A stretch of DNA of 64,000 bases from Blastococcus colisei (GTDB lineage: Bacteria > Actinomycetota > Actinomycetes > Mycobacteriales > Geodermatophilaceae), in NCBI RefSeq assembly GCF_006717095.1, contig NZ_VFQE01000001.1, positions 1,798,001 through 1,862,000 of the forward strand, written 5' to 3'. Within the stretch, counting starts at the first letter, position 1. Each line of letters opens with the position of its first letter. Below the pieces are notes generated by a model that ran no database searches, was not told where the DNA came from, and worked only from the letters and a program-made list of their open reading frames with translations. Of the stretch, positions 1-64,000 are shown in pieces. Both the position numbers and the translations under genes were made by a program.

Positions 1-703
1 CGATCTCGGGACGGGAGACGGTCACGGCTCCGCCGAGGACGCCGACGGCCCACTCGAGCGACCGCTCGAGGAAGTCGGCCGGCTCGAACACGACGTCGGC
101 GATCCCGAGCTTCGCCGCCTTCGGTGCCGGCGTCATCGTGTTCTGTGCGAGCGCGTTCTCGACGATCACCGTGACGGCGGGGTCGATGCCGATCAGGTTC
201 GGCAGCAGCTGCGTGCCGCCCCAGCCGGGCACCAGGCCGAGGAAGACCTCGGGGAAGGCCACCATCGCCGTCGAGGCGAGCGTCCGGTACCGGCAGTGCA
301 GCGCCAGCTCCAGCCCGCCGCCGAGCGCGACGCCGTTGACGAAGGCGAACGTCGGGACCGACGAGTCCTTGAGCCGACGGAAGACCCGGTGGCCGGTCTC
401 CGCGATCTCCCGCGCCGTGGCCGCGTCGGTGACCGACGGCACGCCGGAGAGGTCGGCGCCGACCGCGAAGATGAACGGCTTGCCGGTCACGCCGATCGCC
501 ACCGGGGCGGGGGACCGGGCGGCGATCTCGTCCAGCGCGGCGTCCAGCGAGGCCAGGCCGCCGGGGCCGAAGGTCGACGGGCGGGTGTGGTCGTGCCCGT
601 TGTCCAGCGTGATCAGCGCGAACTCACCGGAGAGCCCCGGGAGGGTCAGGAACCGGACCTTGGCCCGGGTCACGACCTCGTTCTCGAAAACAGCGGTGCT
701 CAC
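1..703 (-). CDS. Multifunctional enoyl-CoA hydratase/3-hydroxyacyl-CoA dehydrogenase, N-terminal part
   Basis: Incomplete: only the first 234 codons lie in the window and the gene continues past base 1. The visible part is a crotonase fold, with the substrate-pocket stretch FVNGVALGGGLELALHC and, further on, FPEVFLGLVPGWGGTQLLPN. These are typical of the hydratase half of the FadB/FadJ-like alpha subunit of fatty-acid beta-oxidation. The dehydrogenase half would lie outside the window. The GTG start at 703 overlaps the thiolase stop (GTGA), so the two are translationally coupled as an alpha/beta pair that hydrates, oxidises and thiolytically cleaves acyl-CoA in the cytoplasm. A hydratase alone cannot be excluded without the rest of the gene. 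Confidence 0.85.
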   Translation of the reverse strand, partial: MSTAVFENEVVTRAKVRFLTLPGLSGEFALITLDNGHDHTRPSTFGPGGLASLDAALDEIAARSPAPVAIGVTGKPFIFAVGADLSGVPSVTDAATAREIAETGHRVFRRLKDSSVPTFAFVNGVALGGGLELALHCRYRTLASTAMVAFPEVFLGLVPGWGGTQLLPNLIGIDPAVTVIVENALAQNTMTPAPKAAKLGIADVVFEPADFLERSLEWAVGVLGGAVTVSRPEI

Positions 704-1923
704 TTGGTGACGCCCTCCCAATTCGGGTTCTCCCAGATCACGGTGGCGCCCATGCCGAGGCCCACGCACATGGCCGTGAGCCCGTAGCGGACGTCCGGCC
801 GCTCGGCGAACTGCCGCGACAACTGCGTCATGAGCCGGACGCCGGAGGAGGCCAGGGGATGGCCCACGGCGATGGCGCCGCCCCATGGATTGACGCGCTC
901 GTCGTCGTCGGCGATGCCGAAGTGGTCGAGGAACGCCAGCACCTGGACGGCGAACGCCTCGTTGAGCTCGAACAGCCCGATGTCATCGATCGTCAGGCCG
1001 GTGCGGGCCAGCGCGCGCTCCGTCGACGGCACCGGGCCCACGCCCATGACCTCGGGCTCGACTCCGACGAAGCCGTAGCCGACCAGCCGCATGCCGATGT
1101 CCAGACCCAGCTCGAGCGCGACGTCCTCGGCGGCCAGCAGGCAGCCGGTGGCGCCGTCGTTCAGGCCCGCGGCGTTGCCGGCGGTGACGTGGCCGTGCGG
1201 GCGGAACGGCGTCTTCAGCGAGGCCAGCCCGTCGAGGGTGGTCTGCGGCCGCGGCGGCTCGTCGACGGTGGCGACGCCCCAGCCGTGCTCGGCCGAGCGG
1301 GTGGCCATCGGAACCAGCTCCGGGCCGATCTGGCCGTTGGCCACGGCCTTGGCGTACTTCTGCTGGCTGGCCAGCGCGAACGCGTCGGCGCGCTCCTTGG
1401 TCAGGTGCGGGAAGCGGTCGTGCAGGTTCTCCGCCGTCGACCCCATGACCAGCGCGGAGGGGTCGACCAGCTTCTCGCTGATGATCCGCGGGTTGGGGTC
1501 GACGCCCTCGCCCATGGGGTGGTTGCCCATGTGCTCGACGCCGCCGGCGATGGCGACGTCGTAGGCCCCGAAGGCGATGCCGCTGGCGGTGGTGGTCACG
1601 GCGGTCATCGCGCCGGCGCACATGCGGTCGATCGAGTAACCCGGAACGGACTTCGGCAGCCCGGCCAGCAGTGCGGCGGTCCGCCCGAGGGTCAGGCCCT
1701 GGTCGCCGATCTGGGTCGTGGCGGCGATCGCCACCTCGTCCACGCGATCGGCCGGCAGCGCCGGGTTGCGGCGCAGGAGCTCGCGGATGACCCGGACGAC
1801 CAGGTCGTCGGCCCGGGTCTCGGCGTAGATGCCCTTCGGCCCGGCCTTGCCGAAGGGGGTGCGCACGCCGTCGACGAAGACGACCTCACGCAGCGAGCGT
1901 GGCCGCCGCTCTTCCAATGACAC
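700..1923 (-). CDS. fadA: Acetyl-CoA C-acyltransferase (thiolase)
   Basis: 407 residues, normal thiolase length. It catalyses the last step of beta-oxidation, transferring an acyl group from 3-ketoacyl-CoA to CoA and releasing acetyl-CoA. Catalytic residues are visible: nucleophile Cys102 in DRMCAGAMTAV, His355 in GGAIAVGHPLASSG and Cys386 in AMCVGLGMGA. The N-terminus VFVDGVRTPFGKAG is typical of the family. It is first in a two-gene operon with the hydratase/dehydrogenase, whose GTG start overlaps this stop. A degradative rather than biosynthetic role is inferred from that pairing. Confidence 0.93.
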   Translation of the reverse strand: MSLEERRPRSLREVVFVDGVRTPFGKAGPKGIYAETRADDLVVRVIRELLRRNPALPADRVDEVAIAATTQIGDQGLTLGRTAALLAGLPKSVPGYSIDRMCAGAMTAVTTTASGIAFGAYDVAIAGGVEHMGNHPMGEGVDPNPRIISEKLVDPSALVMGSTAENLHDRFPHLTKERADAFALASQQKYAKAVANGQIGPELVPMATRSAEHGWGVATVDEPPRPQTTLDGLASLKTPFRPHGHVTAGNAAGLNDGATGCLLAAEDVALELGLDIGMRLVGYGFVGVEPEVMGVGPVPSTERALARTGLTIDDIGLFELNEAFAVQVLAFLDHFGIADDDERVNPWGGAIAVGHPLASSGVRLMTQLSRQFAERPDVRYGLTAMCVGLGMGATVIWENPNWEGVTK

Positions 1924-2028
1924 GCAGACCTCCGCAGCAGTTCGGCTCCGGCCCGGACAGGCTCGGCGAGCTCAAGTTACCCGTCGGTAACTCCGTGGCC
2001 AAGCCCGCCCCGCCCCTCGCGGGTCGGA

Positions 2029-2499
2029 TCAGCCGGCGGGCGACAGGACGACCGTCTCCTCGTCGCCGTTCCCGTACCGCAGGTGCACCGTCACCGGCTG
2101 GTCGGAGGAGATACCGGGAGGGACGTCCACGTCGTCGGAGAACGGAGCCATGTCGGCCGTGCACGGATCCCGGTCGGGGAACACCTGGTCGATCCTCAGC
2201 CGCAGCTCCTGGTCACCGACGACCTCGAAGTCCGTGGGACCGGTAGGGCAGCTGGAACTCCCGTAGGTCACGACCGAGAGCCGCCGACCGTCGCCGGCCC
2301 ACGACACCGGGGGCGGCGGCGGAGGCACCGCGAAGGTCGGCCCGGGGCTGCTCGGCACGGCCGGTGGGACGGAGACCGTGATCTCCGGCGCCGGCTCGTC
2401 CGGCTCCGGAGCCGTGCTGCAGCCGGACGGCGCGAGGACGACGAGGACGACGAGGACGACGAGGACGCCGAGCATCGCCGCGCGCGCCCGGTCAGTCAC
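2029..2499 (-). CDS. Predicted lipoprotein of the ECF-sigma operon
   Basis: 156 residues of unknown function. A short N-terminus is followed by a hydrophobic stretch made of VVL units and a lipobox ending APSGC at about residue 27, so it is probably an outer-face membrane lipoprotein. The mature part is Pro/Glu-rich, then a small domain with Cys residues. The GTG start at 2499 overlaps the end of the preceding membrane-protein gene by 8 bases, so the two are co-translated with the sigma factor upstream. At DNA level the signal-peptide core is a 9-bp tandem repeat (about 2438-2473). Confidence 0.7.
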   Translation of the reverse strand: MTDRARAAMLGVLVVLVVLVVLAPSGCSTAPEPDEPAPEITVSVPPAVPSSPGPTFAVPPPPPPVSWAGDGRRLSVVTYGSSSCPTGPTDFEVVGDQELRLRIDQVFPDRDPCTADMAPFSDDVDVPPGISSDQPVTVHLRYGNGDEETVVLSPAG

Positions 2500-3970
2500 C
2501 GAAGTCCACCGCGTGGCCGAGGACGTCGACCCGGCCGAGCGTGACCCCGCCGGCGGTGACCGCCTCCACCGTCTCCGTACCCAGGGGCATGGGCGCCACG
2601 AGGACGCCGTCCACGGCGCTGTGGTCGGCGAGGAACCTCCGGTCGCCGTCGTAGGTGCGGATCAGCGCCACCTCCGGTGGGGCGACCACCACGAGGCTGG
2701 TGCGCATCGGCGCGCCGGACGTCGTGTCGACCACCTCGCAGGCCACGGCATGCACCCGGCGCTCGGCCGGCGGGCCCGCCGGCTGGACCGCCTGGCCGCA
2801 GAAGGCGCCCATGCTGGAGCCGTCGGGTCGCTCGGGCATCAGCCACTGCGCGGTCACGACGACGGCGCCGCTGGGCAGCGTGACCGTCACCAGAGCGGCC
2901 TGGTCGGACCCGCCGGCCGGGACGCTCCCCGTCCACTGGGCGGCGATCCGCACCTGGCTGCCCGAGAGGCCGAGCTCCCGCAGCACGTTCTCGGCGGCGT
3001 ACCGGGCGGCCTGCTCACCCAGCTCGGCGGGCTGTCCGCGGAGGTACTCGATGGCCGGCTCCCCACCGAGGTCCTCGGCGTAGAGGGACCACGGCGCGTC
3101 CCGCGCCTCGATCCGGCCGTCGCGCAGCACCCGGAAGGACGTCGACGCGTCGTAGGAGCGGGGGACCGGGGAGATCCGCGTGACCGCGACGCCGTCCCCG
3201 GTGTCCACCTGCCGCCACTGCCGGCTCGTCGTGCCCTCCTCGTCGATCAGTGGCCGGTGCGACACCTGGACCTCGTCCCCCGGAGCGGCGACGACGACGA
3301 GGGTGCCCGTGCGGGGGTCGGTGAGGGCCGCCGGCCAGTCGTTCGCGACGCTGTTCGGGCCGCTCCCCAGCGTCATCTGGTCCACGCTCGCGCCCGGGGG
3401 CCCGGTGAACCATGCGGCCGCCAGGGCGTCGGTCGGCACGACCCCGGGCGGGAGGCCCGCCGCCTCGGCCGGGGCGTCCGTCGTCCAGCCGACGACCAGG
3501 GCCCAGCGGCCGCCCGGCACGTCGCCGGCGAACACGACCCGGCGGGACTCGACGGGCGGCTCGGGCAGGTAGTGCAGGACCGTCCCGTCGGCTGCGCGCA
3601 GCGGCGGTTCCTCCGTCCAGGGCAGTGCCCGGACGCCGTCCAGGAAGGCCCGGTCGTCTGCCAGGGAACCTCGCGTCGGCTCGCTGAAGACGTCGACCAC
3701 CGCAGCGGCGGCCCCCGCCCCGCCGGTGACCTCGGACACGGCGCCGGAGGCCGGGCCCGCCTCCTGGGGTCCGCCGTCGACCAGCCGGGGAACGGCGATC
3801 CCGAGCAGGACGACGCACCCGGCGGCGGCCAGCAGGTTCCGCTGTCTGCGCCGCCGGTCCTCGGTCCGGCCGGCCACCGAGCGGGCGAGATCCCGGCCGT
3901 CGGTCGACGGATGCCCCGCCCGGTCGGCCACGCTGTGCAGCCGGTCGCGCAGCTCCGTCTCGGGGTTCAT
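2492..3970 (-). CDS. Single-pass membrane protein, candidate anti-sigma partner
   Basis: 492 residues. The N-terminal 40 or so are cytoplasmic (RLHSVADRAGHP..., then a basic stretch), followed by one membrane segment near residues 43-62 (LLAAAGCVVLLGIAVPRLV) and a large extracytoplasmic region with no motif I recognise. The ATG overlaps the sigma-factor stop (ATGA). Similar membrane proteins often sit directly downstream of SigE-type ECF sigma genes in actinobacteria and are assumed to control them. No zinc-binding HxxxCxxC anti-sigma motif is present, so the anti-sigma role is inferred from position only. Confidence 0.65.
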   Translation of the reverse strand: MNPETELRDRLHSVADRAGHPSTDGRDLARSVAGRTEDRRRRQRNLLAAAGCVVLLGIAVPRLVDGGPQEAGPASGAVSEVTGGAGAAAAVVDVFSEPTRGSLADDRAFLDGVRALPWTEEPPLRAADGTVLHYLPEPPVESRRVVFAGDVPGGRWALVVGWTTDAPAEAAGLPPGVVPTDALAAAWFTGPPGASVDQMTLGSGPNSVANDWPAALTDPRTGTLVVVAAPGDEVQVSHRPLIDEEGTTSRQWRQVDTGDGVAVTRISPVPRSYDASTSFRVLRDGRIEARDAPWSLYAEDLGGEPAIEYLRGQPAELGEQAARYAAENVLRELGLSGSQVRIAAQWTGSVPAGGSDQAALVTVTLPSGAVVVTAQWLMPERPDGSSMGAFCGQAVQPAGPPAERRVHAVACEVVDTTSGAPMRTSLVVVAPPEVALIRTYDGDRRFLADHSAVDGVLVAPMPLGTETVEAVTAGGVTLGRVDVLGHAVDFGD

Positions 3971-4539
3971 CGGGGGTCCTCCGGTGGGCGCCGGGGGAGG
4001 CCGGTGTCGGCGGCGGGCACCGGGCTCCCGGAGAGGGCGCCCCGCAGGCGGGCCAGCCCGCGGGCGGCCTGCGTGTTGACGGTGCTCTCGGAGCAGCCCA
4101 TCAGCTGCGCCGTCTGCAGCTCGGAGAGGTCCTCGTAGTAGCGGAGCACCACGGTGGCGCGCATGCGTGGCGGCAGGGCGGCCAGGGCACGGCCGAGCTC
4201 CTCGTCGCGGTCGAGCCGGTCGCCGGGATCAGCGGTGCCGGCGTCGGGGAGCCGGCCGGTGGGCTGCTCCCGGTGCCAGGCCCGGCGCCGCCAGCTGGTG
4301 TGCGTCGTGACCAGGGCGCGGCGGACGTAGGCCGCCGGGTCCCCACGCCGGGCGACCCGGCCCCAGTGCCGGTAGGTCTTCATCAGCGCCGTCTGCACGA
4401 GGTCCTCCGCATGGCCGCGGTCGCCGGCGAGGAGGTACGCCAGCCGCAGCAACGCGTGCTGCTGGCGGACGACGAAGTCGGGGAAGGACTCCGGGGCCGT
4501 GCCCGGAACCTCCTCCGCGCCGCTCGCCGTCTCGTGCAC
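3967..4539 (-). CDS. ECF RNA polymerase sigma factor, SigE family
   Basis: 190 residues. Sigma-70 region 2 covers roughly residues 20-85 (FVVRQQHALLRLAYLL, GHAEDLVQTALMKTYRHW) and region 4 roughly 110-165, with the helix-turn-helix LSELQTAQLMGCSESTVNTQ. Length and motifs fit the SigE-type actinobacterial ECF group. The GTG start at 4539 follows a GAGGAG ribosome-binding site. It is first in a three-gene operon with a membrane protein and a lipoprotein, which suggests that an envelope signal releases the factor to redirect RNA polymerase. The target genes are unknown. Confidence 0.88.
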   Translation of the reverse strand: MHETASGAEEVPGTAPESFPDFVVRQQHALLRLAYLLAGDRGHAEDLVQTALMKTYRHWGRVARRGDPAAYVRRALVTTHTSWRRRAWHREQPTGRLPDAGTADPGDRLDRDEELGRALAALPPRMRATVVLRYYEDLSELQTAQLMGCSESTVNTQAARGLARLRGALSGSPVPAADTGLPRRPPEDPR

Positions 4540-4644
4540 GCAGCCGTCTCCTCGTCGCCCGGTGCTCCTCTACACGCAGCAGCGTGCCGGGCAGACCCAC
4601 CGGGGACCGTCACGATCCCGTAACGACGGCGAGGGGAGTGCGGA

Positions 4645-5898
4645 TCAGGCCCTGGTGGCGGCCTCGGTGAGGACGGCGAGGGTGAGCTCCACCTGCCACT
4701 CGCGGGCACCGCCGGCCCGCAGCGCAGCTGCGACGGTCGCGGCGTCCCGGAGTTCGGGTGGGCTCCACATGATCCGGCGGACGAGGTCGGGGGAGAGGAC
4801 GTTCTCCACCGGCACCGAGTGCTTCTCGGAGATCTCGGCCAGCCCGGCGCGGGCGGCCTGCATCCGGGTCGCGGCCGCGGGGTCGCGATCGGCCCAGCGG
4901 TTCACCGGCGGCGGGCCGTCGCCCGACCTGCTGTGCAGCGGCAGCTCCGTCTCGGGAAGGGCCTTGCCGCGGGCGATCGCGCCGAACCAGGTGGCCACGA
5001 GCCTGCGGTTGGCCCGTCCCCGGAACACCGGGAGCTCCAGCAGGGCGCCCTCGTTGACCGGGTCGGCCTGGACGGCGGAGACCATGGCGGAGTCGGGCAG
5101 CACCCGGCCGGGCGCGATGTCGCGGCGCCGGGCCATGTCGTCGCGCGCCTCCCACAGGCTGCGGAGCATGCCCAGCTGGCGGCGGCTGCGCAGACCGTGC
5201 ACGCCCGAGGTGCGCCGCCACGGGTCGGCTCGGGGCGCCGGCGGTCCGGCGGCGAGGATCGCCTCGAACTCCTGTCGCGCCCACTCGGTCTTGCCCTGCT
5301 CGTCGAGGATCGCGGCGAGGGCGTCGCGGAGGTCGACGAGCACCTCCACGTCGAGGGCGGCGTAGACCAGCCACTCCTCGGGCAGGGGCCGGGTGCTCCA
5401 GTCGGCGGCGGAGTGGCCCTTCTGCAGCGAGTAGCCCAGCAGGGACTCCACGACCGCGCCCAGCCCGACCCGGGGGAGGCCGGCCAGGCGGGCGGCGAGC
5501 TCGGTGTCGAAGATCCGCCGCGGCACCAGGCCGATCTCGGCGAGGCACGGCAGGTCCTGGTTCGCCGCGTGCAGCACCCATTCCGCGTCGGCGACGGCGC
5601 CCTGGATCACCGACAGGTCCGGCAGGGGCACGGGGTCGATCAGCCCGGTGCCCGAGCCGTTGCGGCGCATCTGCACCAGGTAGGCCTTCTGGCCGTAGCG
5701 GTAGCCGGAGGCCCGCTCGGCGTCGACGGCGACCGGCCCGGTGCCGTCGCGCAGGGCCTCGGCGTACTCGACCAGCTGGGTCGAGGTCTCGATGACGGGG
5801 GGCAGCCCGTCGCGGGGGGCGAGGAGCGGGACCGCGGGCGGGGACGACTCCTCCGGAGCGGCGTCCTCCGCCGGGGAGGGAGTGGGCTCGGTGCTCAG
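4645..5898 (-). CDS. rnd: Ribonuclease D (3'-5' exoribonuclease), probable CTG start
   Basis: About 417 residues. All DEDDy exonuclease residues are visible: D59 and E61 (VAVDAERASG), D115 (AANQDLPCL), and Y179 and D183 (YAALDVEVL). Two HRDC-like helical regions follow, giving normal actinobacterial RNase D architecture. Starting at the first in-frame GTG (5676) would remove the first catalytic pair. The homologous frame stays open to about 5900 with no ATG, GTG or TTG. The best start is CTG at 5898, seven bases after AAGGTGG, giving (M)STEPTPS. The gene follows DUF3000, beside hemE, as in mycobacteria. Its role is tRNA and structured-RNA 3' end trimming. Confidence 0.85.
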   Translation of the reverse strand: MSTEPTPSPAEDAAPEESSPPAVPLLAPRDGLPPVIETSTQLVEYAEALRDGTGPVAVDAERASGYRYGQKAYLVQMRRNGSGTGLIDPVPLPDLSVIQGAVADAEWVLHAANQDLPCLAEIGLVPRRIFDTELAARLAGLPRVGLGAVVESLLGYSLQKGHSAADWSTRPLPEEWLVYAALDVEVLVDLRDALAAILDEQGKTEWARQEFEAILAAGPPAPRADPWRRTSGVHGLRSRRQLGMLRSLWEARDDMARRRDIAPGRVLPDSAMVSAVQADPVNEGALLELPVFRGRANRRLVATWFGAIARGKALPETELPLHSRSGDGPPPVNRWADRDPAAATRMQAARAGLAEISEKHSVPVENVLSPDLVRRIMWSPPELRDAATVAAALRAGGAREWQVELTLAVLTEAATRA

Positions 5899-6033
5899 TT
5901 GCCGTCCACCTTCTTGCCGGTCCTCGTCGGTCGGGCCGCCGGCCCCGGACTGCGTCCGCGCGCGAAATCCTGTGCGGGGCGGGGAGTGGGGGCGCCGGCA
6001 CAGCGGGTGAACGCCCCGCTGGCGGTACCGATG

Positions 6034-6672
6034 TTAGAGAGTCTCGCTCCCGGTGCGGTCAGAGGGACCCAGGAGCCGCACTCCGGGCGGCGGGAGGCCC
6101 GCCGCGTTGCCGAGGACGTCCAGCCAGGCCTGCAGGTGCCGGTCCAGCGCGCCGTCCTCCGCCGTCCACGAGGCGCGCATCTCGACGTCGACGCTGTGCT
6201 CGGGACCGGCGAGGTCGCCGAAGCGGGTGGACGCGGTGCGGGTGACCGTGCCGCCGACGGCGTGGTGCTCGGCGCCGGCCTCGGTGAGCGCGTCGGTGAG
6301 CCAGCTCCAGGCCACCTCGGAGAACATGGTGTCGTCGACCAGTTCCTCGTCGGTCGCGGCGGACAGGTAGCCCACGCAGCGCGTGGTCCCCTTCCACGCG
6401 TCGTGGCCCTCGGGGTCGAACAGCACGATGAACCGGGCACTGGCGATCTCGAAGTCGTCGCCGCCGTCGGGATCGGGTTCGGCCACGCGCGCGGCGACGG
6501 CGTGGGCGAAGGGCGCCAGCCGCTGGGGTGCCGGAATCTGCTCGAGCACGATCTCGGGTCGGGCACGGACGGTCGCGAGCGCATCCAGGGCGGCACGGAA
6601 CTCGGCCGGGGGTTCGTCCCCACCCGCGTCCCTGCCTCGGTTCCCGGCGCTGGCCAGGCTGGTCGGCTCCAC
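6034..6672 (-). CDS. DUF3000 family protein
   Basis: About 212 residues if the GTG at 6672 is used; an in-frame GTG at 6702 would add ten residues. It is recognised as the actinobacterial DUF3000 family from features such as [34 protein letters not shown] and a conserved tail region with [14 protein letters not shown]. No catalytic function is known. It sits between RNase D and the divergent hemE, the same order as in Mycobacterium, and probably shares a transcript with RNase D. The 119 bases between its start and hemE must hold the divergent promoters. Confidence 0.85.
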
Positions 6673-6791
6673 GCTCGCAGGGTAGGCCGCGTGGTAGCAC
6701 ACCGCGCCCGACGCGCCGCAACCGTCCCGTCGGCCTGCTCGATCGTGGACGGCGTCCGGCGGCCGTCCGCCGTCTGGGAGGATCGGCAGTC

Positions 6792-7850
6792 GTGAGTGCT
6801 GCCCCCGACGCCGCCCGGGCCCTGCCGTCCGACTCCGATCTCGTCCGCGCCGCCCGAGGGCTGCCGGTGCGCCGGACGCCGGTCTGGTTCATGCGTCAGG
6901 CCGGGCGCTCCCTGCCCGAGTACCGGGCGCTGCGGGCGGGCACGGGGATGCTCGCCGCCTGCCAGGATCCCGACCTGGTCACCGAGATCACCCTGCAGCC
7001 GGTCCGCCGTCACCAGGTGGACGCGGCGATCCTGTTCTCCGACATCGTGCTGCCGCTGGTGGTGGCCGGGGTGGACATCGACATCAAGCCCGGCGTCGGT
7101 CCCGTCGTCGCGCAGCCGGTGCGCTCGGTGGCCGATGTCGACGCGCTCCCGCCGCTGGAGCCCGAGCGCCTGGCGTTCCTGGAGACGGCGGTGCGCCGCC
7201 TGGTCGCCGAGCTGGGCCCGACGCCGCTCATCGGCTTCGCCGGTGCGCCGTTCACCCTCGCCACCTACCTGATCGAGGGCGGCCCGTCGAAGGAGCACGC
7301 CCGCACCAAGGCGTTCATGTACGCCGAGCCGGAGGCGTGGGGCCGGCTGCTGGACCGGCTGGCGATCTCGGCCGCCACCTTCCTGCGCGCGCAGGTCGAC
7401 GCCGGCGCCTCCGCGGTCCAGCTGTTCGACTCCTGGGTCGGGGTCCTGTCGGCCGCCGACTACGCCGAGCGGGTGCTGCCGCACTCGCGGGCGGTGTTCG
7501 ACGGCCTCGGTGATCGGGACGTGCCGCGCATCCACTTCGGCGTCGGCACGGGTGAGCTGCTGCCGCTGATCGGCGACGCCGGGGCCGACGTCGTCGGGGT
7601 CGACTGGCGGATCCCGCTCGACGAGGCGGCCCGCCGCGTCGGCCCGGGCCGCTCGCTGCAGGGCAACCTCGACCCCGCCGTCCTGCTCGCCGACCGCGCG
7701 ACGGTGGACCGCGAGGTGCGGCGGGTGGTCGAGCAGGGGCGCGCCGCCCGCGGGCACGTCTTCAACCTCGGCCACGGCGTGCTGCCCGACACCGACCCCG
7801 GCGTGCTGACCCACGTCGTCGAGCTGGTGCACGAGCTCTCGACGCAGTGA
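6792..7850 (+). CDS. hemE: Uroporphyrinogen decarboxylase
   Basis: 352 residues, the usual length. It decarboxylates the four acetate side chains of uroporphyrinogen III to give coproporphyrinogen III in the cytoplasm. Hallmarks are the N-terminal [19 protein letters not shown] motif, which lines the active site, the [13 protein letters not shown] segment and the C-terminal [10 protein letters not shown]. The GTG at 6792 is chosen because GGGAGGA lies nine bases upstream and the family N-terminus begins just after it. The stop overlaps the start of hemY (GTGA), so the two are coupled. Confidence 0.96.
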
Positions 7851-9247
7851 CTCCGTCCCGCCCCACCACCCCGGCAAACCCACGCCGGCTGGTCGTCGTC
7901 GGTGCCGGGATCACCGGCCTGGCCGCCGCCTTCGAGTGGCGGCGGCGCCGTCCCGACGACGAGATCATCGTGCTGGAGGCCGGCGACCGGATCGGCGGCA
8001 AGCTGCACCGGATCGAGCTGGCCGGGCACTGGTACGACACCGGGCCGGAGGCCGTGCTGGCCCGCGTGCCCGAGGCCGTGCGGCTGATCGCGGACCTCGG
8101 GCTCGCCGACCGGCTGGTCGCCCCGGCGACGACGCAGGCGTCGGTCGTCCTGCCCGACGGCCGGCACCCACTGCCGCCCGGAACCGTGCTGGGGGTTCCC
8201 GCGTCGGCGGACGGTCTCGACGGGATCCTCTCGCCCGACGGTGTCGCCCGGGTGCGCGCCGAGGCCGAGCTGCCCGAGCTCGCCCTGGACGGCGATGTCG
8301 CTGTCGGGGCGCTGCTCCGCGCGCGGCTCGGCGACGAGGTCGTCGACCGGCTGGTGGAGCCGCTGCTGGGCGGGGTCTACGCGGGCCGGGCCGACGAGCT
8401 GTCGCTGGCCGCGACGATGCCGGCGCTGGCGGCGCATCTACCCGCAACCGGATCGGTCCTGGCCGCTGCTGCCGCATCCCGCGATGCCGGGGCGCGCAGC
8501 CGCGGTGACGCCGACGGGCCGGTGTTCGCCACCGTGTCCGACGGGATCGGTTCCCTGCCCGACGCCCTCGTCGCGGCGTCCCGTGCCGTCGTCCGGCTGC
8601 GGACCCCGGCGCACGGGCTGCGGCGGGCGGCCGCCGGTCTCGAGCTCTCCGTCGGTCCGGCCGCGGCTCCGGAACTGCTGACCGCGGACGCCGTCCTGGT
8701 GACCGCTCCGGCGCAGAAGGCTGCACGGCTGCTCGGTGAGCTGGCCCCGGATGCGGTCGAGCCGCTGCAGGGCATCCCGTACGCGTCGATGGCCGTGGTG
8801 GCGATGGCGTTCCCGGCGCAGGACCTGGATGCCGGTTCCGGCCTGCTGGTGCCGCCGGTGACCGGACGCCTGGTCAAGGGGGTGACGGTGTCGTCGTCCA
8901 AGTGGCCGCACCTGGCGGGTGGACCGGCGCTGCTCGTCCGGTCGTCGGTCGGCCGCTTCCGCGACGAAGCCGAGCTGCAGCGGTCGGACGAGGACCTGAC
9001 GGCCGCCGTCGTCTCCGACGTCGCCGACCTGCTCGGCCTCGACCGGCCCGAGCCGCTGGAGACCCGGATCGTGCGCTGGGGCGGCGGCCTGCCGCAGTAC
9101 CTCGTCGGGCACCCCGCCCGGGTGGACGCCGTCCGCGCCGCGGTGAGCGCGGTGCCCGGCCTGGCGATCGCCGGGGCCGCGTTCCGGGGCGTCGGCGTCC
9201 CGGCGTGCATCCGCGACGCGCAGCACGCCGTGGACGCCCTGCTCTGA
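7847..9247 (+). CDS. hemY: Coproporphyrinogen/protoporphyrinogen oxidase (FAD-dependent)
   Basis: 466 residues. The N-terminal FAD-binding motif [16 protein letters not shown] is followed by an acidic strand end ([13 protein letters not shown]), and the C-terminal dinucleotide segment reads [17 protein letters not shown]. In actinobacteria this enzyme oxidises coproporphyrinogen III to coproporphyrin III, and heme is then made by CpfC and HemQ. The GTG start overlaps the hemE stop. In mycobacteria hemQ follows directly; here about 5.4 kb of other genes intervene. Final assignment to the coproporphyrin route rests on the hemQ gene at 14720. Confidence 0.95.
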
Positions 9248-9318
9248 CGCCTCGGTCCCTGGAACCGCGGTGCACGTCCCGGGTTGCCGACGAGGACAGC
9301 GCTGGCGAGGGTCGGTGC

Positions 9319-10296
9319 ATGACCGGGTTCTTCGTGCGTGGGCTGGCCGCAGGTGCGGCCGGGACCACCGCTCTCGACGTCGTCAACCACCTCGACATGG
9401 CCGTCCGGGGCCGACCGGCCAGCACCGTTCCCGAGCGCGTCGTCGACGCCTTCGCCCGGGAGACGGGGCGCCGGGTGCCCGGTTCCGGTGCGGCCAGGGA
9501 CGCCCGCCGGACGGCGCTCGGTGCGCTGGCCGGCATCGCGAACGGCCTCGGTGTGGGCGTGCTGGCCAGCGCCGTCCGGTCCTACGGGGTGCGCTTCCCG
9601 GCGCCGGTGGGGGCGGTGCTCGCCGGCGCGGCGTCCACCGCGGCGACGGACGTCATGGTGGCTCAGCTCGGCGTCAGCGATCCGCGGACCTGGTCGGCCG
9701 CCGACTGGGCTGCCGACGCGGCACCGCACCTGGCGTACGGCGCGGCGGTGCAGGCGGTGCTCGAGGCGGTGCCGACCCCGCGCGAGCGCGCGACGCCCCG
9801 CGGCCCGGCGCGGGCGGGGCTCGTCCTCCGCTCCGCGCTGCTCGGTGTGGCCGCCGGCAGCCGCAGTTCGCTCGGCTTCGTGGCGCCGGTCCTGACCGCG
9901 CCGACCGGGAGGGGCCGCCCGGGCGGGAAGTCGCTGCCGGTCAAGACCCTGGCCGCGGTGGCCGTCGTCGGCGAGCTGGTCGCCGACAAGCAGCCGACGA
10001 CGCCGCCGCGGACGAGCGCAGGCGGGCTGACCCCGCGGGTGTTCGGGGGTGCCGAGGGCGGTGCGCGGCTGGCCGCCCGGGAGCAGGTGAACGGCGCGTT
10101 GCCGGCGACCGCGGGCGCGGCCGGGGCGCTGGCCGGCGCATGGGCCGGCCTCGGCTGGCGCCGGTGGTCGGCCGGCCGGATGCCTGCTCTCCAGGCGGCG
10201 CTCATCGAGGACGGCGTCGCTCTCGGCCTCGCCGGACTGGCGTGCCTACCTGGTCGGGGCCGACCCCACCTGGTGGCGGTCCCGAGGACGAGCTGA
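9319..10296 (+). CDS. Membrane-associated protein with DUF4126-like C-terminal half
   Basis: 325 residues, Ala/Gly-rich with several weakly hydrophobic segments. The second half (LAAVAVVGELVADKQPTTPPR, then GLTPRVFGGAEGGARLA) resembles DUF4126 membrane proteins; the first half (VNHLDMAVRGRPASTVPERVV) is a separate actinobacterial region. Function unknown. The start is the ATG at 9319, 71 bases after hemY, so it may be in the heme transcript. The last 15 or so residues (GRGRPHLVAVPRTS) do not look membrane-like and could reflect a late frameshift. It ends 14 bases before the convergent LuxR gene. Confidence 0.6.
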   Translation: MTGFFVRGLAAGAAGTTALDVVNHLDMAVRGRPASTVPERVVDAFARETGRRVPGSGAARDARRTALGALAGIANGLGVGVLASAVRSYGVRFPAPVGAVLAGAASTAATDVMVAQLGVSDPRTWSAADWAADAAPHLAYGAAVQAVLEAVPTPRERATPRGPARAGLVLRSALLGVAAGSRSSLGFVAPVLTAPTGRGRPGGKSLPVKTLAAVAVVGELVADKQPTTPPRTSAGGLTPRVFGGAEGGARLAAREQVNGALPATAGAAGALAGAWAGLGWRRWSAGRMPALQAALIEDGVALGLAGLACLPGRGRPHLVAVPRTS

Positions 10297-10310
10297 GGGT
10301 GGCCGGCCCG

Positions 10311-13145
10311 CTAGCGCGCGGTCTGCCCATCCCCGTGGACGGCGGTGGCGACCTCCGTGCGGTTGGCACAGCCGAGCTTGGCGAGGATGTTCCGGACGTG
10401 GCTCTCCACGGTCCGTTCGGAGAGCACCAGCCGGTCGGCGATCTGCCGGTTGGTGAGGGCCGCGGCGACGAGCCCGGCGATCTCCCGCTCTCGGCCGGTG
10501 AGCGGATCCGCCGCGCGCGCCGCGCGGCCGGCCCGCTCCGCCAGCGCCGCCGCCCCGCGCTCCGGGGCCGGCATGCCGAGCCGGCGTGCCTCGGCCTGCG
10601 CCGCGTGCGCCAGCTCCCGGACCCGGGGCAGGTCGGCCGCCCGGCCGCGCTCGAGCAGCGCCCCGGCCAGTCCGATGCGGTCGTTGACGGCGGCAGGGCG
10701 GGCGCCGGTCCGCGTGTCGCCCCGCATCGCCTCCTCGAAGTGCGCGACCGCCTCGTCCCACTCGCCCCGCACCGCGGCGAGCCGGCCGAGCAGGACCTCC
10801 GTCGAGCCGCAGCAGTAGACGCCCGCGCCGCCCGCGTCCATGGGGGTCGTGGCGACGATCCTGCCCAGCGCCGCCGCCGCCTCCACGTCGCCGAACGCCT
10901 CGACCAGCGGCACGAGCGTCTCCGCGACCCCCGCCGACTGCACGAAGTCGGGCTCGGTCACCCGGGGCCGCAGCTGCGCGTACCGGGCGGCTGCCTCGTC
11001 CCGCCGGCCAACGACCAGCGCGACGACCGCCCGGCTCGCCTGCACGATGGGCACGTCGTCGGCCAGGTCCATCAGCCGGACCGCTTGGCCGTCCAGGTCG
11101 CGGGCGTTCCCGGTGACAAGTGCGTACTGGTACAGGAACGCGCCGGACATGCCCGCCGCCGAGAGGTCTTGGGCCAGCTCGGTCGTACCGACGATCCGGG
11201 CCTGCTCGTTCAGCGTGAGCGCCTCCTCGAACCGGCCGTGGAGGGCCGCGACCGAGGCGCGCAGCCGCAGGTCGTGCCACCGGACCAGCGGTAACCGGGT
11301 GCGCTGCGCCAGTGCGGTGACGCGGGCCAGCTCGTCCTCGACAGTGGCCAGGTCACCGGCCTCGAGGGCGGCGTCGATGCGCCACTTGGCCCCCCACAGC
11401 TCGGCCAGCGGGTCCCCGGTCGCCGATGCGTGCTCGATCGCCAGCCGGCCCAGGCGGAGCCGCTCCTGCCACGGCAACGCCGTGGGGTGGCCCTTCATCC
11501 GGGCCCGGACGGCGTCGATGACCGCCTGCGGGTCGCCGCTCTCCTCGGCCAGCGCCAGTGCCTCCACCGAGTGCGCCGCCGAGGCGGCCACCCGTCCCGC
11601 GTCGGCCAGCACCGAGGCCGACTGGGCGAGCAGCCGAGCACGCAGCGCCGGCTGCCCGGCCGACCACGGGTCGGCGAGCGCCCGCTCGCACATCCGGAGC
11701 ACCGCCGGCGGGAAGCCTGGCGCCGCGATGTCCTGCACGGTCAGCGCGGCCGCCGCCAGCAGGTCGACGCGGCCGCACCCGGCGGCGGCGTCGGAGGCCG
11801 CGACGGCGTGCGCCAGGCTCTCGCCGAACCGCCCGGCCCGGAACTCCGCCGTGGCGAGGTCCAGCAGCAGCGCCGTCCGCTCGCCGGGGTCGGTGCCGGC
11901 GCGGTCGGCGGCGGTCAGCGCCATCGCCAGGAACCGGGCCGCCTCGTCGAAGGCCAGCGACCGGGTGGCCGCCTCGGCCGCGCGGCGAGCCCAGGACGCC
12001 GCCCGGAGCAGCGCGGCCGGCTCTGAGTCAGCGCGCAACCAGTGCCCGGCGACGACGCCGGCCACGGTGTCGTCGGCGGCGGCGACCTGCTCCAGGCCCT
12101 CGGCCGACCGGCGGTGCAGCTCCTCGCGCGTGCTGGGGGAGAGGTCGCCGTAGATCGCGTCCCGCACCACGGCGTGTCCGAACCGCCGTCTCCCCGGGGC
12201 GTCCGGCACGGCGGTCAGGATCCCGGCCTGCACCGCCACGTCCAACCCGGCGCGGACCTCGTGGGGCGGCCGGCCGGTCACCAGGGCCAGCCGGCCGGCG
12301 TCGACCTCCTCGCCGAGGACCGCCGCGGTGTCCAGCAGGTCGAGCACGGTCGGTGGCAACGCGGTCAGCGTCGTCCGGACGAGGTGGCGGAGCTCCGTCT
12401 CGCCGTCGACGGCGCGCGCCGAGGAAGCCCGGACGACCGCCCGCAGGTACAGCGGGTTCCCGCCGCTGCGCCGGTGTGCCAGGCGGATCGCTTCGGCCGG
12501 TGCCGCGGGCAGGTACACCCGGACGTCGTCCTCGGTGAGCGGGGCCAGGGGCAGCGAGCGGGTGGTCGGCCAGCGCAGCAGGTGCGGCAGCGTCCGGTCG
12601 AGCGGGCGCCCGCCGGATCCGCCGACCGGGTCGCGATAGGTGCCGACGACGAGGAGCCGGCTGTGCTGCAGTTCGCCGGCCAGGTGCCGCAGCAGTCGCA
12701 GCGACGTCTCGTCGGCCCAGTGCAGGTCCTCCAGGACGACCACCAGGCCGTCGGACTCGGCCGCGTCGAGCAGCGCGTCGGCGGCGGTCGCGATCAGTGC
12801 GAAGCGGGCGGCCTCGGGGTCGGGGGACCCCTCGCGGAGCAGGTCGGCGCGGGGCAGGGGCGCGGTCACCGCCGACCGGACCCCGGGGAGCGTGCGCGCC
12901 GCCCGGCGCCACGGCCACAGCGATGGGGCACCGGGGTCGTCCACGCAGCGCCCCCAGGCGACGACGGGCGCGGAGGCCGTCGACTCCTCCACGGTGCGGG
13001 TCTTGCCGATGCCGGCGGGTCCTGAGAGCAGCAGCAGACCACCTCGTCCGGCGTCGGCCGCGGCGATGCACGCCGTCAGCTCGGCGAGCTCGGCGGTGCG
13101 GCCGACGAAGGGGGCGCCGTCGGTGCGTGAGGTGGCCGTCGCCAC
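10311..13145 (-). CDS. Large ATP-binding LuxR-family regulator (LAL type)
   Basis: 944 residues. An N-terminal STAND/AAA-type ATPase domain carries Walker A GPAGIGKT (residues 42-49) and Walker B LVVVLEDLHWADE (about 135-147). A long TPR-like helical middle part follows (repeated Ala-rich helices, about 350-850). A C-terminal LuxR helix-turn-helix lies at about 875-935 (LTGREREIAGLVAAALTNRQIADRLVLSERTVESHV). This is the MalT/LAL architecture, which senses an unknown ligand with ATP and activates transcription. The GTG at 13145 starts the family-typical PFVGRTAEL region. It is divergent from the 13307 operon, its nearest candidate target. Confidence 0.88.
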   Translation of the reverse strand: MATATSRTDGAPFVGRTAELAELTACIAAADAGRGGLLLLSGPAGIGKTRTVEESTASAPVVAWGRCVDDPGAPSLWPWRRAARTLPGVRSAVTAPLPRADLLREGSPDPEAARFALIATAADALLDAAESDGLVVVLEDLHWADETSLRLLRHLAGELQHSRLLVVGTYRDPVGGSGGRPLDRTLPHLLRWPTTRSLPLAPLTEDDVRVYLPAAPAEAIRLAHRRSGGNPLYLRAVVRASSARAVDGETELRHLVRTTLTALPPTVLDLLDTAAVLGEEVDAGRLALVTGRPPHEVRAGLDVAVQAGILTAVPDAPGRRRFGHAVVRDAIYGDLSPSTREELHRRSAEGLEQVAAADDTVAGVVAGHWLRADSEPAALLRAASWARRAAEAATRSLAFDEAARFLAMALTAADRAGTDPGERTALLLDLATAEFRAGRFGESLAHAVAASDAAAGCGRVDLLAAAALTVQDIAAPGFPPAVLRMCERALADPWSAGQPALRARLLAQSASVLADAGRVAASAAHSVEALALAEESGDPQAVIDAVRARMKGHPTALPWQERLRLGRLAIEHASATGDPLAELWGAKWRIDAALEAGDLATVEDELARVTALAQRTRLPLVRWHDLRLRASVAALHGRFEEALTLNEQARIVGTTELAQDLSAAGMSGAFLYQYALVTGNARDLDGQAVRLMDLADDVPIVQASRAVVALVVGRRDEAAARYAQLRPRVTEPDFVQSAGVAETLVPLVEAFGDVEAAAALGRIVATTPMDAGGAGVYCCGSTEVLLGRLAAVRGEWDEAVAHFEEAMRGDTRTGARPAAVNDRIGLAGALLERGRAADLPRVRELAHAAQAEARRLGMPAPERGAAALAERAGRAARAADPLTGREREIAGLVAAALTNRQIADRLVLSERTVESHVRNILAKLGCANRTEVATAVHGDGQTAR

Positions 13146-13306
13146 GGCGCGCAGTATCCACGCAGAGGGTCTCCTGCGTCCCGCGTCTCAGTACCGCGTT
13201 TCCGTAGCGGGGCCCCGTACTTCCACGGATGTGCGCGCCGTGCCGCCGCCGGATCGTTCTCCACGCCGGGACCGGAACGGCCGGTCCCCGACCGAGGGAG
13301 CACCTC

Positions 13307-13867
13307 GTGTACGCCACCATCCACTCCTTCCGGCGTGCGGCGGGCGCCGAGACCGATCCGCAGGACGCCGTCCGGACCGCGCTCGACGGCGAGGCCCAGC
13401 CCATGGGCGCGATCGTCGTCGAGCACCGGGACGGTGACGAGGGCACCGTCGTCGCGCTGTGGCCGGACGGAGCGCACGCCCCGGCCGGTGCCCGGACCTT
13501 CGGCCTGGTCGACAGGCTGGACGGCGTCGCGGCCGGCCGGACCCCGCTGTTCGCCCACCTGACGTGGCTCAACGGCACCGGCGACCCCGCCGTCGCGCAC
13601 GCGGCCGAGCGGGGCGGACGGGAACGGATCCACCCTGCGGTCCGGGACGTCGATGGTCTCGTCGCCGTGCTCGTGCTGCGGTCGGCGGACGACCGCATCG
13701 TCGTCGTCGGCCTGGCGACGGGCCTCGAGACGCTGCTGGAGGTGCAGGACCGGATCCAGCACACGCGTCTGCTGCCCGATGAGGACCCGGACCTGCTGCC
13801 GGGTGCGGACCGGACGGAGCTCGGCCGCGTCCTGCGCGCCGACGTCCCGGCGGAGGTGCGATCGTGA
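13307..13867 (+). CDS. Hypothetical cytoplasmic protein upstream of YceI
   Basis: 186 residues with no signal peptide or membrane segment. The GTG start at 13307 follows GAGGGAG with good spacing. The first residues YATIHSFRRA and the later ADDRIVVVGLATGLETL suggest a small alpha/beta barrel, possibly ABM/dimeric ferredoxin-like, but I do not recognise the family with confidence. Its stop overlaps the GTG of the YceI-like gene (GTGA). It is divergent from the large LuxR regulator, which may control both genes. Confidence 0.6.
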   Translation: MYATIHSFRRAAGAETDPQDAVRTALDGEAQPMGAIVVEHRDGDEGTVVALWPDGAHAPAGARTFGLVDRLDGVAAGRTPLFAHLTWLNGTGDPAVAHAAERGGRERIHPAVRDVDGLVAVLVLRSADDRIVVVGLATGLETLLEVQDRIQHTRLLPDEDPDLLPGADRTELGRVLRADVPAEVRS

Positions 13868-14391
13868 CCGCCGGGGTGCAGACACCGGTCGTGGCCGCGG
13901 GTACGTGGACGGTCTCCGACAGCCGGACCCGGGTCACGTTCGCCGTCCCGAACTTCGGCCGGCCGGCGCACGGCTCCGTGGCCTGCAGCTGGGGTGAGCT
14001 GGTGGTCGGCGACGCCGGCGTGCCCGTCCGGGTCCGGGCTGAGCTGGACCTGGACAGCCTGGACACGGGGATCGCCAAGCGGGACGCCGACCTGCGCAAG
14101 CCGCGCTTGCTCGACATCGACCGCAACCCGACGATGACCTGGTCGGCCGACCGGTTCAGCGCGCGCGAGGACGGCCGGTGGATCGCGGAGGGCGTGCTGC
14201 ACGTGCGGGGGACCTCGGCGCCGCTCGCCGTCATCGGCGTCGTGGAGATCACGGCGGAGGGGTGGCTCCGCGTCCGGGCGACAGCCGCCCTCGATCGGAC
14301 GGCGGTCGGCCTCCGGGCACCGCGGTTCCTCATCGGCCGCACGGTCGAGATCGACGTCGACGCCTGGCTCAGCCACGCCTCCCCGGGGTGA
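13864..14391 (+). CDS. YceI-like domain protein
   Basis: 175 residues. It has the YceI beta-barrel pattern: [21 protein letters not shown] at the N-terminus, a middle [31 protein letters not shown]-type segment and a C-terminal [16 protein letters not shown]. YceI-fold proteins bind isoprenoid or other amphiphilic ligands. There is no signal peptide, so this copy is probably cytoplasmic. The GTG start overlaps the upstream stop. Its ligand is unknown. Confidence 0.8.
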
Positions 14392-14486
14392 GGCCGAGCG
14401 ACGCCGGGCCACGCCCGGGTCCGTGGTGGTCGAGCCCACCACGGGCCTGGGGCATCACGGGCGCCCTCCGGCTGTTGGACGACGAC

Positions 14487-14645
14487 GTGAGCACCGTGCA
14501 CCACCCGAACCAGGTCCATTCCCAGCACTCCCGACCCCTCCGCTGCCTGCGCCACCACGTGTCCATGGCCGCCTGCGAGGACTGCCGCTACGTCCGCACC
14601 GCCCAGATCCAGCGCGAACGGACGCGGGCCGACTCAGCGGGCTGA
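14487..14645 (+). CDS. Small Cys/His-rich protein, 52 residues
   Basis: The GTG at 14487 opens a 52-residue frame reading [15 protein letters not shown] and then CLRHH...[12 protein letters not shown]. Three cysteines and several histidines could make a small metal-binding knuckle. No clear ribosome-binding site precedes it, but the composition is protein-like and it fills the gap between yceI and hemQ. Function unknown. Confidence 0.4.
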
Positions 14646-14719
14646 CGCTGTTCCGACGCCCGCCTGGGGCCTCCACCCCGCCCAACCGGACCGTCCGGCA
14701 GCCGAGGGACAATGACCAC

Positions 14720-15439
14720 ATGAGCGACCAGGGGACCGGGGAACGCAGCATCGGCAAGCGGGCGAACGAGCTCAACGCCGCCATCCGCTACACGATGTGG
14801 TCGGTGTTCAGGCTGGCCCGCCCGCTCGGCGACGACCAGCGGCCCGCGGCGGCCGACGAGGTCAGCGCCCTGATCGACGAACTGGCGGGCAAGGACGTCG
14901 TCACCCGGGGCACCTACGACGTCGCCGGGTTCCGCGCCGACGCCGACCTCATGGTCTGGTGGCACGCCGCCACCCCGGAGGCGCTGCAGGAGGCCTACAC
15001 GCGACTGCGTCGTACCGTGCTGGGCCGGCACCTCGACCCGGTGTGGTCGCAGATGGCGCTGCACCGGCCTGCGGAGTTCAACCGCAGCCACATCCCGGCG
15101 TTCCTCGCCGACGAGGAGCCGCGCCGCTACATCAGCGTCTACCCGTTCGTGCGGTCCTACGAGTGGTACCTGCTGCCCGACGAGGAGCGGAGGGACATGC
15201 TCAAGGAGCACGGGATGCAGGCCCGGCCCTATCCCGACGTCCGCGCCAACACGGTCGCCGCGTTCGCCCTCGGTGACTACGAATGGATGCTCGCCTTCGA
15301 GGCCGACGAGATGCACCGCATCGTCGACCTCATGCGGGACCTGCGGGCCAGCCGCGCCCGGCGGCACGTGCGCGAGGAGGTGCCGTTCTACAGCGGCGTC
15401 CGCAAGCCGGTCGCGGAGATCGTCGCCGACCTCGCCTGA
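14720..15439 (+). CDS. hemQ: Coproheme decarboxylase HemQ (chlorite-dismutase family)
   Basis: 239 residues. It converts coproheme III to protoheme by two oxidative decarboxylations, the last step of the coproporphyrin-dependent pathway. Visible hallmarks are the N-terminal MWSVFRL, the Tyr141 region [17 protein letters not shown] and proximal heme ligand His164 in [11 protein letters not shown], followed by the family's [10 protein letters not shown]. The ATG at 14720 fits the family; an ATG at 14712 is out of frame. hemQ next to msrB is conserved in actinobacteria. Its separation from hemE-hemY by a regulator and the YceI operon is unusual. Confidence 0.95.
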
Positions 15440-15448
15440 CGGCGCTTC

Positions 15449-15508
15449 GGGGGTCTTGTCCCGGCTCTGGGGTTTCTGCAGGACCCCCAGAGCCGGGACA
15501 AGACCCCC
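15449..15508. terminator. Bidirectional hairpin between hemQ and msrB
   Basis: A 24-bp perfect inverted repeat (15449-15472 and 15485-15508) with a 12-base loop lies between the convergent ends of hemQ and msrB. It is long enough to act as a terminator for both strands. No U-tract follows. Its length and perfection also fit a REP-like dispersed palindrome. Confidence 0.75.
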
Positions 15509-15513
15509 AGAGC

Positions 15514-15933
15514 TCAGCTCTCGCCGGGGGCCAACCGGATGCTGATGCTGTTGATGCAGTAGCGGTCGCCGGTGGGCGTCTGCGGGGCGTCGTCGAAGAG
15601 GTGCCCGAGGTGGCTGTGGCAGGTTCCGCACAGGACCTCGGTGCGGATCATGCCGAGGCTGCGGTCCTCGCGGAGGATGACGTTGTCCTGGGCGGAGGCC
15701 TCGTAGAACGACGGCCAGCCGCAGTGCGAGTCGAACTTGGTCTCGGAGCGGAACAGCTCGGCGCCGCAGGCGCGGCACTCGTAGACGCCGACGGCCTTGG
15801 TGTCGACGTACTCACCGGTCCAGGGACGCTCGGTGCCGGCCTGGCGGAGCACCGCGTACTCCTCCGGCGAGAGCTGCGCCCGCCATTCCTCGTCGGTCTT
15901 CTGCACCTTGGGGGTCTCGGAGGAGGTCGTCAT
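15514..15933 (-). CDS. msrB: Peptide-methionine (R)-S-oxide reductase
   Basis: 139 residues. It reduces the R epimer of methionine sulfoxide in damaged proteins. The four zinc cysteines are present as C53-x2-C56 (YECRACGAELF) and C102-x2-C105 (LCGTCHSHLGHLFDD); the catalytic cysteine is C126 in RYCINS. Substrate-binding HCGWPSFYE is intact. The ATG at 15933 is the only sensible start. The response-regulator gene ends 41 bases upstream on the same strand, so readthrough is possible. Confidence 0.96.
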   Translation of the reverse strand: MTTSSETPKVQKTDEEWRAQLSPEEYAVLRQAGTERPWTGEYVDTKAVGVYECRACGAELFRSETKFDSHCGWPSFYEASAQDNVILREDRSLGMIRTEVLCGTCHSHLGHLFDDAPQTPTGDRYCINSISIRLAPGES

Positions 15934-15974
15934 GCCAGCAGGAACGGCCCCGGCCGCACCGCCATTCCCGCCGA

Positions 15975-16640
15975 TCAGCGGCCCAGACCTGCTTCGCGAG
16001 CCCGGACGATGGCCTGCGCCCGGTCGGTGACCTGCAGCTTGGTCAGGACGTTGGACACGTTGTTGCGGACAGTCTTCGGTGACAGGTACAGCGCGGCCGC
16101 GATCTGCGCGTTGGCGCGCCCGGCGGCGACCAGGTCGAGTACCTCGCGCTCCCGGGCGGTCAGCTGCGGGAAGGCGGTCTCGGGGCCGGTCGGTCCGGCC
16201 GCGAAGAACTCGGCGATCCGCCGCGCCAGCGCGGCGCCGAACACCGCGCCCCCGTTGGCCACCGTGGTGATGGCGCGGACCACCTCCTCCTGGTCGGCGC
16301 CCTTCAGCAGGTAGCCGCGCGCGCCGGCCCGGACGGCGGCGAACACGGTTCCGTCGTCCTCGCTCATGGTCAGGACGACGACGCCCACCGACGGCGATGC
16401 CGAGGTGACCCGTCGCGTCGCCTCGATGCCGTCGATGCCCGGCATCTGGACGTCCATGACGACGACGTCGGGCTGTTCCGCGAGCGCGAGGGCGACCGCG
16501 GCCCCGCCGTCGGCGGCGGTACCGACCACGGTCAGGCCGGGGACGGAGTCCAGCAGCATCGCCAGACCGTCGCGGTAGACCGGATGGTCGTCGGCGACCA
16601 CGATGCGCAGCGGCTCGTCGCCGTCCAGGGCGTCAGGCAC
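15975..16640 (-). CDS. NarL/FixJ-type response regulator
   Basis: 221 residues. The receiver domain (about 10-125) has the acidic pair D17/D18, phospho-acceptor D63 in VVVMDVQMPG and the conserved Lys in GARGYLLKGA. The LuxR helix-turn-helix (about 155-215) reads LTAREREVLDLVAAGRANAQIAAALYLSPKTVRNNVS. The GTG at 16640 overlaps the kinase stop by 8 bases; a longer upstream extension in this frame is kinase DNA read out of frame. Partner of the adjacent histidine kinase; target genes unknown. Confidence 0.93.
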   Translation of the reverse strand: MPDALDGDEPLRIVVADDHPVYRDGLAMLLDSVPGLTVVGTAADGGAAVALALAEQPDVVVMDVQMPGIDGIEATRRVTSASPSVGVVVLTMSEDDGTVFAAVRAGARGYLLKGADQEEVVRAITTVANGGAVFGAALARRIAEFFAAGPTGPETAFPQLTAREREVLDLVAAGRANAQIAAALYLSPKTVRNNVSNVLTKLQVTDRAQAIVRAREAGLGR

Positions 16641-18753
16641 GCGTTCCTCCTCCGTCAGCGGGCAGGACGGCCCGCACCACCGTCCCGCCGTCGGGCGGGC
16701 AGACCACCATGCACCGGCCGCCGAGCTCGGCGGCCCGTTCCCGCAGGGACACCAGGCCCACACCGGCGGGAGCGCCCTCCGCGATGCCGACGCCGTCGTC
16801 GGTCACCGTCACGACCAGGGAACGGTCGACGCCGCGGACCAGCTCCACCCGGCAGGTCGACGCGCGGGCGTGCCGGGCGACGTTGGCCAGCGCCTCCGAC
16901 GCGATCCGGTAGGCGGCGACCTCGACCGCGGCGGGCAGGTCGTCGGCGGTCGCATCGGCCTCGACCGTGACCTCCGTGCCCGGACCGAGGAGCCGGTCGG
17001 CCTGCTGACGCACCGCGCCGGTCAGGCCGAGGTCGTCCAGCGCGGGCGGCCGCAGGTCGTGCACCAGGCGCCGGACGTCGGCCAGTGCGGCGGCGACGTC
17101 GTCCCTGGCCTGGCGGAGCACCCGGTCGGCGTCCTCGGCGCGGCCTGCCGCGGTGAGGTTGCGTGCGGTGTCGATGCGCAGGACGACGGCGCCCAGGCTC
17201 GGGCCCAGCCCGTCGTGCAGGTCGCGGCGCAACCGGCGGCGCTCCTCCTCGCGGGCGGCCACCAGCTCCTCGCGGCTCTGCTGCAGCTGCGCGGCCAGGG
17301 AGCCGGCGCGTGCTGCCGCGGCGGCCTGCCGGACGACGTCGGCGAGCAACCCCTCGTCGCGCGTGACCAGGTGCGCCCGGACGCCGTCCCCCGGCAGGAG
17401 GAGCCGGCCGACCTCCTCGCCGCGGTAGGCGATCGGCAGGGACTGGACCGCCGCCGGCCGCCGGCCGTGCTCGGCCACGAGCCGCTCACCACCGACGTGC
17501 TCCACCTCGACGCCGACGTAGGGGGATCGGAACGCCTCGGCCACCGCGCCCGCGATCGCCATGAGCTGCTCGTCCACGCCGTCGGACCGCTCCAGCCGGG
17601 CGGCCAGGCCCGAGACGACGCGGTAGGGGTCGTCCCGCTCACCGAGCACCCAGCGCCGGACCAGCCGCCACAGCGGAGCGCGCAGCGGCACGTAGGCGCC
17701 CGCGACGAGCAGCAGCGTCAGCAGCGTCGCGTCCCGCTCCCCGAACCGGTCGCCGAGCAGCGCCCCCGCCGCGGCCAGCACGGCCAGGTCGAGCACCACC
17801 ACGCCGACGCCGAGTACGCCGTAGACGACCGTGCCGCCCAGCAGCCGGTCGATGTCGACCGCGCGGGGGCGCAGGATGCCGAGGGTCACCGCCGTCCCGG
17901 TCAGCGCCACGGCCACCGACAGCGCCGCGGTGCTGGGTTCGCCGGGCAGGAGCAGCGTGGACAGCATCACGAGCAGGTCGACGACGGCCGCCCAGAGCAG
18001 CCAGCGCATCCGGCGGCGGTCCTCGTCGCGGACCCGGCGGTACCGGGCCACGACCGCGGCCGCCGGCACGGCGACGCCCAGCAGCGCGAGTGGGAAGGCG
18101 ACCCGCAGCAGCGGCTGGGCGACGTCCGCCGGTATCGGCAGGGTGGTGAGGTCGAGGTCGAGCCCGGCGTAGACGTCCGGCGCGCCTGCGGCCTCTCGGG
18201 AGTAGGCGACCTCGGAGGGGACGACGAGCAGCAGCGCGGGCAGCAGCGCGCTCGAGACCAGGCTCGCCACGGCCAGGCGGCGCAGGGGACCGGCGGGCAG
18301 CCGCCCGTCGGGATAGAGCAGCAGCAGCAGGGGCAGACCGAGCAGGAGGAGGGCGCCGAGCCGCTCCACGGTCCAGGACGCCAGGCTGGCCCCGGGCAGC
18401 GGGGGATCGCTGCGCAGCGCGTAGGTCAACCACGACTCGGCGAGACCGTCCGTCGCCCAGAGCACGGCCGTGCCGGCGAGGACCCAGGAGACGGCGTTGC
18501 GCGGCGCCCGCGTGAGGAGCAGCCAGGCGGGCGCCGCGAGGGCCACCCCCGGCAGCGCGACGACCCAGCCCAGTTCGGCACCCCCGCGGGCCGCCCGCGC
18601 CGCGTCCGGGGTGACTGCGTCGAGGACCGCCGCAGCGATCGTCGAGCCCAGTACGACGAGGACGACGAGCCAGGCGACGGTCCACGGGCCGCGGGGCGCG
18701 GGGGAAGAGGCAGCGCCGTCCTCCATCGGCTCATCGCCGGTCGACTCGGCCAC
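16633..18753 (-). CDS. Membrane sensor histidine kinase, HisKA_3 type
   Basis: About 706 residues. The N-terminal half holds some eight or nine membrane segments (residues about 20-345), followed by a GAF-like region (about 375-480), a coiled segment, the HisKA_3 dimerisation box with phospho-acceptor His513 (RRDLHDGLGPSLGAVVLR) and a HATPase domain (YRIASEALANVARHARAS, then DDGVGI). The start is taken as the GTG at 18753, preceded by GAGGA with five-base spacing; an in-frame ATG at 18726 is the alternative. It phosphorylates the downstream response regulator. No periplasmic sensor domain is evident, so the signal may be sensed in the membrane. Confidence 0.9.
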   Translation of the reverse strand: MAESTGDEPMEDGAASSPAPRGPWTVAWLVVLVVLGSTIAAAVLDAVTPDAARAARGGAELGWVVALPGVALAAPAWLLLTRAPRNAVSWVLAGTAVLWATDGLAESWLTYALRSDPPLPGASLASWTVERLGALLLLGLPLLLLLYPDGRLPAGPLRRLAVASLVSSALLPALLLVVPSEVAYSREAAGAPDVYAGLDLDLTTLPIPADVAQPLLRVAFPLALLGVAVPAAAVVARYRRVRDEDRRRMRWLLWAAVVDLLVMLSTLLLPGEPSTAALSVAVALTGTAVTLGILRPRAVDIDRLLGGTVVYGVLGVGVVVLDLAVLAAAGALLGDRFGERDATLLTLLLVAGAYVPLRAPLWRLVRRWVLGERDDPYRVVSGLAARLERSDGVDEQLMAIAGAVAEAFRSPYVGVEVEHVGGERLVAEHGRRPAAVQSLPIAYRGEEVGRLLLPGDGVRAHLVTRDEGLLADVVRQAAAAARAGSLAAQLQQSREELVAAREEERRRLRRDLHDGLGPSLGAVVLRIDTARNLTAAGRAEDADRVLRQARDDVAAALADVRRLVHDLRPPALDDLGLTGAVRQQADRLLGPGTEVTVEADATADDLPAAVEVAAYRIASEALANVARHARASTCRVELVRGVDRSLVVTVTDDGVGIAEGAPAGVGLVSLRERAAELGGRCMVVCPPDGGTVVRAVLPADGGGTRA

Positions 18754-18945
18754 CGGGATCCTCGCGTGCACGCGCAGATCCTCACCTGCCGGTGTCCCGC
18801 ACGTCACGAGGCCGGTGTCCCGTGTTCCCCGGGACATTCCCGGGACCGGATCGAGGGCGCGCAGCCCTGGGTGCCCGGGACGGCGCCCGGAGACGGTTCT
18901 CCCAGGCGGTGCACAGGGCACCGCACGAGACCGACCGGAGACGAG

Positions 18946-19587
18946 ATGTCCCTCAGCACCACCCCCGCCCCCGCCCGTACCGACGTCGCCCCGCGCTCCG
19001 GCGCCGCACCCGGCGCCTCCACCCGGCTGGTCCGCCGGGCCGGACTCGCGGTCGCCGCCGGAGCCGGCTCCTGGTCGATCGCCTGCGCCGCTCTCGGGAC
19101 GACGCCACCCGCCGGCACGTGGCAGGCCACCGTGGTGAACCTGGCCGCGGTGGCCTTCCAGATCGGTCTGATCTTCCTGGTGACCGTGCAGATGCGGACC
19201 GGGGCCATCGGCACCGGTCGTCTGGCCCGGCGCCTGTTGCACGTCGAGCACGCCCTGCTCGCCGTCGCCACGGTGTCCTCGCTCATGTGGGCACTCACGC
19301 CCGGGCTCTACGACACCGGCTTCTTCTTCGTGATCGACCTCTTCTGGCCACTGTCCATGCTGGGCATGGCCGCCATCGGGGTCCGCATCGCCATCGCCGG
19401 CCGCTGGACGGGCGTCGCTCGCTTCTGGCCGATGGTCGCCGAGAGCTGGGCGCCGGTCACCGTCCCGACCGCGTTCCTCCTGCCGGCGATCACGCAGTAC
19501 GTCGGTGCCGCGCACCTGCTGATCGGCTACGTCGCCCTGGGCGTCATCCTCGCCACCCGGCCGCAGCTCACCGGTGCCCGCGACTGA
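18946..19587 (+). CDS. Six-pass hypothetical membrane protein
   Basis: 213 residues. After a Pro/Ala-rich cytoplasmic start there are about six hydrophobic segments (residues 33-50, 65-82, 105-122, 128-146, 165-183, 190-208). No known motif. The ATG at 18946 follows a weak GGAGACGAG site. It is divergent from the histidine-kinase gene across a 192-base gap, so it is a plausible target of that system. Confidence 0.65.
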   Translation: MSLSTTPAPARTDVAPRSGAAPGASTRLVRRAGLAVAAGAGSWSIACAALGTTPPAGTWQATVVNLAAVAFQIGLIFLVTVQMRTGAIGTGRLARRLLHVEHALLAVATVSSLMWALTPGLYDTGFFFVIDLFWPLSMLGMAAIGVRIAIAGRWTGVARFWPMVAESWAPVTVPTAFLLPAITQYVGAAHLLIGYVALGVILATRPQLTGARD

Positions 19588-19600
19588 AACCCCGCCCGCC

Positions 19601-19630
19601 GGCGCCCCGCCTCCCCGGAGGCGGGGCGCC
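19601..19630. terminator. GC-rich hairpin after the membrane-protein gene
   Basis: A 14-bp perfect inverted repeat (19601-19614 and 19617-19630) lies just downstream of the stop at 19587 and ahead of the next gene. Confidence 0.7.
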
Positions 19631-19662
19631 GTCGCGTCCGGGGCCGGGGGGAGACTGGGGGA

Positions 19663-20142
19663 GTGACCTCCCCTGATCCCACGGCGCCGGGCGACCTGCT
19701 CCCCGACGTCTGGTTCACCCGCGACCTGCCGGTCCTCCGGGCCATCGCCCGTCTCGTGGACTCCTCCGAGCACGGCAACTCGCCCTACCTGCTGGGCGCG
19801 GTCGTGCCCGCCAGCGGCCTGCCGAAGGCGGAGGTGATCGCGGCGGCCAAGGCGCTGGCGGCCACGGGGTACATCGAGCCGCTGACCAACCACGCCGGCG
19901 ACATCGTCCGGGTCACCGGCATCTCCGCCGAGGCCCGGCGGCTCACCGGGCTGTGGCCGACCCCGCAGAGCGAGTGGGAGCGCCTGACCGAGCAGCTGGC
20001 CGCGCGCGCCGGCAATGCGCCGACCGACGTCGAACGGCAGCGCTGGCAGGCCTTCGCCGACGCGGCGGCCGCCGTGGGCCCGCACGACGGCGCCCTGCTG
20101 ATGTCGGCGCTGATCGGCGGCTACGTGCCCCGCGCCCGCTGA
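19663..20142 (+). CDS. Hypothetical protein, possibly winged-helix
   Basis: 159 residues, soluble. The middle (SGLPKAEVIAAAKALAATGYIEPL, followed by GDIVRVTGISAEARRLTG) looks like a helix-helix-wing arrangement, as in small MarR-like DNA-binding modules. The family is not recognised. The GTG at 19663 follows GGGGAGACTGGGGGA. It is followed by a hairpin at 20168-20194. Confidence 0.55.
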   Translation: MTSPDPTAPGDLLPDVWFTRDLPVLRAIARLVDSSEHGNSPYLLGAVVPASGLPKAEVIAAAKALAATGYIEPLTNHAGDIVRVTGISAEARRLTGLWPTPQSEWERLTEQLAARAGNAPTDVERQRWQAFADAAAAVGPHDGALLMSALIGGYVPRAR

Positions 20143-20167
20143 TCCGAGTCGAGCGCTGGACCCCAGG

Positions 20168-20194
20168 GGCCCAGAACCGGCGTGGTTCTGGGCC
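20168..20194 (+). terminator. Hairpin after the 19663 gene
   Basis: An 11-bp perfect inverted repeat with a five-base loop (20168-20178 and 20184-20194) lies 25 bases past the stop. Confidence 0.7.
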
Positions 20195-20219
20195 TCTGCG
20201 GTTCAACGGAGGAGAAACG

Positions 20220-20256
20220 ACAGCGCCCCCGCCCGGGAACCGGGCGGGGGCGCTGT
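20220..20256 (-). terminator. Strong hairpin downstream of the cold-shock gene
   Basis: A 17-bp perfect inverted repeat (20220-20236 and 20240-20256) with a three-base loop ends 14 bases from the cold-shock stop codon. It probably terminates that gene. Confidence 0.75.
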
Positions 20257-20269
20257 GCTGATCAGGCGA

Positions 20270-20473
20270 TCAGAGCGGCGTGACGTTCGCAGCCTGCGGG
20301 CCCTTCTGACCCTGCTCGATGTCGAACGCGATCCGCTGGCCTTCATCGAGCGAGCGGTACCCGCTGGACTGGATGGCCGAGTAGTGGACGAAGACGTCCG
20401 GTCCGCCACCGTCGGGGGTGGCGAAGCCGAACCCCTTCTCAGCGTTGAACCACTTCACTGTTCCTTCGGGCAT
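20270..20473 (-). CDS. Cold-shock domain protein
   Basis: 67 residues, one OB-fold. Both RNA-binding motifs are intact: RNP1-like [10 protein letters not shown] and RNP2-like VFVHYSAIQ. The N-terminus [12 protein letters not shown] is standard for CspA-type single-stranded nucleic-acid chaperones. AGGAG lies six bases before the ATG at 20473. Ends AANVTPL, the usual actinobacterial tail. Confidence 0.96.
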
Positions 20474-20631
20474 TGCTCGCTCCTAGCTGTGGTGGTGCAT
20501 CGGGGTCCTGCCATAGCGCAGGGCCTTCCCGATGCGACAACCCTAGCCGTAGATCACCCGATCGGAACAGCCGACGCCGCTTTGTGACCTGCGGTTCCCC
20601 GCGTCCACCCACCGGTGACCGCAGGGAGGCC

Positions 20632-23292
20632 TCAGAGCGCGTTGCGCCCGATGTCGAGCCGGTCGATCCAGCCGCCCTGCGACTTCCATCCCGACCAGGT
20701 GCCGTTGGGGGCGACCTGCCAGATGTGCCAGAGCGCCTTGTCCGCGCCGCGGGTGAAGACCTCCAGCCGGCCGTCGTTGTTCTGGTCGACGTCGAGCTGG
20801 TCGATCCAGCCGCCGCGCGTGGCCCAGCCCGACCAGGTGCCGTTCGGTGCCACCTGCCAGATGTGCCAGAGCGCCTTGTCCGCGCCGCGGGCGAAGACCT
20901 CCAGCCGCCCGTCGGCGTTCTTCCCGACGTCGATCAGGTCGATCCAGCCGCCCCGGCTGGCCCAGCCGGACCAGGTCCCGTTCGGCGCGAGCTGCCACTT
21001 GTGCCACAGCGCGCCGTCGGAGCCGCGGGCGAAGAGCTCCAGCCGCCCGTCGTCGTTGCGGCCCACGGCCAGCCGGTCGACCCAGCCGCCGAGGGAGCTC
21101 CACCCCGACCAGTTGCCGTTGGGCGCGGTCTGCCAGCGGTGCCAGACGGCCTGGTCGGAGCCGCGGGCGAAGACCTCCATGCGGCCGTCGGCGTTCTGCC
21201 CGACGACGAGGTCGTCGATCCAGCCGCCGAGGGAGTTCCAGCCCGACCAGCCACTGTTCGGTGCGACCTGCCAGCGGTGCCACAGCGCCTTGTCCGACCC
21301 CCGGGCGAACAGCTCCATGCGCCCGTCGGCGTTCCTGCTCACCACGATCTTGTCGACCCAGCCGCCGAGGGAGTTCCACCCGGACCAGCCGCTGTTCGGC
21401 GCCACCTGCCACTTGTTCCAGACGGCCCCGTCGGAGCCGCGGGCGAAGACCTCCATGCGGCCGTCGGCGTTCCGCCCCACCTCGAGCATGTCGATCCAGC
21501 CGCCCTGGGAGTGCCAGCCGGACCAGTTGCCGTTCGGCGCGGTCTGCCACTTGTGCCAGAGAGCCTGGTCGGAGCCGCGGGCGAAAACCTCCAGCCGGCC
21601 GGTGGTGCCGGCGGAGGCCTGGCGCACCGCCGCGGCGGCGTCCAGGAACGTGCCCACGGGCTTGCCGGGATCGGGCGTGAGCGCGGAGCCGGTGACGCTC
21701 AGGATCCGCCGCACGTCGGCGTGGCTGAGACCGGGGTCCACGGCCAGCATGAGCGCGGCCACCCCGGCCACCTTCGGAGTCGCGCCGGAGGTTCCGCCGA
21801 AGCCGTTGCGGTAGTCGGCGTCGCCGCTGCTGTTGCAGGTGAGGTCGTGCGATGCGTCGCCCGGACAGGCGACGGTGATGCGGGGACCCCAGTTGCTGAA
21901 GCCGGCCCGCCGGTTCTGGGTGGCGTGGTAGGCCGTGGCGCCGACCAGGATCGACCCGGTCTCGGGGATGGCGTTGCCCGAGTCGTCGATCCCGGCGTCC
22001 CGGTCCCCGTTCCCGGCGGCGACGCAGACGACGACCCCGGCGGCGATGGCCGTCCGGATCGCGGCGTTGACCGACGGCACCTGCTCGTAGTTGCCGAATG
22101 CGCCGGTCTGCACTTCCAGGATCACGACCTTGCGGCGACCGCCGCTGTCGGTGGTCCGCACCCACTCGATGCCACGGGCCCAGGCGTTGCCGCCGAGGCC
22201 GGTGCCGGTCCCGGAGTCCGCCTGCACCGCCCAGAGGTCGGCGTCGTAGGCGACGCCGGACATGCCCCGGCTGTCGACGGCGGCACCGGCCAGCCCGGCG
22301 ACCGCGGTGCCGTGCGACACCGACCCGCCGTGGACGACGTCGGTCGTGCCGTCGAAGGAGTTGTAGGTCCGCCTGATCTTGGTCGACAGGTCCTGGTGCG
22401 TCGTCCGGTAGCCCCAGTCGACGTCGGTGATCACGACGTTGCGGCCCGAGGACCGGCTCCACGCCGTGTCCACGGTGCAGCGGAAGACGTACCACTGGTT
22501 CTCCAGGCCGGTGGCCGGGTCGAGGACGACCTGAGTGCTCGTGCCCACCAAGGGGTCCGACAGCGGGCCGGCGGGGGCGAGGTCAGGCGGGACGTCCTGC
22601 TGGACGTCGGTCTCCGCGTGCGGGACCCGCGGTGCGACGAGCGTCGGTGGGAGGGCCACCGGGACGGCCACCGCCCGTTCCACGTCGGGCAGCCGGCTCA
22701 GCTCCTCGGCGATCCGCGGGGTGTCCGCGTCGGGCGCGAAGTGCAGCGTCATGAACGCGGCGAGGTGCGGCGCGTCGATCCCCTGCGCCCGGGCGACGTC
22801 CTGGGCTGCGGTCGCGGCTGCGGCCGAGGTGGCGAACGTGGGCTCGGCCTGCACCAGGCCGAAGCGCTGCAGGAGGTCGTTCATCTCGTCCAGCGAGGCA
22901 TCGGCGGCGGCGAGGGACGGCGTCGTCCCGGCCTGCGCGAGCGTCGGGGTGACCCCCGAGCGGAACTGCACCTCGACGGTGCCCGGCTCGTAGGCCGAAC
23001 CACCGGCTCCTCCGCCGCCCGGCGGTCCGAACCGGGGCAGCTCCATCACGGCCGACGACGTCCCGGGCATCGCGGTCGCGGCCGTGGGCATGCCGGGCAC
23101 CGGCATGGAACCGGCCCCGGATACCTGGGCCTGGGCGGGTCGCGGCATGGCGTCGTCCCCAGCCGCCTCTCCCATGGACGGTCGCGGCATCTCGCCGTCC
23201 CCGCCCGGCTGGTCCGGTGCCCGGAACGAGGACGGGACAGGCATCTCGCCACCCTGGTCGTGGCCGTTGGAACGGGGTTCTGAGGCGGGCAT
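20632..23292 (-). CDS. Subtilisin-like S8 protease with seven-bladed PLL-like propeller
   Basis: 886 residues. Residues 1-90 are low-complexity with repeated MPxP motifs, then a possible prodomain (about 100-220). The S8 catalytic domain spans about 265-555 with Asp292 (DWGYRTTHQDL), His327 (VSHGTAVAGLAG), oxyanion Asn428 (AAGNGD) and Ser502 (GTSGATPKVAG). Residues 563-886 are seven repeats of about 46 residues (RLEVFARGSD, then ALWHKWQ, then SGWxSxGGWID), matching the PLL-like/DUF346 beta-propeller family, which includes fucose-binding lectins. No signal peptide is visible, so how it leaves the cell, if it does, is unclear. GAGGAG precedes the ATG. Confidence 0.88.
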   Translation of the reverse strand: MPASEPRSNGHDQGGEMPVPSSFRAPDQPGGDGEMPRPSMGEAAGDDAMPRPAQAQVSGAGSMPVPGMPTAATAMPGTSSAVMELPRFGPPGGGGAGGSAYEPGTVEVQFRSGVTPTLAQAGTTPSLAAADASLDEMNDLLQRFGLVQAEPTFATSAAAATAAQDVARAQGIDAPHLAAFMTLHFAPDADTPRIAEELSRLPDVERAVAVPVALPPTLVAPRVPHAETDVQQDVPPDLAPAGPLSDPLVGTSTQVVLDPATGLENQWYVFRCTVDTAWSRSSGRNVVITDVDWGYRTTHQDLSTKIRRTYNSFDGTTDVVHGGSVSHGTAVAGLAGAAVDSRGMSGVAYDADLWAVQADSGTGTGLGGNAWARGIEWVRTTDSGGRRKVVILEVQTGAFGNYEQVPSVNAAIRTAIAAGVVVCVAAGNGDRDAGIDDSGNAIPETGSILVGATAYHATQNRRAGFSNWGPRITVACPGDASHDLTCNSSGDADYRNGFGGTSGATPKVAGVAALMLAVDPGLSHADVRRILSVTGSALTPDPGKPVGTFLDAAAAVRQASAGTTGRLEVFARGSDQALWHKWQTAPNGNWSGWHSQGGWIDMLEVGRNADGRMEVFARGSDGAVWNKWQVAPNSGWSGWNSLGGWVDKIVVSRNADGRMELFARGSDKALWHRWQVAPNSGWSGWNSLGGWIDDLVVGQNADGRMEVFARGSDQAVWHRWQTAPNGNWSGWSSLGGWVDRLAVGRNDDGRLELFARGSDGALWHKWQLAPNGTWSGWASRGGWIDLIDVGKNADGRLEVFARGADKALWHIWQVAPNGTWSGWATRGGWIDQLDVDQNNDGRLEVFTRGADKALWHIWQVAPNGTWSGWKSQGGWIDRLDIGRNAL
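20635..21606 (-). repeat. Seven tandem 138-bp repeats encoding propeller blades
   Basis: Tandem coding repeats within the protease gene, each 46 codons, highly similar at protein level and visibly similar at DNA level. The blades differ mainly at a few positions (Gln/Gly/Lys after RGSD or RGAD; His/Asn before KW/RW/IW), which suggests recent duplication or gene conversion. Confidence 0.9.
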
Positions 23293-23476
23293 GGCGATCT
23301 CCTCGAGGGAGCCTGTGCCGGCACCGGCGGACGGCGCCGGGGGAGAGGGGTGGGGTGGCCGCCCCGTCCTAGCGCTGACCGGTCCGGGCGCACACGGACC
23401 TAGGACCCTGCGCCTCGGGAGCCACCGTCCTGCGTCACAGAGGGTAGGCGCTCGTCTACCGGGGTCACCGGTCCGC

Positions 23477-24094
23477 TCACCCCAGCCGGTGGAGCAGTCC
23501 GCGCCGGACGCCGGGCCACTCCGATCGGACGATCGAGTAGTAGGCGCTGTCCCGGATGGTTCCGTCGGCGGCGGTCGTGTGCGCCCGCCGGGTCCCCTCG
23601 AAGCGCGCGCCGAGGCGCTCGATGGCGGTGCGCGACCGCTGGTTGCGGGCGTCGGTCTTGAGCGTGACGCGCAGCGCCTGCCAGACGTCGAACGTGTGGC
23701 CGAGGAGGAGCAGCTTGACCTCGGTGTTCAGCGCCGTCCGCTGGGCCGACGCCGCGTACCAGGTGCTGCCGATCTCACCGACGCTCGGCGGCCGGGCGTC
23801 GTCCGGCACCGCGCCCCCCGGGCGGCCGAGGACCTCCAGGTCGAGGAAGCGGGTCGAGCCGACGACGGCGTCATCCCCTGCCCGGACGATGGCGAACGGG
23901 AGCACCCGCCCGCCGGCCTGCTCTGCGAGCGCCGTGCGGACGTACCCGGCTGCCTCGTCCAGGCCGTCGGGGACCGCGGTGAAGGCGTAGCTGCTGCGGT
24001 CCTCCGAGGCAGCCGCTGCCAAGCCCGGCGCGTGCGCCGCGGTCAAGGGCTCCAGGCGGGCGTGGGTGCCGGCCAGTCCGAACGCGCGCAGCAC
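23477..24094 (-). CDS. GNAT-family N-acetyltransferase
   Basis: 205 residues. The RimJ/RimL-like layout is clear: THARLEPLTAAHAPGL at the start, then FAIVRAGDDAVVGSTRFLDLE, and a C-terminal LKTDARNQRSRTAIERLGARFEG that binds acetyl-CoA. The GTG start at 24094 follows GGGAGGT by six bases; the frame continues open upstream but without homology. Substrate unknown; N-terminal or small-molecule acetylation is possible. Confidence 0.88.
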   Translation of the reverse strand: MLRAFGLAGTHARLEPLTAAHAPGLAAAASEDRSSYAFTAVPDGLDEAAGYVRTALAEQAGGRVLPFAIVRAGDDAVVGSTRFLDLEVLGRPGGAVPDDARPPSVGEIGSTWYAASAQRTALNTEVKLLLLGHTFDVWQALRVTLKTDARNQRSRTAIERLGARFEGTRRAHTTAADGTIRDSAYYSIVRSEWPGVRRGLLHRLG

Positions 24095-24269
24095 CGCGGC
24101 ACCTCCCGTCGGGAGCCCCCGCGGCCCCGTCGGCTCATCGAAGCACCCGTCGTCGGCACGGGTCTTGCGGAATTCATGCGGCTTTCTCGTCGGCGGCCTG
24201 CGGGCGGCCCCGGAGAGTCGTCCTCGGCCGGGGGCCACCCGGGAACCGACCGAGCCAGGAGATGCCGTC

Positions 24270-24485
24270 ATGGAGACCGCCTTCGCCACCCCAGCCACCG
24301 CCCCGTTCCCGCTGGTGGACCTGGACGACCTGCACGACGCCGACCTCGATGACGTGGTGGCCGAGCAGCTGAGCGAGGCCGTGGCCACCGCGAAGGAGCT
24401 CGCGGACCTGGCCGTCCGGCCGGGGCACGGCGCCCTCTCCGCCCACGCACTGCGCGCCCACGTCCTGCTGCTCGCCGTCTTCTGA
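24270..24485 (+). CDS. Small acidic hypothetical protein, 71 residues
   Basis: The ATG at 24270 follows AGGAG. The protein is acidic in the middle (DLDDLHDADLDDVVAEQ) and helical thereafter, with no membrane segment or cysteine. It is divergent from the acetyltransferase and ends two bases before the convergent membrane-protein gene. Family not recognised. Confidence 0.55.
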   Translation: METAFATPATAPFPLVDLDDLHDADLDDVVAEQLSEAVATAKELADLAVRPGHGALSAHALRAHVLLLAVF

Positions 24486-24486
24486 G

Positions 24487-24885
24487 TCAGAGGAGCGTGC
24501 CGGGATCCTTCGGGAAGCGGCGCCCCGCGAACGAATAGGGATTGCCGGTCCAGCGGGCCGGCTCCGGTGGCTCCTCGACCCGCTCGGCGGTGACCGCGAG
24601 CGGCACAGGCCGCCAGGAGGGCACGCCGATCGGCGCGTCCCAGATCTCTACGTGCACATGCGACTGCCGCAGGTGCCAGTCCGCCATCGACCGGCCCCAG
24701 CGCCGTACGCCCAGGTCCACGGCCACGAGGGTCGCGGCACAGAGGGCGAGGGCCAGGAAGGCATCGGTCAGCGCGGTGGCCACGTCCAGCGCCTCGATGT
24801 GGGCCCACCCGATCTGCCCGAGCTGGTACCCGACCACCTCGAGGACGACGTACAGCACGCCGTAGACCAGGAACGAGACCCTCAC
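24487..24885 (-). CDS. Hypothetical two-pass membrane protein
   Basis: 132 residues. Two hydrophobic segments (about 3-22 and 38-58) precede a basic, Trp-containing cytoplasmic tail (GVRRWGRSMADWHLRQSH) and a Pro-rich end with the motif NPYSFAGRRFPKDPGTLL. Start is GTG. Not recognised. Confidence 0.55.
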   Translation of the reverse strand: MRVSFLVYGVLYVVLEVVGYQLGQIGWAHIEALDVATALTDAFLALALCAATLVAVDLGVRRWGRSMADWHLRQSHVHVEIWDAPIGVPSWRPVPLAVTAERVEEPPEPARWTGNPYSFAGRRFPKDPGTLL

Positions 24886-24956
24886 TCCGGCCGGATCGAC
24901 CGGTTCCGAACCGCGCTGGAGCCGTCCCGGTGCCCGGCCTCACCCGTCGGGATGAG

Positions 24957-25075
24957 TCAGTCGTCGGCGGGCTTCTCGCGCGGCTGGGCCGCACCCACAT
25001 CGGCTCGCCCGGCATGTTCGGGGAGCGAGCAGCGAAAGCGCTGTTCACGGCGACAGAACCGCAGGTCGCGCATGA
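24957..25075 (+). repeat. Imperfect direct repeat, left copy
   Basis: This 119-base stretch recurs at 36233-36352 in the same orientation with only scattered mismatches and one indel. Both copies share TCAGTCGTCGGCGGGCTT at the left and GCGAGCAGCGAAAGCGCTGT further on. Read on the minus strand, both encode similar text (SAFAAR-P-MPGEPM, then PSRAR), so the unit may derive from the end of a coding region. The two copies bracket an 11-kb accessory block. Confidence 0.85.
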
Positions 25076-25088
25076 ACACAGAGGAGGC

Positions 25089-25410
25089 TCAAGCCTCCGA
25101 TGGAACGCCCGTGGGCGGACTGGCTTTCGCGCTCGTCAAACGCCCGGGGCCGGAGTGGTCCCGAACGCATTCCGACCACCGGTGGCGGGTGTCGGCGACG
25201 GCCTGACCGATCGAGTCGACGTTCACCCCGAGAAGGTCGGAGGGCACGTTCATCGAGCAGAGCTGCGCTGATAGACGACGGTGATCAGGACCCGGTCGGC
25301 CTCGGTGAGCAGCCCGGTGCTGCCCGCGCCGGCTGCGCGGCGCCGCGGCCCGCTGGAGTCGACCCGCTTCGGTCAGGTCAGGTCGAGCCGGCGTATCTCG
25401 GTGGCACTTA
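25089..25410 (-). pseudogene. Decayed transposase-like fragment
   Basis: On the minus strand one can read, across changing frames, TEIRRLDLT, then GLLTEADRVLITVVYQRSS, then a stop, then MNVPSDLLGVNVDSIGQAVADTR. This is the helix-turn-helix pattern of certain actinobacterial transposases. No complete gene or terminal inverted repeats are visible. It lies immediately beside the left direct repeat. The family assignment is from memory of the pattern and is tentative. Confidence 0.45.
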
Positions 25411-25591
25411 CGGCCGTCTTCGGTAGGAGCCTCTGTTATCCACCGGGCGACGAGGAAGGCCAAGCGGCATGAGCGACTCCGATGTGACCGCTGCCGCACA
25501 TGCCGCCAGGCTGTTCGCGTGGTCGGGCGACGGGGGGCGCAGCGTTCGAAAGCCTCTGGCTGCCCCACGACCATCGCATCACACTCTGGCG

Positions 25592-26764
25592 ATGGGTTGG
25601 ATTCGGGCCGGCTCCGGAACGTCCCCTCTGCGAAAGGCTGCACTCATCCTTGCTGTCGGCATCACTGTCACGGCATGCGGCGCGAGTGAGGACCCGGACG
25701 ACGAGAACCGCGCGAGCGGTCGAACTGCACAGATCCCGACGTCGACGTCCCTGCCTCCGACCGGCGGCGGCACGAGCACATCGCCTAACGACCAACCGCA
25801 GTCGCCGCAGAACGATAATCCCGCGCCCCGGTCCACGGCCCCTGGCGCCCCGGCCCCTGCCGCCCCGGTCCCTGGCGCCCCGGTCCCTGGCGCACCGAAC
25901 CCGAACCCGGCCCCTGGCGCCCCGGCCCCTGGCGCCCCGATCCCTGGCGCACCGAACCCGAACCCGGCCCCTGGCGCCCCGAACCCGGACCCGAACCCGG
26001 ACCCGGACCCGAACCCCAACCCCAACCCGGACCCGAACCCGGACCCCGACCCGGACCCCGACCCGAACCCCGACCCGAACCCCAATCCGGACCCGGACCC
26101 CGACGCGAACTCCAACCCCAACCCGGACCCGGACCCGGGCCCGGACCCTCCGGAGGATGAGCGGACGGTGATGGTGGCAGGTCCGACGCTGGGCGACGAT
26201 TTCAGCGCCGTCTTCGGCAGCGTGCCCAACCCTCCGACGCCGATCTGCACTCTCTTGTATCTCGGCGACACCAGCGTGCAGATCACGGTGGAGACCGTGG
26301 CGGTGGAAGCCCCCTTCATCACAAGCGAGGACTGCGCCAACAGTGGAGCGCCGGAAGGGCCCCTTTGTGCGCCCGGGGCTGTACTCACCGGCGTCACCCC
26401 GCTGAATGCAGGGCTAGACGCAGCCGTCGGATGTCGATTCGGCATCGCGCTCGGGAGCGAAGCCGACGACGAAGCGAACTACGAGGACGTTGCCGCCTCG
26501 ATGACCTTCTCGGCCGTCTGCACAGCCCCGGGGCCCAGCGACACGGTCTGCGGCGACTCCGCCGTCGTAGCGCTGCTTCCTTCGCCCTCGGCTCCCGTGC
26601 CGGTGACCTGGGAGGCGATGCAGGTCACGCCGCCGTGGACGTCGGAAGGGATGGCGGTCACTGCGCCGCTGCGCTACTGCGGGGCCACCGCCTACGCCGA
26701 CGCCGGCGGACAGCCCGACCATCCTGCGAACACGGGCGCCGAAAACGGCTGCACCGCCCCGTAG
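25592..26764 (+). CDS. Lipoprotein with long Pro/Asn/Asp-rich stalk
   Basis: 390 residues from the ATG at 25592. A basic start and hydrophobic segment (ALILAVGITVTAC) end in a lipobox, so the protein is probably lipid-anchored. Residues about 80-190 are low-complexity: APGAP/VPGAP units, then NPDP and DPDP units, likely an extended spacer across the wall. The C-terminal domain (about 190-390) has six or more cysteines and is otherwise unrecognised. The frame is open from 25469 but the extra residues would bury the signal peptide. Thirteen bases separate it from the next membrane-protein gene, suggesting an operon. Confidence 0.7.
   Translation: MGWIRAGSGTSPLRKAALILAVGITVTACGASEDPDDENRASGRTAQIPTSTSLPPTGGGTSTSPNDQPQSPQNDNPAPRSTAPGAPAPAAPVPGAPVPGAPNPNPAPGAPAPGAPIPGAPNPNPAPGAPNPDPNPDPDPNPNPNPDPNPDPDPDPDPNPDPNPNPDPDPDANSNPNPDPDPGPDPPEDERTVMVAGPTLGDDFSAVFGSVPNPPTPICTLLYLGDTSVQITVETVAVEAPFITSEDCANSGAPEGPLCAPGAVLTGVTPLNAGLDAAVGCRFGIALGSEADDEANYEDVAASMTFSAVCTAPGPSDTVCGDSAVVALLPSPSAPVPVTWEAMQVTPPWTSEGMAVTAPLRYCGATAYADAGGQPDHPANTGAENGCTAP
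25840..26150 (+). repeat. Low-complexity tandem coding repeats (APGAP and NPDP units)
   Basis: Short 6-bp and 15-bp units (CCTGGCGCCCCG-type, then AACCCGGACCCG-type) are repeated in frame through the lipoprotein stalk. Such tracts readily change length by slippage. Confidence 0.85.
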
Positions 26765-26777
26765 CGGTTCGAAGGTC

Positions 26778-27926
26778 ATGCGGCGTCGTCGGAGGCAGCG
26801 CAGCGAGGGCTGGGGACGCCTGCGCGCACGTGCGCCCGACTCCTCCGAGCGCTCCGTCCTCGGCGCCTTGCTCCTCTTGGCTGGTGGGATCATGGGAGGG
26901 CTGCTCGGCGGCCGCGGTTCCCGCCGCGGTCGGCGTCCGGCCGCCGGAGCTGAACCCGGCCCCGCCGCAGGACCACCTCCAGTGGAGACACCGGCGACGG
27001 GTGCGCCCGGCACCTTCACAGCGACCGAGGAGAAGGACGGCTCTCCCTCCGACGAGGAGAGCGGCGAGTCGTCGGTGGAGCGGTGGGTTCGCCTGGCGAC
27101 GAGCGTCATCGCGCCGACGACGGTGCTCACCGCGCTGCTGTTCTATTTCGGGTACGTCGCCACCACGGCCGAGTACCGCTACTTCGGCATCACTCTCGGC
27201 ACGTTGGGCCTGTCGACACAGGATGTGGTGCTCCGAAGCGTCGCCGCGTTGTACGTCCCGATCGGGGGGGCCCTGGTGCTGCTTCTCCTTGTGACGTGGC
27301 TGCACCAGACCGTTTCCCGCTGGCTTGCCGCCTGGACCCACATCACGTTGTTGCGGCGCATGGCCATCGTCCTCGTCGTGATCGGTATGGCGGCCTTCGC
27401 CAGAGGGGTGATCGGCATCGTCGTTCCCGAGGTGTCGAGCACCGAGCCCGTGGCCGTCAGCCCGCTGAGTCTGGGACTGGGAGTCATAGCGGTCGCCTAC
27501 GGCCGCTACCTCCTGCAGCGGACGGCCACGGAGCGGAGAAATTCTCGTGAGACCCGCTGGTCTCGCCGCGCGGCTGTCGCCTTCACCGCGGGCCTCGTCA
27601 CCCTGAGCCTGTTCTGGGCCACCAACAGCTTCGCCGCCGCCTACGGGCGCGGCCGGGCCGTTTACGTGGCAGAGCGCCTCACCAACCTCCCCGCCGTGAC
27701 CCTCGACACCACCGAACGGCTTTTCGCCGGACCCAAGATCGAGGAGACGTCACTGTCGCCCTGGGAGGAGGGGCAACGGTTCCGCTACCGGTACCACGGC
27801 TTCAGACTGCTGCTGGAGGCTGAAGGCCGCATGTTCCTGCTCCCCGAGCAGTGGGAGGTGGGGAACGGGACGACGCTCGTGCTCCAGGCCGGCGACGATG
27901 TGCGGGTGTACCTGTACAGGGGTTAG
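26778..27926 (+). CDS. Hypothetical multi-pass membrane protein
   Basis: 382 residues. A strongly basic N-terminus (RRRRRQR) and one hydrophobic segment (about 27-45) lead into a Pro/Glu-rich linker, then about five membrane segments between residues 110 and 295, and a soluble C-terminal domain of about 85 residues. Similar in layout to actinobacterial membrane proteins of unknown function. Follows the Pro/Asp-rich lipoprotein with a 13-base gap containing GAAGG, so the two may form one surface unit. Confidence 0.65.
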   Translation: MRRRRRQRSEGWGRLRARAPDSSERSVLGALLLLAGGIMGGLLGGRGSRRGRRPAAGAEPGPAAGPPPVETPATGAPGTFTATEEKDGSPSDEESGESSVERWVRLATSVIAPTTVLTALLFYFGYVATTAEYRYFGITLGTLGLSTQDVVLRSVAALYVPIGGALVLLLLVTWLHQTVSRWLAAWTHITLLRRMAIVLVVIGMAAFARGVIGIVVPEVSSTEPVAVSPLSLGLGVIAVAYGRYLLQRTATERRNSRETRWSRRAAVAFTAGLVTLSLFWATNSFAAAYGRGRAVYVAERLTNLPAVTLDTTERLFAGPKIEETSLSPWEEGQRFRYRYHGFRLLLEAEGRMFLLPEQWEVGNGTTLVLQAGDDVRVYLYRG

Positions 27927-27977
27927 GAATCTCGCGGACTGCCCACGGGCGCTGATCCCAGGGAGGGACTGCTGCCC

Positions 27978-28077
27978 GGGGAGGTGACAGGTTGGGTCAG
28001 GCGGCCTGGGAACTGCTGCACGGTGAACATCCTTCCAGCGGCGCCTGTCGGCACCACAGATCAGATGTCACCTCCCC
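27978..28077. other. 12-bp inverted repeat enclosing 76 bases in a gene-free stretch
   Basis: The 439 bases between 27926 and 28366 hold no convincing gene. They contain a perfect 12-bp inverted repeat (27978-27989 and 28066-28077) built on GGGGAGGTGACA. It could be a folded RNA, a terminator region for the membrane-protein gene, or the edge of a lost small element. The minus frame downstream of the DUF2235 stop also stays open for about 120 codons, but without a start or recognisable product. Confidence 0.35.
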
Positions 28078-28365
28078 TTGCAAAGTCCCCTTCGGCTCGA
28101 CCGGGCCGTACGGGCCGTCGGCGGCGTGTTCCTGACCCTCCACCATCGATCCTTGGTCATCGTCAGGCGCCGCCACGCGCTCTTCGGTGCTCACCACCGG
28201 CGTCCGCGGCGCCCTGGCCTCACTATGCCGGGGCGGCCCGAGGGCGTGCTCGTCGACGCGTCGGGCGGTGAGGGTTGCCGGGCTGGGTTGCTCGCGCGGT
28301 GAGGCCTCAGTGCCCAGGTCTTCGCGCGTGTAGTCGATGACGTGTACGAGTCGGCGGCGTGCGGG

Positions 28366-29496
28366 TCACCTGGCTGTGATGATCGACTGAACCCACGTCG
28401 CGAGGCCGGGGTTGCCGGGACGGTACGGCGGATCGGCGTCGTCCCAGCGGCGCAAGACGCTGCGGTCCAGCGTCTCCTCCACGGTGGTGCGGACCGGTCG
28501 CAGGAGTGGCTTGTTGAGCGGCCACAGGCCGGTGAGGCGGCCGAGTGCCGTCTTCTGGAAGTCGTGGATCGGCCCGCTCCACTCGGTTCCTCTGAGCGGG
28601 GCTTCCGGCGGATCGACGACGAGCCCCGCCGCGACCGCCCGGTCGACGATCCACTCCCGGGCCAGCAGCGACAGTGGGTTCCTGGTGGCGGGCTCGGACG
28701 TCCCGCCGCCACCGATGTTGCCGTGCGCCCCTACGAACCAGTGCTGCTCGACCTCGGTCCGGTGGCCCCGAATGGGTGTGGGCACGTCGGTCCAGAGCGT
28801 CGGCTGGAACTGCTTGCGGTGCTCGTCGACGGCGACGGCGTGACAGGCGACGTCGACCAGCCCGCTGAGGTTCGTGTCGTGGAATTCGTACTTGCTTCGC
28901 GTGAGGAAGCGCCCCAGGCCGGCGGGAATCCCGAGGCTTCCTACCGTGTCGAAGACCCCGATGAAGCGGATGCGCACGAGCCGTGAGCGCTCCAGGACGA
29001 GTCGATCCTCGGCCGTGCGCGCAGGCATCTCCCCGGTCTGCATCTCCCGCAGGCCCGGGGTCTTCCTGTCGCGGTAACGCTGGAAGACCTTCTCGGAGGA
29101 CATGTCGTCCGCGTCCAGGAGCCCGCACTTGGCGATCATCCCGGCCAGGCTCCGCGCGGTGAACGCTCCCCGGCTGTAGCCGATCAGGTAGATGCGGTCC
29201 TCGTCGGAGCGGTGGTGCTGCGCGATGTGGCGGTACGCCCGGCGGATGACCTTCTCCAGCCCTTGGCCGAACAGGCCGCCCCGGATCCGGTCGAACGGGC
29301 CGGTGCCGACCCCCTCGATGTAGCAGCGCTCCTGCACGAGGCCGGCCGCGTCGCGGGGCACCCGCCCGCAGATCTGCCCGACGTTGGTGTTGGTGTTGGT
29401 GTCGCTCCACGTGCCGTCGAGCAGCACCGGGATGTTGATGCCGCGGCGTCCTCCACGGGGCGCCATCCCAGGTGCGTCCGCCTTGGTCACGGTCAT
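28366..29496 (-). CDS. DUF2235 (Tle1-like) alpha/beta hydrolase
   Basis: 376 residues. The family hallmark LLDGTWSDTNTNTN near the N-terminus is followed by the nucleophile elbow GYSRG (Ser108) in YLIGYSRGAFTARSLAGM and later FIGVFDTVGSLG and the HWFVGAHGNIGGGG histidine/aspartate region. DUF2235 proteins include phospholipases delivered by type VI secretion in Proteobacteria. No secretion genes are near and no signal peptide is visible here. The ATG at 29496 has GAGGGG right against it, an imperfect site; an in-frame GTG at 29565 is less likely. Confidence 0.82.
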   Translation of the reverse strand: MTVTKADAPGMAPRGGRRGINIPVLLDGTWSDTNTNTNVGQICGRVPRDAAGLVQERCYIEGVGTGPFDRIRGGLFGQGLEKVIRRAYRHIAQHHRSDEDRIYLIGYSRGAFTARSLAGMIAKCGLLDADDMSSEKVFQRYRDRKTPGLREMQTGEMPARTAEDRLVLERSRLVRIRFIGVFDTVGSLGIPAGLGRFLTRSKYEFHDTNLSGLVDVACHAVAVDEHRKQFQPTLWTDVPTPIRGHRTEVEQHWFVGAHGNIGGGGTSEPATRNPLSLLAREWIVDRAVAAGLVVDPPEAPLRGTEWSGPIHDFQKTALGRLTGLWPLNKPLLRPVRTTVEETLDRSVLRRWDDADPPYRPGNPGLATWVQSIITAR

Positions 29497-29650
29497 CCCC
29501 TCGGATTGGGTCGTCGCCCGACATGGACATCGGCGTCCACCCGGATCGTCCCGGTGCAGCGTCACGTTGGCGTCACCGCGCCGTCACACGTCCGCTCGGT
29601 CGGGCCGACGTCGGCTGACCACGCAGACAACGGATGCCTGGTGTCTCACC

Positions 29651-29812
29651 GTGCCGGTCGCCGTCCTCGGCATGGTCGCGGCACTGTCCCCGCTGTCGCT
29701 GCCACTGTCGGGGGTGCCCGGTCTCGCCGAGACCATCGGCTTCTGGCGGCTGGCCGGCGTCCTCGGCTGGCTGGCCGTGCGCCTGTTCCAGCTCGCCGGC
29801 GACCGCCGATGA
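29651..29812 (+). CDS. Possible small membrane protein, 53 residues
   Basis: The frame reads MPVAVLGMVAALSPLSLPLSG and a second hydrophobic part ending LFQLAGDRR, so two short membrane segments. Composition is protein-like, unlike the neighbouring intergenic DNA, but there is no strong ribosome-binding site. Function unknown. Confidence 0.35.
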   Translation: MPVAVLGMVAALSPLSLPLSGVPGLAETIGFWRLAGVLGWLAVRLFQLAGDRR

Positions 29813-29922
29813 GGCGCCGTGCAGCGGGTTCAGGCCGGCGCGAAACCGCGGGCCGAGAAGGGAATCGACGCTCGGCGAGCGGGGCGATTGCCCGGTGGCG
29901 GATTCTTCGTCACCATGCGCGC

Positions 29923-30798
29923 ATGGCGGCGGCGATCCCCCCGCAGACGGCCAGGACGGCGGTCCTGGACGACGGCCGACGAATATCCTGGGCCGAGTAC
30001 GGGAGTGCGTCGGGTGCACCTCTCGTGCTGTTGCACGGAATTCCGGGCTCGCGGTTGCAGTTCCAGCGGCTCCACGGGCCTGCGACGGCTTCCGGGGTTC
30101 GCGTGGTCGCTCCCGAGCGGCCCGGATACGGCCTCAGTGACCCCGTGCCCGGCGGCGTGACCTTCACCCGCTATGCCGACGACCTTCGTCAGCTTCTCGA
30201 TCGACTCGAATTGCGCACTGTCACGATGTCCGGGGCCAGTGGCGGAGGCGGGTTCGCGCTGGCCGCTGCGATCGTCCATCCGCAGCGGGTCCGGCGGTTG
30301 CTGCTGATCTCTGCGGGCTTTCCGGCTCCTCGCGCCGCGCGGCGAGGAATGGCCTTCCCGGTCCGCGCGCTGCTCCTTCTGGCCAGGCTTGCCCCGTGGC
30401 TTACCGGCAGGGTGCTGGCCGCGCAGCAGTCGGTCGGTCTGGACGCACCCGTCAGTAGATGGGCCACGCGTCAGATGCCGCCCGCCGATCAGCGCGTGTT
30501 CGGTCACCCATCGTGGCGGGCGCACTTCGCCGAGGACATGCACGAGGCTCTGCGGCAGGGGTCGGGCGCAGCGGTCCAGGATCTGAGACTCGGCAGCGGA
30601 ACGCTCGGCGTCGACCTTGCGGAGCTGACGGTGGACACCGTCCTGCTCCACGGGGCCGAGGACGTCAACGCGCCGATCGGAATCGCTCGTTGGGTGGCGG
30701 ACGAGGTTCCGTCCAGCCGGTTGATCGAGGTTCCCGGCGCCGCCCACCTGTTTGCGCTCGAACAACCGCAGCTGATCCTCGACTCGGTCGTCCGCTAA
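29923..30798 (+). CDS. Alpha/beta-fold hydrolase
   Basis: 291 residues. Oxyanion-hole motif LLHGIPGSR (37-44), nucleophile Ser106 in SGASGGGGFALA, an acid in LLHGAEDVNAPI and the catalytic histidine in VPGAAHLFALEQP make a full triad. No signal peptide, so it acts in the cytoplasm. Ester or epoxide substrate unknown. The ATG at 29923 starts a family-like N-terminus (VLDDGRRISWAEYG). Confidence 0.88.
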   Translation: MAAAIPPQTARTAVLDDGRRISWAEYGSASGAPLVLLHGIPGSRLQFQRLHGPATASGVRVVAPERPGYGLSDPVPGGVTFTRYADDLRQLLDRLELRTVTMSGASGGGGFALAAAIVHPQRVRRLLLISAGFPAPRAARRGMAFPVRALLLLARLAPWLTGRVLAAQQSVGLDAPVSRWATRQMPPADQRVFGHPSWRAHFAEDMHEALRQGSGAAVQDLRLGSGTLGVDLAELTVDTVLLHGAEDVNAPIGIARWVADEVPSSRLIEVPGAAHLFALEQPQLILDSVVR

Positions 30799-30963
30799 AC
30801 CTCGACGGCGGGGTCGTCTGTCGGAAAGGAACCGCCTTGACTCGGCCGCGGCAGAAGGCGGCCTCACGGGGCAGGATCTCCGGTACAGATACGTCTCGGA
30901 CGGGGCCGTTCACCCGAGGACGCGCGAACGCCCGGGCTCCGATCAAACTCTGGGGGACTGGAC

Positions 30964-31770
30964 ATGGAACGTCCCAGTTGGGTGCCGGCCGAGGTGGATC
31001 TGACCAGGCCCAGTGCCGCGCGGGTGTACGACTTCTACCTCGGGGGCTCGCACAACCTCGAGGTGGACCGGCGCATGGCGCGCGAGGCGATCGAGCTGTG
31101 GCCGGACCTGCCCGCGATCATGCAGAGCAACAGAGCGTTCATGCGCCGGGCGGTGCGGTACGTCGCCGAGCAGGGCATCGCCCAGTTCTTGGACATCGGC
31201 TCCGGCATACCGACCGTCGGCAATGTGCACGAGGCGGCCCAGCAGGCGAATCCGCAGGCCCGTGTGGTCTACGTCGACAACGACCCGGTAGCCGTGGCCC
31301 ACAGCCGCGCCATTCTCGGCGGAGATGAGAGGACGGCGGTCGTCCAGGCGGACCTGCGGGAGCCCGAGGCGCTGTTCGAGCATCCGTCCCTCACGGCGAC
31401 CCTCGACCTGGACCAGCCTGTCGCCGTCCTGATGGTCGCGGTCCTGCACTTCGTCCCCGACGCGGACGACCCGTGGGGTGCCGTCGCCCGGATCGCCGCC
31501 CGGCTGGTCGGGGGCAGCTACCTGGTGCTCTCGCACGCCAGCGCGGAGGGGCGACCAGAGCAGGCCGGCTCCCACCGGCAGCTCTACCGCCGCACGCCGA
31601 CGCCGATGACCATGCGCAGCCGCACCGAGATCGAGACGTTGTTCGACGGTTTCGAGCTGGTGGAGCCCGGCGTGGTGTGGCTGCCGCTGTGGCGCCCGGA
31701 CGACCCGGCGGAAGCGGAGGGGCAGCCGGAGAGAACGACGGGTTACGCCGGGGTGGGCCGCAAGCGGTGA
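30964..31770 (+). CDS. DUF574-type SAM-dependent methyltransferase
   Basis: 268 residues. It has the typical DUF574 start (VDLTRPSAARVYDFYLGGSHNLEVDR) and the SAM-binding region FLDIGSGIPTVGNVHE, then VVYVDNDPVAVAHSR. The family is abundant in actinobacteria and often sits beside GGDEF/EAL genes, as here; the stop overlaps the next GTG (GTGA). The methyl acceptor is unknown. Confidence 0.9.
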   Translation: MERPSWVPAEVDLTRPSAARVYDFYLGGSHNLEVDRRMAREAIELWPDLPAIMQSNRAFMRRAVRYVAEQGIAQFLDIGSGIPTVGNVHEAAQQANPQARVVYVDNDPVAVAHSRAILGGDERTAVVQADLREPEALFEHPSLTATLDLDQPVAVLMVAVLHFVPDADDPWGAVARIAARLVGGSYLVLSHASAEGRPEQAGSHRQLYRRTPTPMTMRSRTEIETLFDGFELVEPGVVWLPLWRPDDPAEAEGQPERTTGYAGVGRKR

Positions 31771-34058
31771 GCCCGACCGATCGGGGGCCGCGCGCAATCC
31801 CTGGCCCGACCGGCGTCGCGGGCGACGACGGGGACCTGCGGCGACTGGCGATGGCGTGGGCGAGCGCGGTCGCGGGCACCAGCTACGTGCCGCTGCCGCC
31901 GGACCGGGTCGAGCAGCTGCTGCTCGGGCTCTTGCGCCGCATGGTCGCCGTGGTACCGGATGCCTCCGGCTCCCCGCGAACGGTCGGGCTGGAGGTGGGC
32001 TCTGCGCTCATCGACGCGCACTTCACGAATCCGCGGTCCCTGTCGCGGACCCTTGGCGTGCTCCTCGGAGCTGGGGGGTCCCTCGGCGTACGACCGATGG
32101 TCACCGCCGACGGCGACACGCGTCGGCCTCTTCGCGAAGGAAGCGAGCGTCGATGGTTCGAACTCGTCGCCGCGGTCGCCGAAGGTTTCAGCTCGGCTCT
32201 CCAGGAGCGCGCGCTCCGCGAACAGGAGGAGATCCTCGCGGCTGCGGCCCAAGCTCGGGAACAGGTGCGGCAGGAGCTGCGGGTCAGCGAGGAGCGGTTC
32301 CGTGCGGTGTTCGAGGGGGCCACGATCGGGATCGGCATCGGCGATGTGGAGGGCCGGGTACTCGACGTGAATCCGGCGCTCGTACGACTGCTCGGCTACC
32401 CGCTCGATGAGTTCCGGCGCCGGTCGGTCAACGAGTTCATGCATCCGGCCGACGTCGAACGGGTGTGGCGGCTGTACGACGAACTGATCCGGGGCGAGAG
32501 AGAGCACTTCCAGCTCGAGAAGCAATTCCTGCGGTCCAACGGCGAGTCCGTGTGGACCGACCTGACCGTGTCCCTGCTGCGCGACGGGCAGGGGCGCCCC
32601 CGTTACCAGTTGGCACTGATCCACGACGTCACCGCGCTGCGCCAGCTGCGGCGGCAACTGGAGTTCGAGGCGCACCACGATTCACTGACCGGCCTCGCGA
32701 ACCGCAAGATGTTCCTGACGCAGCTGGACGACCTGTTCACCACGGCTCCTACGGGCGCCCGGGCGGGCTTGTGCTTCCTCGACCTGGACGGCTTCAAGGC
32801 GGTCAACGACACGCTGGGGCACGAGGTGGGGGACCACCTGCTCGTCACGGTCGCCCGCCGACTGGAGTCTGTGGCCGGCCGGCGCGGACTGTCCGTCGCC
32901 CGCCTCGGGGGAGACGAGTTCGTCGTCCTGGTGCCGGACTCCTCGGGCAGCACCGAGCTGATCGCCCTGGCGGAGCAAATCCTGGCGGTCATCGCGCGAC
33001 CCCTGCGCCTTGGTTCCACGCAGGTCCAGGTCACCGCCAGTGTCGGCATCGTCGAGCGCTCGATCGCAGAGATCGCACCAGCAGAACTGCTCCGGGCCGC
33101 GGACATGACGCTCTACTGGGCCAAGGCCGACGGCAAGAGCCAGTGGGCGCTGTTCGAGCCCGAGCGCGACGCCCAGGAACTCACCCGCTATTCGCTGTCC
33201 TCCGCCTTGCCGGCCGCTCTGGTGCGCCAGGACCTGCTCTTGCACTACCAACCCCTGCGCCGCCTTGCGGACGGCTCGCTGCACGGGGTGGAGGCGCTGG
33301 TCCGGTGGAACCATCCCAGGCTGGGGCTGCTCGGGCCGGAGAACTTCATTGCGCTGGCCGAGCAGTCCGGGTCGATCGTTGCGCTCGGACGGCACGTCCT
33401 GCAGGTCGCTTGCCGGCAGGCCTTCGCCTGGTTCGGCGCCAGTGACTCGGGCCCCTTCGTCAGCGTCAACCTGGCCACCCGCCAGCTGCGCGAGGAGAGC
33501 CTGGTCGAGGACGTCCGTCGGGCGCTGACGAACAGCGGGCTGCGCCCCCAGCAATTGCAACTCGAGATCACCGAGAGCGCCGTCATAGGCACCGACCCCC
33601 TGACCGGGCGCACACTCCAGGCGCTTGCGGACATGGGGGTCCGCTTGGCCATCGACGACTTCGGGACCGGCTACTCGAACCTCATCTACCTCCGGCGGCT
33701 ACCGCTCGACGAACTCAAGCTGGACAGAACCTTCCTCCGGGAGTTGCCGGGGGAGGAGGGGAAGGACTCCCTCGATGTCCAGCTCCTCGCCTCCTTGATA
33801 TCCCTCGCGCATCTCCTGAACCTCACGGTCACCGCCGAGGGGGTCGAGACCCAGGCCCAGCTCGAGCTCCTGCTGTCGTTGGGCTGCGACGCCGGCCAGG
33901 GAACCTTCTTCGGTGCCGCACGGCCGCCGACGGAGATCAGCGGGCTCCCCGACCTGGAACGAGCCGTCGGTTCACCGGAGGCCCGAGCCGGCGACGGCCC
34001 CATCGCTCGTCCCGGCGACGGTGACGCCGTGGTGAGTGACGGCGGCTGGACCTGTTGA
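31767..34058 (+). CDS. PAS-GGDEF-EAL cyclic-di-GMP protein
   Basis: 763 residues. The N-terminal actinobacterial domain begins LRRLAMAWASAVAGTSYVPLP; then a PAS domain (about 175-295), GGDEF (about 305-465) with intact RLGGDEFVVL, and EAL (about 475-735) with EALVRWNHP, NLATRQL, EITESAV, DDFGTGYSNL and TAEGVET. All visible catalytic residues for both synthesis and hydrolysis of c-di-GMP are kept. The usual RxxD inhibitory site before GGDEF is not evident. The soluble PAS domain suggests redox or ligand sensing. Translationally coupled to the DUF574 methyltransferase. Confidence 0.92.
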   Translation: MSPTDRGPRAIPGPTGVAGDDGDLRRLAMAWASAVAGTSYVPLPPDRVEQLLLGLLRRMVAVVPDASGSPRTVGLEVGSALIDAHFTNPRSLSRTLGVLLGAGGSLGVRPMVTADGDTRRPLREGSERRWFELVAAVAEGFSSALQERALREQEEILAAAAQAREQVRQELRVSEERFRAVFEGATIGIGIGDVEGRVLDVNPALVRLLGYPLDEFRRRSVNEFMHPADVERVWRLYDELIRGEREHFQLEKQFLRSNGESVWTDLTVSLLRDGQGRPRYQLALIHDVTALRQLRRQLEFEAHHDSLTGLANRKMFLTQLDDLFTTAPTGARAGLCFLDLDGFKAVNDTLGHEVGDHLLVTVARRLESVAGRRGLSVARLGGDEFVVLVPDSSGSTELIALAEQILAVIARPLRLGSTQVQVTASVGIVERSIAEIAPAELLRAADMTLYWAKADGKSQWALFEPERDAQELTRYSLSSALPAALVRQDLLLHYQPLRRLADGSLHGVEALVRWNHPRLGLLGPENFIALAEQSGSIVALGRHVLQVACRQAFAWFGASDSGPFVSVNLATRQLREESLVEDVRRALTNSGLRPQQLQLEITESAVIGTDPLTGRTLQALADMGVRLAIDDFGTGYSNLIYLRRLPLDELKLDRTFLRELPGEEGKDSLDVQLLASLISLAHLLNLTVTAEGVETQAQLELLLSLGCDAGQGTFFGAARPPTEISGLPDLERAVGSPEARAGDGPIARPGDGDAVVSDGGWTC

Positions 34059-34544
34059 CGTCGTCGGTCGAGGGCCGGCGCCGGGAGGCAGGGCCGCGGC
34101 GGCAACTGGGGGAATCCAGGCCGTCGGCGTCGTGGTCGGCGGGATGAGCACCGCCACGGGACGCTCGGTCTGCTTCGCTCCGACGAACCCTGGAGAAGTA
34201 GGCGTCGCGGCGTCGATCGTGCCGCACCGGGGTGCAGGTCGGCGATTCGGCGCATTGAACCGTCCTGCTCCTGGCGGAGGCTTTGGGATAGCTCACGGCC
34301 TGGCGTACCGGCGGACGTGTCCTGACCGTGGTATCGACCTCGCCCTCGTCGCCCACGGTGCTGGCCACCGTGGGCGGCTTCCCCACGGCCGTCGACCGGC
34401 TGGGGCTCTCCCTGGCCCCCGTTCAGCCTGGTGGCTCCCGCGGTCAAGGTGAACGCGCTCCCACCCGGACTGCTTCTCATTGCCCACCAGTAATGGGAGA
34501 GCGCCGTGAACGATCTGCTTTGTCCCGCGCCGGGCCGTGCGCCT
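34059..34544. other. Gene-free stretch downstream of the GGDEF-EAL gene
   Basis: About 490 bases. I see no frame with coding character on either strand, no tRNA and no riboswitch fold I recognise. Confidence 0.5.
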
Positions 34545-34581
34545 CCTCGGGGCGCCGCGGTCGTGCCACGGCGCCCCGAGG
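34545..34581 (-). terminator. Hairpin at the end of the amidase gene
   Basis: A 13-bp perfect inverted repeat (34545-34557 and 34569-34581) abuts the amidase stop codon at 34583 and probably terminates that transcript. Confidence 0.7.
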
Positions 34582-34582
34582 A

Positions 34583-36019
34583 TCACCGCGGGTCGATCGG
34601 GGTGAGGATGCCGGTGCCCGATTCGATGACCGTGCCCGCGTCGAGGATGGACTCCTCGTCGAATCGGCGGCCGAGCAGGGAGACACCGGTGGGCAGGCCG
34701 TTGGCCACGCCGGTCGGCACGGTGAGGGCCGGGAATCCCAACAGCGGGATGGCCATGTTCATCCACTGCGCGGCGACCACCTCGCGGCCCCGCTCCAGGC
34801 TGGAGATGTCGGCGTCCTGCTCGAACACCTCCTCGGCCGAGGCCGGCAACAGCACGATCGGGTAGTCCTGGAGGAACTGGCCCAGTTCGCTGATCAGCGT
34901 GCCGCGCCGGGCGTAGCCGTTCATGTAGTCGACCAGGCCGGGTGCCTCGCCCCACCAGTCGGCGGCGCAGGAGTAGTAGGCCGCGGCGGCCTTCTTCATG
35001 CCCTCGTCGCCGATCTGCTCGACCAGCGGCATGATGACCCGGAACTCCTCCATGGCCAGCAGGTACCAGAGCCGCCAGGCCTCCTCGAGCAGCGGCAGTT
35101 CGATCTCGTCGACCTCGTAGCCGGCGGCCCGGAGCCGCTCGGCGGCGGTGTCCAGCGACTGGTTGACCACCGCGCTGGGCGCCTTGGCGCCGACGTCGCG
35201 CAGCAGCCCGACCCGGCGCGGGTTCTTCGGCAGCGCCGGCGCGGACGCGCCGTGCGCGTGGAACGGGTCGCGAGGGTCGGTGAACGCCGCCATTCCGGCG
35301 TAGAACAGTCGGACGTCGTCGACCGACCGGGCCAGCGGACCGTCCACGGCCATCACCTGCGTCGACAGCGCCTGGTCCTGGCCCGGCGGGTAGAGGCTGT
35401 GCGCCAGCCGGCCGACGCTCGGACGCAGGCCGACGATGCCGCAGGCGTGCGCGGGGTAGCGGATCGACCCGCCGATGTCGTTGCCCTGCGCCAGCGGCAC
35501 CATGCCGCTGGCGACGGCGGACGAGGCGCCGCCGCTGGAACCGCCGGGCGTGTGTGCAGCGCTCCACGGGTTGATCGTCCGGCCGTACAGGTCGTTGGTG
35601 GCGAACCAGCGGTAGGAGAACGCCGGGGAGTTGCTGCGCCCGAGGAAGACGGCGCCGGAGCGGCGCATGATCCCGACGTGGACGCTGTCCTTCTCGGCGA
35701 TCTCGTCGGCGAAGGCCACGACTCCATTGGAGGTGGCGTAGCCGGCCTGATCAGAGTTGATCTTGACGGCGATCGGAAGACCGTGCAGGGGACCGAGCTC
35801 CACCCCGGCCGCGACCATGTCGTCGGCGACCTTGGCGGCGGCGAGAGCCTCGTCCGGGCGGACGTCGACGAGGGCGTTGAGCTTGGGGTTGACCGCCTCG
35901 ATGCGCTCGACGTGGCTGGCGACCACCTCGCGGGAGGAGACCTCCCCGACGGCGATTGCGCGCGCCAGCTTGGTGGCCGGCCAGCGCCAGAACTCGTCGG
36001 TGGTGGGGACGTCGGTCAT
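34583..36019 (-). CDS. Amidase (amidase-signature family)
   Basis: 478 residues, normal for the family. The Ser-cisSer-Lys triad is present: Lys86 (LPIAVKINSD), cis-Ser161 (GGSSGGASSAVASG) and nucleophile Ser185 (GNDIGGSIRYPA). It hydrolyses a carboxamide to the acid and ammonia; substrate unknown. No signal peptide. It is a single-gene unit between a hairpin terminator and the right direct repeat. Confidence 0.93.
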   Translation of the reverse strand: MTDVPTTDEFWRWPATKLARAIAVGEVSSREVVASHVERIEAVNPKLNALVDVRPDEALAAAKVADDMVAAGVELGPLHGLPIAVKINSDQAGYATSNGVVAFADEIAEKDSVHVGIMRRSGAVFLGRSNSPAFSYRWFATNDLYGRTINPWSAAHTPGGSSGGASSAVASGMVPLAQGNDIGGSIRYPAHACGIVGLRPSVGRLAHSLYPPGQDQALSTQVMAVDGPLARSVDDVRLFYAGMAAFTDPRDPFHAHGASAPALPKNPRRVGLLRDVGAKAPSAVVNQSLDTAAERLRAAGYEVDEIELPLLEEAWRLWYLLAMEEFRVIMPLVEQIGDEGMKKAAAAYYSCAADWWGEAPGLVDYMNGYARRGTLISELGQFLQDYPIVLLPASAEEVFEQDADISSLERGREVVAAQWMNMAIPLLGFPALTVPTGVANGLPTGVSLLGRRFDEESILDAGTVIESGTGILTPIDPR

Positions 36020-36232
36020 GGGTCTCCCTCGCTCGGACGTGGCCGTCCCGACGGGGCTCGGCCGCCCGGCCGGGACGTGGTGGCGCGGAGCCTGCTACAG
36101 AAGATCGCTTCTGGTCAAGCATCGTGTGGAACGACGTGGCCGCGCCTGAACTCTCCCCATGGTGCGATGGTGAAGGCTCGAAGAGGTCGAGGGCGCACTG
36201 TGCTGATATCGCACACGAGGCGATCACTCGTC

Positions 36233-36352
36233 TCAGTCGTCGGCGGGCTTCCGCGCGCGGCTGGGCTGCACCCGCATCGGCTCGCCCGGCATCTTCGGGA
36301 TGCGAGCAGCGAAAGCGCTGTTCAAGGCGGCGAAAGCGCAGGTCGAGCATGA
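36233..36352 (+). repeat. Imperfect direct repeat, right copy
   Basis: Second copy of the 24957-25075 sequence, with one extra base and scattered substitutions. The minus strand here reads SAFAARIPKMPGEPMRVQPS and ends in a stop shortly after, so this copy may be closer to the ancestral coding end. The rest of 36020-36598 holds no other gene that I can support. Confidence 0.85.
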
Positions 36353-36598
36353 GCGTCGGGGAGTGGGTTATCGGGCGAGTTCTTGAGCCGGGCCAATGCG
36401 CGGGAAGCCCTTGCCCGTGCCACCGTTCAAGCTAGCCCGTGTTCGCAGTGGCACGACGCTCGACCGGGCCATCATCCATTCAGCGGGGGGTCGGGGCCCA
36501 CGGCCCCCGGCCCATAGGCGAGGTCGTGCAAGTCGCGTCTGACGAACATCGGCGCGTCCAGAGGGACTGCTCGCCGGACTAGATGACGGCAATCCGGT

Positions 36599-36895
36599 CT
36601 ACTGCGGTTTGTCCTCGTCCCGCCGGCTCGGGCGGACGTTCCCGTCTACGACGTCGGGCGTCTTGCGCCGCGCCTGCGCCGACCGCAGCGCAAGGCGGGC
36701 GAAGTAGGCCTTGCGAGCATGCCCGGCTCGGCGTGCCCGCTCGGACGGAGGCAACACGCCGTCGGGGTCGACCTGGCGCTCGAATCGATCCAGCAGGGCG
36801 CGACGCGCCGGCGCCGTCCGCGCACTGGGATCAGCGGTCTTGGCCCACGACTCGTGCGCGGCGAGCCGCGCGATCAAGGAGCGGTCGGCCGTCAT
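36599..36895 (-). CDS. Conserved small actinobacterial hypothetical protein
   Basis: 98 residues, Arg/Ala-rich and helical. The sequence RLAAHESWAKTADPSARTAP, followed by RRALLDRFERQVDPDGVLPP and HARKAYFARLALRSAQARR, is a familiar actinobacterial small-protein pattern, often annotated only as hypothetical. No domain function known. It sits at the start of the defence-type cluster. The 313 bases after its start (36896-37208) hold nothing I recognise. Confidence 0.7.
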   Translation of the reverse strand: MTADRSLIARLAAHESWAKTADPSARTAPARRALLDRFERQVDPDGVLPPSERARRAGHARKAYFARLALRSAQARRKTPDVVDGNVRPSRRDEDKPQ

Positions 36896-37208
36896 AGAGA
36901 CGAGGCTCCGTCTCTACCTTCAGTTCATCTCCTGTCGATGCGACAGGGCAGGCACAGGGCCGCGTGGCTCGGTGTCCGCGTCTCCAGGACGCGGGCCCCT
37001 GCGCACTGCTCTCCATGGAGGCAGAGCAAGGGGCTCCTGTCATTCTGCAGTCCATCTCCGTCCTCGTGGCCATCAGGCCGCCGAGGTGGCTGACGATCCG
37101 GTTCATCCTGTGTCGTCCCTACTGCAGGAAGACTGAAGGTTGTGACTTGCGCTCAGGATCAGCCCTGCCGCGAGTCCGAGCATTCGAGAGCTGAACCGGC
37201 GCGGGCGC

Positions 37209-37712
37209 TCACCGCAGATAGGAGAAGCCGCCGTCGCGGTTTCGGTCCCGGACGTACGGGCGTCGGCCGTAGGCGTCGAGGACGGTGTTCAGCGCCGTGA
37301 CGAGTACAACGAGGTCGCGGTCGTAGACGCGGCCGTCGTCGAGCTGGCGAGCGAGTTCGTGCAGCAGCTGAGCCCAATCTCGCCGTGTCGGCGAGGTCGG
37401 CACTCGGACTTCCACAGGTCGTTCAACGACCCGTACCGCAGAAAGCCCGGAGGCCGCCGCCCGGGTCTGCTCCCAGGCGCGTTGCCGGCATGACGCCGAA
37501 CACCACTTCGGGATCCGACCGCGCGCCTTCGGCTCAAGCGGCTGATTGCACCACCCACAGGAGGCAGCCGCGCGCCGGCGCTCGATGGTCGCCGGTGATG
37601 GAGGTTGAGGAAGGCCTTCCGCGGGGTCGGCTCGATCGTGGTGGGCGCGTTCCTCGCGCGGCTCATGAGGCCGGGGCGGGGCCTCGCGTCGTCGATTCGA
37701 GCGCCTCGCCAT
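37209..37712 (-). CDS. Zinc-ribbon-like protein
   Basis: 167 residues. The basic, Pro-rich N-terminus is followed by a four-cysteine motif (CGWCNQPLEPKARGRIPKWC, then SASCRQRAWEQ), a pattern of short actinobacterial zinc-binding proteins. The C-terminal part (DWAQLLHELARQLDDGRVYDRD) is helical. The start is the ATG at 37712, since the frame upstream has no protein-like character. May bind nucleic acid; no direct evidence. The next 427 bases, to 38139, hold the presumed promoter of the CD-NTase operon. Confidence 0.65.
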   Translation of the reverse strand: MARRSNRRREAPPRPHEPREERAHHDRADPAEGLPQPPSPATIERRRAAASCGWCNQPLEPKARGRIPKWCSASCRQRAWEQTRAAASGLSAVRVVERPVEVRVPTSPTRRDWAQLLHELARQLDDGRVYDRDLVVLVTALNTVLDAYGRRPYVRDRNRDGGFSYLR

Positions 37713-38139
37713 GCCGTCAGTGTATTCATCACGACGAAAAGAGTCGCCCGGAGTGCATGAGGTGTGTCCCTCTTGATCTTGATGGTTCTCCAGTGACTTG
37801 GCGTGGGTGGAGAGCCGCCGCTTCGGTGGTCCCGCCAGTCCGCGGATGGTGTCTCTGGAGGCGGCCTTAGGGACAGGTGCGCGTCGCGTCAGCGGGCTCG
37901 TCAAGTAGTCGCCAGGCCGTGAGTCATCCGGTAATCCATTTGCCGTCGCGTTCGACTTCCACGGCGCGCGGCGGGTCGTACCGACGCTCCTCGAACTCGG
38001 TGGCTCTAGCGAGGTCCGCAGCCGGTGGTCTCTGGCCGTGTCTGACGGGCTGGATACCCGGTGAGTCTCTGACGCGCCGTGTGCGTCGGTACTGCCCGGT
38101 AACGTCGGCGGGACGAACCCACGGGGGAGGACATCGCAG

Positions 38140-39000
38140 GTGACGACCACGCTCGACGAGTTCGTGAAGACGCTGGCGCCCGCCCAGTACGACAAGGCCA
38201 CGGTGGCCGAGCGCCACCAGGCCATGGAGATAGCGGTCGCCGTGTCGAGCCTGCGCGGCGGAACCTGGTTCGAAAGCGGATCTTGGTCGCACGGCACCGC
38301 GCTCAAGGGGCACAGCGACGTGGACTTCATGATCCCGTGCTCCGGCTCGCGGCCGGTCTACCCGTCGTCGGCGCTGACGACGCTGAAGACGTCGCTGGCC
38401 CAGAGTCACTGGGCAATCAGGGACCGCCGCATCTCCAGCCCCACGGTGAAGGTCGAGTTCTTCACCGCGCCGCACTTCGAGGTCGTGCCCGCCTGGCACT
38501 ACAACACCGTCGGCGAGGACAAGGTCTTCCTCATCCCCGGCCCCGGCGACCAGTGGGAGGAGTCGGCCCCCCGCGCGCATCTCCGCTTCGTCACCGAGCA
38601 AAACGACCGGCTGGGCAAGAAGGTCAAGCCGCTGGCCCGGCTGCTCAAGCAGTGGAAGGCGGCCACCGGCGCGCCGGTGTCGAGTTTCTACCTGGAGATG
38701 CGCACCGCCGAGTACGCCAAGGGTGAGGACTTCATCTCCTTCCACATCGACATGCGGAGGCTCATGGGGCGCCTGATCAACCACGGGCTGCGGGACATGA
38801 ACGACCCCGCCGGGCGGGTGTCGCGCATCCGCGCCGTCTCCTCGGAGGAGAGTCGGCGCAAAACCGTGCGCCTGCTCCAGGAGGCCAAGGGCCACCTCGA
38901 CGCGGCCTACGACCTCGACGGCCAGCCGGGCCAGGCGTCGCCGTACTGGAGCCACATGTACGACGTCTTCGGCTCCTCGTTCCCGTACCCGACGTGGTGA
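38140..39000 (+). CDS. CD-NTase-like nucleotidyltransferase (CBASS-type)
   Basis: 286 residues. The polymerase-beta-type active site is clear: GS at 47-48, then DVD at 60-62 (GSWSHGTALKGHSDVDFMI) and a third acidic residue Glu114 in HFEVVPAW. The helical C-terminal half (LGKKVKPLARLLKQWKAATG) matches the OAS-like fold of CD-NTases, which make cyclic or linear oligonucleotide signals on phage infection. The GTG follows GGGGGAGGA. The stop overlaps the start of a SLATT two-TM gene, the typical short CBASS layout. No Cap2 or Cap3 genes are present, so it would be type I. A housekeeping nucleotidyltransferase is less likely given the partner. Confidence 0.8.
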   Translation: MTTTLDEFVKTLAPAQYDKATVAERHQAMEIAVAVSSLRGGTWFESGSWSHGTALKGHSDVDFMIPCSGSRPVYPSSALTTLKTSLAQSHWAIRDRRISSPTVKVEFFTAPHFEVVPAWHYNTVGEDKVFLIPGPGDQWEESAPRAHLRFVTEQNDRLGKKVKPLARLLKQWKAATGAPVSSFYLEMRTAEYAKGEDFISFHIDMRRLMGRLINHGLRDMNDPAGRVSRIRAVSSEESRRKTVRLLQEAKGHLDAAYDLDGQPGQASPYWSHMYDVFGSSFPYPTW

Positions 39001-39542
39001 CGGGCAACGGCGGGACGCCGGACTCGTTCCGCGAGCAGGTGGCGGCCGAGTTGCGGGCCATGGAGGAGGACATCTTCTGGACCGAGAAGGCGCACTTCGC
39101 CACGGCCACCACCTACGCCCGGCTGCACCTGTGGCTGGGCATCATCGCGACCGTCGCCGCCGCGGTCGCTGCCGCCAGCGTCATCGGCGACGCCGCACCC
39201 GCCGTCTCAGGCTCCGCCGCGGTCGTCTCGGCCATCGCCTCGGCCATCGTCACCTTCCTCAAGCCTCAGGACACTGAGCAGAAGTACCGCACGGCGGGCA
39301 GACGCCTCGGTGCGCTGCGGGTCAAGGTCCGCCAGGCACTGGACCTTGACCTACACCCCAGCCAGCCGGAGCAGGCCGACACCTGGCGCGTGCTGGCCAG
39401 GACCTTCGCCGAGGAGAAGGCGACGATCGACTCGGACGCACCCGGCACCTCGAACCGCGCGTATCGGCTTGCCCGCGAGAAGATCGAGGCCGGGCACTTC
39501 AACCACGGCGATCCCCGGCACGCCCCCCGCCGACCTAGCTGA
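38994..39542 (+). CDS. SLATT-domain two-TM protein (putative CBASS effector)
   Basis: 182 residues. A cytoplasmic helical start (SFREQVAAELRAMEEDIFWTE) leads into two membrane segments (about 46-65 and 72-90) and the SLATT signature region VTFLKPQDTEQKYRTAGRRL. SLATT proteins are predicted membrane-disrupting or pore-forming effectors gated by nucleotide signals. The GTG at 38994 (or 38997) overlaps the CD-NTase stop, so the pair is co-translated. The C-terminal 40 residues are charged and soluble. Confidence 0.78.
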   Translation: MVTGNGGTPDSFREQVAAELRAMEEDIFWTEKAHFATATTYARLHLWLGIIATVAAAVAAASVIGDAAPAVSGSAAVVSAIASAIVTFLKPQDTEQKYRTAGRRLGALRVKVRQALDLDLHPSQPEQADTWRVLARTFAEEKATIDSDAPGTSNRAYRLAREKIEAGHFNHGDPRHAPRRPS

Positions 39543-40022
39543 ACTGTCGTCGCTTCCGCTACCGTCCTCGCCCGGACGCACCGGATGAACCTGGCGCGAG
39601 CGCGAGGTCGAGCAGACGGGTCACCCAAGCCCTCACTATGCGACCGCGACCCCAACCGCCGGTTCGTCGCTCGGTCTGGGCAGTCCCCCTGGTGCGAGCC
39701 GACGAATACTGCTCGACTACCTGGCTTCAGATGCAGTGACCCCTGGTGGGTTCCGAGCAGTTGAAGGCTTTACGCCCTCCTGCACGTAGATCGAGCCTTG
39801 GTGCGTCCCTGTGACCGACTCGTCTTCAATCACGATCTTCGGCGGAACCTCGTGCCCGTCGGTGATGTCGAACGGGTAGTCGTTGCTTGCCGCGCCGCTG
39901 AGGCTAGAGCCCGCAGGGCGTCGGCGTGCTCAAGGGCCCAGGAGGCGGAGGTGGGCACCGGGCGACGTAAGGCGCGGGTCGTGGTTGATAACGTCCTTTA
40001 TCGACTACAGGGGCGGGAGTAG
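39543..40022. other. Gene-free 480 bases between the SLATT and ApeA-like genes
   Basis: No convincing frame on either strand and no tRNA-like fold. It must hold the promoter of the 40023 gene. G+C appears lower than in the flanking core DNA. Confidence 0.4.
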
Positions 40023-41480
40023 ATGGAAGACATCTCGTTCAGCGGGTCCTGGTGGTTGCCGGAAAATCCAGATCGAAAACTGGCCGGCAGGCTTGTCTAC
40101 GACGCCGCCGACTCTTTGCAGCTCGTGCTCTATGACAACCTGCGGGAAATCGCTGTCTCGGAAACGGGCGTCTACGAGGGCGAACTCAAGTTGCAGGCCG
40201 AGCCGATCGTGCACGGCATCCGCCATGATGATCGAAACTTCGTCACCCTCGTCGGTGTTCGGGGGAGCAATCTCGAAATGCCCGCGGTGTACGTGACCAG
40301 CGTCTTCGACGTGGACCTGGCACTGCTCGGAAGCTCTCATGTATCGGAGGATGCTTTCGAGCGAGTCGACGTTGAGTTCGACTACCTCAAGGCTTGGGCT
40401 CAGCCCCCTACTCGAGTTGTCCGTGACCCGAATGCGCCTGACCTTCACCAGATTCGTACCGCTATCTCTGAGCTTGCAAGCTGCGACGTCGGAGACGGCA
40501 GCGCCGTGGCTCTCTACACAGGGGTCGTAGGAGTCTTCGGTGACAACGCGACTGACTTGATCGAGTACTGCGCGTTTCAGATGACCGTGCCAGAAGCCCG
40601 CCAGGGTCTTGACCTAGTCAATCAGGTAGTGAGACCCCTGCAAGACCTGCTGATGGTGTCCCTGGGCCGTGAGGTGCGCCTCACGGAAGTGAGGCTTTCG
40701 CACCAGGAAGGCGAGCACCGTATGGTGCTTGAGGCTCTATTCCCAGTCGCACAGCCTCCCGCGTCAATCCCTCCACTCAAGCCCTCGCAGCTGTTGAACA
40801 ACGTCTTGGACTATCGAGCCCCGACCCTGCTTACGGCGAAGAAATTGGCAAACGAGCCCACGCCTCTGCCTACGGGAGAGATGCTGGCCGATTGGTTTCG
40901 TGAGCACGATGGCCTGGGCGAGCCCTTGATTCAACTCTTGAGTCCGTTCTACGCCCCCTTCATGTCGCCCGAGCATCGTTACTCTGCGACCTTCCAGAGC
41001 GCGGAGGCGCTCCACGACGTGCTTGCCTTGGGTACGAAGGACCTACCCAAGGCAGAGCATCGAGAGCGTGTGAGCCGAGTCGTGGAGCTGATCAAGGCCT
41101 CTTCCCTCCCCGAAGCTGACGCCGATTGGGCTCAGAAAGTTCTTTCAGGCCGCAACGACAAGTCGCTGTCGGCCAAGATTGAATCGCTGTTGGAAGAGGC
41201 AGGTCCGGCGGGGGCCGCTCTCCTGGCGGCCGCTCCGAGCTTTGGGACGGAGTCGGCCAAACTGCGAGCCAGGGTCTCTCACGGCGGAGCCAGGGTTGAG
41301 ACCGAGAGATGGCGGCGAACCCTGTACGAGCACGCCCTGCGTTGGATAATCCGTGGCCATCTGATCTGCCGACTTCTCGACTCGGACCAGCGGTCGCAAC
41401 TCTGGGAAGGCCTGGCCGGTCGGGAGTCGTTCAAGCAAATCGTTCAGTTGTTGTCCGAAGCCGTCGCCGAGGACCAGTAG
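40023..41480 (+). CDS. ApeA-like HEPN protein (abortive phage defence)
   Basis: 485 residues. The N-terminus FSGSWWLPENPDRKLAGRL is the hallmark of the ApeA N-terminal domain. The C-terminal region carries a HEPN-type R-x4-H motif, Arg415 and His420 (LRARVSHGGARVE), expected to be a metal-independent RNase site. ApeA confers abortive infection in E. coli. A GGGCGGGAG site precedes the ATG. Codon choice is less G+C-biased than in neighbouring genes (many third-position A/T), which suggests transfer. It stands alone but close behind the CD-NTase operon. Confidence 0.75.
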   Translation: MEDISFSGSWWLPENPDRKLAGRLVYDAADSLQLVLYDNLREIAVSETGVYEGELKLQAEPIVHGIRHDDRNFVTLVGVRGSNLEMPAVYVTSVFDVDLALLGSSHVSEDAFERVDVEFDYLKAWAQPPTRVVRDPNAPDLHQIRTAISELASCDVGDGSAVALYTGVVGVFGDNATDLIEYCAFQMTVPEARQGLDLVNQVVRPLQDLLMVSLGREVRLTEVRLSHQEGEHRMVLEALFPVAQPPASIPPLKPSQLLNNVLDYRAPTLLTAKKLANEPTPLPTGEMLADWFREHDGLGEPLIQLLSPFYAPFMSPEHRYSATFQSAEALHDVLALGTKDLPKAEHRERVSRVVELIKASSLPEADADWAQKVLSGRNDKSLSAKIESLLEEAGPAGAALLAAAPSFGTESAKLRARVSHGGARVETERWRRTLYEHALRWIIRGHLICRLLDSDQRSQLWEGLAGRESFKQIVQLLSEAVAEDQ

Positions 41481-41539
41481 GCGTTGGGCGTCGACCGGGA
41501 CGCGAGAGCCGGCGTTGACCGACTCCCGCGCCGCGGCTG

Positions 41540-41680
41540 TTACTTCCCCTTGCGCTTGGCTGGGGCTTGGGACAGGGCGCTGCCGGCGGCTGTTTTGGAA
41601 GCCTTCGACGTGCGTCCATCACGCAGCACCTTGGACGCCGCCTTGGCGGCCTTGGCGCTGGTTTTGTTCTTCGCTGCCAT
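41540..41680 (-). CDS. Small Lys/Ala-rich basic protein, 46 residues
   Basis: The ATG at 41680, five bases after GGAGG, opens AAKNKTSAKAAKAASKVLRD and ends LSQAPAKRKGK. It resembles a widespread family of tiny basic proteins found in many bacteria, with no assigned role. Histone-like composition suggests nucleic-acid binding, but this is a guess. Convergent with the ApeA-like gene. Confidence 0.65.
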   Translation of the reverse strand: MAAKNKTSAKAAKAASKVLRDGRTSKASKTAAGSALSQAPAKRKGK

Positions 41681-41800
41681 GGTGTCCTCCAACAAGGACG
41701 GTCGGCTCGGAAGGGAGAGGCGCTGACGCCTCTGCCAACAGGCCGGCGGCGGAGGCGTCAGGCCAACTTCAGCTGCTCAATCGCGACGAGGCGCGACCAG

Positions 41801-41893
41801 TCAGCGGGGCTTGACGGTAATGGTGACGGTGCGAGTCACCTTGACGGGCACACGGACCACCTTGGTGGTCCGCACGACACGGCGAGGGGGCAC
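41801..41893 (-). CDS. Possible 30-residue basic peptide
   Basis: The GTG at 41893 stands six bases after AAGGAG and opens PPRRVVRTTKVVRVPVKVTR, ending TITVKPR. Alternating Val/Thr/Arg would make a basic beta-strand peptide. The coding DNA contains a 9-bp inverted repeat (41853-41872), so an RNA structure is an alternative explanation. The following 329 bases (41894-42222) hold no other gene; a hairpin with AGCCCCGGA arms lies near 42003-42035. Confidence 0.35.
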   Translation of the reverse strand: MPPRRVVRTTKVVRVPVKVTRTVTITVKPR

Positions 41894-42222
41894 GGTCGTC
41901 TCCTTCCCGACAGCTCCTGGCACTTCCGCCCGAGCGTGGCGCTGGACGCGCCCAACTCGGCGACCTGTAGCGTCGCGATTCCCTCGTGGCAGAGGACTCG
42001 CGAAGCCCCGGACTGGTCCCACCCCGGACCTTCCGGGGCTTTGTGCTGTCTGTAGTCAGGGGAACACGCCGAACCGACAAGACGCGAGCGACACGCTCGA
42101 AAAAACCACAACATCTAGGTGTTGCCTTGTGGCTGACCACCAGATGTGGGGTTTGCGGTCGAATACTCCAGAGTAGCGATCGGCACTGACATTTCGTGGG
42201 TCGACCACCCGAGGCACATGAG

Positions 42223-42600
42223 CTAGGCGTCGAGCACGGACAGGTACGCGCGCCCGGGCGCTTCGGGGAGCGTCAGCGTCAGCGTGGGGCCCTCGGTAGT
42301 GACCCGGAGCGTGCCGTCCTCGGCCCCGAGCTGCCATTCTGCGGTGTCCCAGTGCTCGACCAGCTGCGCTGGTCCGCGGCCGGCCACGAACGACGCCGGC
42401 TGGTCCCGCATCGCGGTGCCCCGGAACACGCCGGCCTGCCGCATGCCCGCGGCCAGCTGGGCGAGACCTGCCGTGCCATGCGCGTCCAGCACCGCGTCGT
42501 AGAAGACTTTCAGCATCAGCCAGTGGTAGTCCTGGAACGTCCGCAGCGATGCCATCATCGGCAACGCGCCATCCGGGACGGCCTGGTCGGGAACGGTCAT
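42223..42600 (-). CDS. Hypothetical protein coupled to amidohydrolase
   Basis: 125 residues, soluble. It begins TVPDQAVPDGALPMMASLRT and contains FQDYHWLMLKVFYDAVLDAHG; the C-terminal part is beta-rich. Not recognised. The ATG at 42600 overlaps the amidohydrolase stop (ATGA), so it is the last gene of the cupin/amidohydrolase operon and may be an accessory or substrate-binding subunit. Confidence 0.6.
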   Translation of the reverse strand: MTVPDQAVPDGALPMMASLRTFQDYHWLMLKVFYDAVLDAHGTAGLAQLAAGMRQAGVFRGTAMRDQPASFVAGRGPAQLVEHWDTAEWQLGAEDGTLRVTTEGPTLTLTLPEAPGRAYLSVLDA

Positions 42601-43826
42601 CGGGCCACCTCGTGGACGGGTCGTCGGTAGGTCCTGCATCCGGCCTGCCAGGTCTCCACGACGCGGCCGGCCAGCCCGGACAGGTCGGTCAGGTCGCCGT
42701 CCAGGATCACCAGGTCGGCGATCAGACCCGGCTCGACCCTCCCGATCCGGTCATCGAGGCGGAGCAGCCCCGCGGCGCCCGACGTCGCGGCGGCCCACGC
42801 CTGGTACGGGGAGAGCCCGCAGTCGACCAGCAGTTGCAGCTCCCGGAGGTTGTCACCGTGCGGGCCGATGCCGGTGTCCGTCCCCATCGCGATGGGCACC
42901 CCGGCCTCGACGGCCCGCGTCACCGCGTCCCGGTGCACGGCGGCGACCTCCAGGGCCTTGTCCAGCACGGCCGGCCCGTGCACCTCGCCGCGCTCGGCCG
43001 CCTCGATCACCGACAGGGGCGCCAGCAGCGTCGGGACCAGCCAGGTCCCCCTCGCCAACATGAGTTCGATCGCCTCGTCGTCGAGGAAGATGCCGTGCTC
43101 GATCGAGCGCACCCCGGCGCGCACCGCGTTCTTGATGCCCTCGGCACCCTGCGCGTGGGCCATAACGGCGACGTGGGCGGCGTCCGCCTCCGCGACCAGG
43201 GCCGCGAGCTCGTCCGGGCGCAGATGTGCATGCTTCGGATCGTCCGAGGGGGACAGCACCCCGCCGGTCGTCGCGACCTTGATGACGTCTGCGCCGGCTC
43301 GGAGCATGGTCCGCACTGTCCGGCGGATCTCGTCCGGGCCGTCGGCGACGCCGGACGGCACCCCGGGGTGGTGCGGGAACAGTTCGACCGCGAGACCACA
43401 GCTCAGGTGCCCGTCGTTGTGGCCCCCGGTCTGGCTGATCATGTTCACGGCGATGAGCGCTCGTGGCCCGCTGATCAGCCCGCGGGCGAGGGCCTGTTTC
43501 AGTCCCAGATCCGCGCCTGCGGCGTCCCGCACGGTGGTGATCCCCGTTGCGACGGTCCGCTGGCAGTTGACCACCGCCTGGAAGAAGTGGAAGGAGAACG
43601 GGTTCGCGAGCCTTTCCACCAGGTTCACGCCGGACAGCGCGAGGTGGACGTGAGCGTCGATGAGGCCGGGCAGGACGGTCCGACCGGTCGTGTCGACGAC
43701 GGTGTCACCGACGAGGGACCTGCCGATCGCCCGGATGACGCCATCCTCGACGAGGACGTCGGCCCTCGACGGCGTGGAGCCGGTGCCGTCGAATACGTAC
43801 CCGCCGGCGAAGAGTGTGCTCCGCAT
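42597..43826 (-). CDS. Metal-dependent amidohydrolase (imidazolonepropionase-like)
   Basis: 409 residues. Metal ligands are visible: His59 and His61 (LIDAHVHLA), the likely carboxylated Lys in ADVIKVATTGG, histidines in VMAHAQG and SIEHGIF, and Asp in MGTDTGIGPHG. The fold is the TIM-barrel amidohydrolase type that cleaves amide, lactam or ester bonds in cyclic substrates. The ATG at 43826 overlaps the bicupin stop (ATGA). Operon partners suggest a catabolic step; substrate unknown. Confidence 0.88.
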   Translation of the reverse strand: MRSTLFAGGYVFDGTGSTPSRADVLVEDGVIRAIGRSLVGDTVVDTTGRTVLPGLIDAHVHLALSGVNLVERLANPFSFHFFQAVVNCQRTVATGITTVRDAAGADLGLKQALARGLISGPRALIAVNMISQTGGHNDGHLSCGLAVELFPHHPGVPSGVADGPDEIRRTVRTMLRAGADVIKVATTGGVLSPSDDPKHAHLRPDELAALVAEADAAHVAVMAHAQGAEGIKNAVRAGVRSIEHGIFLDDEAIELMLARGTWLVPTLLAPLSVIEAAERGEVHGPAVLDKALEVAAVHRDAVTRAVEAGVPIAMGTDTGIGPHGDNLRELQLLVDCGLSPYQAWAAATSGAAGLLRLDDRIGRVEPGLIADLVILDGDLTDLSGLAGRVVETWQAGCRTYRRPVHEVAR

Positions 43827-44713
43827 CAGACGTGGAAGCCCCGACGGGGGCCCGTTTCCAGCGGGCGGCGCGGCGGCGTCGAGTACACCGGCTCCAGCGG
43901 CTCCCACGCCCACGTGCCGTGGCACGCGTCCAGCGTGTAGAACCAGTACATCCGCAGGTCATCGTCGTTCGTGTCGATGCCGTGCGGCGCCCATGCGGGG
44001 ACGTACACGGTGTCGCCGGGACCTGCCCTGTAGGCATCGTCGCCCACGTAGATCGTCGCGGTGCCCTCGAGGACGTGGTAGATCTCGGCCGGCGCGTGCC
44101 GGTGGATCGTGTAGTGCAGTTGCGGGTCGACCGCCGCCGTGCCGATGACGAATTCCTTCGTGCCGGTCGCCGGCTCGAGCAGATAGCGGCACCGCAGGCG
44201 CATCCCCTTGGTGGGTTCGACAGGGACCCAAGCGACCATGTCCTCGGCCACGGCCCAGCGGTCGAACAGTCCCGCCGACGGGGCCGTGCTCGGGTTCATC
44301 GTCCCCTCGAGGGCGGTGTTGGGCAGCAGCTCCGAGGTCACCGTCTTCTGGTCCCCGCCGGTGGCGTACGCGACGAGCAGGCGCGCCGGCTCGCTGCCGA
44401 CGCACTGGAGCGAATGCGCCTCACCCGGCGGGAAATACGCCGCGCCGGGGGCGGACAGCTCGGCGGAGCCACCCGGGCGCCACAGTCGAACGGTGCCTTC
44501 GACGAGAAACACCGCCTCCGCCTGGGAATTGCGATGGGTCGGCACCAGCTGGCCGGGCGCCAGCGTGACCTCGCCGAAGGTGATGTCCGCAGCGAGCCCG
44601 ACGGTGTCCGGGAGGAGTCCGAGCACCCCGAGGCCCGCGAACTCTGGGAGCTCGTGAAGGTTGTCGCCGGCGGTGGACGCGGCGGTGCGCGGGAAGTGCA
44701 GGGATGCCGTCAA
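43826..44713 (-). CDS. Bicupin protein
   Basis: 295 residues with two cupin domains: the first about 60-135 (LAPGQLVPTHRNSQAEAVFLVEG, then PPGEAHSLQC), the second about 185-275 (LHYTIHRHAPAEIYHVLEG, then VPAWAPHGIDTN). Histidine/glutamate metal ligands are present in both. Bicupins include dioxygenases and isomerases; the reaction here is unknown. The TTG at 44713 is chosen because GAGGAG lies six bases upstream; an in-frame GTG at 44782 is possible. Confidence 0.8.
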   Translation of the reverse strand: MTASLHFPRTAASTAGDNLHELPEFAGLGVLGLLPDTVGLAADITFGEVTLAPGQLVPTHRNSQAEAVFLVEGTVRLWRPGGSAELSAPGAAYFPPGEAHSLQCVGSEPARLLVAYATGGDQKTVTSELLPNTALEGTMNPSTAPSAGLFDRWAVAEDMVAWVPVEPTKGMRLRCRYLLEPATGTKEFVIGTAAVDPQLHYTIHRHAPAEIYHVLEGTATIYVGDDAYRAGPGDTVYVPAWAPHGIDTNDDDLRMYWFYTLDACHGTWAWEPLEPVYSTPPRRPLETGPRRGFHV

Positions 44714-45142
44714 CGCTTCTCCTCGTGCGGGGCGCTCGCCGGCTCCGTCCCGGCCTTGCCGCGATGCTAGGGACGTGCCCACTCCCGGTGGACTGGTCGT
44801 CCGTCGCGTCTCGTGGTGACGGCACGCAACATCTGTCGAACCAGGTCATCGTCGGCGGCCGGCACTTCCCCGGCAGAACGGCCGTGGAGCTCGCTCCTCA
44901 TCGCGCGTGTGCCGGGCGAGGTCAACACGCAGTGAGCCTGGTGAGCCGGGAGTCGCCCACGGACTGCTGTCGCCGGATGTCACGGTCGGCCGCGAAGCAG
45001 CTCGGCTGTCACCGGCGGGCACGGCGCCGCATTACTGAAGGCAGACGCCTTTGTCGCCAGCTCGTGGGTGGAGGGCGCCGCGCACGGCGACCTTCCAGGA
45101 ATAGCCACTCGAGCGAGCCCGTTCGCTGATGAGGTATAGCGG
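44714..45142. promoter_or_regulatory. Divergent control region, bicupin operon and AraC gene
   Basis: 429 bases without a gene between divergent transcripts. By position it should hold both promoters and the AraC-type operator. I could not pick out a clear -35/-10 pair or half-site repeat. Confidence 0.4.
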
Positions 45143-46147
45143 GTGGAGCCTGAGGAGAAGCATTTGGGTTCAGAGCCGTTGGGCCGGTTCTCCGTGGCGC
45201 GGACTTCCGACCTCGACGAGACAACCGACGCCCTGCAGGCGACGTTCCTACCGCTCCACCTGCAACTGCGGGAACGGACGGACACCCGAGGCCTTGACTT
45301 CGGGTTGAATGCGGTCCGGATAGGCAGAGCCACGGTCAGCTATGCCTGGTTGAGCCGCTCCGTGCAGATAGACACGGCCGAGGCGGAGAACTTCCACGTG
45401 AACCTTCCGCTTTCCGGCGGCACGATCTCCCGATCCGGACGCCTGGAGTGCGTGATCTCCACGTCGGCCCGTGCAGCCGTCTTCATGCCCGGCCTGCCCG
45501 CCGACATCGAGTGGCGTGCCGGCTGCGGACAGTTCTGCCTGATGATCCCGCCCCATGTACTCCAACGAGAGCTCGAGGCGATGTTGGACCAACCCCTGGT
45601 CAAGCCGATCAAGTTTGCCCCTGCGATGGACCTCACCACCGACGGGGGCAGAGCGTGGGTGGACACGCTTCGACTGATCGGCCGGCAAGGGGGCTACGCG
45701 CAGGGCCTGCTTGACCATCCTCTGGCAGCGGCCAACCTCGAGCGGATCCTTGTGGATGGGCTGTTGCTCGCCCAGCCCCACAACTACATCGACGCCCTGA
45801 CCGGCCCGCGGCGACCGGCGCCGCCACCTGCGGTCCGCAATGCGATCGAACTCATTCGGAGCCACCCCGAAGAGCCCTGGACCACCACCGCGCTTGCCCG
45901 CCGCGTCGCGGTCAGCACCCGAAGCTTGCAGGATGGCTTCGCTCGGTCACTCGGGGTCCCGCCGAGTCAGTATCTCCGGGCGGTTCGCTTGACCCAGGCG
46001 CGAGAGGAATTGCGCTCGGCCGACCCGCACACCAAGACGGTTTCCCAAGTGGCCGCTCGGTGGGGATTCGTGAGCTTTGGCCGGTTTGCCGCCGCCTACC
46101 ATCAAAGGTTCGGCGAGCGTCCATCGGAGACACTGCGCAGGTCCTAG
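45143..46147 (+). CDS. AraC-family transcriptional regulator
   Basis: 334 residues. The N-terminal AraC-binding-like sensor domain covers about 20-200. Two helix-turn-helix motifs follow (TTTALARRVAVSTRSLQDGFARSLG and VSQVAARWGFVSFGRFAAAYHQRFGERPSE), which is the C-terminal XylS/AraC DNA-binding domain. The GTG at 45143 is taken as start. It is divergent from the bicupin/amidohydrolase operon, its likely target. Confidence 0.9.
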   Translation: MEPEEKHLGSEPLGRFSVARTSDLDETTDALQATFLPLHLQLRERTDTRGLDFGLNAVRIGRATVSYAWLSRSVQIDTAEAENFHVNLPLSGGTISRSGRLECVISTSARAAVFMPGLPADIEWRAGCGQFCLMIPPHVLQRELEAMLDQPLVKPIKFAPAMDLTTDGGRAWVDTLRLIGRQGGYAQGLLDHPLAAANLERILVDGLLLAQPHNYIDALTGPRRPAPPPAVRNAIELIRSHPEEPWTTTALARRVAVSTRSLQDGFARSLGVPPSQYLRAVRLTQAREELRSADPHTKTVSQVAARWGFVSFGRFAAAYHQRFGERPSETLRRS

Positions 46148-46333
46148 ACGTCAGAAGACGTGACGGAAGCATGTTCTCGGCGTCTGGCCGCGTGCGAAGT
46201 GTGGTCGCAAGCTGCCTCGCCTGAACTGCTCCGGGTTCGGTGGAGGGTCTGGGGTGCCCCCGGTCAGGCTCCGATTCCTGGAATCCCTTGATTCCGGTCC
46301 CTGCCCGGACCACGTCCACTGAACCTGGGCGGT

Positions 46334-46726
46334 TCAGCTTGCGAGGCAGCGTTGGTACAGCATCGGAGTGTCGTCGACCGGCGGTCGGGTGTCGGGCATG
46401 GCCTGGGCGTACCGGGCACCCGTCGCCTCGGCCGCCGTGGCGGCCAGGACGGGAGCCAGGTGCGCGGCGTCGGCCATCGGCAACTCGTCCTCGCCAAGCA
46501 ACAGGACGGGCGGCTCGAATGCGCCATCGACAAACGTCACCTGCCGCAGTTGGAGGCGTATCGAGCCGACGTAGCTCTCGGCACCGCAGTGAATGACAAA
46601 CTCTTCCGGGGTGCCCTCGTCGACCTTCTCGTCGCGATCGCACCAACTGGGGCAGGCGGCGACGAGTCGCTCGTTGGTGTCCTGACCGGCGGTACCGCTA
46701 TGCGTAACGGGATGCACGGGTCTCAT
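46334..46726 (-). CDS. DUF6907-type actinobacterial protein
   Basis: 130 residues. The motif ACPSWCDRD followed by HCGAESYVGSIRLQLRQV is typical of this small actinobacterial family; the C-terminal half is helical (AAHLAPVLAATAAEATGARY). The ATG at 46726 follows GAAGGG. No known function; the Cys pair may bind metal. It lies tail-to-tail with the AraC gene across 186 bases. Confidence 0.7.
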   Translation of the reverse strand: MRPVHPVTHSGTAGQDTNERLVAACPSWCDRDEKVDEGTPEEFVIHCGAESYVGSIRLQLRQVTFVDGAFEPPVLLLGEDELPMADAAHLAPVLAATAAEATGARYAQAMPDTRPPVDDTPMLYQRCLAS

Positions 46727-46749
46727 GAGCCCTTCTAGGCAGGATTGAG

Positions 46750-47395
46750 GGATCAAGGGTCGTGTGCCGGTCTGGACACCAGGGGATCGCGCCCCCGCCA
46801 GACCAGCTGGTTTGAGCCGACCGTGACGCGGTGAGGACCAGCCGGGACAACGTCGTGCACATGTCGGCGGCGGCCCAGTCGTGCGCGTCCGGTCGAGTGT
46901 GCAGGCCACGAGCGGGCCGATGCCGTAGAGCAGCTGCCGGTCCGCAGGCGTCGTAGGGGAAGCGTCGTTCGTCAGCGCCGTCGAGTGTCCGACATGGCGA
47001 CCGTCCCCGGTGAACGATCCGACCCGACCGAGCCGCCGCAGCCAGCACGGCCATAGGCTTTGCGGCCAGCAGAGCCTGTCCGCGGCAGGCATCGGCAGCT
47101 CGGTGTGCCGAATCGGGGGGAGGAGGCTGGACCATCCCGATCCGGTTCAGCTCGGCGCCGTGCGCCGGCGTTCGTAGTTGACGTGTGGCACCGCGACCTC
47201 CCCGGTGATCGCCAGGGCGATGCGGGTCCCCCGCTTTCGGACTGCGCACCGAGATCGTCGCCGTCTCGAAGGCCACGACCGCGGAGGATCTGCTCGGCTC
47301 GCTCCGAGACCGAAGCCGGATCCTCTGCGATCCGAGAAATGGCCACGGCGGTTCCGATCGCCTGTCAGGCGTCCATGTGTCCAACCGTCCCGACA
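46750..47395 (-). pseudogene. Decayed GAF/LuxR-type regulator
   Basis: Pieces of one protein can be read on the minus strand but in different frames: AISRIAEDPASVSERAEQIL, then VVAFETATISVRSP, then TRIALAITGEVAVPHVNYE, then GSFTGDGRHVGHSTALTN and LLYGIGPLVACTLDRTRT. Order and content match the N-terminal GAF part of actinobacterial LuxR-like regulators. At least four frame changes are needed, and the C-terminal helix-turn-helix is absent. The gene is therefore inactive. The remaining DNA to 47919 shows no gene. Confidence 0.65.
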
Positions 47396-47919
47396 CGACT
47401 GACACCTCCCGAAGCTCACGCTGAACTGACAGCACAGAGCAACGCTGGACGGACCAACCCGCTCCACCCAGAGTCCGCAGGGTGCGGCACTGTCTCTGCG
47501 ACCCACGAGGCATGGCCACCGCCCTGAGCCCGTGCTCAGTGACCGCGCTCGTCGAACGAGCCGTTACCACCTATTCCACGAGACCAAGGCGCGCGGGTCT
47601 ACGCGTTCAGCGCAGGGATCGGTGCGATTCGCGCAGCCCCTCGAGCCTTGTACCCAGCCCTGTCTGCCGCCATGGGGCTCACGACTTCCCCTCCTCCGTT
47701 CCGCGGTCGGAACTTGCCATGGCGGCGCGCGCGGCGACCCGTGTGCGCGTCAGCAAGCCGTCTCCGCACCGCGTCGCGACGTGGCATGACTCGCGGCCGG
47801 GGTCGCGGATGAAGGGGACCACGGTGAAGGCGCCGTCCCCCCGCTCGCCCTCAGCGTCGGATCCGGGGGCTTGACGACTGTGACCCACGTCCCTAACCTC
47901 CATCTTGCCAGTGAGATAG

Positions 47920-47938
47920 CGTTCCATACATCGGAACG
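47920..47938. promoter_or_regulatory. Candidate IclR-type operator
   Basis: The palindrome CGTTCCatacatcGGAACG lies 88 bases before the first gene of the catabolic run. GTTCC-N7-GGAAC with an AT-rich centre is the general shape of IclR-family sites, and an IclR regulator is encoded at 55817. Binding is inferred. Confidence 0.45.
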
Positions 47939-48025
47939 ATCTTGCGGAAGTTCTGTCGTCACAGGGCGGGCTCAGCTGCTCTCGAGCGCGAGCACTCGCC
48001 AAACCAAATCAAGGGAGATGGCTCC

Positions 48026-48856
48026 ATGGGACGGGTCGAGGGCAAGGTCGCATTCATCACAGGGGCGGCTCGGGGGCAGGGGCGGTCCCACGCGGTCCGT
48101 CTGGCGCAGGAAGGCGCGGACATCATCGCCGTTGACTTCTGCGCCCAGATCGACACTGCCCCGTACGACTTGGCGACGCCTGATGACCTGGCGCAGACGG
48201 TCAAGGAGATCGAGGCGCTCGACCGGCGGATCGTCGCTGTCCAGGCCGACGTGCGGGACTTCGACGCCCTGAAGGGCGCGCTGGACCAGGGTGTCGCCGA
48301 GCTCGGCAAGGTGGATATCGTCGTCGGCAACGCCGGGATCCTGAGCCTCGGTCGTGCGCACGAGCTCTCCGAGCAGGAGTGGCAGGACATGATGGACGTC
48401 AACCTCACGGGCGTCTGGCACACCGTGAAGGCCGCCATCCCGCACTTGCTCGAGGCGGACAACGGCGGGTCGATCATCCTGACCAGTTCCACGGCCGGCA
48501 CCAAGGGACTCGGTAACGCGGCCCACTACGTGGCGGCCAAGCACGGTGTCGTCGGCATCATGAAGACGCTCGCAGTTGAGCTCGGGCCGAACAACATCCG
48601 CGTGAACACGGTGCACCCGACCCAGGTGAACACACCGCTGATCTTCCACAAGTCGTTGTACAAGGCCTTCCGGCCGGACCTCGAGGACCCGACGATCGAC
48701 GACTTCATCCCGCCGTCGATCGGGATCAACCTCATCCCGGTGCCTTGGATCGAGTCGGTGGACGTGAGCAACGCGGTGCTGTTCCTCGCCTCCGACGAGG
48801 CGCGTTACGTGACCGGCACCGAGCTGCGTATCGACGCCGGGGCCCTCACCAAGTAG
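48026..48856 (+). CDS. Mycofactocin-coupled SDR oxidoreductase
   Basis: 276 residues. Cofactor motif TGAARGQGRSHAVRLAQEGA, NAGILSLG, catalytic Ser/Tyr/Lys in the SSTAGTKGLGNAAHYVAAKHG stretch. The ARGQGRSHA pattern and long insertion (APYDLATPDDLAQTVKEIEA) are typical of SDRs thought to hold NAD tightly and pass electrons to mycofactocin. It oxidises an alcohol or sugar hydroxyl; substrate unknown. No mycofactocin biosynthesis genes are in the window. GGGAG precedes the ATG. Confidence 0.85.
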   Translation: MGRVEGKVAFITGAARGQGRSHAVRLAQEGADIIAVDFCAQIDTAPYDLATPDDLAQTVKEIEALDRRIVAVQADVRDFDALKGALDQGVAELGKVDIVVGNAGILSLGRAHELSEQEWQDMMDVNLTGVWHTVKAAIPHLLEADNGGSIILTSSTAGTKGLGNAAHYVAAKHGVVGIMKTLAVELGPNNIRVNTVHPTQVNTPLIFHKSLYKAFRPDLEDPTIDDFIPPSIGINLIPVPWIESVDVSNAVLFLASDEARYVTGTELRIDAGALTK

Positions 48857-48962
48857 TCCGCCGGAAGGCGGATCAAGGCCAGGGGTGGGTCGCGATCGAC
48901 GGCAGGTCTCGCGACCCATCCCTTGGCCCTGCTCACGCAACCCTTGAGGTTAAGGAGACGGT

Positions 48963-49934
48963 ATGCAGTCGCGCCCCCTTGGTCAGACCGGCCTGGAGCT
49001 GACGGTGCTCGGCATGGGCACCTGGGCGATGGGAGACGGCAAGCGCCGCACCTCCAACCTAGGGCCAGCGGACGACGTCGAGTCGGTCGCCACCATTCAC
49101 CGCGCCCTCGACCTGGGCATCAATTGGATCGACACGGCGGCCTACTACGGTTTCGGGCACGCCGAGCGCGTCGTCGCCCGGGCGCTGCGCGGCATGACGG
49201 AGCGGCCGCTCGTCTTCACCAAGTGCGGGCTCGTGCCCAGCGAGGTCGGCGACTTCGACAACCGCATCACCGCGACGTCGATCCGCGAGGAGGCCGACGC
49301 CAGCCTCTCCCGGCTGGAGACCGACGTCCTGGATGTGCTGATGATCCACTGGCCCATCCCGGACGAGGACATCGAGGAGGGCTGGAGCACGCTCGCCGAG
49401 CTCAAGGCGGAGGGCAAGGTTCGGCTCATCGGGGTCTCGAACTTCTCCGCCATGCAGATGGCGCGGTGTGAGCTGATCGCGTCGATCGACGCGATCCAGC
49501 CCGAGTACTCGCTCGTCGAGCGCGCCGCGGAGGCGGAGGTCCTTCCCTACGCGGAGCGCGCAGGCATCGGCGCGGTCACCTACTCGCCGCTCAAGCACGG
49601 CCTGCTTGGGGGGCAGATGACCCGCGAGCGCGTCGCTGCCCTCACGCCGGCCGACTGGCGCAACGGGCACGCGGAATACACGGAGCCGCGACTGTCGGCG
49701 AACTTGCGGCTGGTCGATGCGCTCCGCTCAGTCGCCGACCGGCACGGCAGCACGGCCTCGGAGGTCGCGATCGCCTGGGTGCTCCGTCGTCCGGCCGTCA
49801 CCAGCGCGATCCTCGGGCCCCGGCGCCCGAAACAGCTTGAGGACCTGGTGGGCGCAGCGGATCTGAAGCTGTCGGACGACGATGTCGCAGTCCTCGAGGC
49901 CGGCCCGGCGATCGTTGAGGGCGTCCCCCGGTGA
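48963..49934 (+). CDS. Aldo/keto reductase
   Basis: 323 residues. The catalytic tetrad is present: Asp in NWIDTAAYYGFG, the Tyr that follows, Lys in VFTKCGLV and His in VLMIHWPIP. NADPH-binding end: SAILGPRRPKQLED. AKRs of this type act on sugars or their lactone/aldehyde forms. AAGGAG precedes the ATG; the stop overlaps the next GTG. Part of the long + strand catabolic run. Confidence 0.92.
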   Translation: MQSRPLGQTGLELTVLGMGTWAMGDGKRRTSNLGPADDVESVATIHRALDLGINWIDTAAYYGFGHAERVVARALRGMTERPLVFTKCGLVPSEVGDFDNRITATSIREEADASLSRLETDVLDVLMIHWPIPDEDIEEGWSTLAELKAEGKVRLIGVSNFSAMQMARCELIASIDAIQPEYSLVERAAEAEVLPYAERAGIGAVTYSPLKHGLLGGQMTRERVAALTPADWRNGHAEYTEPRLSANLRLVDALRSVADRHGSTASEVAIAWVLRRPAVTSAILGPRRPKQLEDLVGAADLKLSDDDVAVLEAGPAIVEGVPR

Positions 49935-50770
49935 AGGCCTGGCTCGTCACCGGGGCGTCCCGCGGGCTGGGGCGCGCCTTCACCGAGGCCGCCCTCGACC
50001 GGGGTGACCTCGTTGCGGGCGTCGCCCGCGACGTTGCGCCGCTTAGTGATCTCGTCGACCGGTACGACGGCGCATTCCTGCCCGTGCGGCTCGACGTCAC
50101 CGCCCGCGCCGACGTGCTGCGCGCGGTCGACCAGGTGCACGACGCCTTCGGCCGCCTCGACGTCGTCGTCAACAACGCCGGCTACGGCGTCCTCGGCGCC
50201 ATCGAGGAGGCGGGTGAGGCCGAGACCCGCAGCCTGCTCGAGACCAATCTGCTCGGGCCGATGTGGGTGGTGCAGGCCGCGCTGCCGTACCTGAGAGCCC
50301 AGGGGAGCGGACACATCGTGCAGGTCTCGAGCGTCGCCGGCGTCGCCGCGTTCCCGATGGTCGGGCTCTACTGCATGACCAAGTGGGCCCTCGAGGCCAT
50401 GAGCGAGAGCCTGGCCGAAGAGGTCCGGCCCTTTGGCATGCACGTCACGCTGCTGGAACCCGGAGCCATGCGCACCGATTGGGCGCACGCGTCGATGCAC
50501 CGGGTGGCCACGACTCTCGACGCGTACGCGGACGCCTGGGATGCCCGCCTGGAGGGGATGGCATCGGAGTTCGCCCGGCAGCAGCCGGGAGATCCAGTGC
50601 GCGCCGCCGAACTGCTCCTGCAGATCGTCGACCATCCCAGCCCGCCCCGGCGGGTGCTCATGGGGTCGGGAGCGTTCGACCTGGCCTCCTCGCGATACCG
50701 GGCGACGCTCGACGAGTGGGCGTCGTGGGAGTCCGCGGCGCGAGCGATCGACTTCCCGCCGACCGTCTGA
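49931..50770 (+). CDS. SDR-family oxidoreductase
   Basis: 279 residues. It has the TGASRGLGRAFTEAAL cofactor motif, NNAGYGVLG and the Ser-Tyr-Lys triad (VSSVAGVAAFPMVGLYCMTKWA). The larger C-terminal lid resembles steroid- or ketone-reducing classical SDRs. The GTG start overlaps the aldo/keto reductase stop. Its substrate is not evident. The 325 bases after it (to 51095) hold no gene and presumably a promoter. Confidence 0.9.
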   Translation: MKAWLVTGASRGLGRAFTEAALDRGDLVAGVARDVAPLSDLVDRYDGAFLPVRLDVTARADVLRAVDQVHDAFGRLDVVVNNAGYGVLGAIEEAGEAETRSLLETNLLGPMWVVQAALPYLRAQGSGHIVQVSSVAGVAAFPMVGLYCMTKWALEAMSESLAEEVRPFGMHVTLLEPGAMRTDWAHASMHRVATTLDAYADAWDARLEGMASEFARQQPGDPVRAAELLLQIVDHPSPPRRVLMGSGAFDLASSRYRATLDEWASWESAARAIDFPPTV

Positions 50771-51095
50771 CATATGACCCGCGAGCAGTGCTGCTGCTGC
50801 CGGGAACCGCACGTCTCTGAGCCGGGGGTTGCTGCCGCCCCCGGGCTTGACGTGCTGCTCATTCGTCCTGCTCACGGGCCGTTTTCAAGTCGACGGAATG
50901 TTTCTTCCCGGCGTCTTGACGTGACCCGGACCACTCTGCAAGCATTCAGTCTATCGACACGGCGTTCCGCCCATCTGAACGGCTGGAAGGACGAAAAGTC
51001 CATCGGGGCCGGTCCCCGCGTCGCTCGGAACGGCTCCGAACCGAGGCAAGTCACCCCCCAGCGGCACCTGCCGCGATGCAAGTGAGGAGAAGTAC

Positions 51096-51914
51096 ATGGT
51101 TCAGAAGCAGGCAGAGGTCTGCCGGAACTTCGAGCTCGACTGGCTCGCCTGCACGCAGGGCGAGGACGAGACGGGTCAGATCGACGCCGACTACATCGTT
51201 CTGCGCGCCAAGGGCGACATCGAGCAGCTCCGCAAGCTCGTCCCCGCCCCCCTGGAGGCCACCGATGAGGTGATCATCTACATGGGGTGGTTCAAGGAGA
51301 CGCAGAAGGAGGGCAAGACCACCTGGGCGTGGCCGTTCCACGAGTGGGGCATCGGTGTCGTGTCACAGCTGCCCGGCCGGCCCGAGACCAAGGGCAACTT
51401 CCTGGTGCAGCTGTACGTGGACGACGACCTGGTGCTGGTCCACGGCCGCGAGGTCTGGGGCTACCCGAAGAAGATCGGCGATATGGAGATCACGCCGAAG
51501 ACAACCGACGGTGATTCGGACCACTACGAATACACCGTCGCGCGCCGCGGCACCAAGCTGATCTCCGCCCGGGTCGAGAACCTGGAGCCGATCGAGGACT
51601 CCGAGTTCCCCTTCTACGGCCGGACGCACGCCATCTGCTTCCGTCAGGTGCCGTCGCCGGACAGCGTCGCCGTCGAGAAGCAGCAGCTGGTCTTCGTTCA
51701 GCTGGACTTCGACACGACCGATGCCAAGAAGGGCACCGGGACGATCGAGATCAACGATGGGCCGTTCGACCAGCTGCCGATCGGCCCGCTGACGAACGTC
51801 GAGGCCTTCTTCGGCCGCTCGGCCTTCAACCACCGGGGGATCAACAACCTGGTGGTCAACGCCGAGGAGCTCGCCCGCCCGCTCGACGTGAGCAAGGCCG
51901 GCAAGACCTCCTGA
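51096..51914 (+). CDS. Acetoacetate decarboxylase-family protein
   Basis: 272 residues. The family core LVHGREVWGYPKKIGDMEI is present, with Lys125 in the position of the Schiff-base lysine and Lys126 beside it. Members decarboxylate acetoacetate or catalyse related retro-aldol or dehydration chemistry. The conserved environment suggests an active enzyme, but in a sugar-acid cluster it may act on a different beta-keto acid. GAGGAG precedes the ATG. Confidence 0.87.
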   Translation: MVQKQAEVCRNFELDWLACTQGEDETGQIDADYIVLRAKGDIEQLRKLVPAPLEATDEVIIYMGWFKETQKEGKTTWAWPFHEWGIGVVSQLPGRPETKGNFLVQLYVDDDLVLVHGREVWGYPKKIGDMEITPKTTDGDSDHYEYTVARRGTKLISARVENLEPIEDSEFPFYGRTHAICFRQVPSPDSVAVEKQQLVFVQLDFDTTDAKKGTGTIEINDGPFDQLPIGPLTNVEAFFGRSAFNHRGINNLVVNAEELARPLDVSKAGKTS

Positions 51915-52016
51915 TCCGAGTCTCGCCGGCAGGGGTCCGCTCCGGTCCCCTGCCGGCGAGCCGCCCCTCCGATCGGCGTACCGGGGCGAGACCTCCGTGG
52001 AAGGCAGTGCTGAGAC

Positions 52017-52775
52017 ATGAAGTTGAGCGGGAAGGCATGCATCGTCACCGGGGGGGCATCGGGGATCGGTCGCGCGGCGGCGATCGCTTTCGCCCGTGAG
52101 GGCGCCCGGGTCACCGTGGCGGATTTCAACGGGCCCGGCGGGGAAGAAACCGTCGAGACCATCCGGACGAGCGGCGGCGAGGCCATCTTCGTCAAGACCG
52201 ACGTCGCGCAGGAGGACGACTGCCGCCGCGTGGTCGAGGCCACGGTCGACGCGTTCGGCCGCCTGGACGTCTTGTTCAACAACGCCGGCATCAACCCCAT
52301 GGAGGGGAGCGTCGTCGACATGAGCGTGGAGGACTGGCGGCGTGTCCTCGCGGTCAACGTCGACAGCATCTTCTTCTGCTCCCGCTTCGCCATCCCACAG
52401 ATGCGTCGCAACGGCGGGGGCCGAATCATCAACACCGCCTCCCCGGCGTCCTTCAAGGGCTGGCCCGGAAATGCTGCGTACATCACCTCCAAGGGGGCCG
52501 TCCTGTCGCTCACCCGGGCGATGGCGATGGACCTGGCCAAGGACGGCATCCGCGTCAACGCCCTGGTGCCCGGCCTGATCACGACCGGCATCGGGCGCGA
52601 CTTCCTCGCTGCCCAGGCCGATCCCGCCGCCGTGGCGGCGAGCAACCCGATGGGCCGTCCAGGGGAGCCGGAGGAGGTCGCGCCGCTCGTGGTCTACCTC
52701 GCCTCGGACGACTGCGTCTTCTCCACCGGATCCCCCTTCTTTGTCGACGGCGGGGAGCTGTCCGGCGTCGCCTGA
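52017..52775 (+). CDS. SDR-family dehydrogenase
   Basis: 252 residues. TGGASGIGRAAAIAFAREG, acidic D in TVADFNGPG (NAD preference), NNAGINPM and the triad in ASPASFKGWPGNAAYITSKGA. C-terminal PMGRPGEPEEVAPLVVYLAS is standard. Resembles glucose- or galactose-1-dehydrogenase-like SDRs; a sugar or uronic-acid dehydrogenase role fits the lactonase immediately downstream, but is inferred. Confidence 0.9.
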   Translation: MKLSGKACIVTGGASGIGRAAAIAFAREGARVTVADFNGPGGEETVETIRTSGGEAIFVKTDVAQEDDCRRVVEATVDAFGRLDVLFNNAGINPMEGSVVDMSVEDWRRVLAVNVDSIFFCSRFAIPQMRRNGGGRIINTASPASFKGWPGNAAYITSKGAVLSLTRAMAMDLAKDGIRVNALVPGLITTGIGRDFLAAQADPAAVAASNPMGRPGEPEEVAPLVVYLASDDCVFSTGSPFFVDGGELSGVA

Positions 52776-53014
52776 TCCCCAGGCCCGCGGAACTTCCCAC
52801 GGACGGCTGCCCGGGCTGGGGCCCTCTCGTCTTCTCGACCGCCCGCGCGCTGCCGCCGGCGGTCACTCCCGCGCCGGTTCCGGCGTGGTTTCGCACTCTG
52901 CCCTCGATCGCGCGGGCGCTCCACGAGGAGGGCGGACGTCGAGTCGGCCGCGCCGCGTGGCCAGACGTCGCGTGAGGCCGGTCGGCCTCGCGGTACCGGA
53001 AGGAACGACACACG

Positions 53015-53920
53015 ATGACAAGCCCCCCCGGAGATGGTCTCGCCCACCTCGTGGAACCCGACGCCGCGGTCGAACGCGTCGCGAAGGACTGCATCTTCAC
53101 CGAGGGACCGATCTGGTTGCCCGACGGCTCCCTCTTGTTCAGCGATATCCCGGCGAACCGGCTCATGCGTTGGCACCCCGAGGAAGGGCAAGGCGTGGTG
53201 GCCGAGCCCAACGCCAAGGGCAACGGCATGACCCTCGACAACGAGGGCCGGCTGATCGTGTGCGAGCACGCCACCAGCACAGTCACGCGGGGGACTCCGG
53301 GTGGGACGCGGACGCCCATCGCCTCGCACTGGCAGGGCAAGGAGCTCAACAGCCCCAACGACGTCATCGTCGCGTCGGACGGCTCCGTGATCTTCACCGA
53401 CCCGACCTTCGGACGGGTGATGGATTCCGTCGGCGTGGTCCGCGACGTTCAGCAGGAGATCCAGGGTGTGTACCGGGTCCACCCCGACGGCGGCGAACTC
53501 GAGCTCCTGGTCGACGACATGGCGCAGCCCAACGGGCTCTGCCTCTCCACGGACGAGTCGCTGCTCTACGTCGGCGACACGGCCCGGGCGCACATCCGAG
53601 TGTTCGAGATGACCGGCGACCGCCCGCTCGGCCGGGGGCGCGTCTTCGCCGACGGCATCACCTGGACCGAGGACGGCGACGACGGCTATGTCGACGGCAT
53701 GAAGGTCGACGAGTACGGCAACGTCTACGTCACCGGTCCCGGTGGCGTCTGGGTCTACACGCCAGACGGGACCCGGCTGGGGACCATCGAGGTGCCCGAG
53801 CAGGTCGCCAACCTCAACTGGGGTGACGCTGACTGGTGCTCGCTGTACCTGACGGCTAACACCTCCGTCTACCGGATCCGGATGCAGGTCGCCGGTCACC
53901 GCCTCGGGTACATGCGATGA
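53015..53920 (+). CDS. SMP-30/gluconolactonase-family lactonase
   Basis: 301 residues, six-bladed propeller family. Metal ligands visible: Glu30 (FTEGPIW), Asn115 (NSPNDVIV), Asn173 (AQPNGLCL) and Asp227 (YVDGMKVD). It would hydrolyse the sugar-acid lactone made by a dehydrogenase to the open acid in the cytoplasm. The stop overlaps the aldolase ATG (ATGA). Confidence 0.92.
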   Translation: MTSPPGDGLAHLVEPDAAVERVAKDCIFTEGPIWLPDGSLLFSDIPANRLMRWHPEEGQGVVAEPNAKGNGMTLDNEGRLIVCEHATSTVTRGTPGGTRTPIASHWQGKELNSPNDVIVASDGSVIFTDPTFGRVMDSVGVVRDVQQEIQGVYRVHPDGGELELLVDDMAQPNGLCLSTDESLLYVGDTARAHIRVFEMTGDRPLGRGRVFADGITWTEDGDDGYVDGMKVDEYGNVYVTGPGGVWVYTPDGTRLGTIEVPEQVANLNWGDADWCSLYLTANTSVYRIRMQVAGHRLGYMR

Positions 53921-54627
53921 CTTCGGTGGATGCGGCCGTGCGCACCGGCGCGGACGCGAGATACGCGGTGCCGTCCTCGATCGTCGACCGCCTGGCGCGG
54001 CTGCGGGTCGTCCCCGTAGCGGTCGTCCACGAGGTCGCCCACGCTGAGCCCCTGGCGGAGGCGCTGGTCGCCGGTGGCCTGCCCTGCGTCGAGGTCACCA
54101 TGCGCACCGAGCATGCCGAGCGCGTCCTCGGGCGGATGGCGGAGCGGACCGATCTCCTCGTCGGCGCCGGGACCGTGATCCGGCCGGACCAGGTAGAGCG
54201 CGTGGTCGCTGCCGGCGCCAGGTTCGTCGTCACGCCCGGGTTCAGCCCGTCCGTCGTCTCCGCGTGCCGGGAGGCCGGCGTCCCGGTGATCCCGGGTGTC
54301 GCCACCGCGACCGAGATCCTGATGGCCCTCGACGCCGGGCTCGACCTGGTCAAGTTCTTCCCGGCGGAGGCGTCCGGCGGCCTCAAGGCGCTGTCGGCCT
54401 TGAGTGGCCCCTTCGGCGCGGTCCGGTTCATCCCGACCGGCGGGGTGACTCCGGAAAACATCGAGGGCTACCTCGGGCACCGCGCCGTCCTGGCCGTGGG
54501 CGGCACGTGGCTGGCCGCTCCCGCCCTGCTGGCCGCTGAAGATTTCGCGGCCATCGAGCAACGGACGCGTGAGGCCGTCCTACGCGTCGCTTCCCTCACT
54601 TCCGCCCACCGGTCAGGAGAGGCCTGA
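53917..54627 (+). CDS. eda: KDPG/KHG aldolase
   Basis: 236 residues. Glu59 (CVEVTMRT) and Schiff-base Lys146 (LVKFFPAEASGG) are in place, with GAGTVIRP and PTGGVTPEN. It splits 2-keto-3-deoxy-6-phosphogluconate (or the galacto form) into pyruvate and glyceraldehyde 3-phosphate. Flanked without gaps by the lactonase and a matching kinase. Confidence 0.94.
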   Translation: MTSVDAAVRTGADARYAVPSSIVDRLARLRVVPVAVVHEVAHAEPLAEALVAGGLPCVEVTMRTEHAERVLGRMAERTDLLVGAGTVIRPDQVERVVAAGARFVVTPGFSPSVVSACREAGVPVIPGVATATEILMALDAGLDLVKFFPAEASGGLKALSALSGPFGAVRFIPTGGVTPENIEGYLGHRAVLAVGGTWLAAPALLAAEDFAAIEQRTREAVLRVASLTSAHRSGEA

Positions 54628-55727
54628 TGTCCCAGCTCACGTTCCGTCCACGCGAGGCATGCCGCTACGACGTCGTCTCTCTGGGAGAGATCATGCTGCG
54701 CCTCGACCCGGGAGACCTGCGCATCCGCACCGCACGTTCCTTCCGGGCGTGGGAGGGCGGGGGAGAGTACAACGTCGCGCGCGGTCTGCGGCGATGCTTC
54801 GGCCTTCGCACCGCCATCGTGACTGCGCTTGCGGACAACGAGGTCGGTCGCCTGATCGAGGACCTCATCCTCCAGGGCGACGTGGAGACCGAGCACATTC
54901 GCTGGGTGCCCTACGACGGCTGTGGCCGCACGGTGCGCAACGGGCTGAACTTCACCGAGCGCGGGTTCGGGGTTCGGGGAGCCCTCGGCATGTCCGACCG
55001 CGGCCACACCGCCGCCAGCGCGATGCGAAAGGGAGATGTGGACTGGGACCGCATCTTCGGCAGCCTCGGGGCCCGCTGGTTCCACACCGGCGGGATCTAC
55101 GCCGGTCTCTCCGACACCACTCCCGACGTCATCGAGGAAGCAATGGCGGCCGCCAAGCGACACGGGACGGTCATCTCCTACGACCTCAACTACCGGCCGA
55201 GCTTGTGGAAGAGCTACGGCGGCCTGGAGCGGGCCCAAGAGGTCAACCGCCGGCTGGCGCCCTACGTCGACGTGATGATCGGCAATGAGGAGGACTTCAC
55301 CGCGGCCCTCGGTTTCGAGGTGCCCAACACCGACGCAAGCCTCAGCGCCCTGGAGGTCGAGAACTTCGCGAAGATGGTGTCGGCGGTCTCCGCCACCTAC
55401 CCGAACTTCAGGGTGGTGGCGACCACCCTGCGCACCGTCCGGACCGCGTCTGTGAACGACTGGAGTGCACTGGCCTGGGCGGACGGGGAGATCATCGAGT
55501 CGGTTTCCCGACCCGGCCTGGACATCCTCGACCGGGTCGGCGGTGGCGACAGCTTCGCCGCCGGCCTGATCTACGGGATGCTGGAGAAGTCGGACATCCG
55601 GGCAGCAGTCGAGTACGGAGCGGCTCACGGTGCCCTCGCGATGACCACGCCCGGGGACACGTCGATGGCAAACCTCGCCGAGGTAGAAGCGCTGGTCAGC
55701 GGGGCGGGCGCCCGTGTTCAGCGATGA
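54627..55727 (+). CDS. kdgK: PfkB-family sugar-acid kinase (KDG kinase type)
   Basis: 366 residues. The catalytic base is Asp308 in DRVGGGDSFAAG, the PfkB signature. The N-terminal SLGEIMLRLDP and GGGEYNVARGLRR match KDG kinase-like members. It would phosphorylate 2-keto-3-deoxy-gluconate or galactonate, supplying the aldolase; the ATG overlaps the aldolase stop by one base (TGATG). Exact sugar uncertain. Confidence 0.87.
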   Translation: MSQLTFRPREACRYDVVSLGEIMLRLDPGDLRIRTARSFRAWEGGGEYNVARGLRRCFGLRTAIVTALADNEVGRLIEDLILQGDVETEHIRWVPYDGCGRTVRNGLNFTERGFGVRGALGMSDRGHTAASAMRKGDVDWDRIFGSLGARWFHTGGIYAGLSDTTPDVIEEAMAAAKRHGTVISYDLNYRPSLWKSYGGLERAQEVNRRLAPYVDVMIGNEEDFTAALGFEVPNTDASLSALEVENFAKMVSAVSATYPNFRVVATTLRTVRTASVNDWSALAWADGEIIESVSRPGLDILDRVGGGDSFAAGLIYGMLEKSDIRAAVEYGAAHGALAMTTPGDTSMANLAEVEALVSGAGARVQR

Positions 55728-55816
55728 GACCGATGCCCGTCCTGAGCAGGCGCGGTGCGCGCCCGAATGGCGGGAGGGACGGGTACCGTTTCTACGCCAG
55801 TCGCGACAGGGGGATC

Positions 55817-56671
55817 ATGGGGAGCGGTATGACGCAGATCGACGATTCGGGTCCACCCAGCGCAATCGACCGCGCGCTGGATCTCCTGACCATCGCCATC
55901 ACCGCCCGTCGCCCGCTGACGTTGGCGGACCTCGCCGCCGAGGCCGGGATCCCCAAGCCGACCGCTCACCGAATTCTGCGGCTCCTGGTGGCACGCGGGT
56001 TGCTCCGTCAGACCGACGACCGGTCCTACTGCCTCGGTCCGAAGATGTTCGCACTGTCGGGGAAGGCGCTCTCCCAGCTGGACTACCCATCCGAGGCGGG
56101 AGAAGGACTGCGCTGGCTTCAGGCCAGAACCCCGGACGCCATCCACTTCGCGGCGATGACCGGCGGGGTGCCCGTCTACGTGGCGAAGATCGAAGGCCGC
56201 CGGCCCTACCGCATGGCCTCGACCATCGGGACGTCGCTCCCCGTTCACTGCACGTCGATCGGCAAGGCGATTCTCGCGTTCATGACTCCGGACCGGGCCG
56301 AGCCCTACCTGCGGTCGTCGCTGGTCCGGCGGACACCGCACACGATCACTTCGGCCCGCACGCTCAAGCAGCAACTCGTGGAGATTCGCGCCCGGGGCTT
56401 CGCGATCGACGACGAGGAGAACGAGGAGAACGTCCGCTGTGTCGGAGCCCCGGTGTTCGACGCGCGGGGCGGCGTCATCGGTGGTGTCAGCGTCTCCTCG
56501 GCCATCTTCGACCTCAGCCTCGACGAGGCGCTCGAGCTGGGGCCGTCGGTCCTGACCGCCGCGCTGAAGATCTCCACCTCTCTGGGCGCACCTCGTGAGG
56601 CCATCGAGAGCCTGGCGGCTCTCGCAGAGCCGATGCGGCAGGACGGCCTGGCCTCCGCCGAGAACGGGTGA
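55817..56671 (+). CDS. IclR-family transcriptional regulator
   Basis: 284 residues. N-terminal winged helix (LTLADLAAEAGIPKPTAHRILRLLVARGLL) and the C-terminal IclR effector domain (TSLPVHCTSIGKAILAFMTP, GGVSVSSAIFDL). The ATG at 55817 after CAGGGGGATC is chosen; ATG 55829 is also possible and an in-frame ATG at 55724 overlaps the kinase stop but adds unlikely residues. It probably senses a pathway keto-acid and controls the surrounding genes. Confidence 0.9.
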   Translation: MGSGMTQIDDSGPPSAIDRALDLLTIAITARRPLTLADLAAEAGIPKPTAHRILRLLVARGLLRQTDDRSYCLGPKMFALSGKALSQLDYPSEAGEGLRWLQARTPDAIHFAAMTGGVPVYVAKIEGRRPYRMASTIGTSLPVHCTSIGKAILAFMTPDRAEPYLRSSLVRRTPHTITSARTLKQQLVEIRARGFAIDDEENEENVRCVGAPVFDARGGVIGGVSVSSAIFDLSLDEALELGPSVLTAALKISTSLGAPREAIESLAALAEPMRQDGLASAENG

Positions 56672-57143
56672 CCACCCGGCTGCGCTGAGCCGCTCGCGGT
56701 CATGGTGGATGTGCCTGCCGGCACGTCCACCGCGTTTCCGGTGTTTCCCGGCCCTATCACGGTGTTGTCGACGAGCTGTCCACAGCTCCCGTGCGGCCCG
56801 CCCACGCCTGCCTTCAGGGCGTCCGGCACCGCGGACCCGCCTCCGCGCGCGTGGTTCTGGGGCGCCCCCTAGGCCCCTCGAGCACAAAAGAATCTCGACG
56901 CACTGTGGCCCTTGACACATCACTGGGGCTGACGGCACGCTAATCACCGTTCCAGTGAGCGAAAAGCAATTCCACTCGTGAACACGTCCGGCGCTCGAAG
57001 ACGAGGCCCGTGCCTGCAGTCCTGAGAACCGGCAGGACCCGCGTTCGGCATCACCCCTGCAGTTCAGCGCTCACGCCAGCCCGGTGAGGGATGGCCTTCA
57101 GCTCGTCCACCGTGCGGCGAGCCCTCAACCCCAGGAGAGACGG
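56672..57143 (+). promoter_or_regulatory. Leader region of the ABC importer operon, with hairpin
   Basis: 472 gene-free bases. A hairpin with 11-bp arms (56705-56715 and 56720-56730, one G-T pair) lies shortly after the IclR stop and may terminate that transcript. TTGACA at 56912-56917 could be a -35 box; no convincing -10 at the right spacing is seen. AGGAG before the ATG at 57144 is the ribosome-binding site. Confidence 0.45.
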
Positions 57144-58187
57144 ATGAACCGAGCAACACGAATGAAGGCGATCGGCGCGGTCGGCGCCGGCCTGCTGTCC
57201 CTCGTCGTCGGCTGTGGCCGCGGGGAGGACGCTCAGGCCACCGGTGAGGGCTCCGGCGACGGGAACTGCACAGTTGCCTTCTCGCAGGAGTCGCTGGCCT
57301 TCGAGTGGATGGTCGAGAACTCGCGTGACATGCAGGCCGCGGTCGAGGGCGCCGGCTGCGAGTTCATCCAGGCGGATGCCGAAGGAGACCCGGCCAAGCA
57401 GCTGCAGGACGTGCGAGACCTCCTGTCGCGCCAGCCCGACCTCCTCGTCGTGCGGCCGGTGACCTTCGAGCCGCTGGCCCCGGTCCCCGGGCTGGCCGAG
57501 GAGGCCGGTGTGCCGCTGATCGTGGTGGACCGCGCCCTGCCCGGCACGCCGGGGGAGGGCCAGTACAAGGCCTTTCTGACCATCGACTTCGTCGAGACCG
57601 GTCGGCTGGTGGCCGAAAGCGTGGTTCGCGGCATGACCGAACTGAACGGCTCGGCGACCGGCCGCATCGTGCACATCACCGGCACGTCGGGCGCGTCCCC
57701 CGTCCTGGACGAGCAGGAGGGCATCGACGAGGTGCTCGCGGAGAACGCGGGCATCGAGGAGGTCGCCCAGTGCGACGGCAACTACTCCCGCGAGCCGGGG
57801 CGACAGTGCATGGAGGACCTCCTCCAGCGCTTCGGCGCCGGTGAGATCGACGGCGTGATCGCGGACAACGATGAGATGGCCCTGGGCGCGATCGCGGCGA
57901 TCAAGGCCGCCGGCCGTGACGAGCTCCTCGGCTGGATCTGGGGCAAGGACGCCCAGCGCAGCGGCCTCGAGGCGATCCTCGCCGGCGAAATGCGGATGAC
58001 GATCTCGACGCCGCCTCAGTTCGGTGAGCTGACGATGGAGACCTGGCAGCAGGTGCAGGACGACACCCTCACCGAGACGACCCAGCTCCTGCCCAAGACT
58101 GTCTACGAGGCCGACTCCGACCAGGGGAGGCAGGCAATCGAGGAGCGCATCGCCGAGCTGACCGAACTCGGCATCGACTGCTGCTGA
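57144..58187 (+). CDS. Ribose-type sugar-binding lipoprotein
   Basis: 347 residues. The signal peptide ends in lipobox LVVGC, so the protein is anchored outside the membrane. The rest is the periplasmic-binding-protein 4 fold (TVAFSQESLAFEWMVENSRD, then QPDLLVVRPVTFEPLAPVP and VIADNDEMALGAIAAIKAAG). It captures a sugar or sugar derivative for the adjacent RbsA/RbsC-like importer. AGGAGAG precedes the ATG. Confidence 0.93.
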   Translation: MNRATRMKAIGAVGAGLLSLVVGCGRGEDAQATGEGSGDGNCTVAFSQESLAFEWMVENSRDMQAAVEGAGCEFIQADAEGDPAKQLQDVRDLLSRQPDLLVVRPVTFEPLAPVPGLAEEAGVPLIVVDRALPGTPGEGQYKAFLTIDFVETGRLVAESVVRGMTELNGSATGRIVHITGTSGASPVLDEQEGIDEVLAENAGIEEVAQCDGNYSREPGRQCMEDLLQRFGAGEIDGVIADNDEMALGAIAAIKAAGRDELLGWIWGKDAQRSGLEAILAGEMRMTISTPPQFGELTMETWQQVQDDTLTETTQLLPKTVYEADSDQGRQAIEERIAELTELGIDCC

Positions 58188-58218
58188 TACGCACGGACTA
58201 GCAAGGAGTGCTGTCGAC

Positions 58219-59727
58219 GTGACTGACGACGTCCTGGTCCGGATGACCGGAATCACCAAGAGCTATCCCGGTGTCGCTGCCCTGCGTGGGGTCGACTTCG
58301 ACCTACGCGCCGGAGAGGTCCACTGCCTCATCGGCGAGAACGGCGCCGGCAAGTCCACGCTCATCCGGATGCTCACCGGCGCCGAGCATCCGGACCAGGG
58401 CGTCATCACGATCGACGGTCAGGAGTACGCCGGCCTCCGGCCGGCCCTGGCGCACCGGCTGGGGGTGTCGGCCATCTACCAGGAGACCGACCTCGTTCCG
58501 CAGCTGACCGTGGCCGAGAACGTCTTTCTCGGCCACGAACCCCGCACTCGCTCCGGCGCCCTCGACCGGGCCGGCATGCGGCGGGAGACCCGGCGCGTCC
58601 TCGACGAGCTGGGGGTGACTCTGCCCCTCGATGCACCGGTCAGCGAACTGACCGCGGCCAACGCACAGCTGGTGCAAATCGCGAAGGCCCTGTCGCGGAA
58701 GACCCGGGTGCTCATCATGGACGAGCCCGGAGCTGTGCTGAGCAGCCACGAGCTCGAGGCCCTGTTCGAGATCGTGGGGGGCCTGCGTTCCCGGGGAATG
58801 GGGATCGTGTACATCTCGCACCGGCTCGAGGAGCTCATCCGCATCGGCGACCGGGTCACGGTGATGCGCGACGGCCAATGGGTCCAGACCCGCATGGTCA
58901 ACGACACCTCGGTGCCGGACATCATCCGCGCGATGGTCGGCCGGGAGCTGAGCGACCAGTACACGAAGACGGCGGTCGTGGGCGACGATGTCGTTCTGTC
59001 CGTGCGCGCCCTCACGCGGCGCGGCCACTTCGAAGACGTCAGTTTCGACCTCCGGCGCGGCGAGGTGCTCGGGCTGGCCGGGCTGGTCGGCGCCGGTCGT
59101 AGCGAGCTGCTCAACTGCATCTTCGGGGCGGTGCCCGCCGACAGCGGGGCCGTGATTCTGAACGGATCACCCCTGCGGGCCAAGACTCCACGGCAGGCCA
59201 TCGACGCCGGGATCGGCCTGGTGCCCGAGGACCGGCGGGGCGCTGGGCTGATCCTGTCCCGTTCAGTTCAGGAGAACCTCACCCTGCCCTCCCTGGGGCG
59301 GCTGTCCCGCGGCATGGTCGTGCGTGCCAGGGAGGTCGCGGCGGTGTGCCGTCGCTACGTGGAGGACCTGCGCATCAGGACGCCCTCCGCCGCGCAGCCC
59401 GTTCGGTTCCTGAGCGGCGGGAACCAGCAGAAGGTCGTGCTTGGGAAGTGGTTGGCCTGCGGTACGTCGGTCCTGTTGCTCGACGAGCCCACGGCCGGGG
59501 TCGACGTGGGTGCAAAGAGCGAGATCTATGCGCTGATGGACCGGCTGGCCGCCGAGGGGATCTCGATCCTCATGGCGTCCTCCGAGCTGCCCGAGGTGCT
59601 CGGGATGAGTGATCGGGTGCTGGTCATGGCCGAGGGGCGGGTGACCTGCGAATTGTCCAGAGAAGAAGCCACCCAAGAGGTAATCATGAGCCACGCAGTG
59701 CCCAGGTCGGCGGCGATCGCGTCATGA
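58219..59727 (+). CDS. Sugar ABC importer ATPase, RbsA-like, two NBDs
   Basis: 502 residues. First NBD: Walker A GENGAGKST (39-47), with LIMDEPGAVLSSHELEAL where DEPTAxL is usual. Second NBD: a degenerate P-loop (GLVGAGRSE), signature LSGGNQQKV and Walker B LLDEPTAGVDVGAKSE. One intact P-loop and one degenerate is normal for RbsA-type ATPases. In the first NBD the usual LSVAxxQ signature reads LTAANAQLV. The GTG follows AAGGAG. Its stop overlaps the first permease. Confidence 0.93.
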   Translation: MTDDVLVRMTGITKSYPGVAALRGVDFDLRAGEVHCLIGENGAGKSTLIRMLTGAEHPDQGVITIDGQEYAGLRPALAHRLGVSAIYQETDLVPQLTVAENVFLGHEPRTRSGALDRAGMRRETRRVLDELGVTLPLDAPVSELTAANAQLVQIAKALSRKTRVLIMDEPGAVLSSHELEALFEIVGGLRSRGMGIVYISHRLEELIRIGDRVTVMRDGQWVQTRMVNDTSVPDIIRAMVGRELSDQYTKTAVVGDDVVLSVRALTRRGHFEDVSFDLRRGEVLGLAGLVGAGRSELLNCIFGAVPADSGAVILNGSPLRAKTPRQAIDAGIGLVPEDRRGAGLILSRSVQENLTLPSLGRLSRGMVVRAREVAAVCRRYVEDLRIRTPSAAQPVRFLSGGNQQKVVLGKWLACGTSVLLLDEPTAGVDVGAKSEIYALMDRLAAEGISILMASSELPEVLGMSDRVLVMAEGRVTCELSREEATQEVIMSHAVPRSAAIAS

Positions 59728-60761
59728 CGAACAAGATACTTGCCAGGGTTGAACCTGACGCCGGCACGGGGCCGCAGACGACGGGCACGGGACCGCGGGT
59801 CGGTCACCGCCGGTCAGCGCGCTTCCTGTCCGGCCTGTCCGGGCGAGCGGTGGAGATCCTGTTTCTCGCGATGGTGCTCACGGGCTTCATCGTCAGCCCG
59901 AACTTCCTGACCTCGTTCAACCTGCAAGGGCTGCTGAGCCAGGCCGCGGTGCTGGGAGTTCTGGCGATCGGCCAGTACGTGGTCATCGTCGCCGGCGGTT
60001 TCGACCTCTCGGTGGGCGCCGTGGCGGCGGTGAGCTCCATAGTCGTCGCCTCCACCCTTGACGGCATGGGCCTGCTCGGCGTCCTCGTGGCGCTCGGAAG
60101 CGGCGCGGCACTGGGTCTGCTCAGCGGGTTCGCGGTCACCGTCGGCCGGATCCCGCCCATCGTCGCGACGCTCGGTGTCATGGGAATCGCCCAGGGGGTG
60201 GCCTTCACGATCTCCAACCGGGGCATCGTGATCACCGACCCCACCTTCATGAAGCTCAACAGCACCTCTTTTGGATTCGTGCCGCTCCTGTTCGTCATCT
60301 GGGCAGTGCTCGTCGCGGTAGTTTTCGCGTTCCTGAAGCTGACCGGGACGGGGCTGCACTTCTTCGCCGTCGGCGGCAATGCCGACAGCGCCCGGCTGGC
60401 CGGCGTCTCGGTCGCCCGGGTGCAAATGACGGCCTTCGCCCTGTCCGGGCTGCTGGCCGGAGCGGCGGGTGTCCTCTTCGCCGCACGCGCCAGCAGCGGC
60501 CTACCCGGGCTCGGCGTCGGCTGGGAGCTGGACACCATCGCCGCCGTCGTCATCGGCGGGGTCAGCCTGTACGGCGGCTCCGGCAACTTGATCAAGGCCA
60601 TGATCGGCGTCCTCACCTACCTCATGATCACGAACGTCATGAACCTCGGGGACGTCGACTCGTACCTGCAGAGCGTCCTGAAGGGCCTGCTGATCCTGGC
60701 GGCCGTGGCCGTCCCGGCCGTGCTCCGGCGCCGCAACCACCTGGTGGGGAGGACTTCGTGA
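59724..60761 (+). CDS. Sugar ABC importer permease 1, RbsC-like
   Basis: 345 residues, with about eight to ten membrane segments after a 45-residue cytoplasmic start. Family motifs GGFDLSVGAVAAVSSI and GGVSLYGGSGNLI are present. The ATG overlaps the ATPase stop (ATGA). Forms the channel with permease 2. Confidence 0.93.
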   Translation: MTNKILARVEPDAGTGPQTTGTGPRVGHRRSARFLSGLSGRAVEILFLAMVLTGFIVSPNFLTSFNLQGLLSQAAVLGVLAIGQYVVIVAGGFDLSVGAVAAVSSIVVASTLDGMGLLGVLVALGSGAALGLLSGFAVTVGRIPPIVATLGVMGIAQGVAFTISNRGIVITDPTFMKLNSTSFGFVPLLFVIWAVLVAVVFAFLKLTGTGLHFFAVGGNADSARLAGVSVARVQMTAFALSGLLAGAAGVLFAARASSGLPGLGVGWELDTIAAVVIGGVSLYGGSGNLIKAMIGVLTYLMITNVMNLGDVDSYLQSVLKGLLILAAVAVPAVLRRRNHLVGRTS

Positions 60762-61780
60762 CCGTCTCGAAGAGCGTGGCGCGGCCGGCCGCCGATGAGG
60801 CGTCGCAGCCGGGCCGGGGGAACGCGAACCGTCGGCGGCTGCCCGGCGGCGCGATGGTGTGGGTGCTCGTGGCGCTCATCCTGGCGGCCATCGTGCTCAG
60901 CAAGGGTGTCTTTGTGCGGCCGAGCAACCTGACGACCGTGCTGTACCAGATCTCCGTCGTGGGTGTTCTGGCCATGGCCCAGGCGTTCGCAGTGATCAGC
61001 AAGGGGCTCGACCTCTCCCTCGGGGCGACCGCGATTCTCGCCGCGCTGGTCATCGGCGACAGCAGCTCGGCCGATCCGCAGTTCCTGCCGCACCTGCCGT
61101 TGCCGTTGGCCATCGTCGCCGGTCTGGTGGTCGGCCTGGTGGTCGGCGTGGTGAACGGCGTGATTGCCGGCCGAACCCCGGTTCCGCCGTTCATCATCAC
61201 GCTCTCGACATACCTGGTGATCGTCGGCGTGACCTTCATGATCACGCAGGGGGCCCCGGTGACTCAGCCGGACCAGCTCTTGAAGGATCTCGGGGACGCG
61301 AGGGTCTGGATCCTGCCGGTGCCCGTGCTCCTGTGGTTCGCGCTGATCGTGGTCGGCCACCTTGTGCTCAGCCGTACCAAGCAAGGAGCGATGCTGTACT
61401 CCGTGGGCGGCAACGAGACCGCTGCTCGGCTGTCGGGTGTCCCGGTGGCGCGGATCAAGATGTTCGTCTACGGGGCGGCCGGGGTCTTCGCCGCTGCGGC
61501 GGGCCTGCTCTTCCTCGCCCGTACGGGAAGCGTGAGCCCGTCCGCCGGGAGCGAGTTCATGCTGATGTCGCTCGCCGCGGTGGTCGTCGGCGGGATCCCG
61601 CTCAGCGGTGGCCAGGGCAAGATCAAGGACGTCGTGCTAGGCGTGCTGATCCTCGGCATCGCCGGCAACTTGATGAACCTCATGCTGATCTCGCCCTACC
61701 TGCAGATGGCGGTCCAGGGCGCGATCATCCTGCTCGCCGTCGGCGCCAACCAGCGCCTCGCCCACGGGCGCGGCCAGTAG
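60758..61780 (+). CDS. Sugar ABC importer permease 2, RbsC-like
   Basis: 340 residues, about nine membrane segments after a 30-residue cytoplasmic start. Motifs SKGLDLSLGATAILAA and GGIPLSGGQGKIKD match RbsC. The GTG overlaps the stop of permease 1. Two different permeases in one operon imply a heteromeric channel rather than the usual homodimer. Confidence 0.93.
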   Translation: MTVSKSVARPAADEASQPGRGNANRRRLPGGAMVWVLVALILAAIVLSKGVFVRPSNLTTVLYQISVVGVLAMAQAFAVISKGLDLSLGATAILAALVIGDSSSADPQFLPHLPLPLAIVAGLVVGLVVGVVNGVIAGRTPVPPFIITLSTYLVIVGVTFMITQGAPVTQPDQLLKDLGDARVWILPVPVLLWFALIVVGHLVLSRTKQGAMLYSVGGNETAARLSGVPVARIKMFVYGAAGVFAAAAGLLFLARTGSVSPSAGSEFMLMSLAAVVVGGIPLSGGQGKIKDVVLGVLILGIAGNLMNLMLISPYLQMAVQGAIILLAVGANQRLAHGRGQ

Positions 61781-61785
61781 CCCCG

Positions 61786-61829
61786 CCGCCATATCCCTGC
61801 CCAGCCTCCGCCGGGCAGGGATATGGCGG
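61786..61829. terminator. Perfect 17-bp hairpin after the importer operon
   Basis: Arms 61786-61802 and 61813-61829 with a ten-base loop, directly after the permease stop. Probably terminates or protects the importer mRNA 3' end; a REP-like dispersed palindrome is an alternative. Confidence 0.7.
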
Positions 61830-61914
61830 TGCTCCCTCTCCTGCCGCCGGCCGACGGCAGGGCATCCGTCCCACGATCGGGACGACTCCCATGAACACCG
61901 GAAGGCGGACAATC

Positions 61915-62688
61915 GTGCGACTGGAAGGACGAACGGCGCTCGTGACGGGCGCCGCCCAGGGCATTGGCGCGCACATCGCCGAGGGCCTGGCCCGCGAAGG
62001 TGCACGGGTCGCCGTGACCGACATCCAGCCGACGGATCCTGTCGTCGAGTCGATTCGCGCGAACGGCGGTACCGCCGTCGGAATCCACCTCGACGTCACG
62101 TCGGAGGTCGGTGTCGCCGACGCCTTCGCCCGGGTCGAGGAGCTGTGGGGCCCGGTCGACATCCTGGTGAACAACGCCGCACTGGGCACTCCGGTCGCGC
62201 TGGTGCGCGACCTCGAGCTCGACGCCTGGGAGCGCACCCTCAAGGTCAACCTGACCGGCACGATGCTCTGCACCCGCGCGGCACTGCGGCAGATGACCGG
62301 CCGCCCGGGGAGCACGGTCATCAACATCGCCTCGAACGTGGCCAAGCGCGGCCTGCCGCACCGCTCGGCCTACGTCGCAAGCAAGTGGGCGGTGCTCGGG
62401 CTGACGCAGACCCTTGCCCTGGAGACGGCCCTGGACGGTATCCGGGTGAACACCGTCTGTCCCGGGCCGGTCGAAACCCCGCACCTCGACGAGGTGATGC
62501 GCGGTCACGCCGAGGCCGAGGGGACGACGGTGGAGGGCATCGCCGAGCAGTGGCGGACGTCGGCGCCCATTGGGCGCTTCATCGACGCCCGCGAGGTCGT
62601 CGATGTCTGCCTCTTCCTCGCCTCCGACGCGTCCTCGGCACTCACGGGCGAGGCGATCAACGTCAGCGGCGGCCTCGTCATGAGCTGA
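61915..62688 (+). CDS. SDR-family dehydrogenase
   Basis: 257 residues from the GTG at 61915 (GGAAGG nine bases before), giving the standard start RLEGRTALVTGAAQGIG; an in-frame ATG at 61891 would add eight residues. Acidic D in VAVTDIQPTD suggests NAD. NNAALGTP and the triad in IASNVAKRGLPHRSAYVASKWA are intact. A second dehydrogenase of the catabolic run. Confidence 0.9.
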   Translation: MRLEGRTALVTGAAQGIGAHIAEGLAREGARVAVTDIQPTDPVVESIRANGGTAVGIHLDVTSEVGVADAFARVEELWGPVDILVNNAALGTPVALVRDLELDAWERTLKVNLTGTMLCTRAALRQMTGRPGSTVINIASNVAKRGLPHRSAYVASKWAVLGLTQTLALETALDGIRVNTVCPGPVETPHLDEVMRGHAEAEGTTVEGIAEQWRTSAPIGRFIDAREVVDVCLFLASDASSALTGEAINVSGGLVMS

Positions 62689-62737
62689 CCGCGAAGTCAT
62701 GCACCCCGGAATGCAGAACTGAACGGAAGGGCAGGAC

Positions 62738-63268
62738 ATGAGCCTGGAAGGCAAGACCATCGCACTGCTGATCGAGGACGACTACCAGATCCTCGAGGCG
62801 TGGTATCCCGCGCTGCGGTTGCAGGCCGCCGGAGCAACGGTGCGCGTGGTCGGCAGCGGGACCAAGGGGTGCTACGCGAGCAAGGAGGGCTACCCGATGG
62901 CGGCCGACTGCGCGGCGGCCGACGTCCGGGCGGAGGATTTCGACGCCGTCGTCGTCCCGGGCGGCTTCGCCCCGGACAACATGCGGCTGCACCCCGAGAT
63001 GGTCGACCTGGTGCGCGGCGTGCACGACGCCGGCCGGCTGACCGCGGCGATCTGCCACGGTGGCTGGATGCTCGTCTCGGCGGGTGCGCTCAAGGGGCGC
63101 CGTGCGACTGGCTACCTGCCGATCCGCGACGACGTCGTCAACGCGGGCGGCACCTGGGTCGACGAGGCGGTGGTCGAGGACGGCAACGTCATCACGTCCC
63201 GAACGCCGGCCGACCTGCCGCAGTTCGCCGAGGCGCTCGTCGCCTACCTCTCGCGCGCCGACGGCTGA
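62738..63268 (+). CDS. DJ-1/PfpI-family protein
   Basis: 176 residues. Nucleophile Cys106 in TAAICHGGWMLVSAG, with the usual Glu near the start (IEDDYQILEAWYP). Members are proteases, deglycases or stress chaperones. The position between a dehydrogenase and a dehydratase suggests removal of a reactive carbonyl by-product, which is inference. Confidence 0.9.
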   Translation: MSLEGKTIALLIEDDYQILEAWYPALRLQAAGATVRVVGSGTKGCYASKEGYPMAADCAAADVRAEDFDAVVVPGGFAPDNMRLHPEMVDLVRGVHDAGRLTAAICHGGWMLVSAGALKGRRATGYLPIRDDVVNAGGTWVDEAVVEDGNVITSRTPADLPQFAEALVAYLSRADG

Positions 63269-63277
63269 GCGGTCGTC

Positions 63278-64000
63278 GTGGAGATCACACGTGTGGAGGC
63301 GATCCCGCTCGCCAGCCCGCTCGCCGAGCCGCTGCGCTGGGGGGCCATGGTTGTCGGGGTCAAGGGCGGCATCGTCGTCCGAGTCGAGACGGACGAGGGC
63401 GTCGTCGGGCTCGGGGAGGCGGGGTTCTCCGCCGAGTACTTCCCGACGGTGGGGCCGATCATCAACGACCAGCTGGCGCCGATGCTCGTAGGCCGGGACC
63501 CGCGGGACATCTCCTCGCTGTGGCGGCAGATGCTCGATGCCACCCATATGTGGGGCCGGCGCGGGATCGAGACCTACGCGCTCAGCGGCGTGGACATAGC
63601 GCTGTGGGACCTGCTCGGAAAGGTCAGCGGGCAACCCGTGTACCGCCTGCTCGGAGCGGCGAAGTCGGCCGTGCGCGCCTACTTCGCGCCCTCGCTGAAG
63701 CCGACGCCGGAGATCGTCGAGGAGTGCGAGCGGGCGGTCGCCGACGGGTTCACCGCGATGAAGCTGCGGGCGTACCCGACGCTGCGCGAGACGGTCGATC
63801 TGGTCGCGAGCGTTCGAGTGGCCATCGGCGACGACGCCGAGATCATGCTCGACGGCAACATGTCGTTCGACCGGCGGACCGCTCTCGTGTTGGCCCGCGA
63901 GCTCGAGCAGTTAGGCGTCTCCTGGCTGGAGGAGCCGATCCTGTCGCACAGCCTCACGCAATACGTCGACGACCACTCCTGGCTCGCCGACCGCGTCTCG
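63278..64000 (+). CDS. Enolase-superfamily (mandelate racemase-like) sugar-acid dehydratase, N-terminal part
   Basis: Runs off the window; 241 codons are visible of an expected 370-400. The GTG at 63278 follows the DJ-1 gene by nine bases. Capping domain at the start, then the barrel: Lys162/Arg164 (AMKLRAYP), metal ligands Asp192 (IMLDGNMSF) and Glu218 (WLEEPI). This is the layout of galactonate/gluconate-type dehydratases that make 2-keto-3-deoxy acids, the kinase substrate predicted here. Racemase or cycloisomerase activity cannot be excluded. Confidence 0.88.
   Translation, partial: MEITRVEAIPLASPLAEPLRWGAMVVGVKGGIVVRVETDEGVVGLGEAGFSAEYFPTVGPIINDQLAPMLVGRDPRDISSLWRQMLDATHMWGRRGIETYALSGVDIALWDLLGKVSGQPVYRLLGAAKSAVRAYFAPSLKPTPEIVEECERAVADGFTAMKLRAYPTLRETVDLVASVRVAIGDDAEIMLDGNMSFDRRTALVLARELEQLGVSWLEEPILSHSLTQYVDDHSWLADRVS

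Follow-up and report, generated by a model that had tools for sequence, protein, structure and literature searches.

A leaderless Blastococcus subtilase that carries a seven-bladed PLL-type propeller and a Met-Pro tail

Gene and domain architecture

The window, a 64,000-nucleotide stretch of the Blastococcus colisei genome, contains at 20632..23292 on the minus strand a gene for an 886-residue leaderless subtilase with a PLL-type propeller, as defined by its open reading frame, Pfam and PDB sequence matches. The reading frame starts with ATG, and a ribosome-binding site, GAGGAG, lies 6 bases upstream. Residues 1–101 (22990..23292, minus strand) form a low-complexity tail with seven Met-Pro dipeptides and no hydrophobic signal stretch. 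The tail is followed by a propeptide-like α/β region (residues 102–217; 22642..22989, minus strand) that alignments show to be conserved among orthologues; a Pfam search with this region returned no match, and in the full-length model helices and strands alternate here at a pLDDT of 54–76. The Peptidase_S8 catalytic domain, located by Pfam and by alignment to subtilisin NAT, spans residues 283–534 (21691..22446, minus strand; 7e-27, 94.9 bits against a cut-off of 21.8). Seven blades of 46 residues, 138 bp each, make up the C-terminal propeller (residues 565–886; 20635..21600, minus strand).

The intact catalytic triad claimed in a first-pass annotation of this DNA is borne out by the alignment to subtilisin NAT, which places D292, H327 and S502 together with the oxyanion residue N428. 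All four residues are invariant across nine aligned orthologues. As in subtilases of MEROPS family S8 (subtilisin BPN'/NAT, mycosins), D, H, N and S follow in canonical order and a GTSxATP motif is present. Unlike in those enzymes, the Asp motif reads D-W-G rather than D-S/T-G, and no signal peptide is visible: within the first 60 residues the maximum 15-residue hydropathy is −0.47. The first 110 residues also lack any hydrophobic stretch of the kind expected for the Sec signal peptide of type VII mycosins, and assignment as a type VII secretion mycosin was rejected, with NCBIfam TIGR03921 giving 85.8 bits, under its cut-off of 278.75. A clear signal peptide is found in none of the orthologues, one of which (L061) has an uncertain start. 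From dN/dS values of 0.17 for the catalytic domain and 0.38 for the propeller, the latter is estimated to be under purifying selection. The protein is best read, from its sequence, as a leaderless subtilase, predicted to be regulated by its prodomain, that has a PLL propeller for binding. Literature searches found no paper describing a subtilase–PLL propeller architecture.

Distribution and genomic site

The gene is bordered by its downstream neighbour, a cold-shock-like gene (20270..20458, minus strand), and by its upstream neighbour, a GNAT acetyltransferase gene (23477..24094, minus strand; Pfam Acetyltransf_3, 1.2e-12). In genomes without the subtilase gene, the cold-shock gene lies close to the acetyltransferase gene or to a 71-aa gene, which identifies this position as a one-gene presence/absence site. 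The gene is present in 2 of the 16 genomes of the genus; within the class, the subtilase core occurs in 2 of 395 genomes. When 84,980 genomes were scanned with short exact motifs, a requirement that makes the count a lower bound, at least 15 loci with the core were recovered. They fall in Streptomyces, Burkholderiales, a Geobacter bin, Polyangiaceae, Nitrospirales, Gemmatimonadota, Planctomycetota, Acidobacteriota and others; for several of these loci the source is a metagenome bin that may carry a wrong taxon label. The earlier description of such a protein as uncommon therefore holds for the subtilase lineage (2/395) but not for the propeller, which is also found on leaderless matrixins and on another subtilase.

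In the same-genus copy (G032; L011:1498-4232) a frameshift splits the propeptide from the protease; either the gene is broken or the sequencing is at fault. A conserved operon or secretion partner was considered and rejected, as the propeller-bearing loci share no conserved neighbours. A phage origin was also rejected: annotated phages gave no match, and a search of viral contigs recovered a single propeller but not the core. Among plasmid relatives of the subtilase core, none carries a propeller.

Fold and closure of the propeller

Tandem Repeats Finder reports 138 bp × 7.0 at 20639-21601 (score 1033). The repeats start at residues 565, 611, 657, 703, 749, 795 and 841, and the seventh is the C-terminal end of the protein, in agreement with the first-pass count of exactly seven units spaced 46 residues apart. 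A PDB sequence search returned the lectins PLL, PLL2–PLL5 and PHL with E ≤ 5e-89, a value inflated by the repeats. The closed, seven-bladed PLL-like propeller that had been proposed is supported by structure prediction of residues 559–886 (mean pLDDT 88.5, pTM 0.87). When this model was compared with known structures using Foldseek and VIA-align, it superposed on PLL4 with a Z score of 43.9 and an rmsd of 1.3 Å over 313 aligned residues at 54% identity. PLL, PLL2, PLL3, PLL5 and PHL lie within four Z units of the PLL4 score, and the next family, BP39L/CV39L, follows ten Z units lower. We regard the architecture and fold as settled.

The repeat boundary falls just ahead of a blade's second strand. 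Based on this strand order, the first blade would be closed by an inner strand that the last repeat contributes, so that a whole number of repeats is needed for a closed ring. All five orthologues with a complete array, from the same-genus genome G032 and four genomes of other families, have exactly seven blades. The possibility of a sequencing or assembly collapse, raised at the outset, is made unlikely by this recurrence, as is an expansion. The Burkholderiales bin orthologue (L057:6257-8461) ends after three blades though its contig runs on; the array may have collapsed in assembly or may genuinely be short, in which case it would need to oligomerise.

The propeller shares its fold, seven blades, repeat of about 46 residues and 46–55% identity with the Photorhabdus lectins PLL, PLL2–PLL5 and PHL, and also aromatic inter-blade pockets and the lack of a signal peptide. 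The Photorhabdus PLLs have no signal peptide, yet PLL2 and PLL3 are detected in the extracellular proteome (PMC12203525). In contrast to these stand-alone lectins, the window propeller is joined to a protease as its C-terminal domain, and the blades contain no Cys to bridge subunits.

Age of the blades

The blades were initially described as near-identical and recently amplified. Their identity is lower than the first term implies, at 61–80% of residues and 72–83% of bases, and alignment of the repeats at the DNA level does not support the second. At four-fold sites the blades have an identity of 0.59 to one another, where codon usage by itself would give 0.54; between orthologous blades of the window and G032 the figure is 0.71. 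Silent sites thus appear nearly randomised between blades. Moreover, the best match of every window blade is the same-numbered blade of G032. Recent amplification is rejected on these two grounds, and the seven-blade array predates the split of the two species. Blades 5 and 6 of G032 are 91% identical in DNA, so local homogenisation does happen.

Binding pockets

In crystals of PHL, T194, W199, W214 and the V172 backbone build up each fucose site, and Met side chains, from Met60 and from Met1-Gln2-Pro3, fill two of the seven pockets (PMC5584973). In the PLL3 crystal Met1 occupies one fucose-type site, and the authors considered that these sites are perhaps not restricted to sugars (PMC6943638). 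PLL lectins have their N-termini on the face that carries the fucose sites (PMC5584973), and it is on the corresponding face that the protease joins the window propeller.

Both pocket Trp residues (W199 and W214 in PHL numbering) are kept in all seven window blades. Unlike in the PLL lectins, the Val172 position is a third Trp in 7/7 blades, and the Thr194 position is Ser in five and Ala in two; in the Streptomyces orthologues the latter is Ala or Gly throughout. The third Trp is found in 6–7 of the seven blades of other complete PLL-type members with a Met-Pro (MP) tail and in 0–2 of seven in PLL propellers without an MP array. The exceptions are L136, a propeller that has the third Trp despite having no MP array, and L062 and G110, which have MP arrays and propellers without the third Trp. 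At the galactose-type (polar) site of PHL, the residues R, E, H, stacking W, Q and loop W recur through the seven window blades, with N replacing H in blade 2 and a loop Ser/Gly varying among blades. Conservation of this site makes a lectin function plausible.

The Met-Pro tail

The Met-Pro dipeptides of the tail are at residues 1, 17, 35, 49, 63, 68 and 75, in sequences that include GEMPRPSMG and GAGSMPVPGMPT; shuffled tails contain 1.5 in the first 101 residues versus the 7 observed (p = 2e-4). Across eleven orthologues, 64 internal MP sites, mostly 13–20 residues apart, give the consensus MPx(P/G)(G/S). Met recurs at +5 in 42% of these sites; its overall frequency in the tails is 8.8%. In the full-length model the tail is disordered (pLDDT 25–30), except for residues 34–37 (EMPR), which are at or just above 50, no more than a hint.

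A scan of the organism's own genome with the MP-array pattern gave 28 matches, which does not exceed the 36 of the reversed-pattern control, and 5 of the 28 fall inside the subtilase gene. The matches at C1:231013-231167 were rejected as antisense to a GMTGTDAG-repeat protein, and that at C1:2621908 because of in-frame stops. No second in-frame array was found among the pattern matches translated. That the sole in-frame MP array found in this genome belongs to the subtilase gene speaks for a partner on the protein itself.

Co-occurrence of tail and propeller

Among orthologues from several phyla, an MP array is present in 11 of the 12 that bear a propeller and in none of the 6 that do not (Fisher p = 4e-4, uncorrected for kinship among these related rows). 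The proteins with both are those of the window, G032, L056–L062, L064 and L065; L058, L060 and L065 are cut by a contig end and were counted as bearing both. Neither is present in L063, L066, L067, L068, the Mesorhizobium protein L053 and the Microvirga protein L054, the last being truncated, which makes its lack of a propeller less certain. The exception, L069, comes from a bin and is frameshifted; its propeller is divergent, its tail short and free of an MP array. In the tree, the propeller-less L068 and L063 are nested within the propeller-bearing clade, which indicates that gains or losses repeat. In G110, a subtilase of an unrelated type, propeller and MP tail also occur together. Of 17 actinobacterial relatives retrieved for comparison, 9 are readable over their whole length, and these 9 terminate behind the catalytic domain and lack an MP tail. 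One G110-type subtilase, from Sinorhizobium chiapasense (L118:2557-4398), has no propeller and a different tandem tail repeat, NPPLGPGVGGAGPQ, of about 15 residues.

The leaderless subtilase core is also found in S8-S41 double proteases of Mesorhizobium (57% core identity) and Azospirillum, which differ in that a C-terminal S41 protease replaces the propeller and in having no MP tail. At L053:5569-13095, L054:5581-11018 and L066:6452-14702, the subtilase shares a cassette with a phospholipase D-like protein and another protein about 550 aa long; the cassette subtilases are S41-fused in Mesorhizobium and Azospirillum and truncated in Microvirga.

The tail–propeller rule seen among these subtilases does not cover matrixins with PLL propellers or the protein in L136. 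Leaderless matrixins of G047, G144 and a Paenibacillus amylolyticus plasmid likewise combine a protease with a seven-bladed PLL-type propeller and no evident signal peptide. They differ in being zinc proteases with a peptidoglycan-binding domain and no MP array, and their propellers mostly lack the GGW-motif Trp (0–2 of seven blades). The leaderless L136 protein (IMG/VR contig; L136:1906-4372), with seven closely similar blades, has no MP array either. Its gene adjoins a proline-rich repeat gene with GTAGTPPPPSGATAAGSQAGAGYV units, and a KRGA(L/F)PTPRSV motif lies near the start of both proteins; the proline-rich protein may be an array acting in trans.

Possible roles of the tail and the propeller

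The co-occurrence of tail and propeller suggests that the MP tail is a built-in ligand of the propeller. Taken with the crystallographic analogy, such an internal ligand would best explain the tail, the altered pockets and the correlation between them, and it is the reading we rank first, though tentatively and at somewhat less than an even chance. The subtilase would be made without a Sec or Tat signal and be kept latent by its N-terminal propeptide. MPx(P/G) motifs would most likely occupy the aromatic pockets between blades, either of their own molecule or of adjacent copies, and would thereby cap the pockets and hold a zymogen or oligomer together. Once lysis or an unconventional route has brought the protein out of the cell, tail cleavage or else methylated or deoxy sugars could free the propeller, which might then dock the protease on its target. 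Several observations count against this reading: the divergent propeller of L069 and those of the matrixins and L136 have no MP array, L062 and G110 have an array and no third Trp, nearly all of the tail is disordered in the full-length model, and the crystallographic Met contacts are M-x-P rather than MPxP and partly due to crystal packing. The broader proposal, that PLL-type propellers are peptide receptors too and that the seven cages hold the protein's own N-terminal MPx(P/G) array until glycans or proteolysis displace it and turn on or release the protease, is judged rather unlikely. Proteases of several phyla that pair MP arrays with such propellers would suggest that the Met contact seen in PLL sugar pockets, in part a matter of packing, can be a biological ligand, a point that short peptides could test, and would offer a model for how a leaderless protease stays latent and is then aimed.

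Ranked just after the internal ligand, and a strong rival at only slightly lower probability, is plain lectin guidance, in which the propeller recognises glycans that are fucosylated, O-methylated or of galactose type and concentrates the protease on a target surface, the MP tail being an unlinked spacer or export element. The closest solved relatives are sugar-binding lectins, the galactose-site residues of PHL are kept in nearly every blade, the propeller is under apparent purifying selection, and PLL2 and PLL3 are extracellular although leaderless. Left unexplained are the tracking of the propeller by the tail array, the loss of the fucose-contacting Thr and the strengthened aromatic pocket. 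Less probable still is that the tail serves as a sorting or loading signal for another protein (a carrier, a secretion or injection device, or a matrix) and that the propeller is targeting freight, the two co-occurring since only exported members need targeting. The lack of clear signal peptides would fit such a signal, as would the different tail repeat of the propeller-less Sinorhizobium relative and the motif shared between the L136 propeller protein and its proline-rich neighbour; that the propeller-bearing loci share no conserved neighbours, and that no second MP-array gene was found among the translated matches of the scanned genome, speaks against it. An intracellular subtilase for housekeeping or stress, in which the propeller is decorative and tail and propeller are neutral passengers or reflect shared inheritance, is very improbable: sporadic presence in the genus and the frameshifted G032 copy are what it would predict, but the dN/dS values of both domains and a blade number that stays at seven across phyla are not.

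Other features near the gene

A Tle1-like gene, which encodes a type VI secretion phospholipase effector domain, is located at 28366-29496 (minus strand), some 5 kb upstream of the subtilase gene. Near the G110 subtilase, at L025:13121-14233 (minus strand), a protein opens similarly to this Tle1-like protein. No Tle1-like gene was seen at the G032 locus, so a link to the subtilase is probably coincidence. A long Pro/Asn/Asp-rich tandem repeat with units of 15, 42 and 57 bases is located at 25836-26171 (plus strand), within an open reading frame for a putative secreted protein or lipoprotein at 25469-26764.
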